Shown one piece after another: positions 1 to 64,000 of a stretch of 64,000 nucleotides of DNA. Within the stretch, counting starts at the first letter, position 1; each line of letters begins with the position of its first letter. A program made the position numbers and the translations under genes. The stretch spans positions 124,001 to 188,000 of the forward strand of contig JAJIRX010000782.1 in the NCBI GenBank assembly GCA_023853785.1, given 5' to 3'. Source of the stretch: Psilocybe azurescens. Lineage: Eukaryota; Basidiomycota; Agaricomycetes; Agaricales; Agrocybaceae. The notes beneath the pieces are model-generated. The model had not been told where the DNA came from. It saw only the letters and a list, made by a program, of their open reading frames with translations, and did not search any database.

Positions 1-1539
1 GCAAGGACATCGCCTTCAGCGATTACTGCTCCCCGAATATCGGCCTGTGGAATATCACTATCTGTATTGACTTATATATATGCAAAGACTCACATGTAGT
101 ACTGAGAGCTGGTTAGCCTCGTAAAGACCTTGGACACCACATCTCTCGGACAAAATAAGGGGGATGGCCTGAGCAAATCGACTTATAGTTGTCTTGAAGA
201 CAGCTGCAATGAAATGTTTCTCGTAAAGCTCAGTCTTGGTGACAAAAAGTTCGTGACAGTGATTGGCCAGCTTCTCCATCACAAATGTTTGCGATAACGC
301 GGTAAGAACAGGCTGGTACTGTGTGCTGAACGCGATGATTGGACGAGGGCGACCAGTGACAGTATCGGTGACCTTTCTGCGCAAACTGTATTGTCCGCCA
401 ATGTATGAGGACATGCGCATAACAGAAAGGCACAAAGCACCCATGGAAAGTGCCCCGACCAGGATTCGATAGATAGTAGTGAAGAAGGCGGCTCGCACAT
501 CGGTTGGCTTGTCAGGGGATCCCAACAAGGCTTCAGCAGGTAATCGAACATGGTTAAAATATGTCAGTGCATGCTTGATAGGCCTAGAGCCGCCTTCAAT
601 TTCGAATTAGTAAAGATGTCATTAATCGCCAGCAGACTACACACCTCTTGGAGGAAGAATCTTGCAAGATATTCCTGGGTTCATCCGAACTCCATCACTG
701 AGGTAGACTAAAAATGGCTTGATACCATGGTCTTGTTCATTGACGATCAGTCGAGCGAAAACAACTGAGACGACCGGAGTACCACAGGGCGCAGTAGGTG
801 GCATATATCTGTAAAATAGTTGGCATTTTCCATCAGAACAATATGCTGTTGACGCTGAAAGGAGACAGACTTGGCAGCGGCAGGGGTGGGTGTGTGAAGG
901 TCAAACTCGCCACTTGGCAGGAGAGTTGCCGTTGTCTCCATGTTTCTAACATCGATTCCATGTCCTAGTTCAGTAAGACAGTATTGACCTCTGTTGGACG
1001 TAAGATAGACGAACCGTCAAAGCTGGTTACTGAAAGACTCACGACAGCTCAAACGACAGCAGCTTTTCCAAAACCTGAGCAACGTCTTCTCTTTCCCCAG
1101 CATACATAGACAGTGTTCCACCACATAGATTATAGTGTATGGTGACCAGCGTTCCAGCCGAGCAATCCTAGGTTGAAATCGTTAGCAATCTTCAGAATAA
1201 CATCCAGGAATCAAGACGCACCATCATCAATATGGGATCGGAGCTATCCATATTCTTATTTCAACACTCTTGTATCGTAATTGTGATAATTTCACATACG
1301 TACTGGAATTCCCAGTATCTTGGTGATACAGTAACAAGATCCTCTCTAGTGAGTCCTATACTCTATGGTCAATTCTATTTCCGAGTTGAAAACGCTTACA
1401 AAGACGAATTAGACTTACGGTAAGTCTTTACGATCGACTTGACTCGCTCATAGGTTAACGCTATCCGCTGATCGAAGTTGAGAGTGTCGGGAGCGATCCT
1501 CCATAGAGGACTTTGGGCTAATTGAGAGGAGGTCCTCAT
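1..1539 (-). CDS. Acyl-CoA oxidase, peroxisomal (5' part, runs off the window)
   Basis: Peroxisomal flavoenzyme that oxidises acyl-CoA to trans-2-enoyl-CoA with H2O2 release, the first step of fatty-acid beta-oxidation. The start at 1539 opens an exon encoding MRTSSQLAQSPLWRIAPDTL, ending at 1419 before a clear GTAAGT donor. Later exons read METTATLLPSGEFDLHTP, then PCGTPVVSVVFARLIVNEQD, then ISCKILPPRG, and a large exon (about 528-105) with LLGSPDKPTDVRAAFFTTIY and LSERCGVQGLYEANQLS. The last readable exon gives SDIPQADIRGAVIAEGDVL before position 1. These follow the order of the acyl-CoA oxidase middle domain and first C-terminal helical domain. The C-terminal half and any peroxisomal targeting signal lie outside. 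Family assignment is firm; the upstream small exons between about 1000 and 1420 are only approximately placed. Confidence 0.85.
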
Positions 1540-3668
1540 GATTGAGCAGGTGGCTTAGTGGGATGTGGAGTGACTGGAGTAAAAATTGTGCAGATTTACC
1601 GAGCCATGAGAATATAAGGGAACTCTAGAGCCTCTGTATCAGCGCCCAGTCAGCACAGTCGGTCTGCCCACCGGATGATTTTCGAACGTCGAACATGATT
1701 GATGATTTCAGGTCGCGATTCCCAAGCGATTATCGATTTCTTTTAGAATGCCGATATGTTCAAAATTTGTGTCTTAATTTAGACTGCTGTTTGGTGTTTA
1801 CGGCACAAGGGGGTCTCTCTGGGTTCCGGAAGTCTATGTATCACAGTGCCGTGATGGTGCTTCGTCTAAACTAATTACGTAAATTAGCTCACGGGCTGCA
1901 GTGGTTTCATCCCGGGTTGTCCAGGCTGAAGTTGTCCTACTTTATCTTGCCGATTGACCTCGGACTCTATCGATGTAAGTTGTTATCGATTATTTTGATC
2001 TCTTACGATCATCCTTCAAGCTTCAAGTTTCATGAATCAAAACAGACTAGGATCAGACGCCCTTTAAGTCGCCCTGACTTACAATAGTAGTAACAATACA
2101 CAAACATATGCTTACCCGAGTCCAGCGACATAAGTATACCGACATGTAACCATTAGTATTCGGAGTACTCGGGCAATCTGTACAACGTTTGGGGTTGCAA
2201 GTCCCACTATATATACTCACTACGTACTCCCGACTACACATTTGCTACCGTAAGAAAAATAAAGATGCAGCTTGTCGAAAAACAGAACCTCGTAGCTTAA
2301 AATAACCACGCACAGATAGCACCCATCTTAAAATTCAGAGGCAGCTTCTCTTACGAAATGCATCCCATCGTGGTCCACAAAGATATGAGACTCCAATCGC
2401 CCGAATTAGCTGTATCCTGTCCGACATCTATCGCATACGTCTCTGACTTTCCTTGACGGATTGTCAGAGGTAAGCAGAAGTTCTTTGCAAAAATGATGCG
2501 ACGGTGAGAATGGCTATTCGAGCAAGTAATTTTGCTCGAAGTTCCAAATGCAACGACAGATTCTCGATTTAATATACCATTAATATCTTGATAGGAAAAT
2601 GGGAGTAAGAACGACGAGATCTGTTACAGAGTCAGAATATCTGAAAAGCCGAATGAATAAATGTACATGCAGGGGCCTAAATTCAGATGTGCCAAAGAGT
2701 GTTATCCAGCTTTTGAATTTCAAAGTCACCTCAGGATCATGATCAATACTCTCAACCTAAGCTACTTACCATGTGGAGGTTTCCGATGTTTAGGATAGGC
2801 ATTGAAAAGACACACAGGGTATATTTACTCACAGCATCCTCGTTCCACGATTTATCAATTTTATATAGGTTTTTGCGCAGTGGGAAAGATAAGAACAAAT
2901 GGTAGTGGTAGAAACAGCATTGGTCTTACGAGGTAGGATTAGGCCTCTGTCCGTCAATGACATTCAGACATGCCATCAATCGTCCATCCCGGGTGCGGAT
3001 GCTGAAAAAGGCACAAAACTCCCCTCCCTACACTAATCATGATCAAAAGCGCAAGCTATTAGTGGTTAGTTTGATTCCGAGACTCTGATTCCCACCTGAG
3101 AAGCTGTGCATTATGCATAGTCCTGTATTGTCGCTCGGACACTTCCTGGCTATTAAAAGACACGCTTTGCATGGAGAACCCTTCTCCCGCCCTTGCAAAT
3201 CTTGATTTTTGTGCTGACTGTTTTGGTGTTGCAAATTTAGGGTCTATGTGAAACATCTACCACTGCTGTGATTGTGCGGGCACAGTGCTCCAACATAGTG
3301 TCTACTACGTACAAGCTATATGTAGCTTTTTGGACAGATGAGAAAGCATTTTTGCAATGTCATTCGAAATCCCATGCCGCGACGGTCATGTGAATCGACT
3401 GCTTGCTTGAGACGAACCTTAGATTGGAGAAAGGACTTAAGTTTATGCTCCAGTCACAGAGGGACGATCGATGACACCTTCAAACTTCAAACGTTCAGGC
3501 GGAGTTATAATGTTAGATTGATGGTGACAATGGAACCTGTCGAGCACTGAGGCCGTGGCTAATTTTAGCTCCATACCAATGTAAAGACCCATGTGCTAGT
3601 ATAAAGCGGCGATGGACCTCAGGTAGCATGGATATCCTACCTTTCCGCTCCGACTCGTTCATTCTGCG
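1540..3668. other. Gene-poor intergenic stretch
   Basis: About 2.1 kb between the start of the acyl-CoA oxidase and the start of the DUF6534 gene. Only short open frames (up to about 70 codons) with no recognisable protein, no clear tandem repeat and no tRNA-like fold were seen. It must contain the promoters of the two divergently transcribed flanking genes. Confidence 0.5.
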
Positions 3669-5431
3669 ATGTCTGCTGCTGCCCCTCCACCCCTTCCAAA
3701 GCTCGATAACACCTTCGGCGCTTTGCTCATAGGAGTCATCCTAGCTGCGGCGTGAGTCTGATATTTTGATCCATCCCGATAATGTCAACTCAACGTGCTA
3801 TCGATCACTTAGTCTATGGGGAGTCGGAACAGCTCAATGCTACTGGTACAGTCTATGCTTCTCTTCTGAAACTCGTACAACCGCTCATCTCAATGTCGAT
3901 CCTAAGGTACTATATCACATATCCAAAAGATAGAATCGGGATTAAAGCGCTAGTACGTTGGGGCAGTCTCATAGTCTAAGAATTCGTATTAATATTATCC
4001 GGAATAGGTCGCCATCGTTTGGTTTGTCGTATTTCTTCCACTGCTATATTTCTGTCAACTTAATTTTCAATCATAGGACAATAGATACTGTCCATCAAGC
4101 AGTGATCGGACAGGCGAGTGAGTCAGGTCTATTTAAAAGCCTCTGATCCATCCTATTGATCCTGTTCTCCAGTATATTACTTCCTGATCCAGGTACTTCG
4201 CTTCAGCTAGTTGATGCTAGGAGCTTGTTATTGTATTACTGACCGTTGACTGAAGAACTATTTTAATCCGTTGGCGCTTGATAACCATATATGGAGCCTG
4301 GTGGTATGCCGTTATAACCCATATCCCAAGCAATCCCTTTAATTTGTAACCTTTAGATTCAAGCTTTGCTAGAGGTAGCGTTTATAAAATTTGCCCATCC
4401 ATCGACTTTTCGATGTAACAGCGCATTCACTCTAGGGCCTGGTTTGTCTAGGAGTCCAGGGATTCTTTGTATTTCGCATCTGGAAGCGTAAGCTCTTCCA
4501 CGTACGTTTCGTGACTATGGCTAATGTATGTTATTTAGTCAGCCGCAAGAACTACATTCTGGTTGCTATTCCGACTGCCTTTGTGCTAGCGAAATTCTGT
4601 GTGTATTGATATCTACTTGCCGAACTTACCTGTACTTACTTCTTCACTGCAGCTGTAACATGCGGTAAGCCAGATCAACGGTATCGGTTACCTATTTCTC
4701 ATACGAGCAATGTGAACAGCCTATACCAACCGAGGGTTTCAAATTCATAGTATCACAGAGGTTCTCCATAGGATACATCACCTGTCGATTTCGATAAACG
4801 GGACCGCCGCCGCCGCCGATATTATCATTGCCGCCACAATGACGTATCTGCTCTACTCACAGAGAACGGGATGGTCGAATAGCAACGGGATGGTCAATCG
4901 ATTAGTGGTATGTACCTTCAAGATTTACCTACGTCCTCAGACTCTTGATGAGGTGCATTCCAGGTATTCACAGTCAACACGGGTATCCTCACGTCCATGG
5001 TCGCGCTGGTTACATTAATTATTGCAGTCAGCTTACCCAATAGCCCGATGTATGCTGCTTTCTACTTCCTCACCAGCAAATTGTGGGTATCATTGACCCA
5101 TCGTGGATGAGAAGGCTGGATTTCTGATATTTGAGACTTCAGATACCTCAACACAATGCTGGCATCCTTGAACGCCAGGAATAGTATTGTGACCGGCAAA
5201 AAGTCTAGTACATTTGAACTCTCAAGTAATGGCGCGGCTCACAGTATGCCACGGTATGAGAGAAAAGTAGAGAGGATTGTTACTTATGATGTTGATCCAA
5301 CCGACGCGGTAAGTACCCACTTGATGCTTGTCTACTTCTTGATACCGATATTCTGTCTATAGAGTACTTTAAAGCCACAGTCTCTCTCAGATCACCGGCC
5401 TAAGTACGGAGGAGACGGCCTGGCGGTATAA
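3669..5431 (+). CDS. DUF6534-type multi-pass membrane protein
   Basis: Basidiomycete integral membrane protein of unknown function. The start at 3669 gives MSAAAPPPLPKLDNTFGALL, the usual opening of this family. About eleven short exons can be joined in one frame: GVGTAQCYWY, ITYPKDRIGIKAL, VAIVW-TIDTVHQAVIGQ, NYFNPLALDNHIWSL, GLVCLGVQGFFVFRIWK, LSRKNYILVAIPTAFVLAKF, then the hallmark block HRIHHLSISINGTAAAADII followed by TYLLYSQRTGWSNSNGMVNR, VFTVNTGILTSMVALV, and LNTMLASLNARNSIV. The protein ends in a polar tail at 5431. Roughly seven hydrophobic segments are present, as expected for the family. No frame break was needed, unlike many other genes here. Exon joins were made by hand, so the smallest exons (near 4200 and 4670) are less certain. 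Function unknown. Confidence 0.85.
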
Positions 5432-8384
5432 AGCCATTAAAAGTTTTCAGGCAGCACTTCGGAGAGTGCTCGCAGTGCAACACGTCCTCGGAAAGTCACT
5501 TGGCGCAATAAAAGCCAGCCAAGAGCTTTCACCTCTGTAAAATACTTAGCTGGAGTTGGATTCTGTTTCTGGGCTATCTTCGGACTCGGTGAAACTTTGG
5601 TCACAAATTCGTACATGTATGAAGGTCAACTGCGAGCGAGAACAGTCGCGCACTTTAAACATCAGTAACATGTTCATTGTATAAAAGTATGTACCGCTGT
5701 TGTTCACGACGCGATTGAAACTTTCAGGCGTTAATCTGAATCATTTTAAATGACGCCCGAATAGTAATCACATAATGCACTTTAGCGGAAAGTGCTTGGC
5801 TAATTGAATGAAAGCTTGGCACAGTCGTCATTATACTTTTTATTACGTCACCAATCACTGTTATCTACTTATACTGCATCACATAACCTTGATACGAAGG
5901 ACTTTACTGGGGTTAATGGTAATCCCGACCATCTAACTTACACTATCTGTATAACTGCGATGGAAGAAATATTATGCACTGATGTACTAATAGTAAAATT
6001 CTTCAGCTATACTCCCACCATTTTGTTTCATGGCCGCGGACGACTTCGGACTTCCATTCTCTTCCATTTTGCGCCGGAATTATCATGTCCGTCGTCAGTA
6101 TATAGCACCCAGCATTTAGTGTGGATGGCAATACTCCCCGGAGCATTCGCCATTCGCCGGCGAGGCGATACCCCTGGCGTGGGAAAGTGGCGATACTTGG
6201 CGATTGGCGAAACTCATTATTACGTAAACTTTGAGATAGTCTTTGTTGTTTTTGAGCATAACGAAGTAGAAACAAAGCAAAAACCATTAAATAAATATGT
6301 TTATGCTACATAACTGGTATACTGTCTGGACAGTACAGGCATTACACATCTTGCCGACTTTTTGAAGTACTCGAGAATAAAGTTGTCTGCTGGGTGCCAC
6401 AGCCACCACAAGACGGCATGTCGGCGGAGCGTATCAAGGGAATTTCAACAAAATCAAGACGCGGACCGGCTTTTTGTCGGCATATAGCGGAGTTCGATGT
6501 GTTTGATGGAAACCACTGATGAACAATCACAAGACAAACACAAATATTTAATATTTGTCGCCACCTTTCGCCAGGCTGTTTTGGCCGGCGAGTATCGCCG
6601 GCGAGGCGAAATGGCGACGTTTTGCCAACAACACTACCAGCATTAAAACAAGCCAACGACATGCCGGATCTGTTGGACGCACATCAACATCAAAATTCGC
6701 ACAGGACATACCATTTGTGGCTAGGCTGGCTTTTCAGTGCTGATGCGGTCGTCAATCAACTTCCCTGGCAATAAGCATCCATGCTCACGAAAATTTTGCT
6801 CCACAAAGCCCCCAACAACAGCGCAAAAAAATCAGACTCCTTTGAGGTCCAAGTCCTCATCATTTGAGCAACACTGGTAGATTGCTATCGTTGAGATCTA
6901 GTTTCCATGTCATCTTTGGACACGATCGGCGGACATTAGGAGCAGAATCTCTGACGCCCCCTAACCACCTCCACCTGAGGCAGTGGGCTTTTTTTTGAAT
7001 CAGTTTATTAACGTGCAAGAAGCAGTCAGAGTGCTAAGATGCACGGGGGCAATGGGCTTTTCCTTTTCGCGGTCAAAAGCCAACGGAAATTTGATTCCAT
7101 CGAGCACTACATCGTCATAAGACATCGCAACTTATAGCTGTGGTTCTGATGTCGTTGAGTATATCGACCCAACGTCCGTGGTTCAGTAAGACATGATGGT
7201 GAATGTAAAACCAATTAATTTATAAGAGTAGCTGGTTCAAACTGACATGAGCGACTCTGCCAGTGAAATGTATATGCGCACTTCTATAGGGGTGTAGACA
7301 AGCTGTAAGGCTCTGTTGGTGTCCCTTTCGAATCCTTCCCGCGAGACAACGCCTAAAAAGTTCGTGGCACACAACGCAAGAGTCTGATTAGTATTTGTTT
7401 GACGATGTAACCTGTTCTCTGATATGATCCGAAAGACCAAGAAAGAAGACATGTTTTGCTTGATGTAGATCTGGAGACGTTCGTTGGCTTGAACTATAGG
7501 AATACTTCCACTGTGAACTCCAGTACTATCTCGATAGGTCGGTAGATGTTAGTCCATTGGTCAATAGCTCTGGAATCCGCCTCGTGTGCGTATGACTTCG
7601 TGGTTGGTTTGCTTGGGCTGATTCGGTCAGACCTAAATCATTCTGCTCCAACTTATTGGATGTGTTCATCCAACATGCACTGAACTGCATTTGGACAGGC
7701 AGGCCAGACTTGAGAGCGAGAATATTAGCTTGCAAAACTTTTTGAAATGACATCGGCCATACCTTCACAGTTTCAGTTGACATATACGTCCGTCTGTTCG
7801 TCTGAAAGATGGCAATGACTCGGGACTCGGAGTGAGTAACACACCCAGGATGGGGGATGCTTACGGTGGTTTTCAAATGAGAAGCCGCTGAAAGTAAACA
7901 GGATCATGCATAAAAGACACTCGAGGACCGCGCGCCTCTAACCACCAGACACGAGACTTTCAATAATTGCTACATCCTCCTGCGCCTGAACTCGTCACGT
8001 TCAAGGCTAAGAAAAACATTGGAAGCAGTTCGATGTGGACACTATGAACATTCTCCGAGTTACCGAATATGGTTGACTACAATTATCTATGTCATCTCCC
8101 CACACAGGCCAGACCGGCCACTTAATTCGGCATGCTGCGGGGTGCTTCGTCATGTCAAGCAAAAGCTCTGGTCTTGGAATTCGTCTTGGCCTTTTATGTT
8201 ATGCACGGTGTGCTTGGTCCGTTTTTACGCGGCCACCGAAGTCCCAGTACAAAGCGGCAGCATTAGAAGTACCCGACCTCACCGGTTTGAGATGTCTTAG
8301 TGGAACATAAGCGAAATAGCTATCGTATAAAAGGGTAATACAGTAACAGTTTGTCATGTTTCTGTCAAGACGACTCTACATACA
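5432..8384. other. Long intergenic region with one inverted-repeat relic
   Basis: Nearly 3 kb without a recognisable gene. Open frames up to 169 codons (5804-6313, plus) lack any family resemblance and overlap the GC-rich repeat element near 6148-6616, so they are treated as chance. A minus-strand frame of 116 codons (7526-7876) is likewise unrecognised. The end of the region holds the promoter of the P450 gene at 8385; TATAAAAG lies about 60 bp upstream of that ATG. Confidence 0.45.
6148..6616. repeat. GC-rich inverted-repeat element, MITE-like relic
   Basis: Two GC-rich blocks in AT-rich surroundings face each other about 440 bp apart. The left one (6148-6210) begins CGCCATTCGCCGGCGAGGCG and continues with TGGCG and AAAGTGGCGAT. 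The right one (6557-6616), read on the minus strand, begins CGCCATTTCGCCTCGCCGGC and continues with CCTGGCGAAAGGTGGCGA. Shared order of sub-motifs suggests degenerate terminal inverted repeats of a non-autonomous DNA transposon. No target duplication could be recognised and no coding sequence lies between. The palindromic CGCCGGCG core means part of the similarity could be trivial. Confidence 0.4.
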
Positions 8385-11104
8385 ATGGAACTACCACCTG
8401 GTATAACTTATCTTCTAGAGGTTTTTCCTCGCTTTGCTATACCATCTATCATCGCATATCTCTCGCTTTATCTGTTGGAAAAAGAGAACCCAGTTTCAGC
8501 ATTCCGTCCTGGGCTGCCATTATTCTCGCTATTTTTACCCGGCCTATCATCCTAATTTTCAACCATTACCATTCGATCTGGGTAAACAAGAGGGCGGCCG
8601 CAGCTAATAACGCAGTATTGGCTCCTAGCCTACCAAAGTCGCCACTAACCATTGTCTCCGAATTCGCATGGAATAGTCGACACGGCCATCCAGGTGTGGC
8701 CATTCTCTTATTATTCACTCCTTACCAGCCTGCTATATGGTAAATTTGAAACAGGGGAGGTTTTACACCGTTGGACGCAAGAGTTTGGAAATGTGGTACG
8801 ATTCAACCTTTTGACGGATTCATCTGTGAGTATTCCTTGGCATCCAGTGCACTTTATTACATTGTGGTCTGACACTGTCGCGATTGGAGATGATCACTGT
8901 CGAGCCAGAGCATGTCAAGGTAGAATGTTCTGTTCACTGTTCAGGACTACTAATCGTAAATGTAACTTGCTTTAGGCTATTCTCGCAACGCAGTTTGATT
9001 CTTTTGACAAAGGTATTAGCCATTTCACACATACCCCCTCAAGCAATCAATATAAAACTAAAAATGGCGGAAGGTTCGGTGTTCTTCTCCCAAGCTCACT
9101 CGTTACTTGGGGAAGGGGTGTTCAATTCTGATGGTAAGTTCCTCGAGTGACTCAAAACTGGAGCTTGAATTAACTTTAATCTCCAGGCGAGATGTGGAAG
9201 TACGTATGACTTCGGAGTCTCTTTTCTAGTGAATGACCCTAATAATAATAACACACATAGATTCCATCGCGCAATGACAAGACCTTTTTCACTCGCGAAC
9301 GGATAACTGACTTCGACATATATGACCGTAATTGGAATATTTCGCTCCAGATAGCTAAGGATCGTCTTTCAGAGGGGTTTTCCCTTGATATCCAGGTGAG
9401 AGCTCGTCACGGTCAAAAAAATCGGGTATCATAAACAAAAAGCTGGGTTAGGACCTTATATCACGCTTTACCCTTGATTCTGCCACAGAATTTCTCTTTG
9501 GTGGTGCAGTTGGGTCTCTGTCAGCTGGAATACCATATCCTCCCGCCCACAAGGAGCGAAACTCATCACTTTTCTATAATCATCCTTCCACCTCCTTCGT
9601 CAAAGCTTTTACAGAGGGCCTTTGGCTCGTTGCGGAGCGCTCTAATCTCGGCAAAGAATGGTCTCTGTGGGAATTCAACCGCGACAAAATCACCCCCTTG
9701 CGCAGAATAATAGACGATTTCACAGAACCTCTGTTACGGAAGGCACTGGATACACATGCAAATGACATGAACAGCGAAGCCTCTTTGAAACATAAGGATG
9801 AAGTCACTCTTCTCGAGCATTTGGTTAAGCATACCCGAGGTAAAGATCATTATTCTTCTATACGCTTTGACTTTGACATATTTATCCTAGATACGAAAAT
9901 TTTGAAGGACGAGGTGATTAACATCGATGATAATTTGTGCATGACCTGACCGCTTTGATTACCCACCAGCTCGTCAACCTTTTAGTTGCCGGCCGAGATA
10001 CGGTATGTGCACATTAGCCAATCTCATGGTCTTAAGTTTACTCTATTCAAGACCATGTGCTTGTTAACATACGCAATCTACATGCTAGCAGAACACCCTG
10101 GTATCGAAAAACGTCTACGAGAAGAGATATTTGCCAAGGTTGGTCCCACTGAAGCACCAAAATACGAGCAAATGAGAGAAATGCGATACGTTAAAGCGTT
10201 TCTGAATGGTGCGCTTTCCAAATTATTTGTAGTACACCTATACTAACTTTTATTTGAAGAGGTATTACGTCTCTATCCACCCGTGTAAGTGCCTGACAGC
10301 CTTATCACAGGCGAGAGCCAAGCTGATCCTTAGTATTAACCTGTCAGACCAAGCAATGGGAGGTAGGGACTGTAAACATTTTGGACAAACTTGCAGACGC
10401 TAAATAAAAATATTCATGACAGAATAACCACAAAACCTGTTCTCTTACCTGCTGTCCGTCCCGGGGAAAGCCGATTTATGTCCCAAAGGATACGAGGTAC
10501 AAAGTCTCCTCGTTCTAATTACTCCTTTTGACTGACATCCCCTCCAGCTGCATCTATCCAGTCATCAATATACATCGTCGAACTGACCTTTGGGGACCCG
10601 ATGGTAAGTCTTTATCATTTCACGTTATTAGAACTAACACGTAGTTGTTGTCTTTGTAGCCCTTGAGTTTGATCCAGATCGATTCCTTGACGAGAGGGTA
10701 CAGAAATATCTAGTCCCTAACCCCTTTATATTCTGCCCTTTTAATGCTGGACCTCGTATATGCCTAGGACAGCAGGTACGCCCAGAGACTCTTTCTTTTG
10801 GAGGGCTGTTGTAATGTCAAATTTCAGTTCGCATACAATGAGGCAACATTTTATCTTGTGCGCCTTCTCCAGAATTTCACCGAGTTCACTCTTGACAACT
10901 CAGTAAATGTCCCTCCGCCGGAGGAATGGAAATCAGAGGGGGCCGAAAGGCCAAAGAGAAAGTCCACCCAACATCACATTTGACTTTGTTCGTCAAGGTT
11001 TGTACTGCACTCATTTCTGATATGGTTCTATGTCATTGACAGCGATCTAATGACAGGGAGGCCTGTGGATTAAGATGAAAGAATTTTCCACCAGTGAAAT
11101 ATGA
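8385..11104 (+). CDS. CYP63-like cytochrome P450 with frame breaks
   Basis: Heme-thiolate monooxygenase, membrane anchored, resembling CYP63-type P450s of Agaricomycetes that oxidise alkanes, fatty acids or aromatics. The start at 8385 gives [20 protein letters not shown], a membrane anchor. Later blocks: [27 protein letters not shown] (C-helix), [30 protein letters not shown] across an intron (I-helix, near 9995), [20 protein letters not shown] (ExxR), [28 protein letters not shown], and the heme-binding loop [13 protein letters not shown] at about 10738-10776. The end is [15 protein letters not shown] with stop at 11104. The frame changes near 8489, 9285 (T run), 10463 (G run) and 10938 (G run); each fits loss of one base from a homopolymer, so the gene may be intact in the organism. 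The region 8640-8830 is poorly resolved. Confidence 0.75.
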
Positions 11105-11887
11105 AACGATGATTCTCGAAACGTAGGTCAACAAAAATATTCTGTGTCAGCATGTGCATAACATACATAGGCTAGACTTCAATTTTAGTATAGAGATAGC
11201 TGGTTTGATTTGTTCTAAACTGAAATGATAACCATGCGAGTATGCCTTGAAGTTTTTTGAAACTTGGTACGTTAGAGACTCGAGAGTAAAGCACGAAGTC
11301 GCGATATTTAGAATAATTGCCTATCTCGCGATAATTAAATAGTACGCTACAATCCCTACGAGCGATGGTACAACATCCTGTGCTCTGTATGCAAGCTAGA
11401 GGATATTTCTATCCTTAGAGTACTCAGGGGCAAACTTAGTAGCGCACGGACCAAATTATGAGAACGCGTTTATGCACGTGATAAATTAGAAGCCTGCAAT
11501 CCTCCCGTAATACTAATAGGAGTTTACTCAGACCCTGCACATGCCACAAACTCATTAAGAATGAGAAGTGGTTGTATGCTTATTGAAAAATCCCGGTTTC
11601 TTGGAGAAACCCCTCCGAAAGTATAGCCAAAACGAAACCGATCGGTGATTAGTCAGAGGCCGTGCAGATCACTATGTGACGCCTCAATTCACAACTATGA
11701 GCATCCAAACCTTGCTCCTCACTGATCCAACTGACCGCACATTCCGCCGTAGGCCGAGTAAAGGTACTTCTCAGTGGTGTACTGGCGACGACGTCATACA
11801 TGGTCAAGGCTACATCGAACACTTGCCGAACAGTCATATTTCTATGCTCAATTCCTCACTGCATTGTCAAAGACTCCTTTCAACATC
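11105..11887. other. Intergenic, no gene seen
   Basis: AT-rich stretch between the P450 stop and the left boundary of the mobile-element island. No reading frame with family resemblance and no repeat was recognised. Confidence 0.5.
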
Positions 11888-11896
11888 AGTCCATGT

Positions 11897-12019
11897 ATGG
11901 TTGGCGGGAGCTCCACGGCTGGATTTTGACTTTTGACGTTGGAACTTTCGAATTTCGAACTTCGAGAATCGATTTTTGAGAGCGCTACAAATTCACACGG
12001 TCATTACAAAGCAATTCAC
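11897..12019 (+). repeat. Left 123-bp terminal inverted repeat
   Basis: Starts ATGGTTGGCGGGAGCTCCAC and ends near CATTACAAAGCAATTCAC. The reverse complement recurs at 25461-25583 with the same length and only a few differences (for example GGCTGG against GGCCGG and AATTTCG against AACTTCG). It contains several TTCGAA-like sub-repeats that could be protein-binding sites. Confidence 0.85.
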
Positions 12020-12487
12020 GATTATTCCACAAATGATCGTCTCGAGGACGGTGCGTCGCGCCTTGTAATTAGAAGTAGAGGCATTAGGTAGTGAGGTGGG
12101 GGGTGGAGAGGTCGGCGGCAGTGTTGTGGTGACGTCATCTCCAGGGCGTAGAGGACCGATGGCAATGCTGAAGGGTGACCCCACTTCGCATCACCATGGT
12201 ACTCTACTCTACCTATTATACATATAGATTTGTGATTAATAAAAGGATTATCTGATTCTAAGGTGATGGGTGGGGCGAGATTTTAGAGATATTCGGTAGG
12301 TGATGAATGGGTAAGGTAAATTTGTGTTGACCACCTATGCAGTCGGTCATGGTACAGGTCAGAGTAAGTAAGTAAAGTAGAGTGTTAGGGAGGTAAGCAC
12401 GTGGCGGCGTCTCCTTCTCACGAGACAACATACCCGCAGGCGGGTACTTTCATTTCAACAGTTCTACATCTCTATCGCTACGGACAC
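12020..12487. other. Non-coding stretch inside the element
   Basis: About 470 bp between the left terminal repeat and the 3' end of the transposase gene. It has a G/T-rich part (12090-12400) but no recognisable gene. Confidence 0.4.
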
Positions 12488-14187
12488 TCAAGCCGCTGTG
12501 ATCAAAGGTGCCATGGATGAGAAGATAGCCCACCCATTCATGCAGTTATCAAGTCCGGGAGAGCTGACCAAACCATACGCATTGCAGCGCCGCTTTTTCG
12601 AAGTCATCATCCACCCATCGCATGGCTTCTTGATGCGAAATTGATATCTTCGATCGAAGGCCGTCAATCACTGCTTGGTCAATTTGAATCCGGCAATCCA
12701 CCGCAGGAGACTTTGGGACCGTGAAATCCATGCCTTGGGGTTGATCCTGACATATTGACCTTGTTTTTCTGCACACGGATCTTGTGATTATTCCAGTATG
12801 TAACAAACTTGTCAAGCTGATTTTGTAGGATCTTTGGCCATAGCCAGTAGAAGAGGTTCCTGTCAATAGAAGTATGAGCTCATAGAAATCAAAAGGTGTG
12901 CACGTAAGTAAACCATATGACATACACATGAATAGGGTTTGTTGGGTTATAAACTCCGTCCATATAGCCTTGACGGATGGTATCTTTGACGTTGATTCCA
13001 AATGTCTGAAGAAACCAATGCCAACAGCCTTCAATTGGGGTATTATGCACGCTTTTCACCTGAACTGTTGGTGGAAACTTTTCTGCGTCTATCTCATCTG
13101 TATATGCATCCCTATTTCATATGTAGAGTTTGTTCAGAGTAATGTCAGATTGATGATATTATGACTCACCGTAAGGCGGCTTGAAAAATGAGAATGTTTC
13201 CTGTTTCCGACCCTTTATCCGTGACAAAGGTGATAGGGATCACTGGTGAGACGTTCTGATAGATATACATTAATTAATAGTTTGCAAATTTTATCAATCT
13301 TTGTGATCTCACTCTTGTGCTTCTGAACGTAGTCGAGATATAAATGTCCTATTGTTGTTGCAAGGCGGTTGTTGGGGACGACAACAAGATGCAATATAAA
13401 TGAAGACCATTGATCTTTTACTCCATAAATCGTCAAGCCGACACCACCCATGTTAAGCCCCTGCGCATTCAATTTGTCATGTCCATCAGCATGATGCTGG
13501 TGGTTTGGTCCAATAGAGGAAAGGGTGGAACGACGAATGTGTTTGGCACCAGGAAAGCGACGTGCTAGCCCTTCAGGTGCATGGATTGCCAAAACACTTC
13601 GTATAAAATCTCTGGTTCCCGAGTTCAAGAAAAATGTGTTAGCAAAACCCCAATAGCAATATTGTGATGAGCTAGGATGCTTACCAAGCCAAGGGCATTC
13701 CTGAGTTAGCAAGGAGGACCCCTATCGTTCCAACACCTCGCAATTGCGATGGGTCATCTGCAACTTGATCAAGTACAGCCTGCGTCGCAATGTCAGCTGG
13801 GGAGGTTTTCGGACACTGGGAATGTCAAATTTATTATTAAGTTGAGAAAGCTTTGAAGGCCTGTATAAATGAATGAAAATCAGTCCAATACACGATGTGA
13901 TACTGCTCCAACTCTTGATCTACCGTATAGACAAGCCATGCTCAGTTTCAAGTCTTGCAAGCCTTTCAGAAACGGACAGCTTTTCCTTTGCATATTGATG
14001 CAGCGACCTGCTCAGAACATTGTCGTCTGGATCTAATTTGTGAAAGGCTTAAGTTAGAAATTTGAAAGTACAAATCGGAATCACTGAACTCACAGTTTTT
14101 GATGCCATAACCATTAATACCACGTGAATTGTTATTGCTCATACTCAGTGGAAGCTCACGTGAGAGATGGGGGGGTTGATAAGCCAA
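12488..14187 (-). CDS. Integrase-core (DDE) transposase-like protein
   Basis: A retroviral-integrase-fold transposase of a type frequent in basidiomycete genomes; presumed to cut and join the ends of the surrounding element. The start at 14187 gives MAYQPPHLSRELPLSMSNNN, then DPDDNVLSRSLHQYAKEKLS and ARLETEHGLSIR, a block GVGTIGVLLANSGMPLAW, and the catalytic core. Candidate catalytic residues are visible: D in HHADGHDKLNAQGLNMGG (about 13480), D in FVTDKGSETG (about 13205) and E in NTPIEGCWHWFLQTFG (about 13040). Introns separate these blocks with good borders. The C-terminal part reads PKSPAVDCRIQIDQAVIDGL and EAMRWVDDDF; reaching the expected ending NGWAIFSSM (stop at 12488) needs two frame changes near 12720 and 12575, so the copy may be inactive. 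A shorter end at 12549 is possible. Confidence 0.72.
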
Positions 14188-14388
14188 CTCAATGAGACAA
14201 TAATTAATTTATACAAGAGCAGCCATCAGCCAAAAACAAGAAGTCAGGACAACGTGCTAAGCCACTACTGAGTAAATGTCAGGTACAATAGAAAAATACA
14301 TCTAGATTTACTTTGGGATGATATCGGATATCAAGAAGGTCAAGAAGACTGTCACTTTATTGAGGGTCACGTGCTTCCCTTGCGGATT

Positions 14389-17300
14389 TCATTCATCTGA
14401 AAGGTCTAGCTCGTCGTGTTCTTCTGAGGAGTCCGAGTTATTCCCCTTGCCATTACGCTCTCACTGCTGCTGTTACCTGATAGAGATTTCAGCTTGAGAC
14501 CATTGCAAATGTAATTGCATCGATGTTGAGCCTTGAATATCTTGATACCTTCTTCACCATGATCACCGATACCTGAGTCACTAGTATATGGATGAATAAA
14601 ACTTAAAGAATAGAAGTTAAATGGTTAGTACGTACACTTCATGGGAATGGGACATAGGATCAAAAATTACAAGTGTATCTCTGCCCCAATAGTCATAGAC
14701 GAGCCTGTAGAATCACACCAATTGAGCATAAGTGACAGGTTCTTGAGAAATGATGACAATAACAACTTACCTTGCATGTCAGCAAAGACGAGCTCTTCTC
14801 CACTGAATTCATAGACAAAATGGGTGAAGGCTGCTAAGGTTTTCCCAAGCTTATCATTACAATGAGGATGAATCATTGTTCCACTAAATTTTTGGACAGA
14901 TTTTGTGCGACGAGGTTCAACAAGCCAAACTGCAGCATCCTCCTCTAGAGGTGATAGTGAAGATGCAGGAGAGGGTGTTCCGACTTCACAGACAAGGAAG
15001 CCTTCAGAAACAATTACATCTAAGAAAAGTTTAGTCAATAATAAATGGTAAGTACGTCTCAATTAAGGCTCATGGTGTGAATACGTACCACCTGCAAACT
15101 CAATCCTTCTTTCCTTAGCCAGAGTTTGAAACTTGGCTAGAAACCAGCCTGCTGTCCTTAAGCGAATAAGCTCTCTCTCGAGGTAATCTTTATTCTCAGA
15201 AGCAGAAACCTCTGCATCTGAACCTATTTCAAAGAACCGCTTTGCTACATAGTGGTCAGACCTGATAGAAAGCTGTAATAAGATGTCAGTATTTTATGTT
15301 GGCATGGGTAGGCAATTCTTTTAAGTACCTTATACACATGTTTTGTGGCACCACTAGCAAAAATGTTCTTGTCTATGAAGCCATCGTCAATTTGGCCATT
15401 CTCTGGCCATCCAATATCAACTTCGCCGGTTTCTTTGTCACAGGTTGTATGGGCTTTTTCACACGAACAATTGAGGTAGTATCAATTCCAGTACTGCTAG
15501 CATGCCTCGTTCGGATGAATGTAGATGGCGGAATTGCACCTAATAAATCAAAGGCATATTTAATGACTCAATCTCACTGAAGTCAGCACAAGCTTACTTG
15601 CGAAGTCACTTGCTTGGCGTTTTGAGTGGGGTGGGTTTTCATGATAACTGGTATGAGTGGCACTATGTTTCCTTCCTGGAACTGATTGAGAAGTGGTTAT
15701 CCCATTCTTTCGGAAGAATAAACTAGAGATTTAGTACATGTACAGTGACTCAAAAAACTGTCCGGATGTTTTGAAAATTGAACTTAAATTGACTATAGTG
15801 TCATGTAATCTTAATGAAATTGCATGATTCAAAATGTATTGGAAAGCCTTGCATCACAGCTTTCAGGAGGTATAATATATGTTTGTATTTGTTTGGTTTA
15901 TCTATTATTATTAAATACTTTATGAAAATAACACATCCGGACAGTTTCTTTCGCGGCCCGTTGGAATATGGGTATCTATATAAACTAGTACTTTGTGTGG
16001 CCTCCATTTGCCCTCAAAACAGCTGCAACCCTTCTAGGCATACTATTGATCAATTTCACACAGTCCTCCTTGGGTATTTTCTCCCACTCCTCCTGTACTC
16101 TATCCCATAACTCCTGGATACTCTTTGGAGCATTTTCATATTCTGCAAGGCGCATTTTGAGAATATGCCACAGATGTTCAATGGGATTGAGGTCTGGGGA
16201 TTGTGCTGGCCAGTCTAGAAGCTCTACTTCTTGGTCTTTAAACCATTTCTGAGCCTTTTTGGATGTGTGCTTGGGATCATTATCCTGCTGGAAGATGAAG
16301 TTTTCCCGATCGAGGTCGTAATACTCCAGAGTTTGAAAGACATGGTCATCCAAAATGCTCACATAGAGCTCTCCATCCATCCTGCCTTCTATTCTGCACA
16401 TGTATCCAACACCACTTGTTGTCATACAACCCCAAATCATCACATGTCCTCCTCCAAATTTGATGGTTTGCTGTATATGCTGAGTTTGGAGAGGAGAACT
16501 GGCCTTTTCCACACCCACTGCCTTCCATCTGACCCAATGCGATTGATCTTGGTCTCATCTGTGAACATAACACATTTCCAGTCTTCTTCTGTCCAGTGTT
16601 CATACTTCTGGGCAAATTCCAAGTGAGCCTTCCTATGGTTCTTGGAGAGCAACGGCTTTTTGACCTTGACTCTTGCCACAAGATCCTCTTTTTGAGGGAA
16701 TTTCGAATGGTTTGGATGGAGATAGATGTGTTTGTGATATTGAGAAGCTGGTGGCGGAGTTGTGTGGCAGTATCGGCTTTTCCAGTGGTAACAAGTCGAA
16801 CCAGATGGCGGCGGTCATGGGGAGTGAGCTTAGAAGGACGGCCTCCACGGTTTTCCTTCATAGGTAACTCCATCCCAGAGCATATCTCCCCTATAGCAGA
16901 CTTCCCAACACCAAGTTTGGTAGCAATTTTCCAAATAGAATCACCATTCTCCAGCATATAGATGATGTTAGAGCACAGTTCAGGAGAGAGAATGCATGGC
17001 TGTGTAGCAGAGAATAGTGGGGTATAAACCTGGGGGAATGTATGGTTTTAGTCTTGTTTATATATCTTAAACATGTTTTCATTTATTTGATATTGTTTTT
17101 GCATGTTTACAATTAAACAAAACCTTATTTCGTTGATTCCAACGGGCCGCCAAAGAAACTGTCCGGATGTGTTATTTTCATAAAGTATTTAATAATAATA
17201 GATAAACCAAACAAATACAAACATATATTATACCTCCTGAACGCTGTGATGCAGGGCTTTCCAATACATTTTGAATCATGCAATTTCATTAAGATTACAT

Positions 17301-18445
17301 GACACTATAGTCAATTTAAGTTCAATTTCCAAAACATCCGGACAGTTTTTTGAGTCACTGTAAGTTAGACGCCAGAGAAATTATGTTTAAATCAATAGAC
17401 TTACAGCTGGCTTATCAATGTAAAGCTCAACTGACATCTCATACTGATGTCGTGCACCTGAAGCCTTCTTTGGTGGGCGTCCTTCAGGGCCATAAAAAAT
17501 AGCCATTTCACCAGTTTGATATTGGCTATAAGCTTCCCCAACGGTGTTATTCATTGTGCCGGGGAGAAACCTTTTGTTACCAGACCAGCAAAGCTCAACT
17601 TCGTCACTGTTGATAAGGAATAAATAAAACAGTTAAGTGGAGTAAAGTGGAAATAAAGTTACCGTACAAGTTCCCTTCCCTCTTGTGTTGCCCAGCGAGT
17701 ATTAACTGTTGCTAAGTAGTCATCAAGAACCTCTAATAGACAGGACACATTGAAAATTTATGATCAACCAAGATATTTTAAGCAAGTAAAGAATCAAACC
17801 TGAGAGAAATGCCTCTTTACTCCAAGGCTTGCCCCATTGACCAGAGTCATAGTCAGTAGATTTCTGGTCTTTTTGGATGAGCTCTTGATTCGGCATTCTG
17901 CTTTAATAAATATCTTGTTCTCGCCAGTCGCAACATTATTTTTAGCAGCTATCAACCCTGCAGTTGTGTGGAGAGGAACAACAGGTGGGTTAACTGGCTG
18001 CTTTGTTAACCGAGCCTCCATGGAATGAGAACGAGCAGCACGAGAGGTTTCAAGTGCAGTGCGTATCAGAGCCTGAGAATCTAAGGGAAAATGTACAAAG
18101 TTAATTTTTAGCGCCCTCAAATGAAATGGGCGCTTACTTTCAGGATCCTGTCCAGGTTTCTGAACACATCGCCCACACATCGTACCAGAAAGATTCTTCC
18201 AGGCAATACCACACAAGCTACACTGCTTGTAGTTCTATGGATAGAATCAAAGAAGGTTAGTGCGACCAGCAGTAATGCGAGAAATTAAAAAGCAAAAGAC
18301 ATACCTGCCAGTTAACATACTCCACTGAGCCATCTTCCAAGGCTGCAAGCTTTGTGCATTTTGCACATAGACTGTGCGTTGTTTTGTTAGAAAAAGAAAG
18401 GCCACAGCCAAGTCCATCATCAGCCCCAGAGTCGCAGATATCCAT
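14389..18445 (-). CDS. Alpha-type protein kinase with N-terminal zinc-binding modules
   Basis: Atypical serine/threonine kinase of the MHCK/EF2-kinase family. The N-terminus (start 18445) is MDICDSGADDGLGCGLSF and carries CxxC pairs (LCAKC, CSLCG, MCGRC), probably zinc ribbons. A linker follows with SQALIRTALETSRAARSHSM and FIKAECRIKSSSKK. The kinase domain lies at the 3' end: ASGATKHVYK, YVAKRFFEIG with the ATP-contacting lysine (about 15241), KFSGTMIHPHCNDKLG, LAAFTHFVYEFSGEELVF, ADMQG, and the C-terminal glycine motif GDSGIGDHGEEG (about 14545-14580) followed by QHRCNYICNGLKLKSL. Roughly a dozen introns; one holds a whole Tc1/mariner element. The kinase sits 200 bp from the transposase, same strand, inside the same inverted repeats. 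The stop is 14389 or 14406 depending on a last small intron. No frame break was found. Substrate unknown. Confidence 0.78.
15743..15967 (+). repeat. Tc1/mariner left terminal inverted repeat
   Basis: About 225 bp. It carries ACTGTCCGGATG near its outer end and the reverse complement CATCCGGACAGT near its inner end (about 15934-15945). Confidence 0.9.
15985..16957 (-). CDS. Tc1-like DD34E transposase, two frame breaks
   Basis: Cut-and-paste transposase. The helix-turn-helix part reads ENGDSIWKIATKLGVGKSAI and then NRGGRPSKLTPHDRRHLVRL with a GRPS-type linker. The catalytic residues are D in VMFTDETK (about 16555), D in FQQDNDPKHTSK (about 16285) and E in SPDLNPIEHLW, with 34 residues between the second D and E. 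The frame changes at 16689-16693 (T run on the plus strand) and 16505-16508 (T run); restoring one base to each run gives one continuous frame, so loss of activity is not proven. Family members usually start somewhat further upstream; a likely first segment ends CILSPELCSNIIYM just before 16957, possibly after a small intron. Confidence 0.85.
17136..17360 (-). repeat. Tc1/mariner right terminal inverted repeat
   Basis: Reverse complement of the left repeat with a few mismatches. The same 12-bp motif occurs at both its inner and outer ends. Confidence 0.9.
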
Positions 18446-19348
18446 ATCAGACAGCGGGAAATCCAGTTAATTAAAGCAACGAGCAAAGTAGAACCTAAGA
18501 CACAAGAGTATAGCGAGAGAAATGTGTTGAGTTGAGATTTAATCATCCACACAATTTCTTTCCTTTAAATACTTTTTACCCACCGCCTTAGAATTGCGAA
18601 TAGAATTCTAAAAATAAAATACCAATGCTGCACTTGGAATAAGTCAATGTTCTAAGCAATCTAGAAGCTTTGCAGCTGTGATGGCTCACGACTTCAAGAA
18701 CAGTGTGTGGAAAGATATGGCCCAAAAACATTCTGTGGAAGACAAATAATGTGAATCCCCTACGAGGCTCTAGACCTGGAGGATCACCATTTACGATTCA
18801 ATATTAAAACACAGATGCAGGTTGAAAGGCCTGGACTCTGCAGACTATGGTTCTTGGAATAAATTTCTATACAACTTCAATAGTATAACTCAGTGGAGGG
18901 TGCTCCTGACTATATATTGCTAATTTCCTGGGAATTGGCGAGATATGTTGTAATAAACAGAGCCTCAAGCTGCCAAAGCTTGTCCATTATTTGTTTAGCT
19001 ATTGATAGAACTTGGGACATCGTGTACCATCAAGTTTTGTGAGTTGAGAAGGCCAGGTGACCTTCTATTTATATGCGAAACTTCTAGAAATCTGGAACAG
19101 GATCTTTATCAGCGGTACATTAGTCCAATAGCTGCAGGGGACCCAGTTCTCTTCTGTTGAATACTTGAGAATATGCCGGAACATGGTGACACAGTCTGCA
19201 GTGTGTTTTATGACCTTTCCGAAGTCATAAGTTAGAATTCTGTATAGTACATGCTACAGCTCAATTGCTACTGCTACGTATTAGAAGAAAAGTCAATAAA
19301 TATGTCGTACGATACAGCTTGTGTCTTCCAGAATGTAGCGAGCTGTAA
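18446..19348. other. Non-coding stretch inside the element
   Basis: About 900 bp upstream of the alpha-kinase start, ending at the copia insertion. No gene seen; it should include the kinase promoter. Confidence 0.4.
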
Positions 19349-19353
19349 GCTGT
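19349..19353. repeat. Copia target-site duplication, left copy
   Basis: GCTGT directly before the LTR beginning TGTTAG. The same five bases follow the other LTR at 24817-24821. Confidence 0.92.
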
Positions 19354-19823
19354 TGTTAGAAATAGACAATAAAGCACAAATCAGTAGCTATACTGATGAG
19401 TAACAATAGAGTCAAATCTCAAATGCGCAACAATGACAAGTATGAGTGAAAATAGTAAATTGCTTCTGTAGACTCCAAATCTTGTTCTAGTGTCTTTGTT
19501 TCCTCAGACATAGTAGGAATACTGGTCTTTTACATGGCTAAGTGTCTAAAAATGGCAAGGCGTGACTATAGTTGTCCACAATATTGCGTCAAAACACCAA
19601 ACCTATAATTACGTGACAAATTATATATCACCGGAACCGTCTCAACGAGGGGATTCCGGATCAGTGATCAGAATTTGAATAACTTTACTCTACAAAAAGT
19701 TATTAACAGAACAGTGTGCAAAAACACTGAAAAGAGCGAATTCTAACTAAGTGTCCATTTGTACAAGTCCAAATATCAAGTGTAGAACATTAGAAACAAA
19801 GTGTTTAATCACAAAAACTAACA
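19354..19823 (-). repeat. Copia 3' LTR (left in the window)
   Basis: 470 bp, TG...CA ends. Nearly identical to 24348-24816. One extra A in an A run distinguishes their lengths. Confidence 0.95.
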
Positions 19824-19834
19824 CAACCCCTGAT

Positions 19835-22800
19835 AAAACACTTCCATAATCCATAAGATGTTGAATCACATCCAAAACAACCCCTGATGATACATCTCCT
19901 CATTCTTCCTTCCCCATCACTAATCCCATTAATTCTTGCAACTTCTGAACCTGTGGCTTGGGTAGAGCTTTTGTTAACAAGTCGGCTGGCATATCCTCGG
20001 TCCACAAATATAAGGGGTTGCATTCTCTTCATTGCCACCTGATCTCGCAACCAGTAAAAACATAAGTCCAAGTGTTTCATCCTTCCATGATGTTCAGGAT
20101 TCTTTGCAACAGACATAGATGACTGATTGTCCATATACAACTTGGCTGGTGCAGATGGTGTGTACCCCAACTCCTTCAACAACTTTTGAATCCACCGGAT
20201 TTCCATGCCAGCTGCTCCAGCAGCTATAAACTCTGCCTCTGTTGTTGACCTTGTCACAACAGGTTGCAGCTTGCTCCTCCATGAAACCACTCCTGACCCA
20301 ATCTTCACCAAATAACCACCTGTTGACTTTCCACTATCCTTATCCCCTCCATGGTCTGCATCACTATATGTGGCAAACAGTTCATCTCCAAGTGAGGGGT
20401 CTGGTCCATATTCCAACCTCATCTCCTTTGTGCCCTGCAAGTACCTAAACAAGTGCTTAACAGCTTTCCAGTGTTCCATGCCAGGGTTGTGATTGAATCT
20501 TGCCAACACACTGACTGTATAAGCAATGTCAGGCCGGGTCATGGTAGCCAAATACATAAGAGATCCAACGGCAGAAATATATGGGATGTCATTCATCTCT
20601 CTCTTTTCTTCAGAACTCGAAGGACTCTGCTCTGACATTAACTTCAATCCTGGTAGCATAGGGGTACCAACGGGTTTGCAATCAGCCATTCCAAACTCCT
20701 CCAATTTGTTCACAATATATTGGCGCTGTGACAAATATAGCTTGTGCTCTTCCCTTTTCTTGTAATCTCAACCCCAACAAAAATTTGGTTGCACCCAGGT
20801 CCCTTAGTTTGAAATGCTTTCCAAGTTCAATAACAAAGTTGTCAAGAGCCACCTGAGACTTTGAAGCCAAAGTGATGTCATCCACAAATATGGGCACAAT
20901 GATTTTGATATTATCTCTATCATATATATAGAGTGATGCATCACTATAAGTCTTCTGAAACCCAAGTTCAAGCAAGACCTTTCCAAGTGTTTCACTCCAT
21001 AGACGTGATGACTGCTTTAACCCATAAATGGACTTGTTAAGCCTACAGACTGTGCTTTTTCACCTTGCAAAAATCCTAGTGGCTGCTGCATATAGATCTC
21101 AACGTCAATGTCACTGTTTGTGAATGCATACGATATATCCACAGAACGGAGTTCCATATCTTCAATAGCAGCCAAAGCCAACACAACGCGCACAGTAGCA
21201 TGCTGCATAGTAGATGCAAAGGTTTCAAAGTAGTCCTGGCCAGGTCGTTGGTTAAAACCTTTACCGACCACACATGCTTTAAATCGCTCAATTGACCCAT
21301 CTGCGTTATATTTTGTCTTATACACCCATTTAGACCCAATTGCCTTCTGCCCTTCAGGTAGTTCCACAATTTCCCAAGTTCCATTTTCCAAGTGCCAGTT
21401 ATATTCTTCCAACATTGCAGCTTGCCACTGATCTGCCTGTTCTGAGTTCATGGCTTCTGAATAAGTTTGTGGATCAGCAGACACACTAACAGGATTAGCC
21501 ATTTCTTCATCATCATCCTCAGAGTCATTCTCATCATCAGAATCAGGAACAAGAGATTTAGGTGTTCTGACTGCCCACCATTCACCAGGAGGTCTACGGT
21601 TACGTCTCGGATACCTTGACGTTAAACCCTCTGGGTTGACCTCTGGTTCTGGTTCTGGTTCTGGTTCTGGCACTGGTTCAGGTTCTGGTACTGACTTGTT
21701 ATTACCTGTTGCAAGACGTTTGGAACGTCGAACTGCGGCAACAGGCTTGACATGTTTATGAGGTTGAAGCTTTATACGCTTCCGTGGCTCTTCCTCTGGA
21801 TCACTTTCAATAATCCTGGCATTACGTTTGGTATGTCCTGGCAATTCAATCTCTTCCTTCTCCTCCTCTTCAATTGTGGGCTCAATCGCTTTCTGTTTCC
21901 CTTTGTCAACTTTAGGTGCTGGGTTAGGTCCAGTGGGAGGTGCAATCTCGTCTACCTCAGGCAAGACAGGTGGTAGTACTTCTTGTTCATTTTCTGACTC
22001 TGGGATAGGAATTGGTTCGGGTTCAATTGCATCATGCTGATTGGATGTCATCAATTCTCCACCATATGTGTAGCATTCATCAAAGTCAGCTCTTTCACAG
22101 ATAATGACTTTCTTAGTTTCCGGATTGTAAAACTTCCAACCCTTGTAACCATCTGGATATCCAATAAAGATGCACTTTTCCATGTGTGAACCCAATTTCT
22201 TCCTTTTGTCCTTTTGAATGTGAACATATGCAACACATCCCCAAACACGTAAATGACTGACATCAGGTTTCTTGCGATGCCAACCTTCATAAGGAGTTCT
22301 CCCAATAACAGCAGATGTAGGACAATGATTCAAGACATGCACAAGTGCAGCCAAACACTCAGCCCAAAATTTCTTGGACAGACCAGACTCTTCAAGCAAT
22401 GCAACAATCCTTTCAGCAAATGTTCTATTGGCATGTTCAGCAACCCCATTTTGCTGTGGTCTGTTTCTGCAGGTATGCTCTCTCACAATTCCACATGCAT
22501 CCAGGTGCTCTTGGAATTCTTTTGACATGTATTCACCACCTTTATCCTCCCAAAGTCGTTTGATCTTTTTGCCAGTCAAGTTCTCAGCATAAGCTTTGAA
22601 CGTCTTAAAGCAAGTGAATGTGTCGCTTTTGCACTTCATAGGGATAAGCACTTTAAAGTGTTCAGCATCGTCAATAAATGAAACCCAATAACGATAGCCA
22701 GAATGTGACAAGATACCAATATCATGCACATCTGTGTGGATCAATTCCAAGACCTCTGTAGCACGATTATCTGATGATGGGAATGGATTTGCATGCATCT

Positions 22801-24299
22801 TTCCTGCCAGACATGGTTCACATATAGGATCTGGTAAAGCTCTCGAGTCCAGTACTAAACCATCAACTAGATCTTTCTTTATCATGAACTTAATCCCATC
22901 ATAGTTGTGGTGTCCTAACCGTTTATGCCATAAAGACAAGTCGAGAGGCAGCGTCGAAACCAAATGTACATTTTCCATAACATCTACTGTAGAGCCATCT
23001 AAATATCCAATATTGTCTGTATCAATGGTAGCAGTAAACAAGAGTTTCTTTTGTGAAGAAAAGTCCATTTTGTCATGAGAAATATGTACATCAATGCCTT
23101 TGTATTTGTCAAATATAAAACAGCAAGAAGATTATTACGAAGTGCAGGAACGTGAAGTACTCTAGTGAATTCTACATCTCTATATCGTTTTCCTCTAACT
23201 AACGGTCTGAACAGAACACTACCAATGCCCTCTGAATATATAACTCTATGGTCCGCTAGTCTAATAGGCACTCTATATGGGGTATAATTGCGTATCCAGT
23301 TTCTATGCGGTGTCATATTAGAAGTGGCGCCTGTGTCTGTGTTCCAATGAAATACGTTAGAAGATGTAGAATTGACCTCGTGTTCAGCAACAGCACTTGC
23401 CTTTCCAGCAAATTCTGTCACTGCCGCTGCTTTCTCTTCTTCTGCCTTTTGGCACTCTCATTCTTTGCTTTCTTTGCTGCCAGCTCTGGACAGTTGAAAA
23501 CCCAATGACCCAATTCTTTGCAGTAGTTGCACCGATCCTTTGGCCCAGGTTTTCGCTTTTCCCATGGTTTCTTGCCCCCACTACCACCTGCTTTCACTTG
23601 GTTCAACGACTCTGTTGTTTGACGTTGACGATTCAACTCTTTGCTGCGAACGCCCTGCATGATGACCGACTTGTCCAGCTTTTCCATCAACAACAGAGAA
23701 ACCACAAGATGTCTGTAGTCATCAGGCAAGGCACGTATGAGTGCCATGCACTGAAGCTCTTCATCAAGTGTCTCAATCTTAAAGTCGGCTGGACGCAAGT
23801 TCTGAATAGTTTGCATGGCCTTTTCAATTCGGGTTCCCAAAGTTACTAGGGATTCGTCGTCCTGCTTCCTGATAGAGAACAGGTCATCATACACATTGAA
23901 TCGTGCTCCTGGCTTCTTGTTCAGGTGAGCAGCTTCAAGCAATGCCCACATCTTGACTGGATCTTCATCATGCCCTCTAAAGTGCACCCTTTGATCATTC
24001 TCCACAAGCAGGTAGATTTCACCTGCTGCCCTCTCTGCCTTCATCTCCCACTTTGCCACTACCTCTTCATTGATGAATTTATCCCCACTAGCAACTGGCT
24101 TTGCTTCTTTGCCAGATACCAATCTCCATAGTCCATTTCGCATTAACCATGCCTTCATCTCCCCAGCCCATTCAGGATAGTTTGAATTTGACAATGGTTT
24201 AACTTTAGCAACTGCGTTTGTTGTCTGAAGACATTTTGCAACAAGTTCAAATGTCAAGTGTTGTTTCAAGGATCCAACTAGTCTAGTATCAGACAGCAA
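19835..24299 (-). CDS. Copia Gag-Pol polyprotein, interrupted at homopolymer runs
   Basis: Retrotransposon polyprotein. Gag (24299-23418) ends with a CCHC knuckle CNYCKELGHWVFNC. Protease shows WNTDTGATSNM (about 23340). The pre-integrase zinc module has WHKRLGHHNYDG and PICEPCLAGKM. Integrase residues: LIHTDVHD, KRLWEDKGGEYM and QQNGVAEHANRTFAER. Reverse transcriptase: WVYKTKYNADGSIERFKACV, VDISYAFTNSDIDVEIYMQQ and the active-site box FVDDITLAS (about 20885). RNase H: TYSDADHGGDKDSGKSTGG and STTEAEFIAA. The frame changes at 23447 (Gag/protease), 23111, 21056 and 20752; each lies in a homopolymer and most need just one extra base. With LTRs about 1 percent apart these breaks look more like assembly errors than decay. 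The exact C-terminal stop is approximate (about 19805-19990). Confidence 0.9.
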
Positions 24300-24334
24300 T
24301 AGACTTAATCAATGTTTTGCCAAGTTTAAAGCCC

Positions 24335-24347
24335 GGGGCCCATAACC
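24335..24347 (-). other. Primer-binding site of the copia element (half-tRNA type)
   Basis: Directly after the 5' LTR, read on the minus strand, is GGTTATGGGCCCC. This complements the anticodon-arm region of initiator tRNA-Met (contains CCCATAACC), the primer mode known from Drosophila copia, rather than the tRNA 3' end. Confidence 0.7.
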
Positions 24348-24816
24348 TGTTAGAAATAGACAATAAAGCACAAATCAGTAGCTATACTGATGAGTAACAA
24401 TAGAGTCAAATCTCAAATGCGCAACAATGACAAGTATGAGTGAAAATAGTAAATTGCTTCTGTAGACTCCAAATCTTGTTCTAGTGTCTTTGTTTCCTCA
24501 GACATAGTAGGAATACTGGTCTTTTACATGGCTAAGTGTCTAAAAATGGCAAGGCATGACTATAGGTGTCCACAATATTGTGTCAAAACACCAAACCTAT
24601 AATTACGTGACAAATTATATATCACCGGAACCGTCTCAACGAGGGGATTCCGGATCAGTGATCAGAATTTGAATAACTTTACTCTACAAAAGTTATTAAC
24701 AGAACAGTGTGCAAAAACACCGAAAAGAGCGAATTCTAACTAAGTGTCCATTTGTACAAGTCCAAATATCAAGTGTAGAACATTAGAAACAAAGTGTTTA
24801 ATCACAAAAACTAACA
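24348..24816 (-). repeat. Copia 5' LTR (right in the window)
   Basis: 469 bp. Transcription of the element should start in this copy and run to lower coordinates. Confidence 0.95.
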
Positions 24817-24821
24817 GCTGT
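24817..24821. repeat. Copia target-site duplication, right copy
   Basis: GCTGT, identical to 19349-19353. Confidence 0.92.
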
Positions 24822-25460
24822 GACCTGCATGAGAGAGAGATTTAACAAGTGTAAGCCGACCGGACCAAGGTCAAGCGCCTCGAGGATCAGCCACAGTTGC
24901 GTTGCTTGGTCTTATTTATCAGATGCAGTGTCTACCGGACTTTATGATTGATCACACTCGTATTTCTTGCTCAGTGTACGGCGACTGTAGTAAAGAATAC
25001 CATTCGCGTAAATATTTTAAATAGCTTTTTATTGATATGTATTTTATATGTTAGTCGCTCATGCCCATGCAACGGACCGCACTTACATCGAGTGTTTGAG
25101 TTTCTTGTTATATAATGTAATCATGTGACACTGCTCATAGCCGAGTGTTGGAGACACGAATTGGTGCACTAACTGCACAAATGACTGTACACCTCAGAAC
25201 CACATTGTATACAGCTTATATATGTCACATACCTCGGAAGAATAGTTGGCTCAAAAGAAATACATATTTGGAGGTATGCAAATCAGCATTTTTGACTTAC
25301 ATAGCTTACATATGAACTCGACCGAACAGGAAGGCTCAGCTAAGTGCAATGTACAGTTCAGTACAGATCGCAAATGGCCTGACCAGCGATTTCAGTGACG
25401 ATGTAGACTTTACTATGGAAATGATCACTCATTAGGCTGTGTGAATGCCGCAGACCAATT
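24822..25460. other. Non-coding stretch before the right terminal repeat
   Basis: About 640 bp of the host transposon between the copia insertion and the right 123-bp repeat. No gene or repeat recognised. Confidence 0.4.
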
Positions 25461-25583
25461 GTGAGTTGCTTTGTAATGACCGTGTGAATTTGTAGCGCTC
25501 TCAAAAATCGATTCTCGAAGTTCGAAGTTCGAAAGTTCCAACGTCAAAAGTCAAAATCCGGCCGTGGAGCTCCCGCCAACCAT
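25461..25583 (-). repeat. Right 123-bp terminal inverted repeat
   Basis: Reverse complement of 11897-12019 with a few mismatches; ends CTCCCGCCAACCAT next to AGTCCATTA. Confidence 0.85.
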
Positions 25584-25952
25584 AGTCCATTACAATTTAT
25601 TCTTGTTTTATTCATTAAGAACCTTACTTGTGCATGTACTTAGACTGCGACACTCTGCAAGTACTCTGTATTCACACAAGCATTGTCAATTGAATATGCA
25701 TTCCTATCTTACTTATCCGCTTTTGAGACACTGAGGTGCATGACGGTTGACTCACGGGGACCCTAACGTCGGGTCACTATTGGGATGGAATTCTAATTTA
25801 TCTGTACCTAATTGTACATAGGCTACATAACATTGTAGTTTTATCCATGATTGCTGGAATACTCAAGCTCAAGAACCGAAGTTTTGACAAGTGTAGTAAT
25901 ATTTTACAGTACAGTATTAATCGCTCAGACCGGTCACCAGTCTCACCGAAAG
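25584..25952. other. 3' flank between transposon and membrane-protein gene
   Basis: About 370 bp with no gene seen; probably holds the 3' untranslated region of the minus-strand gene that ends at 25953. Confidence 0.4.
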
Positions 25953-27300
25953 CTAAAACTCTCTATTCTGCGTCTTCTCTCCAACCTCAGGCGTGGAGAT
26001 ATTGTTCAACACACTGTCATGAGTTGTCCGGGCTCCTCCAAATCGAAGGCCCGATATTCGTGGGGCTGTTGGTACATATGTATTATCAGGCTCTCCAAAC
26101 GCAATTCGTGCCACCATGATGGTGGGAGCCAGTCCCTGAAACCGTTTTAGGCAGACATCAGCACAACTGGAACTCCAGCTCAGCCACTAGGACAAACCGA
26201 TATAGCGACAAAGAATGCTTTCGCGTAATTTCCGAGTGCGAACAATGGGGCGTTGAAAATATTGCCGCTATCTGGAATGACGAGCGTGATTGCCGTAAGC
26301 AGCAACGCTATTGAATTTATCGCAGCAGACTGGATAATTATATCGAGGATATTCTTGAACCTCCGCAAAGACTTCCCATCCGCTTGATAGACTGTCCAGA
26401 TTCGGTAAGCGATCAACAGAGTTGCCATGAGGCTGGTGCCAAACGAAACAAAGAATCCAGCGGCTAGGAGGTTGTTCATAATCATAGCGGCTCGTTGAGT
26501 TAGAATGAGAGATCCGTTGATTCCATTGATAATAATGGCAGCGAAGATCATTCCTGTTTTCCGAGTTAAACTAGAATTTTGTCAGATCTGCACCAAATTG
26601 CAACTGCTCACCAGTTTCGGCAATGAAAAGAAATAACGGGAATGCTATCACACGAAGAGAACGGTTCCAAACATGGAAGCAACGCCATATCTAAGTCGGA
26701 CTAATTAAGTTATCCAACCAAGATATTAAACAAGAATATCCTCACCAGTAGCCCGTCGGCGACAATGATGACAGAATATGAAGTGACGAAGGATGCAAGG
26801 ACAAGGGCCTCCGGATTTTCGAGTATGGACAGATAAATATCTTGTCGTGTTTCTCCATTCACAATAAACTCCCACTGTAAAGCGTACCACTGGATTGCTA
26901 GTTGGGCCAGACAGAGCAAATACAATATCGTGATGGTAGTAACAACACCCCAACGCTGGGCCGCCTTTTTCGTCGCTAAAATCATACTTAACATCAATAC
27001 AAGAACAACACTGGGGGTCGAAAATACGCACTATATGCGTAGAGAGTACCAAAATAGATTATTGTATACGCTCCTTGAACACCAAAGCATTATGAGAAGT
27101 TAGCAATCAACGCAGATTGAAAGAGTGCCAGGCATACCCATTAAGAGCGTCGACAACATGGTGGAGTTAAGTGTAGAGTTGATTTCAGATTGAACTATCG
27201 TGAAGGCTCGTGACAACAAGTGCTGTGGGGACATGATGTCGGATCCCGCTTTCGTTTCGATGAGGTGGAAGAGGGTGAGGCTCTTCAAATCGAAATCCAC
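25953..27300 (-). CDS. Seven-helix-type basidiomycete membrane protein
   Basis: Multi-pass membrane protein of a lineage-expanded basidiomycete group with no assigned role. An N-terminal part with glycosylation-type motifs (EINSTLNSTML) precedes helices. Blocks seen: GAYTIIYFGTLYAY, VLVLMLSMILATKKAAQRWG, LYLLCLAQLAIQWYALQWEF, LASFVTSYSVIIVADGLL, IWRCFHVWNRSLRVIAFPLF, NNLLAAGFFVSFGTSLMATL, LIAYRIWTVYQADGKSLRRF, IIIQSAAINSIALLLTAITL and, after a small intron, GLAPTIMVARIAF. A polar tail ends at 25953. One frame change at 27013-27017 lies in a run of five G and is repaired by one more base. The start may be 27300 or the in-frame ATG at 27234. Confidence 0.75.
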
Positions 27301-28042
27301 TGTGGGTCCTATATAGTCTGACGTAAAGTCACCTTCCTACTCAAACTAACGGCAAGTTACTCTCCGAACGGGAGTGCAGTGCATTCTGAAACGAAGGTCA
27401 ATTAAGATAGAGAAGCGTTTGAGGTTTCAATCATTTAGATGCATCGACTGGAACTGATAGGAGGTAAAGTAACACCGAATTATTTCCGCCCAAACCCAAC
27501 TCTCATATAGGCAACGCGATGCAAAATGGATAGTTGTAAGCAACCACAGAAGCTCAGTCACTGACAGAAGGACCTGTCATGGCTCTGAGCTCGCCTGTAG
27601 TACGTTCTTGAGTCTCTGGCAACGAAAAGTTATATCTCAGTACAGACAATCGAAGCAAAAACGACCAGTCCTCCACCAGAATTATGCCGTTACGTTTGGA
27701 GCCTAGCCATGTGGAGAGAACAGCTTCTGGCTGCCCGACACACCCGTTAGTCGGTCATCTGAACATGAGCGATTACCTATCACTGCTGGGATTGTGAGAG
27801 CAATAAAAAACGTTGGAGCGTAATACAGTATGTAGTGATGAAAACTGTTGAAAGGATGAGGAAAAATGTTACACTATAAATACATCAAAGTATTGATGGT
27901 GTCGGCGAATTGCCAAAAATTTCCAACCTTCAAGTTAACATTTCAATATAAACGTGGATGAGGGGTCAAGCGTGCGCATCAGCAAATCCTGATTTTTGTT
28001 CTAAAAATAGCGAAATATGATGCTGCCAAGTACTAATATTAG
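27301..28042. other. Intergenic, no gene seen
   Basis: Upstream region of the minus-strand membrane protein. No reading frame or repeat recognised before the fold-back repeat starts. Confidence 0.45.
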
Positions 28043-29076
28043 CACCTAAGGTTCCCACCCCGGCGTCATATTTGTTGACATGATGGGACCTCGGCGCGCC
28101 AGCAAATTTAGTTTGTTTTCCCTTACACGCCGAGATTCCTATGCATACCATCCACCTCTAACGCTAAGTTTGTAAGTAAATAGATAAGATATACTGATAA
28201 ACGGCTGATCAATAGGGGCGGCGCTTCTTTGCTTGCTGATCCTGTGCTGCCAGGAACTCCCCACACCAAATATAGTATCCGAGATGTTGATGGCAATGTC
28301 CAGCACTGTTCTGTTAAACACAGTGAGGACACATATCTCCCTATCTCTGTGTGATTTTTCAAATTTCTTTTCATACCTGCACTCCTATATGTATATAGTA
28401 GCTAATAGACATGTTTACTGCTCTGTGGCACCCTATTTGAGCATGTAAAATGATGTGTTCCTCCTGGGTGCTTCTGAGAGCTGTTGGCCTCATTCACAAC
28501 ATATATCTGAAATAAGACTAGCTAATACTAGTCTAATACATCTCATTAAGTGTTTAAAGGGATATTTTTGGCCATAGATAGACCAGTATTAGCTAGTCTT
28601 ATTTCAGATAAATGTTGTGAATGAGGCCAACAGCGCTCAGAAGCACCCAGGAGGAACACATCGTTTTACATGCTCAAATAGGGTGCCACAAAGCAGTAAA
28701 CATGTCTATTGGCTACTATATACATATAGAAGTGCAGGTATGAAAAGAAATTTTGAAAAATCACACAGAGATAGGGAGATACACGTCCTCACTGTGCTCA
28801 ACAGTGAGCAGAACAGTGCTGGACATTGCCATCAACGTCTCGGATACTATATTTGGTGTGGGGAGTTCCTGGCAGCACAGGATCAGCAAGCAAAGAAGCT
28901 CCACCCTATTGATCAGCCGTTTATCAGTATATCTTATCTATTTACTTACAAACTTAGCGTTAGAGGTGGACGGTATGCATAGGAATCTCGGCGGGTATGG
29001 GAAACTTGAGCAGTCAAATTTGCTGGCACGCCGAGGTCCCATCATATCAATAAATATGACGCCGAGGGCTTAGGTG
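28043..29076. repeat. Fold-back element: two roughly 500-bp inverted arms
   Basis: The arms (about 28043-28540 and 28586-29076) are reverse complements apart from scattered substitutions and small indels, separated by about 45 bp. Landmarks include ATGATGGGACCTCGGCG at the outer ends, GAATCTCGGCG, a CACTGTTCTG stretch and, beside the centre, TAGCTAATAC and ATTTCAGATA. It resembles a fold-back DNA transposon or two head-to-head copies of one repeat. No transposase is encoded. The open frames seen in the two arms are the same sequence read twice. No target duplication could be settled by eye. Confidence 0.8.
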
Positions 29077-29840
29077 AGAGGGGAGGAGTTTCGCAAGAAC
29101 GCCAAACGCATCAAAACGAAGTTTGCTCAAACTTGGCAGGACGATGGAACGACCAGCAAAGACTTCAATGCCCTTTTGGAAAAGTACAATATTCATTTAT
29201 CTTAGTATGTTTGGGTCTGCGGATCCTGTCACTTGACTACGTAGCTTCCATACAGCAATTTCGGACTAGAGGACAAGACAAGAAAAATAGCCTTGTTGTA
29301 ATTCCCGCCACGTAACTGCTACTCGCACACCTGTGAGGTAGTAGTTGACATTTGCCAAATATTTTCTTCGAGTGCTTGTCATGCTAGCAGGCCAGTTAGA
29401 CACCCAACCAAGAACCCCGTCATTGAAGATGGAATACAAAACCTTCCAATGTCTATGGAATATTTGACACAAATGGAAGCCTGAGCGCGCAGCAATTGAA
29501 GGATGCCTCATTCAATAAACAATTTCATTATACCAAAGGGTACAACGTCAGACTTAAATGCGTACGTGCGTTCCTGGCATTCTCCACTCTACTTCCCAAT
29601 ACTTGTCCACGTTCAAGGGGTCGCTTCTTCCGGGGAAGGATTAGAAGGCGAACCCAACATGACCTGCTCACGCAGAGGAGCGAGCTCCGCCGATGTCTTG
29701 AAGACCGTCGACAGCGGGAACTTTGTCTGGCACAGAGATTTAAATTCGTCCAGGCGTGAGGATTTCAGAGAAGACAGGAAGTCGACGGCAGATAGCGCGG
29801 TCTATAAATGGAGCAATACGGATTGTCAGTATAAATTTAT
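29077..29840. other. Intergenic, no gene seen
   Basis: Short open frames on both strands show no family resemblance. It should contain the 3' untranslated region of NAA15. Confidence 0.4.
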
Positions 29841-32800
29841 CTATGTATAGAGGGATGGGAAGGGGGGTTGGACAATTGGACGCACCGGGATATCTAACCG
29901 GACTTCTGGGCCGAACAAACTGAAGGCAGTTTCCTCGACTTCTGAAAGGGGTGCATTGAGCTTTTGGAGGACCTTCGCTGACGCCAATACGGCCTGACTT
30001 TCGGTAGAGTGCCGTTGGAGATACTGAGAATTGAAGGTCTCGAGCGATAAATCGTCAGGAATATGTTTAGCGATGGCCTCAGTAAAGACGAAGCCGATTG
30101 GTGCAGGCGGCACTTGAGGGAATGCAGATGCTGAATGCGACAAGTTCTTATTAATGCTTGATGAGGAAAACGAAAGAAAGGAGTAGATGATTACCTCTCT
30201 GCTTGATATCGATGAAACGAACGTGGAGTTCGGAATGATCTGGGTTTAGAGCCGCAGCGCGGTTGAGAGCACCTGCTGCCTGTAAGAGCTTCTCTACAAA
30301 CGAGGAAAATACAAATCAGAATACGCTATAAGAAGAGCTTCAATTATGCGGAAGTGAAATACCCACTCCTGCGAATAGCTACATCATAGATTGCTATCCA
30401 AGCGTCAATATTATTCGGTGCGAGTGTCGTCAACGGATGCAAGAGCTTAGACGCCTGCTCAAGAGGATCAGATGACCCAAGAAGTTTCAGACCATCTGGG
30501 TCTTCATCCTTGGGCACAACAGCTTCAGGATCTTTGCTGTCATTGGCAACTTGAGTAGCTATATAGGAATGGGTGGTCAACACGCAGCTGATTTAATGTG
30601 AAGCTTTCCGACGCACCTTTCTTGTCCTCTTGCACCTTTTGGGCAGCTTTCTTAGCCTTTTTCAGGGCCTTTTTCTCGGCATCGCTCATCTTGTCTATCA
30701 TGGAGATGAGATGTTGACCGTTCGATGATGTCTATAACTAGTGAAAGACTTACTTGTCGATGACAAAGATGCAACGATTGTAGGATCATCAGCGACAGCA
30801 ACAAAAATCTGTTGTAATGCTATTCTCAGTCAGGCCCTTGGGCGGGAGAGGTCAGCAAGGACGAACTTTGGAAGCTTCAATCGCCGCCTTGACATAGCCG
30901 GAATGTGACCGCAGTTGATCTTCCCACTTCAACAACCTGAAGTACGAAAGATATTCCAGTTATCCTGAGGCACAATGCAATATAAACATACTTGAGATAG
31001 ATGTTAATGGTAAATTTGCGCAGGTTGTACCCGTGGAAATCGAACTGATCGTCCTCGAATTCGTCGAAGATCTTCTTGACGGCCATGTATTTTTTGAGAG
31101 CAAGGTTGAGCTTTCCATTCCGTCTATATGCATCTGCTTCATTCAAAAGGAAAAGAAGGGATTGCATGTCTTCTAGGTCAGCAGCAGGACTTGGGGCATC
31201 TTTCTGCACAGAGGAACAAACGTATTTTAGGATGTTTTATTGTTACAGAGATCAAAACTTGATCGTACCTTAGTAAACATTCCAAATATCGAGTTTGCCT
31301 CATCAACCATGCCAGCTCTCAGGAGATATTTTCCGAATTTGGTGTTGAGGAAACGATCCTGTCCGTCTAACAGTCTCGCGTCGTTCTGGCATCTGGCAGC
31401 ACCCAAGTAATCTCCTGCCCTCTTCAACACCCTTGCTCTGCACATGTACAGTTCAGGAAGCGTGGGTGTGTGTTGGAGGGAAATGTCTAGCAAAGAAAGC
31501 GCCTTGTCGTGCTGAGATAGATACGAGTAGTGTTGAGCGAGATAGTAGAGTGTCCATAGATACGTTGTAGGTTCGGCGCAGGCGTCCGATGATGTTGGCG
31601 GAACGACGGAGGAAGATGCGTATTCTTTACGTAAGGCTTCAACGATTGTCTCAATCGTCTGTTGCTTTTCTTTATCGATGTATAGTGATTTAAGGTCGGC
31701 GAACAAAGAAGGTACACCCTTCACAAGATACTTGACAATATACTTTTCGACGAGTTTTTTGAACTGATCCCCTGAGGCAACATTAAGTTGGAGACGTGGA
31801 GGAGCGGTCGCTCTGGGTAGCTGGGTGATGAATTCTTGAAGCTTAGCGACCGCCTCTGGATTTGGTTGGTCTGATGTTGCGGATTAACAAGGATCCTGTC
31901 GTGAATTTCTTATAACATACCAAGGGAGATGCCCAGATATGTGAAGTAGCCACGAAAAGATGCATAGCTGTCCGCGTTGTGCTCAATCAAAGAACGCCAA
32001 GCTTCATCGGCTTCTGGTACGTTCTGTTTGGTGAGTATCCGGGCTAGTAGCAAAGTTTATATCAGCGGCAAGTAACCTACGATACGCAGGGATTTACCTC
32101 TAATTTCGAGGATAGAAGTGCGATCGACGATGGATCGCGATTTCGAGCTAGAATCCAAAACCGAAAGTGCTTCCGAGAGTTCGCCGATCTCCTCCAGAAT
32201 GTTGACATAGTATATGAGGGTTTCAGAGTGTTCGATATCATAGTCGGGTACGTTCTGTTAAGAAAAAGGCGAAGTCTTGATATGACGAAATTGAGCAACA
32301 AGAGGTGTATGAAGTGACCTTCAATGAGCGCTGGTAGTGTTCCAAGACCATTCTAGCTTCCTTCGGATTTCCATTTAGATGATGAGCGACTGCCAATGCT
32401 ATCCAGTTTTGGCGTTGATTGGGCCTTAGCTTGAGGATGGCGTGACGAGTATCGACAAGGGTTTCGTATAGACGGAGTTGAGTCTGAAGTTGGGCGGAAT
32501 CTCGCAACAGATTCATATTATCCTGGCGATACAAGATTAAAGACGGCTTCAAATGAAGAGAAAACACGTACTTTGTCGAAGCGTAGGGCTTGCGTGTACG
32601 ATTTGAGAGCCTCCTCATAGTTTTTGTCGGCCTTTTGGACGAGACCGAAGACATGCCAGCAAATGTGAGATGTCAAGTCTAATCGGACACCCTTTTGACC
32701 AGTTCAACTCCCTCATCTTTCCTTCCTGCCATATTAGTAAGGATCAGACCTTTCATGCATAGTGTTTCTAGCGATAGATTGTAAGATGAGTATGAAGTTG

Positions 32801-32971
32801 GCCCGAATGAAGACTCCGTGACAGACCTCCATGGTCGGGGGTTTTCTTGAGGATTTGATCAGCGGTTTTAAGGCCCTTCTTTAACTGACGAGTCTCATAT
32901 AGAGTCAGAAGCTCTTTGAAGAGAGATTGTTCCTTTGAAGGGAGGGCGCGCTTTTGAAGGGCTTTTGACAT
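29841..32971 (-). CDS. NAA15: NatA N-terminal acetyltransferase auxiliary subunit (NAA15/Nat1)
   Basis: Ribosome-anchored TPR scaffold that binds the catalytic subunit Naa10 and acetylates N-termini exposed after methionine removal. The start at 32971 gives MSKALQKRALPSKEQSLFKE, matching the family opening, then ETRQLKKGLKTADQILKK, HGETL across an intron, HICWHVFGLVQKADKNYEEA, LRPNQRQNWIALAVAHHLNG, EADEAWRSLIEHNADSYASF, PRLQLNVASGDQFKKLVEKY, LWTLYYLAQHYSYLSQHDKA and KFGKYLLRAGMVDEANSIFG. The NARP1-type C-terminal half has FDEFEDDQFDFHGYNLRKF, a lysine-rich KKALKKAKKAAQK segment and LSEVEETAFSLFGPEVRLD, with stop at 29841. About twelve exons. One base is missing in a C run at 32690-32692 (VKRGVRLD expected), very likely an assembly error in this conserved gene. 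Confidence 0.92.
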
Positions 32972-33093
32972 TGGAAAGAGAGATGAGAATTTAGACCGAA
33001 AATGCAGTGGCGGGCCAAAGGGACAAACGTAAACAACGCGCGCGTGCTCCAAATCATTGCACGCTTCAACTCATCACAAACCACAGCGTCCAG
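32972..33093. promoter_or_regulatory. Shared 122-bp spacer between NAA15 and PDS5 starts
   Basis: Only 122 bp separate the two divergent start codons, so both promoters must overlap here. It contains a run of GCGCGCG (about 33039) and no obvious TATA box, as is common for fungal housekeeping genes. Confidence 0.6.
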
Positions 33094-36000
33094 ATGCCTC
33101 CAAAGACACGCCACGGCGCACAGAGCTCCAAGAAAAGGCTCGCTTTTCGCGACAGACTAGCGGGAAAGGGCATCACAGCTGATGCGCTGCTCAAGAAACT
33201 CCAAGTCCTTCATACACAACTGGCAGCACTCGATCAGGAAAACGTCGAGGTCGCATCTCTCAGCACCGCGCGTACAGAACTCATAGACAGATCGCTCCTG
33301 CTTCATAAAGAACGTGGCGTCAAAGCATATACTGCTTGCTGTCTGGCTGACATTCTTCGGCTTTATGCACCGGAGGCACCTTATACCCAAAACGAACTCC
33401 GGGATATCTTCCAATTCTTCTTTCGACAGCTCTCTGCCGGGTTAAAAGGGCAAGAAGAGCCTTACTTCAACGAATACTTCCACCTTCTCGAATCACTATC
33501 CACCGTCAAGAGCGTCGTGCTCGTGTGCGATCTTCCCTCAGCCGATGAATTACTACACGACATATTCAAGGACCTATTCAACATCGTCAAACGCGACTTA
33601 CCGAACAAAATCGAGAGATTCATAGCGGATATTCTGGTGGCACTGATTGACGAGTGCACATCACTCCCCAGCGATGCACTAGAGGTTCTAATGGCTCAGT
33701 TCATTGAAAAGAACGCGGTAAGCCACATCCACTCTTTTCTGGAGTACTACTTGACGTTGTTATTTAGCGACCCGACCAACCTGGATACCGCCTCGCAGCC
33801 CAGGTATGCAATGCTGCTGCAGACAAACTCCAAAGACATGTATGCCAGTATTTCGGTGACCTCATTACATCATCAACAGAAGAGGGTGGAGATGAGGACC
33901 TCGATAACATCCGTACGAGTCATGAACTCGTGAAGAGACTGCATCGGTCATGCCCGGCAGTCCTCCACAGCGTTATTCCAATCCTGGAAACCGAACTACG
34001 CGCCGATGGCTTGAATCCTCGACTTATAGCAACACAGACCTTGGGCGAGATGTATGCCGACAAGGGGGGACCGGAACTGGTCAAGAAATACCCAAGTACC
34101 TGGCAAATGTGGATCAACAGGAAGTCGGATATAGCTGTTGCTGTAAGACTGAAGTGCATAGAAGCTATTCCGGCACTTCTGGCTAATCTTCCCGAATCGC
34201 GTGACAGCCTTGACGGTACGCCAAGTTTGGCGATGAATTCTCGTTCCATAGGCTCACGAAACCTCCCAGACTTATTAAAAGCTAAGATTTATGATCCAGA
34301 TGAAAAGGTCAGAGCAGCCACATGCAAAGTCTACTCTCATCTCGACTACGAAGCTGCTTTACACCATGTTTCGGAGGAACAACTGCACTCTGTCGTTGAA
34401 AGAGGTCTGGATAAGAAGGTTTGTCTCTTATTCTATACGATGAAACTCTCTGACATGTATTGACATTGACAGGCTGCCGTTCGAACTCAAGCTCTCAACA
34501 GTATAGGCAGACTTTACAGCCTTGCATACCCCGAGATGTGGGTGAATCTTGACCTTCACGCACCTGTTACTGACAAACTCTCTGAATAGTGAGAATAATG
34601 AACCTACGGCAATCAAGCAATTCCGTTGGATCCCGGAGGAAGTACTATCGATAGCAACGACGACTGAAACAAGGTTTGTTCCTTTTCCATACTTCGCTTG
34701 CTTTGCCAATACGATTTTCAGAGCTTTGGTCGAACAAGTCCTCTTCGATTACATATTACCCCTCCCATCAATATCTACATCTTCAGCGACGAAAGAAAAG
34801 GAGGTGGATGAAGTCGCATGGACCGATCGACTCTTGAGTGTGATGCGGAATGTCAGCCAGAAGACGTCAACATTGCTTCTTGGTCTATCTGGCTTGAAAT
34901 CTGCGTAAGCTTGTCAATTTTCAAAGCGATCATGCCTCATCCGGACAAAACCTGCAGCCGACCCAACGTCTTTGACCACTATCTCGACAGTTGCGTGAAG
35001 AACAACGTGCGTATCATTCATCACTCAGGATTATCTACATTGACCGTATAAACAGGGCGGTATCATCGATGGAGATGAAGAGGCTGTAGTCAACAGATTG
35101 AAACTGACCAGCCAACATCTTGCTTGTAGGCCTACTTTTTCAACTCAAGATATCATGTTCTAACCATTTCTATAGCGGCATTTGGTGATCCAATCAAAGC
35201 ATCTGAAGATTTGCTAGCCTTTGCTAAACTCAACGAAAATCGGCTATACAAACTTCTGAAAACCTGTATGGACCCGCAAACCGACCTGAAAACGCTGATC
35301 AAGTCCTCCGTAAGACTCCTTCATTCGTATTCCCTATGCTCGCGCCATATTAATCATTCGGAACAGAACGAATTCCTAAAAAGACTCGAGCAACTTTCCC
35401 CGCCATTGTACCCACGATGACGACCATTCTACGCCGATCAAGCTATAGTCTCATCAACCAATCGTCCATACCAACTCTCCTTAAACGAGTGGAAAAAGGA
35501 AATCAAGAAGGCGCAGGGAGCAAGGCACGCAGTGCAGCAATCAACGCCCGAGGGGTCCTTCTTGTCATATCGAAACACTGTCCAGCATTATACAAATCGC
35601 ATATCGCTGAACTGGGCAAGGCAACTTCCGATGAGTCTAAAACGGCATTGGTGGAGGCTGCTTTGATGGCGTTAGCAAACGTGGTCAAGTGGGATGAGAA
35701 ATTGGGCGCATCGCTGGATAAGTGAGTTATTTTTTCGTCGTCATATCATAAGATCGATGCTAATCGGACGCCGCGATTACTTTCAGGAAGACGAATGAGC
35801 GCATAGTGAAACTTTGCCTTGGGTTCCAATTGGCGGCACGCCAAATTTGCAGCAAGATATCTAGCGTTTTCGAAGAACAAGAATGCAAATTGTTCTCAGG
35901 TTATCGAAGTACGCCTCATCGTCTTTAACTTTACGATTTGTATCTAATGGTTCTCTGGTGGAAGTCGATAGCAGAAAATATAGATTCTGAAGAACCATCA

Positions 36001-38036
36001 CTACCTGTTGCTCAAATCGCTGCTCTAGTCCAGCTAGTCAAATTTACGCCTGACGCGTTCGAACAGAAGAGCGATGTTATCATGACATATCTAATCAAGC
36101 GCGTATTGATGGTACCGAGCCCAGCAGATCCAGTTCGTAGTGATTTTCTGCCTCGTCTGCATGTCGTTGATCATTGTCGACCTCCTTCCAGAACGACGAG
36201 GATGCCGAAGAAGAATGGGTCGAAAACGACGAAATCCCAGACGAACTACGAACCAAAGTTCTGGCACTGAAAGTGTGCAGAAACAGATGTCTTGCACATG
36301 CTACATCAGAACAAGCGTTGGAAATAGCCACTCCAGTTTTGAAAGTACTCGCCACGTTGCTAGAGCATGACGGTTCTTTGAGTCTGCAAGTCGAGGAGAA
36401 GTGAGTTTACACTTCCATGATGCGTGTCATTTCTAACTATTAACTTTGCCCAGCCCAAAATTCAAGTCTCGCATGCGCCTTCAGGCTGCAATCTCCTTGT
36501 TGCACCTGTCTACGATAGAAGTGTTCGCGAACGCCATCTCTCCAAAGTTCATACGATTAGCATGTGTTATTCAAGTGCGTCAAACCAATTGTAGACTAGG
36601 AGCGTATACTAACACCAGAATCAGGATTCATGCTTCAACGTCCGCCTAGCTTTCCTATCCAAACTCATCACTTTCCTACATCCGCGAAAACTCTCACCTC
36701 GCTTCAATGTGATACCAATTTTGACAGTGCTTGATCCTGAACCCGATACCAAGACTATAGTGAGCACCCTCTCTGCTTTTTCTCAATTCAGTTTCTGATG
36801 AAGGTGGAAGGCCGCTCAATACATCGAAAATGCGAAAAGACGAATGAGCCCTGGTAAGCTTTATTCTTGCTGCGAGCGAGTACTGTCCTCATCACCTATC
36901 CTCTAGCCTTGCGAGTCGAAAATCTCGAAATCATCTTCATACGTCTGCTCCATCTTCTCGCCCACCACCCCGACTTTGGCACATCTCAGGAGGAACTTCT
37001 GGATATGGCCACGTAAGTTGATTTGCGTAATGCTACCTTAATCGATGTCTAATATCGTGCCTCTCATCCAGCTACGTTCAATTTTATCTCGATCTTGTCG
37101 CCTCTTCGGAAAACATTTCCCTCTTATACCACCTGGCCCAGAAAGGGAAGACCGTCCGCGACCCGGAATCACATTCTCGTAGCGAGGTATGTCTTCACTG
37201 CTATATTTACTCCTAAGTCATGTCTACTGACACGGGGGTCATCCAGAACTTTTATGTTATGTGCGAAGTGGCGCAATTTCTTGTCAAGGCGCGAGCCCAG
37301 ACAAATTCATGGCTACTCCCAAGTTATCCAGGAAAAATGAGATTGCCGTCTGATATCTTGCGACCATTGCCTAGTGCAGAGGCCACTAATGAGGTATGTT
37401 TCGTCAGTGTTAAATCATCCATCTGGCTTCTAATACAATTGTTCTAGATTCTCAAAACAACCTACCTGCCTGCAGAAGCTCCTACGTGGATATCTGAGCG
37501 GTTTAAGATCGGCGGTGCCAGGGTGAGATATGCGCACTTCTCGAAAGCTTACGTTTTTCACCGTGTATCTTTTACTTTCAGGAGAAGAAGGAAAAGAAGG
37601 AGAGGGCGCCAGCAAAGCGGAAAGCTCCGCCAACAAAAGCTAATGGACATGCCAAGTACGTCTACGTACTGGTGACTGCGAATTTCCTGACTTATCGCTC
37701 TTACATTTTATCTAGACGTCCAAAGAAAAGACGTTCCTCTGATGATGATGATGACGACGACGATGGTGATGATGGTGAAGACGCGTCTGCAGTCGATAGC
37801 GACGTCGAAATGGCAAATGGTAGCACCCCAGCGCGGCCAAGCCGACCTCGAAGAAGCGATGTGTCGGAAGATGCTAGGCAACAGACGAGAGCAGAACGTC
37901 TCAGTGCTCGGATTCAGGCTAAGGTGCGTAGAGTTGTGACAATCGCCAAGAGCGACCCGCTGACAATTTTTAATAGGAGAAACTCTCGACTGGAAGCAGA
38001 AGAGCTGGAACACCGTCCGACGAAGAAGGTGGATAA
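33094..38036 (+). CDS. PDS5: Sister chromatid cohesion protein PDS5
   Basis: Nuclear HEAT-repeat protein that binds cohesin and controls its release and maintenance. The start at 33094 gives MPPKTRHGAQSSKKRLAFRD, then KGVKAYTACCLADILRLYAP-like sequence (here RGVKAYTACCLADILRLYAP), YTQNELRDIFQFFFRQLSAG, PYFNEYFHLLESLSTVKSVV, HSVIPILETELRADGLNPRL, DIAVAVRLKCIEAIPALLAN, LLKAKIYDPDEKVRAATCKV, LDYEAALHHVSEEQLHSVVE and QFRWIPEEVLSIA, all hallmark blocks. The C-terminus is basic then acidic (PAKRKAPP, a long Asp run at about 37740, EKLSTGSRRAGTPSDEEGG), typical of the family. About 20 exons. One base is missing in a C run at 35398-35401 (expected LSPAIVPTM). Final exons are reliably joined; a few middle introns are approximate. 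Confidence 0.9.
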
Positions 38037-38792
38037 TCTCATAAAGACCATTTTTATTCTTTTATTCTTTTTATCTCTCGATTATGGAATATATCTGATA
38101 TATGCAGTCTATTAACTGACTGCTTATCATTTATTTGCGTCTCTTTCTGTATTGCTCTTTCTGTGTACGACATTGTATCGATTGTTTCTTTTCATTTTTT
38201 CTTTGTTTCAGTCTTTCTTCACAGTAATTTAATCATGATGACTATTTACGACTTCTTTATCCATTTCTCGAGGCACTTGCTGTATTCCGCTCTTTACATT
38301 CATACAACAGTGTATTTAAACATTGAAAAGTTTTTAGGCGATCTTCCAGTACATTAATTGTATTGTCGAAACGCGGGATGAATTGAATAGATATATGCGA
38401 GACTTCGATTGTTAATATGCAATGTACGGTATAATGTGTGGGGTTGGGATGTCGATGCAGAGATGATGAAACTGGGATGAATGAAAGCGATGATGGAGAT
38501 GATGGTTAAAAAGTGCGCGTAGGATAGCATGGGGCAGGAGTGGAGGTAATGAAACAGAGAAAACAAGGTACAATGCAATAGGCAACAACGAGTACAATGT
38601 GAGAAAACAGAAGAAGAAAGAATTCCAACGCGAGGAAGGGCCCAAGGTTTTGATGAGAGAGATAGAGATGAGAGACGTGCCGAGAAAAAGCGAGGTCGAG
38701 GATAAAGGTGTCCAAGGCCAATTTTTGAAAAAAAATATCGCGAATGGGTGAAGCAAGGTCGCATGGACATTCGTGTTTTTGCCCATGTGCCG
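38037..38792. other. Convergent 3' region between PDS5 and the esterase
   Basis: Pyrimidine-rich near 38100-38240, purine-rich from 38400. Long open frames on the minus strand reflect this composition. No gene recognised. Confidence 0.5.
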
Positions 38793-41092
38793 TCACCGAT
38801 CAGCGCCATGTGCAGGGCCTCTACTCAGCTCGACCCCCAGTTTCTGCACCAACGCTGCTCCAAGAGGTTCAAAGGCCTCAGACCACAACCTCCTCCTCCT
38901 CCTGCCCTCGAAGATCTCCTTGGATCGCTCGCCCGTCTCGCCCTCCGGTCCGAACACGAATACCTTGTCCTCGCGCCACGGCACCTCGCCATACGCGAAC
39001 GAAATCCACCGCTCCTGCATCGCGTCTCGCACGCGCTGGTAGGAGTACTCGTCCACGGGCGCGAGGAGCCACTCGTCCTGGTCGACTTCCTGGTCGCTGC
39101 AGGCGCTAGAGGTGCTGCTCTTCGTAGTGCGGAGCACGATGGACTCGCATTTCGCTGCGAGGCTGCTGCTGAAGCTGTCACCTCTGCATCTCGGGCGCCC
39201 ACGCTCGCCGTCGGCGCCAATGCTCTCGAATCCAGGTGAGACACATGGCTCGTCCTCGCAGTCGGAGATATCCATCAGCTCATCGGAGAACACATCCATG
39301 TCCGCATCGACCGCGGCGACTTTGGCGCTGGCGGGCAAGGGGACGTTGTCGAAGAGATACATCAAGTCCGCAGCGTGGTGGGGTATGCCTCGAGAGGGGC
39401 CTTCCTGGTCGAAAACAAACCGCCAGACACCTTTATCGCCACGTTCTTGGGCGGCGTTCTGTGCGATACATTGCGTAGGCCATGCCACGCGAGCGTCATT
39501 GACAAGCTCGAGAACCCGCTCAGTAATCTCTTCCTCCGGTGTGTATTGCGATACATCGTATGCTCGCAGGATCGCAGCAGTCTTACTCAAAGACTGGCAA
39601 ACAGCTTTCAAACGGCGGACTACGCCACCAGACGTCCATAAAGAAATAGGGTTCGACCAAAGAAACGAATCAGCCGACGAATCGCCAATAATAAGCGGCT
39701 GAGTAATATGATCGGTATGTTCAGGAATGGTATTGACAGCCCTCAACTTCTGTGCTGATGGGGAGCGTAAGTTGCGCATGGCAGATCTACTTCTACTTCT
39801 GCTCTTGCTGGATGGCCGAGTTGGGTGGAGGAGGCCGTTCAAGACGCCACGATGCATTTTGCTGTGTTCTGTATGAAGTGTATGACCACCATTGGTTTTA
39901 GGCCCCAGGAAATTCTGCCATCCATCTCTGAAGAACACGCGGTCGTCGACTGCTCTCAGAGTCTGGCCCAGGCCGAGCAGCTTCTCGACTTCAATATGTC
40001 GAAATTTCTCCATGCTCGTGACTTGCAAAGCTGAGACGACGCGAGAAAGACACCATCCAGCGGATCCAACATCCGGCAGCGTTGGCTCGAATATGGGTGA
40101 CTGGATTATCGAACGATGGAATATAGGACGAGTAGTATTGGCTCGTGAGAGGAGATGGCAGACGATATCGGCGGCTCCGGATCCGGAGCCAAACAGAGTG
40201 ATGTTATTGGGATCGCCTCCGAATTCGGAAATGTAATGGTGTACCCATTCATTGGCATTACGCTGATCTCGAAGGCCTGGACAGGGCATCAATAAGATGA
40301 ACCAGTGAGGTTCGGAGTAAAATGAAAACCCACCATAGTTCCCGGTACCATGCTCGCCTGCGGCCTTGTTGTCGTCGCGAATTATGGCGTTGGTGGCAAA
40401 GCCTAATAGACCTATCCGGAAGCTATGCCGTAATGAATGAGAGATATGACAGGTAGAGGAGAATAAAAAGCATACTTGAAAGTGACAAGTATGATTGGCT
40501 TGTTATAAAGAATGCTCTTAAGGACGATAGCTCCGCCGTCATAATACCATTCTGAGCCAGAACCTCTGTCACCGCCGCTAAAAAGAAACGAGTTCAAGAC
40601 CAAGCTAAATAAGATGAAGGAAAGGTGCATGCATACCCGTGTACCCAAAGCATGACGGGTAACCGCGACTCAGGTGTTAGACCAGCAGGGCAAGTGATGT
40701 TGAGATTAAGACATTCGAATTCATCTTGTTTGAGATGTTGGTCGGGAATCTCGTCTTGGGGAATTCCGAAAAGAGTTTCTTCCATTGATTTTGTGGACCG
40801 CGTTTGCGGGCATATTGGTCTTGAGAGACCCTATTGTCAACGACAAAATACAGGTTTTATTAGAGAAACCGCTTCCATACCCATGTTGTGAAGCGTCGAC
40901 TATTGGTGGGTACGACGTGCAGAGTTTTGACTGACGAAAACGTGCCGGTACGGTTGCATATTTAATACCGAGATATTGGTGGATTGGGGTATCTGTGGTA
41001 GACAACGGATGCTCGACACCACAGAACGTGGTCTCGAAACCCAAGTGGTGAAGCTTTGGGTATAACTCAGTACTTGATCCCGGCACAGGCAT
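38793..41092 (-). CDS. Type-B carboxylesterase/lipase family protein
   Basis: Alpha/beta-hydrolase. The start at 41092 gives MPVPGSSTELYPKLHHLG, followed by HQYLGIKYATVPARFRQS, GPICPQTRSTKSMEETLFGI, CLNLNITCPAGLTPESRLPV, MLWVHGGGDRGSGSEWYYDG (oxyanion-hole region), GLRDQRNANEWVHHYISEFG, GGDPNNITLFGSGSGAADIV and FHRSIIQSPIF. The nucleophile elbow is G-S-G-S-G where most relatives have GESAG. A late HHAADLMYLFDN block is the likely catalytic histidine region. No signal peptide is evident, so an intracellular enzyme is likely. Unusual is a Ser/Asp-rich insertion (about 39290-39080 in the DNA) just before the C-terminal part YSYQRVRDAMQERWISFAYG. The in-frame ATG at 41116 is an alternative start. 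Seven exons, no frame break. Substrate unknown. Confidence 0.82.
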
Positions 41093-42959
41093 GGGGAAAG
41101 CTGTGTGGTGTGTCAAAAGGGAAGGTGGTGGTCAGATAGTGAGTGTAGTTGTTTACGGCCAAAGAAAGGATGTATTTGAATGCCATCTGAATGGGTGGGT
41201 TTCGCAGCATAGCATGATCGATCGTAAGTGCATTTCTGGAGGAGCCCTTTAGAAAACTCCAATGCTCGTCCAAGATAGGAAGGTGTCCAGTTCCCACGTG
41301 ATTCACGGAGCTACCCGAGACCATCGCCTTCTCACTCCCTGTCCAGTGTTTAAACGTTTACCAGTCTCTCCGACTGTTTCCGGAGCGTTTTTGATATCGA
41401 ATAATCCTCGGAGGTTTTCTGACGTGCCCTCTGACGACAATACTTGGAGACTTTAACATCACAGAGGAACTGATCATGAAATCACGAGTCCTGAGCGAAA
41501 CCAACTCTCCAAGGCTTCAGGAAGACAAGGTCGACGTAATAGCACGGACCGTCGGTCGCACAGTGGCCCTTCTAAAGTGAATGATCTGGGCCAATCTTGA
41601 AATGCCCAAGTGAAATCCATGCATGATCATGGTGTAACCAGGTTCGGAGTTCCGGTTCATTTTTGATTCGACGCAGAGATGGGCGGTGGAACTCGGTTTT
41701 TGTTTAACAGCGCGTAATAAAATCAAGCATCTCGGTATACCAAGTTATAACCTGTTGATGACCGTTAATACTAGCTCCGTTCTTGAGAACAATAAATACA
41801 CACCTTGAAGTTCTCGAAGGACGATATTTGTAATGCGCGCTTTGCTGGGCCAATGTTGACAAATAGAGCCTTTGATTATATGCAGGGCACGATACTTCCA
41901 GTCATTTGATGCATGTAATGACTCGTGGTCCTGTCTAATCAACAACATGTCAAAGTAAAAAACGTAAGGTGGCAAGCGAGTACGGTCGCACAACGCTTGC
42001 AAAGTCGCCCAGAGCCTAGATGTATGCGCGTCGATCCTTGAATGAAAGTCGTCCGATCGCGATGATGGTGGTGGCCACGAGCACAGAACAAACAAGTTTG
42101 CACTCACCACCTTGCAATCCGTTCGAACAATGTTTGCTTAAGCGATGTTGCTAGAACGGAAAGATACGCAAGCACGCTGTCATAACTCGAATTTTCACAA
42201 TCTTGCAAAGAGCTACAAGTCAACGTGCATATACTCGATCGAAGATGTATCAAGGATACTAGGCGAAGTGCTCGAATCTCATTAGAGAGTTTCGAGACGG
42301 ATGGAAGTGCTTTTGAAGGTGTTATGTGATATGATAGATGTGGGTTTAGGGAATGATTAATGATGTTTCAACGGATGACCCATCGTAACAGGTACTGCAT
42401 ACGCAGTAAGTATTGCTACGATGAGCTTTACTAAACTGATATATACGAAGGAATGGATCAAAGAAGAGAGAGATAAAAAGTAAAGATCGTAAGAGATGAA
42501 GATGGACGTTCAGGAAAAGACGAAGAGATCAATACCCAGAATCAGTCCTTGCTTATCGGTTTCTAAAATTAGTCTTTGTCGGCTATCGCGAAGCCTTTAT
42601 CGATGGCCATCGTTCATCCCCTTTGCAATTTTTTTTCCCACAGCCGCCTATAAAATAGACACGTCGATGGTACTTATCGATAACGTACATGTGTTAATCC
42701 GCATATGGAAAGCTGATAAATCATGGCCTATGAACTTCGAAATTTTTTCAAAGCCCCATCGCGATGGACGGGCGCTTAGTAGTTCCCGTCTCACTTGTTC
42801 CAACCTCTATGTATTGTGCATCTTGACTGCAATTATATCTTATAAAAGGCTACATTTTAATCCTCTGTTCGATGAACATTGGAAAAATTTGATATGAGAT
42901 CGGGATGACTTCGCCACCTCTCGCTACTTCCTCAAACTTTGCAAAATGGTTCAAAAGAA
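41093..42959. other. Intergenic, two unrecognised minus-strand frames
   Basis: Upstream of the esterase. Minus-strand frames at 41745-42110 (121 codons) and 41517-41726 (69 codons) could be exons of one gene because a donor-like site follows NIVLRELQ, but no family was recognised. The rest is AT-rich. Confidence 0.35.
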
Positions 42960-43070
42960 AGGCACTACCCAGATTCGAACTGGGGTTACGAGAAGGTGGA
43001 ACCTTCGAATTCGCTCAGGAGAAGATGAAGCAATCAGAATCTCGAGTGATAACCACTACACTATAGCGCC
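42960..43070 (-). tRNA. tRNA-Gln (CTG anticodon) with an intron
   Basis: Read on the minus strand from 43070: acceptor GGCGCTA pairs with TAGTGCC (one G-T pair). The D arm is GTGTAGTGGTTATCAC, the anticodon stem CGAGA pairs with TCTCG, and the loop TTCTGAT shows anticodon CTG. A roughly 39-nt intron lies after the base 3' of the anticodon. The T arm is CCCAG-TTCGAAT-CTGGG with a 4-nt variable loop. A run of T follows 3' on the minus strand for Pol III termination. Sequence features outside the intron closely match fungal tRNA-Gln. Confidence 0.9.
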
Positions 43071-44053
43071 TTGTATCATTTTCATATTGCGAAGATATGA
43101 TCGCAAAACAAATCGGGTATCAATCTACATCACTACGTAGTTATCTATAATCTCATCGACTAACGTATCTTTTCTCTAAGTTTTTTTCTACGCACCAAAT
43201 GTGCGTACTGCCAATCCGAGTTCTGCTTTGTCCTCGTCGGAAGTTCTCAATAATCAAAGGGCACTGGGCAGTAGGAAGTATGCGGAACTGATGGAACACA
43301 TACTGCACGATATACCTACTTGACACCCATACATATGTGTACATGCATTCTGATTAACCACTGGTACACGGCACCTGACAAATTACCATACGGGAAGGCT
43401 GTATTCTGGGACTGTGGATTAGCGTTCGTCGGTTGGTGTGCTCGTTATCCCACACGGAAATTAATTATCCTTATCGCCATTGTTAGACTCTACGAGTTCA
43501 AGTTTAAACACTATTCAGGCCTTTCTTTTGCGAGGTTGAACGCGAGGAGAAACAGAACCTGTATCACTCAAACATAGGAGATGAGGTCAGGATGTATGTA
43601 TCACTAAGATAATGAAAGATCCAACTCCTTGGCAAGACATTGATAGCAACACGAACGCTGTTCCAAGTAAATAGGTTACTAAAGTCTTGAAATTTTTGAA
43701 GTCCGGTGTATTTTCTGACAGATACTTCCCTCGGTCAAATTTCCAGTCAATCACCTAGCATGTGCCAAAAATAACGATACCCGTCCGTGCCGTGCAGGGT
43801 CCATATTCAGCCAAGCCGCTCTGAGACGTTTGTGGCATTCTCCAATCGTGTGTAAACGGTAGTATTCTTCACTAGTGCCTTAGGAATTTCTCCAGACATC
43901 GTTTTCAGGTAATGGAATTTTACAAATTAACGGGCCATTTAGCTTAATAGCAAATCTCACCATCGGTAGTCTGCGCATATAAGAAAACGGTGTTTTTCTT
44001 GCTTGGGACCTCGCACAGCTACCATCTTTGACTCACCGACTTCCTGACGAATC
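43071..44053. other. Intergenic, no gene seen
   Basis: An unrecognised frame at 43320-43577 (85 codons) is the longest. No repeat noticed. Confidence 0.4.
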
Positions 44054-44272
44054 ATGAAATACGAATTTTTTGATATGATTCGTGACCAGGTCCTCACCGC
44101 CATCCCTCCTGTTGTCACCAAGAACCTCGATGGTCGCACAGTGATTGTCACAGGCGCGAAAGGGAATCTCTGCGCAGAACATACTCTTGCAGCAATACGT
44201 GGGCCTCGGAGGAGCCATAACGAAGTAGATCGGGAGTCGAGGTCTACAACCCTAGTAACCTGGTGGTCGTAG
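44054..44272 (+). pseudogene. Fragment of a short-chain dehydrogenase/reductase
   Basis: Starts MKYEFFDMIRDQVLTAIPPV, then NLDGRTVIVTGAKGNLCAEH, which matches the first beta strand and the TGxxxGxG cofactor loop of SDR enzymes in altered form (TGAKGNLCAE instead of TGANGGIGxE). The frame then drifts into RGPRRSHNEVDRES and stops at 44272. Nothing downstream restores the catalytic YxxxK motif. It looks like a truncated and decayed remnant. Confidence 0.55.
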
Positions 44273-44822
44273 ATGTAAGCTGTCTGCGACTGCATGCTAA
44301 CTATATGAATGATTACAGTAACTCAGAAAGGCGCTAATTCACTTACGCTTGGGCCTTGATTTTACTGCACGTGTGCATTCACGGGCACTCTAGGAGATGA
44401 CATCTCCAATCATGCAACCAATTTTCATGCCGTTTTGATGCGCAAGAACTGAACGTCGCGATCTAACCCTCATACATAGCTATACCGTATGCGCATCAAG
44501 CTCAACGTCCATCCTCTTTGACACTGTGATCATACGACTTACTTTTTCAGGACGGCGACGACTACACGCCTGAAACGCTTGGATGAGAATGCTTACTCTT
44601 ACTTGATTTATCAGTGCTGCTACAATCAGCCTGATACTGTTGCCGCGATGAATGCTCAAGCCTTACCAACAGAACCTATCCGGAATAAAATTTGGAACTG
44701 TAGCGCGAACGATTGGATGGGTAGCAAAGCCCTGATACACTGTCATATACTATAAAGTACAGTAAAATTCAACGGCAGTATCGACACCTTCCTTAATCTT
44801 CGTTCTCAGCAGCTAGCCAGCT
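44273..44822. other. Intergenic, no clear gene
   Basis: May hold further unrecognisable remnants of the SDR gene. Nothing could be supported. Confidence 0.35.
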
Positions 44823-45254
44823 ATGTCTTCGCTTTCTACTATCAGGATCAACGTCGGATCTGTTGGACTCTCTACTACAAAATGGGCTTCTTATCCAGCC
44901 GTCGCTCCAGGGTGCCTACGAGATTGTAGCTGTATCCACCACCTCCGAAATCTCGGCTCAAGCCTCCGCCGATAATTATTCGAAGGATCTTGTGCATCCT
45001 GTGAAGGCATACTTCGGCGACGCCTCACAAATCACCATAGATTCGGATGTAAATATGATCGCTATTGCCACGAAGACCCAACATCATAAAATGTTTGTTC
45101 TACCTGTCATCTAGGCCAAGAAGGACTTCTTTTTAGAATGACCAGCTGACGAATCTTTGAAGGAGACTGAAGAAATTGCCGCTGGCGCTGGTAAGCAAGG
45201 TGTTCGAATGATTGTCGGGTTACAGGGCTGGCATTCAACAGTTGTTAGAAAGGT
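44823..45254 (+). pseudogene. Gfo/Idh/MocA-type (Gal80-like) oxidoreductase remnant with nonsense codons
   Basis: NAD(P)-binding Rossmann protein remnant. The start at 44823 gives INVGSVGLSTTKWAS, after which a deletion shifts the frame to LLIQPSLQGAYEIVAVSTTS, then SAQASADNYSKDLVHPVKAY, DVNMIAIATKTQHHKMFVLP. The expected continuation VIEAGKDIFLEWPA is here VI-stop-AKKDFFLE-stop-PADES, so Glu became TAG (45112) and Trp became TGA (about 45140). Beyond the stops the frame reads ETEEIAAGAGKQGVRMIVGL and QGWHSTVVRK up to a donor at 45254. Sequence after that is not recognisable. Unlike other broken genes here, these are substitutions and a deletion, so real decay is likely. Confidence 0.75.
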
Positions 45255-45886
45255 GAGACTTGAGAACTTTATCTAGCCATATCGCTAATAAATATTTGTC
45301 TGCCTGTATCTACTTCTGGCCGTCTTGCTTCAACATAATCTCGCCTCCAAAATTAAGCACGTACCGTCGTCTTCCGAACAATGGTGATGGCAGAAAAGCT
45401 ACTGATTGGCCACCGGGCGCGCCAATAATGACTCAATCATGATACATTGCCAAAGCACCAGTACCACCCCAGACTGGTACGGTGCCAATCAACCATCTGA
45501 CCAACATCTGACTGCTAAGTATTCAGTCATAGGATTCTTCAATTAAAACCAATGGGCAGAAGTATCTATCTATTCCTGTAACTCTTAAATCGCGACGACT
45601 TGAAGGCTGAGAATGATAAGCTATCTTTGACAGTACCGTAAGTGTAACTGCAACTTTCCCCCATTTCTGACTGACTTGGTTTGACAGAGATTCAATCTAA
45701 CAGAACTTCAATTGAAATGGCTGTGAGGACATTCATCTGAGGCTTATTTAAGAAGTTCCAAATGACTACCGTGTATGTTTTCAAGCTGACCTGGTGGGAA
45801 AGCTCACATATGCTTGGGTTTAAACCGAGAAAACTGCACACTTGTTCTTAATACCCAGCGGTGCTTCTTGACTGTACTCGACGAAC
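45255..45886. other. Degenerate downstream part and P450 promoter
   Basis: Probably the eroded 3' end of the Gfo/Idh gene followed by the 5' flank of the P450. No supportable reading frame. Confidence 0.35.
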
Positions 45887-48116
45887 ATGGCTGGCTCTAT
45901 AACCATGGTCTATGCGTTTCTAGCGATTTTAGGACTGAAGATGTTCATCAACTTTCTAGCTCGTGCCAAAGCCCGAACGCCTTACCCTCCCGGTCCGAAG
46001 CCCAAACCACTCGTCGGAAACATGTTCGACTTCCCAGTGGCTAAACCTGCCTTATGCTATGTTGATTGGGGGAAAAAATACAACAGTTTGTCGGATTTTA
46101 TATTATTCTTTCGCGACATTCCATTACCTACGTCTTGTAATAGGCTCTATTCTCTACGCAGAAGCGCTGGGAAACCGCGTACTTATCGTCAATAACCGGA
46201 ATGATGCTATTGAAATATTTGAGAAGAGGGCGAAAATCTACTCTGATAGGCCGGTGATGCCTATATTAAAGCTGTAAGATGCAATTTCTATATCCATCTG
46301 AGTAGGGTTGACGATATATAGCATGGGCTGGCAACATAATTTTGGCTTCTTCGAGTATGGGGAAGAATGGAGACATCACCGCAGGATCAGTCAACAGAAC
46401 TTCAACCTCAAAGCGTCCCAGAAATACTACCCTATTCAAGTAAAAGGGTTCATCAACTTCTTCGAGCCCTACACGATAATCCAGAGGACTTCGACACCCA
46501 CAACAAAATGTGAATGATTTAGCTATGACATATCGAATATCATTCTTATGGAATCTTTGCTTTTGTCTCTACAGGCTTTCCATATCTCTCACAACGGAGA
46601 TGATGTATGGATTTGAAATCAAGTCCATCGATGACCCGTGTATTGCTATAGCGAACGAAGCCATGAAGCTTGGAACAAGCCTGCTTGTGCCGGGTGGTAG
46701 TTTGATCAACACTTTCCCTTTTCTTCAACACGTTCCAACTTGGTTTCCTGGAGCCACTTCAAGGAAGCAGGCTGACGTAGTACGTTGCCTGACGGAGGAG
46801 GTGATGAGAATCCCGATGGATCGGGTGAAGACGGCTTTCGTGAGTACGACAAGAAAGTTGTAAGTATCATGCAGATGCTCAAGACATATGGACCAGGAAG
46901 AGGGCAGGGCTGTCCCATCACTTTTCACTGACTTCTTTGAGAAAAAACAAACTTTTGGCGCCTCCAAAGAGGAAGAGCAGGCGATCCAGAATATCGCATA
47001 CTCGGTTTATGGCGGTAAGCAGCACTTTATCTAAGTTCTTCTCCCTGCATTTTGTGCTCAGTCTTCTTTCCATCAGCTGCATCAGATACCGTACGCCGAC
47101 TCACGCCAAATTTTAATGCAATTCATTATAATTTACTAATACCTGAATCCCAGACAATATCGGCTACTGGATCCTTTTTCTACTTCATGGCTGTAAATCC
47201 AGGTGTCCAGAAGAAAGCCCAAGTAGAGATTGACCGTGTGACTGGCTCAACGCGTCTTCCGACGCTCAACGATCGCACGTCAATGCCTTACGTTGAAGCC
47301 ATATATCGTGAGTTGATGAGGCTTAGGCCTCCGTTACCACTCGGTGCTCCCTCACCGCTTGATCGAGGATGATTATTTTAAGGGTTATTTGATACCTAAA
47401 GGTACTTTATACACTTCTATTTTTTAACGTTTTACTAATTGGTACCACACTGATGTAGGAACCGCAGTTTTTGCCAACATCTGGTCATTCTCAACCAATA
47501 ATTCATTGTCTGCACAGTAAATTGATACAGGTTACTTCACAGGGCAATGACGCATGACGAAGTCGTCTATCCTGATGCATTTTCCTTCAACCCGGACAGG
47601 TTCTTCGATGAAGACGGAGTATTGAATGGCGACGATCGTGTACTGGCTTATGGATTCGGCCGTCGGTGAGTTTGGAGTAAAGTTACATGTCTAGTTTGGC
47701 CGCTGTTCTCAAGGGTGATTGATGTATGATCTTCCTTGCACCTCCAGAGTTTGCGTCGGACAACACATTGCCAGCTCTACTGTAAGTTCTACCGATCATG
47801 ATTAATAGCTCACAAAGTGCTGATTAAAACCATAAATCTCGTATCAATGTTAATTCACGTAGATGTGGTTAACGATAGTATCAGTTATAGCGTGCTTTGA
47901 CATAACAAAGGCCAAAGATAAAAATGGGAACGATATCGATATTAATGGCGACATCCTCGACCTTGGCCTATTTAAGTGGGCACCATATTGTTTCTCTCAT
48001 TCCAACGTCTACTCACTTGATTTTTGCTTCCATACTTAAGTCATAAAGCCGATTTTATGTGTTCATTTAAAGTGCGATCTCCTGCAATCAAGAAACTAAT
48101 CGTCGAAGGAAACTAG
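45887..48116 (+). CDS. Cytochrome P450 (fungal E-class, secondary-metabolism type)
   Basis: Membrane-anchored heme monooxygenase similar to fungal P450s annotated as O-methylsterigmatocystin oxidoreductase-like. The start at 45887 gives MAGSITMVYAFLAILGLKMF, a membrane anchor, then the proline hinge TPYPPGPKPKPLVGNMFDFP. Further blocks: YGEEWRHHRRISQQNFN (C-helix), MMYGFEIKSIDDPCIAIANE, PGGSLINTFPFLQHVPTWFP, EEEQAIQNIAYSVYGAASDT (I-helix), PYVEAIYRELMRLRPPLPLG (ExxR) and the heme loop AYGFGRR-VCVGQHIAS split by an intron (47650-47775). It ends KKLIVEGN with stop at 48116. The frame changes at 46442-46448 (A/G run, one base short) and at about 47352, where GCTCCCTCACCGC has one base too many. 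The second break is not a simple run loss. Intact status is uncertain. Confidence 0.78.
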
Positions 48117-49128
48117 CTTGTAGTCGACATCTAGCACCGAGGTAAATGTTCGACGAGGAAGATTGTTGAAACTCGGTTGGAATATCAAGATTTCAAAGCC
48201 ATTGTAGCCATTTTTTACAACCTCCATGCCTTGAATAGCTTGCTTCACGTATGAATCGTTACCAATTGACGCGCTCATGATACATTTTTTATCGTGCCTG
48301 AGTCCTCTCGCGTGCGTAAATGGGTGAAGTGTGACCTATCAGACCGTACTCGAGAACAGTACCCCCAGCTTCTCCCTGACGCCCTTGGGACTTGTAGTAT
48401 GATGTTGGGGGTAGTGACGGTGAAATATTTCCGTCGAAAGGCTTACTCTATCGTGATTTTTGAAGCTTTGGCATGCGTGACAATAGTGCTGTGAAGCGAG
48501 AATATCAGCGGTCGAGAGTGGTGGAAATGAGATAAGAAAAACTACCAGTTGGCTTCTGTAGTTGCTCTGTAATATGTAGAAAACGAACATTGTCAGATTT
48601 CAAGAAGGAAGGCTAGGGCGTGATATACATAGATTGCGAATAGGACTCAGGTTTGGGTTGTCATAAACCACGCTGCGCACCCCCAATTAGCCGTCAACTG
48701 GCTCCCATGAACCAAAGGGCACCTAAGGAATCAATCCTAATACGGAGATACTTAGACTCGGACGATCAGGCACCGGGACATACAGATTATAACTCCGACT
48801 GAAAAGGCTTTGTTCGTGATCGTCGTCCGTCGAGTTGCCACCGAGGGCCATTGTCGTTGTGTGAGGCCGTCGGGTGGCTATATCTCATCACAGAACAATG
48901 CGTATTACCGTGGAAACACTGAGATCGTTTGCAGCACAATCAAGGCCACTCCCTTAATTGTTAACATCACATCTTTGCTCATCTTCACTGCGATCCTGTC
49001 TCTTGATCTATTCCCATCATTGTTCTAACGTCAATACGCCGGACGCCTATATATCTAGTGGCCCTCATTACTGGCCCCCATTTACGCGCAACATATCCTT
49101 CTTCCTGGTGGCACCCATCCAATTCTAC
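48117..49128. other. Intergenic, no gene seen
   Basis: Short frames only. 5' flank of the coiled-coil gene. Confidence 0.4.
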
Positions 49129-50634
49129 ATGTCCACGAGTTCATTATCTTCGAGGCCCTTGGTGGCGGAACAGCCTTGCGAGGCCCACAGTCACTATTTG
49201 AAGGATGGTGTCCTGTTCCACACAGTTGACCTGGCTATAAAAGCCTTCGATGATATGTTACTCAAAGAAATCGCGACACATTCTTGTGGAGAGTGCATAA
49301 TCACTGCTCTACAACAACGGCTCAGCATGCTCTCTAAACTCGATCCCGATTTCCTAGCCCTAGATCAAATAACCAAGACAGAAAGGATTACAGACGAGCA
49401 TCGCGATTCCATATTCGAAGTCCAGAGACTCAAAGGCGATCTCGAAGCATCCGAGGAAGAGTGCAAGCAGTTGCATCAGGTTTTGAAGCACTGGGAGCAC
49501 GAAAAGCGAGTGGCCATCGACCGCGCTCGAACAGCGGAGGAAGACTTGAAAAGAGTGTTGCTCTGGCTGAAGTGGACCGAAAACAGGCTGCACACGACCG
49601 GAAGAAGGCTCAACAATGGCAGGCCAAGGTGGACGATCTTCAACTAAAACTCCAACAAAAGCAAACTACGCAAGACGACAATGACGCGGGAAAGAAGATG
49701 CCGAAAGATGCCACAAATTCTGACATCTCGGGTCTCCAGCGAGGACTGGAGAAAGTCAAATTGCAGTTGAAGAAGAAGCAGGACGAGTTTCAAGCCAAGG
49801 TCCAAGCTCTTCAAACGACGACGAAGAAATTGAAAGACTTGGAGGACGAGAGAGCCAAAGACCAAGAGAAGCTGTATGATCTTAAGCGTGAACTTGACGG
49901 GCTCACACACATCCAAAAAGAAGAAACGGCCGAAAATACCTCTGGATATATACGCGCTCAGTTCGACCTCAAACAAAAAGAGCGACAACTCGAAGGCCTG
50001 GCTCGACAGTTTGAGGCGCTGAAGGAACGATACCGGGAGCAACAAGCATCGCAAACTGCGTTGGATCGGGCACTGAAGACTGAAAAAGAGAAGAACAAGC
50101 GATTGATTGACAAGATTTCAAAGCTGACCGCCTACGAACCCCTGGGAGTCCGTTTTCTCCATTCCTTCTTATTCCCTTCTGTCTTCTGATCATGATGTTC
50201 TTTTCACCTAGGATGCAGATATCGCGGATCGAATTCGGATACGCAATATCATCGACCAAGTTCAAGAACGTCTTGCTATCTCCGCTGGCTTGAGCGCCGC
50301 TCCTGGAGAAAGTCTTTCTCTAACCTGGAGGCTAGCGCTTGGTCCCGGCTCCGATGACGCCTCACGTATTCAACGTGCGAAGGAACTTCTGCCTGAGGAG
50401 AAGATCTCCTCGCACGATATCGCGTTCGTTAAGAACGAAGATGCTTTGCGCCATGCATGCCAAAGCTATTCTCGTTTTCGCGCTCCTGGAAACGACCTTC
50501 ACAAATTGCTTGAAAGGACTCGATATCTGACTTCGCTTGATCGATATCTGAAGCAGACTCATTCGGAGGCTGCACGTCCTTCTCTGGGGGCTATGATTGA
50601 CTATATATGCCCTCCTTCCGGCTCTGTTGAGTGA
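49129..50634 (+). CDS. Coiled-coil protein of unknown function
   Basis: About 480 residues in two exons. The start at 49129 gives MSTSSLSSRPLVAEQPCEAH. A globular-looking start (KDGVLFHTVDLAIKAFDDML, HSCGECIITALQQRLSML) is followed by a long heptad-rich coiled coil (roughly residues 80-330) dense in K, E, Q and R, for example QRGLEKVKLQLKKKQDEF. After an intron near 50145-50210 comes DADIADRIRIRNIIDQVQER and a C-terminal segment ending DYICPPSGSVE. The frame breaks at 49549-49552, an AAAA run; one more A joins DLKKSVALAEVDRKQAAHD cleanly, so the gene is probably intact. Relatives are expected only in basidiomycetes; no function can be given. Confidence 0.7.
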
Positions 50635-51498
50635 CTGGACCACGCCGGAGCCGACCTACAGTACGACGGCTTCCTTTTCTATCTACTCAACTTTTGAACC
50701 CCTGAGGATTTTATTTTTGATTATGAAATTGAATGTAATGGTTATTATCTCAATGATTTCATGACTAAGAACACAGATATATTTTCCATTTACTGAGGTT
50801 TCCTGTTCTATTCAACCGTACACCGCTCAGTCAAACTATGATCAGCTATGATCAACAAGCACTTTGTTCTATTGATCTTGAAAGGATGTGGTTGGTCTAT
50901 GCAAGACCTCTCAAATATGTAGGATGCACGTATAGCGGATTCGATTCGACCCCGAACCTATTGACGGAAACGCAAGCTCTCTTTGATGATCACGCTAACC
51001 TACTTTCTCTTTCTGCGAATATATATATATTGATGAGAAGTCGCGTGAATGACGATTCTATAGCAGCTTACGGTCTATACCTCATGCACTAAGTAGTGTA
51101 CATTACTTGAACAGTTTATGCAATTGCGGTATGTACCGAGAGACGTCTACATTGTACATTTGCCGTATTCGTTCATTTTTATAATTATCTACATGACTTC
51201 ATGACAATTATTTTATGAAAGGCCGAGGATCATAAACGGGCACGCCTAGAATAAATGCTGCCATAAAGAATCAAAGACGCCTACCGTATTGGCTTGCTAC
51301 GTCTGGACGACATACCATAACTCGTAGAAAACAGTGCCAATGATTTTACTTAAGACATGACGAGAATCTAAATTTTATGTCATAACGCGATCCACAATAT
51401 ATTGATTGGCAAGGTTTGTAAGGACAACCACTGATCAGCTTGCTAAAAATAATAGCTACAGTGCGTCAAGCCCCTATTTCAAACACAGACTATACCTA
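50635..51498. other. Intergenic, no gene seen
   Basis: AT-rich. The frame at 50838-51092 (84 codons) shows no family resemblance. Confidence 0.4.
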
Positions 51499-52434
51499 TC
51501 ACTGTTGCAAGAAAGAAGCCTTGATGGCGCTGCTGGTGTGGAAAACAGAGGTTCCCCACTGAGCAACCCAGCGACCGTCACCGAATTTCTGATTCCAGGG
51601 CAAAGCCATCAATGGAAATTCCTGCTTACAAAACTTGAAGCCAATCTTACCAAGTTGGCCGTGCACTTGTAAGTGTCCCCATCGCAGGTGAGCCTGGTGA
51701 CGGGAACAGGAGCCAGCGAGGTTTCCTGTTATGGTAAAATAATAGCCAAAATCAGCATACATCCCTCCCACAACGAAGAAAGGCTTCCTCTTACGTCCGA
51801 AACGAATCCTTGGTGGAAGACGTTGGTGCTCCATTGAGCAACCCACCTGCCATCACCGAAGTCCTGTTTATCGAAGAGAATAGGATTAGGTTACGATCTA
51901 GGTTCAAAACAGCAGCGGAAGGGCAAGGCGGACCAAGTTGGCAGTGCATTTGTAGGTATCTCCATCGCAAACAAGCTTGGTGACGGGAACAGGCGCCATG
52001 GCCATTCCGAGCTGTTGTATTAATGTGAGCGTTTTACCACAACAAATCGGCCAACTCGTACCATAGTTTCCTTGTGATCGGGGGCACCGAAGCCGCCAGT
52101 GTGGAACACGGCGGTGTTCCATTACGCGACCCATCGGCCATCGCCGAAGTCCTGTAGCATATTACATTGAGATGAGGTGACCAGGACACACTATGGAGTC
52201 TCTGCTTACCAGGTTGGCAGTGCATTTGTAAGAATCGCCATCACATACAAGCCTGGTGACGGGGACGGGCGCGAGATCCTAAATAAAATAAAGGGCGCAG
52301 ATGTTAGCGACACAGCTCACAGGACCAATTCATTGAAGTCAGAGTCGTACTGCAGATTCAGAGGACAAGAATGGCATGGCCACAACAGACTGCGCAGCAG
52401 CGACGAGGGCAAGGAAGCCGGCGGTGAATTTCAT
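51499..52434 (-). CDS. Small secreted protein with three tandem two-exon repeats
   Basis: The start at 52434 gives a clear signal peptide, MKFTAGFLALVAAAQSVVAM. The mature part is three copies of a module of about 40 residues, each encoded by two exons. Exon a is APVPVTRLVCDGDSYKCTAN and its variants, with two cysteines. Exon b is FGDGRWVAQWSTNVFHQGF and its variants. Copies lie at about 52275-52070, 51995-51795 and 51705-51499. All six exons have matching intron positions, so the gene grew by duplication of an exon pair. Copy 1 has TAA (52122-52124) where copies 2 and 3 have CAA or CAG, giving FGDGRWVA-stop. Either the allele is truncated or that exon is skipped. No known domain recognised; a secreted effector or wall-associated role is only a guess. 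Confidence 0.72.
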
Positions 52435-52504
52435 CGTAAGAGTGCGTAAGAGTGCGTTGAACTAATCCGAGTGGGTGGACGAGTGCCTTTAACGAACGAA
52501 TTTG

Positions 52505-52520
52505 CAAGCATTATATACAA
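52505..52520 (-). promoter_or_regulatory. Putative TATA box of the secreted-protein gene
   Basis: TATATAA on the minus strand about 75 bp upstream of the ATG at 52434. Confidence 0.4.
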
Positions 52521-53083
52521 TTTCTGGGGCTGAATTCAAAGATAGGGGAGCTGAACGGCTTCTTGAAAACGTTCGTAGTTTGGTAATGGAAGCCTGAGCG
52601 CCCGAGTAGCTGTGGGGTATACTACTACGCTAATTGGGGATCGATATGTAGGTAAAGTAAATGATGGCGATCAATATTTCAAGCGTTCTAAACTCTCTCA
52701 TAAGACTTCCTTGAACTTCCTTCTGATTGTTGTCGCATAAGATTTGGATACAGGAAACGAAGAAGTTCGGGTAACTTGTCGAGTTATTAGTTGAGTACGC
52801 ACTTTCGTGAAACTGACGTCTACTGCATCCCGGAGCATGAAGAAACCATTTACTTCGCGAAGCTTATAGGGCCGCCAGGTAGCACCAGCATCTTGGAAAT
52901 GACTCAAGAGCATTGTTCCAAATGTAAAACAGTAGAGGCGGCGCGAAAAGAACTTCTCAGTGGAACGAACGGCTATCCACTTCATCCAGAAGCGAATACC
53001 AGCTCATTATTACAAACGTTCGACGCGACGACAATATGTACAGTGTCCAAAAATGTAAACAGAATCGAACCAGAGGCACTGCC
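52521..53083. other. Intergenic, one unrecognised frame
   Basis: A plus-strand frame of 98 codons (52791-53087) shows no family. Its stop codon is formed by the target duplication and first base of the adjacent MITE, so any coding use predates or depends on that insertion. Confidence 0.35.
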
Positions 53084-53086
53084 TTA

Positions 53087-53577
53087 GGGTCTGTTCGGGT
53101 GGCATAATCATAATCGATTATGGATTATTGATGGCATTCATATTATTCCCACCAGCCCAAATAAGAAACCCTATCATTTTTCTATGACACGTCACCTTCC
53201 CTGTGCACTATTCGGTATCTTGTTGTGGACTGCTGAGCTCATCGTCAGCAACAGTGAGCTGCTCTCCAAGGAGCAATTTTTCAGCAGTCTCTGGCGCTCC
53301 GTGATAATCACATTAAATAAAAGTAGTAAAACATTTTTGCCGCTTCATTTTCTCTAATTATGAAACCCTGGTAAGTTATTCACGAAGGCGGGGAGTAGCA
53401 GCAGGATGGGCGGGATGGGCACGTATGGCAATAGACGTCGGCATTGGGACCACATGAGCGTCGGAGCTACCGACATGTCGCGGCTGTGTTGACATTTTCC
53501 CAATTTAGGCTTGTGGGAATAATATGGATGCCATCAATAATCATAATCGACCACGATTATGCCACCCGAACAGACCC
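53087..53577. mobile_element. Harbinger/Tourist-like MITE
   Basis: 491-bp element with terminal inverted repeats of about 60-75 bp. The left end begins GGGTCTGTTCGGGTGGCATA and the right end is its reverse complement, ending CCGAACAGACCC. It is flanked by TTA on both sides (53084-53086 and 53578-53580), the 3-bp target duplication of PIF/Harbinger elements, and the GGGTCTGTTCGG end resembles Harbinger/Tourist ends. No coding capacity. Confidence 0.85.
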
Positions 53578-53580
53578 TTA

Positions 53581-54118
53581 ATTAAACATGATCCGCCTTT
53601 TGCTCGCAGTAAGTATATCGTCGTAACCAGCGTTCGTAAGCAAACATGGTGGCTCAAGCTACCAGTCTCCATGCTCCGGACCTATTTTGTCTTCGTAGAA
53701 GGCATGTTATTGCAGCTCTGAGGGACCAGGATCATGAGCAATCCTGAACAAATCCGAGTCCTGGGCTTGTCCAGAGCTGAGTGACTAGACCTCTATATGA
53801 GAAGAGTTGCTTGTTCAGACACAGATTTTCGAACGGCTTCAGTACAATGCAGCTATCGAACAAAAGATAAAAGTGCAGATAGAGGATGCCATTGAAGCCC
53901 ACAGCAAACGGTGGGAGGCGGAGAGGACCCAGATGGCAAACGCGATAAAAGGGTGCCATGAAGGAGGTAAAGAAAGATCAACAGAGAAGTGAGAAGAGGG
54001 CGAGTCAGGAGCTGGAGAACAAGGAAGTGACCATGGAAGAATATGGGTTCCGAGTAAACTTCATTTGCGTTCTATGTGCTTCTCAAACCACTATTGAATC
54101 AAAGTTGGATGCGCTATG
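53581..54118. other. Intergenic, possible gene fragment
   Basis: A 61-codon frame (53807-53992) is rich in charged residues (IEDAIEAHSKRWEAERTQM) and may be a coiled-coil gene fragment. Nothing firmer. Confidence 0.3.
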
Positions 54119-57350
<3,232 letters not shown>

Positions 57351-59612
57351 ATGTCCAGAAAGCGCAACGCTCTCGACGACGCTCATGACAGCGAGGACGC
57401 CTCCAAGTTTAACAGCTCCCCTCGAAAGCGTTCAAGGAACGATAGTCTTACATATCCCAGGACACCGGCGCATTCTGGGTCTTCGAGCAGTCCGCACAAA
57501 ACGCCAATATTCGCGACGCCCAAAACACCATACACGCCATATCCTTTACATGCCTCAGATTCGCCCTCGAACCCCTTCGGGAGGAAACGGACGGAGCGCC
57601 TCATCCACACGCTGCCCCCAATCTCGTCATTCAGCAAACACGCCGTGCTGAGATTCCAATTTGTGCGCAAAGGCGTTTCTCCGAGACAAGGAGGCGTGCA
57701 TCGCATCGTCCGTGTGCCTATGAGCTATACGTTCACCCACCTTCGATGCCTCATCGCTTGGCTTTTCGAGACACCGGCAACCTACGCAAATGCCACCAAT
57801 GAAGAGTATCTATTCGAGGTTAGATCAAAGGTGGCGGTTTATAGTCCACTGTACAAGCCCGGACAGATTAAATCTGGAGTTACTACTGTTAAACTGTCCA
57901 ATATGCGTGACCCAGGACGATGGCACTCACTATATGGTCTTCTGGATGAGGAGGATGAGCTGAGCGAGGGAGAAGGTGAAGAAGCAGAAAGAGAAAGCGA
58001 ACTTTGCACAGACGACGGAGCAGAAGACGAGTCAGATGAGTGGAGATGGGCAGACGAAGAAGACTTCACGCTTGGGCATGCTTTCCCCGTGGCATCGACG
58101 CTGAAATCGCTATCATCTACGTGTGTCTTTTTCTGGTCGTTTTATTCTTTTGATTTACAAACTCATCATTTGCGCTGAATTCGTGCAGCATCACTCTCCT
58201 TCAACTCAAATCCACATAACTGTGAACAAATCAGTGCTGCCTCGTCAACGAGGCCGTGCTAACACGCCATTTGTATTCAATGGGCGCGGCCATGTTCATC
58301 TGTCACCTCCTCCACTTCCTCGCCCTGTTTTCTCCAAATCCATCTTCGACATCATGTCTTCCTCACCTGCACAAGTCAAGGCACGTAAGCCTTCCAAGTC
58401 GAAAGGAAAAGGCCTTTTCCCTCTCAACAGTTCTTCGCCGTTCCACCCATCCTGTGCCTCGAAGGAACAAAATTTGTCGGATGTCGATGCGGATGGCGAC
58501 ACCGATCAAGACCTGGAAGGGGACTTCCCTCACTCTTTTGACGCGAATCATCCATTTTTCCATGCACAAGGTTCATCTCCCATCAAGTTAGTGAAGGAGT
58601 ACGACAATGAAATTATTCTTGTGGGCGATTCCGACGACGAAGATGAGTACAGCGAATCAGGAGAAGAGGAAGAGGACACGATGGAAGAAGACCACAACAC
58701 AGACATCGATCCCGATGAATGGAACAAGCCTCTTCATTCGTTCGCCCTTTACCTTTTGCGATATATGGACCCTCATGGTACAGAATATGGAGATGTGGAT
58801 GAGTCGTTCTTTGAAGAAGAGGTGGTGTTTGATCCATTCGACAACGACGACGAACCTGTCCAAGCTGAAGTCGAGGAGGAGAAGATCGAAATTGAACTAG
58901 AACAAGACGAAGAGAGCGATGCAGATGAATTTGACGGAGCCGACGAAGAGGAAGATGAATACGGTTATGAAGAAGATATTACAGGCGAAGGAGCAGACGA
59001 ACGAGACGAAGCGGAGGACGAAGCATACGAAGACGAGGAAGAAGAGGAAGAGGAAGATTTTCTCCAAATTGAAGAAGAGTTAAAAGTTCACGACACTCAA
59101 AGATCAACCCCAGGCCTAACAAATTGCGCCTCGTCATCGTCATCCCTCCCTCCCTCTTCCCCGCAACGCCATCTCCCTTCTCCCTCGCATTCGTATTATT
59201 TCTGCGACAACAACGCATCCAGCGTCTCCCTGCCCGACCCCTCCGAATTTGGCTTTATCCTGGAGGAGCACTACCCTAACAAAAATACACGCAAACCCCT
59301 GCTCCACCGAAAGCGCGTAAATACCGGCTAAGAATTAAGCGTCTAGAGAGACAATTAGCGAAGATTAAAAAATCGGCGTTTATGACCAAGCATGACGAAA
59401 AGGTCGAGGATGAGGCGGCGACGGGGAAGGAGGCGGAGGTGGATGAGCTTGCGGGTGATGACGACGGTGGTGAGGATGCGGAAGAGGAAGAGGATACGGA
59501 AGAAGATGTGCAAGAGAAAGAGAGGGACTATGATGCCCGGTTGAAGTGGAGGAAACCAAGCTCGAAGAGCGGTGAGATATGGGATCCTTTTGGCGACGAA
59601 GTGGAGCTTTGA
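57351..59612 (+). CDS. Large acidic protein with possible pRiA4b ORF-3-like N-terminal domain
   Basis: The start at 57351 gives MSRKRNALDDAHDSEDASKF and a Ser/Pro-rich, basic N-terminus (RKRSRNDSLTYPRTPAHSG) that could be a nuclear localisation region. A folded segment follows: HAVLRFQFVRKGVSPRQGG, MSYTFTHLRCLIAWLFETPA, YLFEVRSKVAVYSPLYKPG, then after an intron near 58120-58190 STQIHITVNKSVLPRQRGRA. This resembles plasmid pRiA4b ORF-3-like domains, weakly. The rest is a long Glu/Asp tract (about 58640-59090), then basic KARKYRLRIKRLERQLAKIK and a second acidic tail ending DPFGDEVEL at 59612. The frame breaks in a C run at 59296-59299; one more C joins the parts. A second promoter for a shorter protein from the in-frame ATG at 58354 cannot be excluded. 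Confidence 0.6.
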
Positions 59613-60212
59613 GGTTTAGATGGAAAACGTCCCACCCTGCCTTTTTATATTCCATTATTACATATGACTTTGGCATTCTTCGATTTTCGTCTAGCCCGGG
59701 ATTTCCTATTTCTTGTTTTCTCTTTGCTTTGCATTTCTCTAGGAATTTTTTGGCATCAGCAGTAAATATTATTATTTGGTAGCATTCCGTGATCATGATT
59801 CAGCTTGCTTTGGATGTCGCATTGCCATTGTCGTTATCTCGTTTCTTGTTTACATGTACAAAATAGTCGAAACCAAATTTGCTCGATTTTTTAGCACGAA
59901 GATGGTGTGGGCTACAGACCTTGAGCTTGAACGGGGACGCGAGGGCACCTGTACTTCATATTAGCAACTAAGTAGTTGAGCTACATTGTCCAAAAAATTA
60001 GATATGAATCAGGTCATCTCCTGAATTAGAACCTGATTCCGTGATGTCCAGCCTGGAGAACTTCAGGCTAACTGTGAAGATCAAGGTCCCGGATGGGAGG
60101 GTCCAGCTTGCTCTTTTCCAAAACCTGGTCCTGAACAGTCGTGTAATTAAATGACCCAGAAAGATGAGCCTTGTATAATTGGGATATTAAGTTAGTGTTG
60201 ACCAAGTGTTGA
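59613..60212. other. Convergent 3' region, no gene seen
   Basis: Short frames only between two convergently transcribed genes. Confidence 0.4.
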
Positions 60213-60809
60213 CTATTTTGAACGAGGTAGCAACAGAACGCACCCTATGACTATCGCAGCGCCAGCTGCCAAGCCCATCGTAACCTTTAAAGCCAGCTTC
60301 CAATCTTTGCACTGTGGAGGTGGGTAGATGAGAGGTGGAACTGGGCCCCCTGGTTGCCAAGGGTATGGATAATCTCTATACGGCATACACAAGGAAAGAT
60401 CGGGGTATGCACCATGAAAACCATCTAGTTTTGCGATTATAAATCCTGCAAGCACAGCATCAATTACGATGCTGAGTAATGCAGGGCAATCGACTGAGAG
60501 ATAGACAATAGAGACAGCGAGAGACACGATCATCTAGCTTTGGGGTCGATATCTTGTTGAGAGGGATGACGTGCGGAAGATATTACTCACCAGTGCCGCA
60601 AGCCTTAGTATCTGTTGATTCGCATAATGGTTCCAGCCGTGAATATCTCCGAGAGGCGAGGCTAGGATGATGATGAAGCTCGCAATAAGGGATATAAGTG
60701 CGAAGATTGATAGACAGAAGGTCATTGCGGCCAGGTACTTCATTTGGAGGGATGACCGGGCCCTCTGTTGTAAAGAGACAACGTCGTCTAACCTTCTGGG
60801 AGATTCCAT
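60213..60809 (-). CDS. Small four-helix membrane protein
   Basis: About 180 residues in two exons. The start at 60809 gives MESPRRLDDVVSLQQRARSS. Hydrophobic segments: YLAAMTFCLSIFALISLIAS with FIIILASPLG, then after an intron (60594-60535, GTGAGT to CTAG) MIVSLAVSIVYLSVDCPALL with VIDAVLAGFIIAKL, and near the C-terminus VTMGLAAGAAIVIGCVLLL. A Pro/Tyr-rich loop (YRDYPYPWQPGGPVPPLIYP) lies between helices 3 and 4. The topology resembles MARVEL-like proteins but no diagnostic motif is seen. Function unknown. Confidence 0.65.
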
Positions 60810-61476
60810 GTGTTTTTTATGCTCGTTAAATTGTGGGCTTTGAACCCTAAGTACAGTTGTCGACTGAAGTCAAGGATAGCAGATAGGAAGAGTCGAATTA
60901 TTACAGCAATGTCGTTGTGGGGGTCCCGAAAGAGCAATAAAGTCCAAGGAGACAATGCAGACAAGGGGTTGACAAGTTTCACAGCCGCCCGCGATTTAAG
61001 AACTCGTCTCGCGCCTCCTGGCTTTCACTCTTACTACATTCATCTAGCTACCGAGCATATGTCCTTCCTCAGTTTTTCTTAGCTCACCGAGTCTCGACGC
61101 ACCACATCAGTCGTTCATGATGCTTAAACGTTTCGATTCAACATTCAGTGGAGTCCTTACGCGGTCCAGCAGTGATCGAGTACTGCATGGTGACTGGCTG
61201 TCGATCCGAATCCTTATGTCGTCATTTATGTCGTTTCTCCAATGCTTTGCGGTGGCTATCCATTGTGCCTCGTCCCTTAATTTTGTTGACAGTGCAGGTA
61301 CATGTTTTATAATATAGTTTGCAAATCTTGTACTAGGTGACATCAGTGACTGAGCAAAGGGGTCCTCGAATATGGTGGCGTCTGCCCAATGTCGGGCGGT
61401 CAACAGCCGATGTCTTCCAGAAGATGCTGTGTCTTCAGGCTGCATATAACCTCTAGGAAATGTCGGCTTCGACACA
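60810..61476. other. Divergent intergenic region
   Basis: Between two divergently transcribed membrane-protein genes. A 166-codon minus-strand frame (61107-61607) extends into the first exon of the plus-strand gene and is not accepted. Confidence 0.4.
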
Positions 61477-62881
61477 ATGTCTTCAACCAACTCAAACGTG
61501 GATTGTGCAAGTTGCAGCGATGCTTGTGGATATCTGGCACCCGATCCAGACGTTGCAGGGCTCGGGGTACGTGTAATATCGTATTTTATCACTGTGGTTC
61601 TGCTCATTTGGACTTATAGGTCGTTATTGCATTTTTAACCACTAGCGCTCTTACTTGGGTTTGCGCGGTCATCCGAATCCTTCATTGGTTCCTCAATCAC
61701 ACTTCGTCACCAAACAAGGTCGACGAACTCATACAACAATACCACGCACGACAGGCTTTACCAGCTCCCTCGACAAAACCAGTTTCGCCGATATCGCTTG
61801 CTCTCTATCCACTCTCACAACCTATAGCTCGCCCCAGAAAAACACTATCCGCCTACGTCGCTCGCCTTGCAAATGTAATTTCTCCGCTTCTCCTTGCCTT
61901 GCACGACACACAACTTGCTTCAGGGCTTGCTATCTCAGCTACAGCACTTATCCGCCGCCGCCATGCTGCCATATCTGTATACCACTTCTCGGTTGCAGCA
62001 GATCTGACTTGGATCGCGTCGGGCACCCAAATCGTCTCCTTCATCTTCGTTCGTTCGGACATCAAGGTCGATCAGATAAGGTTGGCTCATGGAGCAAGCA
62101 CCCACCGTATTGTGCAGCTTCTGCGTGCTACCTGTATGGTCATTCAGATGATCGTTCTTCTGTGGTTATCTTGCATCCAAGGTGATCAACGCTGGAGCAA
62201 CAGCTATGCATGTCCTGTTTCATGCCTCGAAAACCAGCAAAAATTGGGCGGCACACCGCTCAACTGGATGATCACCAACTTTGTACTTGTATTTTGGACC
62301 TATCCGGTTGCGCTCCTCCCGTTGTGTCGACCGATATGGAGCAGGTGGAAAGACTTCAAAGTCAAAATGGATATGACGATCGACTTGCTCGGCTCGCAGG
62401 CTGCTGGCGGGAATACTTCGAACCCGACTAAACGCCTAGCGACAATGCGAGGGATTGTGATCATGATCTGGGCATTGCTTGGCTCCATGTCACTCGAAAT
62501 AATCGTGCAGCTGGGCTGGTTTTCATATGGTGTTTGGAGTCTCGTTGCTGACCGCAACTGGGGGACGCGTACTTTCGGGGAGACTCGCGAGTTGCAAATG
62601 GATGCGACCCTGTTCGCAATACAGAGAACGACTGGGGATTTGGGCAGATATTCCCGGTGATGATTCTCATCGTTCTACTCATGACTTTCTTTCAGGCACA
62701 CGGGGATGTGAGGGCGAACGAGATTGCCGAAGAAGAGGGCGACGCTCTTAGGGGTGAACAGCGACTGGATATCATTTTTCTCTTGTTGGAGGCGGGAGCT
62801 TGGACATCAACAGTAAATTTCCGCCCTCAAGCTCAGATTGCTGCACCTTCTCCTGCCCGTCATGGTCTTCGCAACCGTTGA
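61477..62881 (+). CDS. Multi-pass membrane protein, basidiomycete-specific
   Basis: The start at 61477 gives MSSTNSNVDCASCSDACGYL then APDPDVAGLG, and after an intron (GTACGT to TATAG) VVIAFLTTSALTWVCAV. Further helices: LASGLAISATALIRRRHAAI, VYHFSVAADLTWIASGTQIV, VQLLRATCMVIQMIVLLWLS, WMITNFVLVFWTYPVALLPL, MRGIVIMIWALLGSMSLEII, and after a proposed 57-bp intron (about 62569-62625) QNDWGFGQIFPVMILIVLLM. The NDWGFGQ(I/V)FP block and the PDPD-AG-G opening are typical of an abundant basidiomycete family of unknown function. The 3' end is uncertain: a frame ends at 62881, but another joined by splicing could run to 63071. No run-length frame break is needed. Confidence 0.68.
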
Positions 62882-63866
62882 ATGTGGTACTTTCAATTAT
62901 ACGGGCGTGGCATTAGATGCGCTCGACGGACATGGCACCACCAGGGCGGCGTCCCTGGTTACATATCTCCTGGCGCCCAAACAGCGACTAAGCCTCCCTA
63001 CACATGAAGTACGCGTGCATTCTACAACCACCATTTTCGACCAACACATCCTGCCTGGGCATCGTACCTGATTACATACCTCATACCTGCCAACCCCTGA
63101 CAACCAAGCAGAGACCAAGCCTACTGCGCATAAAGCGCCCAATTGGATTCCCCATTTCCCATCGTAGACGCGACACCATTTCCATTGTTCTCCCCTCCTC
63201 CACACTTTATGTCGTATAAACTCGCACGCAGCTTCTATTTGAAAGCATTCCCGCAGTACATTGTGATCGTTTTTTGGCTCTCGCCTCAGTCCCAATCAGC
63301 CCTAATCAGGCTTATCGCAACTTGACCAAGGAACTACCACCGGTAAGGCCCGCCTGCTGGCTGTACTGTGCACGTCAAATATGTGTCAAATGTATCTGTA
63401 GCCATCCGTGGACATCCGTTCTGAACATCATCTCTTTTGCAGATTTTGGATCAAGATTAAATGAAGTCCGCGCTTGCCCGTTCAGGAACGAAATGACGCC
63501 GAACAGAGGCTGCCTGTGGCGTGGAGAAGGTTACCTGCGTGAATATCAACTCCACTATATGTTTCTTCTTACTTGAGGCGGCAGCTCGTGTAGTTCACCA
63601 CGCGGCCGCTAATGTCGTCAGCAAGAAAGCACACGGAGGCTGAGGCTCTCAGCCAACGAATCTCACACTCAAAACATAAGACATTGCCCGTCACACATGG
63701 CTACCTGGTCCTCATACATGATGTAGCAACCCAAGATGAGATCATCCGTCAGATCTGAAAACTGAAATTATTCCAGGGAGATTCGGCGAGTGCGCTGAGA
63801 CAATAAAGCCACTATGCATATAAGAAAACGTTCTTTGGACACCCGTACTGCCTTGTCACGACCAGC
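62882..63866. other. Intergenic, no clear gene
   Basis: May include the last exon of the preceding membrane protein (hydrophobic LLHLLLPVMVFATVECG frame, to 63071). A sequence CATATAAG about 45 bp upstream of 63867 could be a TATA box. Confidence 0.4.
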
Positions 63867-64000
63867 ATGTCTGCACCAGCGCCGTCTTTCAGCTTCTTCA
63901 ACGGCCAGGAGAATGTGATCAGTGCTGACTTTAACTCCACGATGCTCTATATTTTTCTAATGGGTAGGCGATTTGTCCCTATACAGCCTATGTATATACT
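63867..64000 (+). CDS. Start of a probable membrane-protein gene (cut by window end)
   Basis: MSAPAPSFSFFNGQENVISA followed by DFNSTMLYIFLMG, then a GTAGGCG donor at about 63964. The short polar N-terminus with an N-glycosylation-type motif ahead of a hydrophobic stretch resembles the openings of basidiomycete multi-pass proteins such as the one at 61477. Only the first exon is inside the window. Confidence 0.45.
   Translation, partial: MSAPAPSFSFFNGQENVISADFNSTMLYIFLMGRRFVPIQPMYI

Follow-up and report, generated by a model that had tools for sequence, protein, structure and literature searches.

An IS3EU-type DNA transposon of Psilocybe azurescens with an alpha-kinase gene beside its transposase

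DNA transposons of the IS3EU superfamily have, according to PMC10045372, TA..TA ends, usually 6-bp target duplications and a DDE transposase related to those of IS3 and IS481; the word "kinase" occurs nowhere in that paper. The closest described elements are the TET/JBP-bearing IS3EU transposons of Pucciniales and Tuber, for which Kojima 2025 (PMC12730594) mentions in passing a transposase and an alpha-kinase. The pairing is therefore already in print, contrary to an earlier note on the present DNA, which knew of no transposon class combining the two genes. Like the element reported here, those transposons have inverted repeats longer than 30 bp and TAYGG..CCRTA tips. Their duplications measure 6 bp, a length found exactly in 6 of 11 copies of the present genome but not in the family studied here, where it is 7 bp (all three features are given by Kojima for the rust set). 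They differ in that the TET/JBP gene lies between transposase and kinase, whereas none of 15 PF12851 hits fell within any of the 13 transposase-kinase pairs of Psilocybe azurescens; in that transposase and kinase are opposed, whereas the family studied here is co-directional; and in their hosts, which are rusts and a truffle rather than an Agaricomycete. The TET-bearing subgroup was rejected for the present element on the first two of these features. Kyakuja, Zisupton, Plavaka and other TET/JBP fungal DNA transposons likewise carry an enzyme gene beside the transposase (PMC12730594), but both the transposases and the accessory enzyme differ from those found here.

The element is very probably a cut-and-paste DNA transposon of the IS3EU superfamily, from a lineage that regularly encodes a DDE transposase and an alpha-kinase. 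What is new is that TET/JBP is lacking, that two co-directional gene orders exist besides the published opposed one, and that transposons carry almost all of the alpha-kinase family in this genome.

Structure of the element and its uninterrupted copy

The stretch of DNA analysed (the window, 64,000 nucleotides) contains, at 11896-25584, a degraded copy of a DNA transposon that measures 6.6 kb when uninterrupted; two insertions have broken it up. Its features are as follows.

11896..25584: IS3EU-type DNA transposon copy, TATGG..CCATA; 13,689 bp including two later insertions; the ends and three internal blocks match C471:942598-949199
11889..11895: left target-site duplication, GTCCATG; 6 of 7 positions match the right one
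25585..25591: right target-site duplication, GTCCATT; 6 of 7 positions match the left one
11896..12023, plus strand: left terminal inverted repeat, 128 bp, 97% complementary to the right arm; the repeat is present at both ends of the C471 copy
25457..25584, minus strand: right terminal inverted repeat, 128 bp, pairing with the left arm at 97%; also in the C471 copy
12488..14142, minus strand: IS3EU-type DDE transposase gene (Pfam rva_4; D, D, E motifs); 7 exons and 420 aa in the C471 copy, frameshifts and one stop in the window
14389..18445, minus strand: alpha-kinase gene (Pfam Alpha_kinase); 12 exons and a 585-aa model in the C471 copy; frameshifted in the window, with the Tc1-like insertion inside intron 5 of the model
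15741..17362: later insertion, Tc1-like element with 227-bp inverted repeats and a DDE_3 transposase; missing from the C471 copy
19354..24816, minus strand: later insertion, Copia LTR retrotransposon upstream of the kinase, with LTRs of 470 and 469 bp (4 mismatches and 1 gap); missing from the C471 copy

An uninterrupted copy of 6602 bp was found in the same genome at C471:942598-949199, with different flanks and 97-98% identity to the window; the two copies are referred to as family A. The three window blocks matched it at 97.7, 97.9 and 96.9% identity, and the alignment broke at both the Tc1-like and the Copia sequences, which are real later insertions as the earlier note had supposed; the roughly 6.6 kb left after subtracting them has its equivalent in the C471 copy. 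The 123-bp inverted repeats first noticed at 11897-12019 and 25461-25583 were confirmed as nearly identical (120 of 123 positions agree) and belong to the 128-bp repeat, the true tips lying one base further out on each side. A flanking duplication is present, although not of 9 bp with 7 matches as first read; the best reading is 7 bp with 6 matches, and at C471 the duplication is an exact 7 bp. The two genes do lie on one strand, about 250 bp separating the kinase stop from the transposase ATG.

The window kinase had been described as intact-looking, but its exons carry indels at 4 sites compared with C471, and the transposase exons carry indels at 3 sites and one stop. The window copy is a dead member of its family that was hit afterwards by the Tc1-like element and the Copia retrotransposon. 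At 45 CpG sites of the C471 copy the window has TpG or CpA, as compared with 16 sites in the reverse direction, and this asymmetry makes methylation-type decay plausible here. Between the two copies, dN/dS was about 0.21 for the kinase and about 0.30 for the transposase; coding constraint acts between them. A shift of the kinase frame by 1 nt, as compared with its relatives, is common to both copies, so the source copy moved either despite a shortened kinase or while relying on an unusual intron. A search of this assembly found no empty site for the C471 copy.

Features bearing on superfamily assignment

The transposase model from C471 matched Pfam rva_4 at 50 bits, and the D, D and E motifs are present where alignment rows cover them. 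An AF2 model of the Laccaria homologue had a pLDDT of 89.6, and its nearest solved chains were TnsB, IstA and retroviral integrases, at low whole-chain TM-scores. TA was found at both ends of all 11 copies in which both ends were read. The tips are TATGG..CCATA in the window and C471, and other families differ at bases 3-5: TACCG and TACAG occur, and C673 and C504 each have one end with TAG. An exact 6-bp target duplication flanked 6 of these 11 copies; among the deviants, C16 had an exact 5 bp, and C777 and C438 matched at 5 of 6 positions. Terminal inverted repeats ranged from 33 to about 560 bp in kinase-bearing relatives, compared with 128 bp in the window. The ends, the long inverted repeats and the family of the transposase agree with the IS3EU superfamily, as do the 6-bp duplications of most relatives; the 7 bp of the window family and the 5 bp of C16 speak against it. 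On such ends an integrase-type DDE transposase would act, leaving a duplication that is usually of 6 bp.

Membership in Tc1/mariner was rejected on the target duplication and the transposase family; the Tc1-like transposase of the window belongs to the separate later insertion and not to the kinase-bearing element. hAT and MULE were set aside by duplication length and Pfam family only, and IS481EU because its duplications are given as about 4, 15 or 25 bp (PMC10045372).

Kinase-transposase linkage across the genome

A profile search of the genome found at least 18 alpha-kinase loci (the counts are lower bounds), of which 13 had such a transposase adjoining, 4 were element copies or derivatives and 1 stood alone. 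Both inverted repeats bracket 12 of the 18. Kinase and transposase are enclosed by inverted repeats in a range of divergent elements (C471 and C669, the window; C673 and C504; C16; C777; C142 and C683; C560; and C857, where the left tip was not readable). Linkage was seen without inverted repeats at two loci: C623, which was searched for repeats with none found and was for that reason counted as linked only, and C241, where none were clear in a reading that extended on the right to 8685. C241 was scored with an iterated transposase profile, and the assignment of C801 depends on a partial transposase hit (first profile, E 2e-4); E-values of the local scans apply to small sequence sets. The four copies or derivatives were C438; C534, a truncated C673 copy; C168, assigned by 97.6% identity to C142 over 2.6 kb with one end; and C688, assigned by 98% identity to C241 over the 3.2 kb read, a span outside its own transposase region. 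The kinase-bearing elements fall into at least eight divergent families: A (C471/C669), C673/C504/C534, C16, C777/C438, C142/C683/C168, C560/C801, C857 and C241/C688.

The genes are co-directional in the window, C471, C16 and C623, and opposed, head-to-head, in 9 of the 13 pairs (C801 from a fragment); three gene orders occur in total, two co-directional and one opposed. In 127 kb of the same genome that had not been picked for kinases, there was 1 locus matching the transposase profile and none matching that of the kinase. Related transposases with no kinase found were C511 (9 kb read), C515 (5.4 kb read) and the remnant C807 (9.9 kb read), and the genome searches gave no kinase match near 7 rva_4 loci. 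The sole stand-alone kinase, C278, had no transposase or repeat within 9.4 kb; it resembles the C857 kinase.

The earlier note had proposed looking for other copies, and such copies do exist: inverted repeats spaced about 6-7 kb, with transposase and kinase between them and target duplications outside. For one of them, C560, there were 181 candidate places for the joined flanks, and the 40 that were scored matched at 97-99%; every match began at base 1-4 and reached base 240, and these places are read as empty sites. The flanks of C504 match repeats across the junction. A chance neighbourhood of the two genes was rejected: copies inserted at different places have their ends and content in common, and the pairing recurs.

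It is very unlikely that the kinase is a host gene caught once by chance and carried as neutral, decaying cargo by an ordinary transposon. The broken window kinase would agree with such a capture, as would the frame displacement common to family A and the deletion derivatives C438 and C801, both of which have a partial kinase (one with no transposase found) and still keep their ends and duplications. However, a single capture is already disfavoured by the recurrence of the kinase across divergent families, and the kinase apparently also lies beside related transposases in other Agaricomycetes. The low kinase dN/dS and the parallel divergence of the two proteins (below) also speak against it, and with only 1 of 18 kinase loci free of any element feature there is no obvious host donor. 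The earlier suggestion that the kinase is cargo rather than a chance passenger held: its recurrence makes it a regular constituent, and because nearly every alpha-kinase locus sits in such an element, it looks like a transposon gene, not an ordinary fungal gene.

Divergence and possible role of the kinase

Among 22 related kinases elsewhere, from protein searches that scored about 8000 candidates, 9 had a related transposase in the same species and, judging by equal longest-contig values, apparently on the same contig; the two genes of Psilocybe cf. subviscida have consecutive locus tags. Divergence of kinase and transposase ran in parallel (Mantel r = 0.91, 9 pairs, p 1e-4; r = 0.79 in an 11-pair set) and partly follows host relatedness. 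The kinase has very probably travelled with the transposase long enough for both proteins to diverge together.

A role in regulating or protecting the transposon is favoured. The kinase may help the element in trans, its most likely substrate being the transposase or else a host factor of chromatin or silencing, each route being possible but doubtful when taken singly. Direct regulation of transposition, through phosphorylation of the transposase or of a host partner (a DNA-repair factor, for instance), is a tentative reading to which the association with one transposase lineage and the parallel divergence point; the common head-to-head order would permit co-expression. The three gene orders argue against it, as do the derivatives with partial kinases, which have moved nonetheless. 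Equally tentative is a shielding function, in which the kinase might counter silencing in a role comparable to that of the TET/JBP dioxygenase which other fungal DNA transposons carry. The rust and Tuber elements carry both enzymes, and Kojima proposed that TET/JBP aids escape from methylation (PMC12730594); the CpG decay of the window copy is consistent with this function, but the lack of TET/JBP hits in the 13 pairs is against it.

We consider it an even chance that a fungal IS3EU lineage has the alpha-kinase as its permanent second gene, and that the basidiomycete alpha-kinase expansions, in mushrooms and rusts, are largely copies of a transposon gene serving the transposon rather than host signalling or virulence. 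This would offer a mechanism for the patchy expansion of alpha-kinases in fungal genomes. In the rust literature, a study of candidate effectors has one member of the alpha-kinase family among its rapidly evolving proteins; the number of alpha-kinases, or rapid evolution in that family, may reflect transposon load. The kinase and DDE transposase that diverge together form a defined pair for probing the role of the kinase in transposition or escape from silencing.

The C471 kinase model matched Pfam Alpha_kinase (PF02816) at 100 bits over profile positions 1-185. The alpha-kinase lysine, which we take to be the catalytic lysine, and the D-x-Q-G motif are conserved among relatives. Canonical alpha-kinases (Dictyostelium MHCK-A, TRPM7/ChaK, eEF2K and ALPK1) came out best in PDB comparisons of sequence and of fold, and share with the kinase the catalytic fold and the HxCNxxC motif. 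Unlike them, it is transposon-encoded and has an extra N-terminal part bearing cysteine-rich modules, for which the structure model is of low confidence over large stretches. The kinase fold is as in MHCK-A and TRPM7, the Flammula homologue matching the MHCK-A fold with an E-value of 3e-12.

The window element and an uninterrupted copy

The earlier note had described an inverted-repeat DNA transposon containing two later insertions. The repeats were found to match at 120 of 123 positions, with a full length of 128 bp, and both insertions were recovered, one Tc1-like and one Copia.

Window 11896-25584: transposon, ends TATGG..CCATA, flanks GTCCATG and GTCCATT
Window 15741-17362: Tc1-like element, later insertion
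Window 19354-24816: Copia element, later insertion
Contig C471, 942598-949199: uninterrupted copy, 6602 bp, flanked by the exact duplication ATATGAG

A search of the same genome (70.4 Mb, 937 contigs) with the 123-bp repeat gave 21 matches, of which only one other pair, at C471, covered the repeat in full length; the remaining matches were shorter or more distant. The window blocks are 97.7, 97.9 and 96.9% identical to the C471 element, and the alignment breaks off at both insertions and at the element ends; the element is therefore a transposon, present in two or more copies. The LTRs of the Copia element differ by 4 mismatches, so that it was inserted rather recently, when the transposon was already old.

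In C471, the transposase gene was modelled with 7 exons (420 aa; rva_4 integrase core, 50 bits) and the kinase gene with 12 exons (585 aa; Alpha_kinase, 100 bits across the entire profile), and all introns of both are GT-AG and 55-73 nt long. Kinase intron 7 (62 nt, GTGTGA..CCAG) is a point of caution in the model, as it spans a stretch that is translated in relatives and both copies are shifted there by 1 nucleotide relative to them; the kinase core lies downstream. The window kinase had been described as intact-looking, but it and the transposase gene are both broken, and the Tc1-like insertion lies at the position of intron 5 of the kinase model. Simple site counting between the two copies gave a dN/dS of ~0.21 for the kinase (19 synonymous and 14 nonsynonymous changes) and ~0.30 for the transposase (9 synonymous and 8 nonsynonymous changes, plus one stop). 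At 45 CpG positions of C471 the window has TpG or CpA, versus 16 in the opposite direction, which is consistent with methylation-type decay of the window copy.

Association of the kinase with the transposase

The PF02816 profile found alpha-kinases at 18 places in the genome, a lower bound (listed below by contig). At 13 of the 18, a transposase like that of the window element is found within ~5 kb, both inverted-repeat arms bracket the kinase at 12, and sequence similarity links four further loci to such elements.

Kinase loci: contig; gene order or relation; arms; target duplication
C471; kinase then transposase, same strand; both; 7 bp
C669 (window); kinase then transposase, same strand; both; 6 of 7 match
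C16; transposase then kinase, same strand; both; 5 bp
C623; transposase then kinase, same strand
C777; head-to-head; both; 5 of 6 match
C673; head-to-head; both; TCCCTC
C504; head-to-head; both; TTGCAC
C142; head-to-head; both; CATGTG
C560; head-to-head; both; CATATG
C683; head-to-head; both; AGCTCG
C801 (transposase fragment); head-to-head; both; GTGCAT
C857; head-to-head; both, left tip damaged
C241; head-to-head
C438; 1384-bp derivative bearing the ends of the C777 element; both; 5 of 6 match
C534; truncated copy of the C673 element
C168; copy of C142/C683
C688; copy of C241 (98%)
C278; no element feature across the 9.4 kb read

The control set comprised ten related-repeat loci and the rest of the window, in total 127 kb of this genome chosen without regard to kinases; with the same profiles it yielded one transposase locus, already among the known rva_4 loci, and no kinase. 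The kinase does not accompany every related transposase: no kinase match was found near 7 rva_4 loci of the genome, or in the stretches read around the related transposases at C511, C515 and the remnant C807 (C440 and C886 left out). The kinase is nevertheless a regular part of such elements and more than a chance passenger, as had been proposed, given the transposase at 13 and both arms at 12 of the 18 loci. We conclude that this is a real transposon with the kinase as a standing partner gene, a finding that recasts a gene family. Head-to-head order is the arrangement in 9 of the 13 pairs. The sole kinase locus lacking element features over the 9.4 kb read (C278:17192-17822) is possibly a host-adopted copy or an old relic.

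Ends, target duplications and empty sites

Exact 6-bp duplications flank 6 of the 11 copies with both ends read. The inverted repeats at C673:43169-49428 and C504:31318-37585 are ~560 bp, several times longer than those of the other kinase-bearing families. The check for empty sites suggested in the earlier note succeeded at C560 and failed at C471, for which no empty allele was found in the assembly. The C560 flanks, when joined, matched 40 scored places (among 181 candidates) at 97-99%, 37 over the full length and 3 starting at base 3 or 4; C560 was therefore inserted in a repeat whose other copies represent empty sites. Several repeats likewise match the joined C504 flanks across the junction (bases 79-240 of 240).

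DDE-class transposases cut and paste by means of inverted repeats. The transposase would move the element in this way, as seen here through ends, duplications and empty sites only, and the kinase probably acts in trans to the element's benefit, on either transposition or silencing.

Two groups of related elements were also found.

C637:66696-70726, C638:752-4766, C639:525-4525, C264:5533-9552: 4.0-kb elements with ends like those of the window and C471 copies
C785:22122-22971, C786:371-1222, C485:8227-9076: MITE-like elements of 850 bp whose ends are of this kind too and whose flanks are largely shared

Neither profile found a transposase or kinase inside the four 4.0-kb elements. They lie in the same flanks, with a CGAGAG duplication readable in three (not left of C639), and are probably a single insertion multiplied inside a larger repeat.

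Published relatives and other species

Complete IS3EU elements have TA..TA ends and, as a rule, 6-bp duplications, in the extracts of PMC10045372. The earlier note knew of no described transposon class with this pairing, but transposase and alpha-kinase are already together in print: extracts of PMC12730594 describe TET-bearing IS3EU elements in rusts (TAYGG..CCRTA ends, 6-bp duplications) and a further such family in Tuber, all with a TET/JBP gene between the opposed transposase and alpha-kinase genes. In contrast to the elements of those extracts, none of the genome's 15 TET/JBP matches falls inside any of the 13 pairs. The C688 and C241 contigs carry TET/JBP matches ~11 and 17 kb from the kinase. 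No other account of the pairing was recognised among the open-licence papers listed, most of them judged by their listing. In rusts, the alpha-kinase family is termed highly expanded (extract of PMC4469406) and appears in a table of domains (extract of PMC5295586), and a candidate-effector study includes one alpha-kinase in its set of 46 proteins that are under diversifying selection (extract of PMC4150398).

Searches of other species returned 76 related transposases and 22 kinases. Those from named organisms are all from what we take to be Agaricomycetes. For 9 of the 22 kinases, one of these transposases comes from the same species and from a contig of equal length (Gymnopilus junonius, two; Laccaria bicolor; L. 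amethystina; Phlebopus; Lentinula detonsa, two; Crepidotus; Psilocybe cf. subviscida, with consecutive locus tags); the other 13 have no such counterpart. Transposase and kinase identities are correlated (Mantel r = 0.91, p 1e-4) across nine pairs, C471 and eight of the nine just named, and across 14 pairs (r = 0.83) when C777, C673, C16, C623 and L. amethystina were added, a correlation that partly reflects host relatedness. Within this one genome, however, C16 and C623 also have each other as nearest relative for either gene (56 and 54%, with just 46 kinase positions compared).

Structural matches to the AF2 model of a Laccaria transposase (pLDDT 89.6) are TnsB, IstA and retroviral integrases; the TM-scores are low for the chain as a whole. 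The model of a Flammula kinase (mean pLDDT 65.8, confidence mainly in the kinase domain) matches MHCK-A, TRPM7/ChaK, eEF2K and ALPK1.
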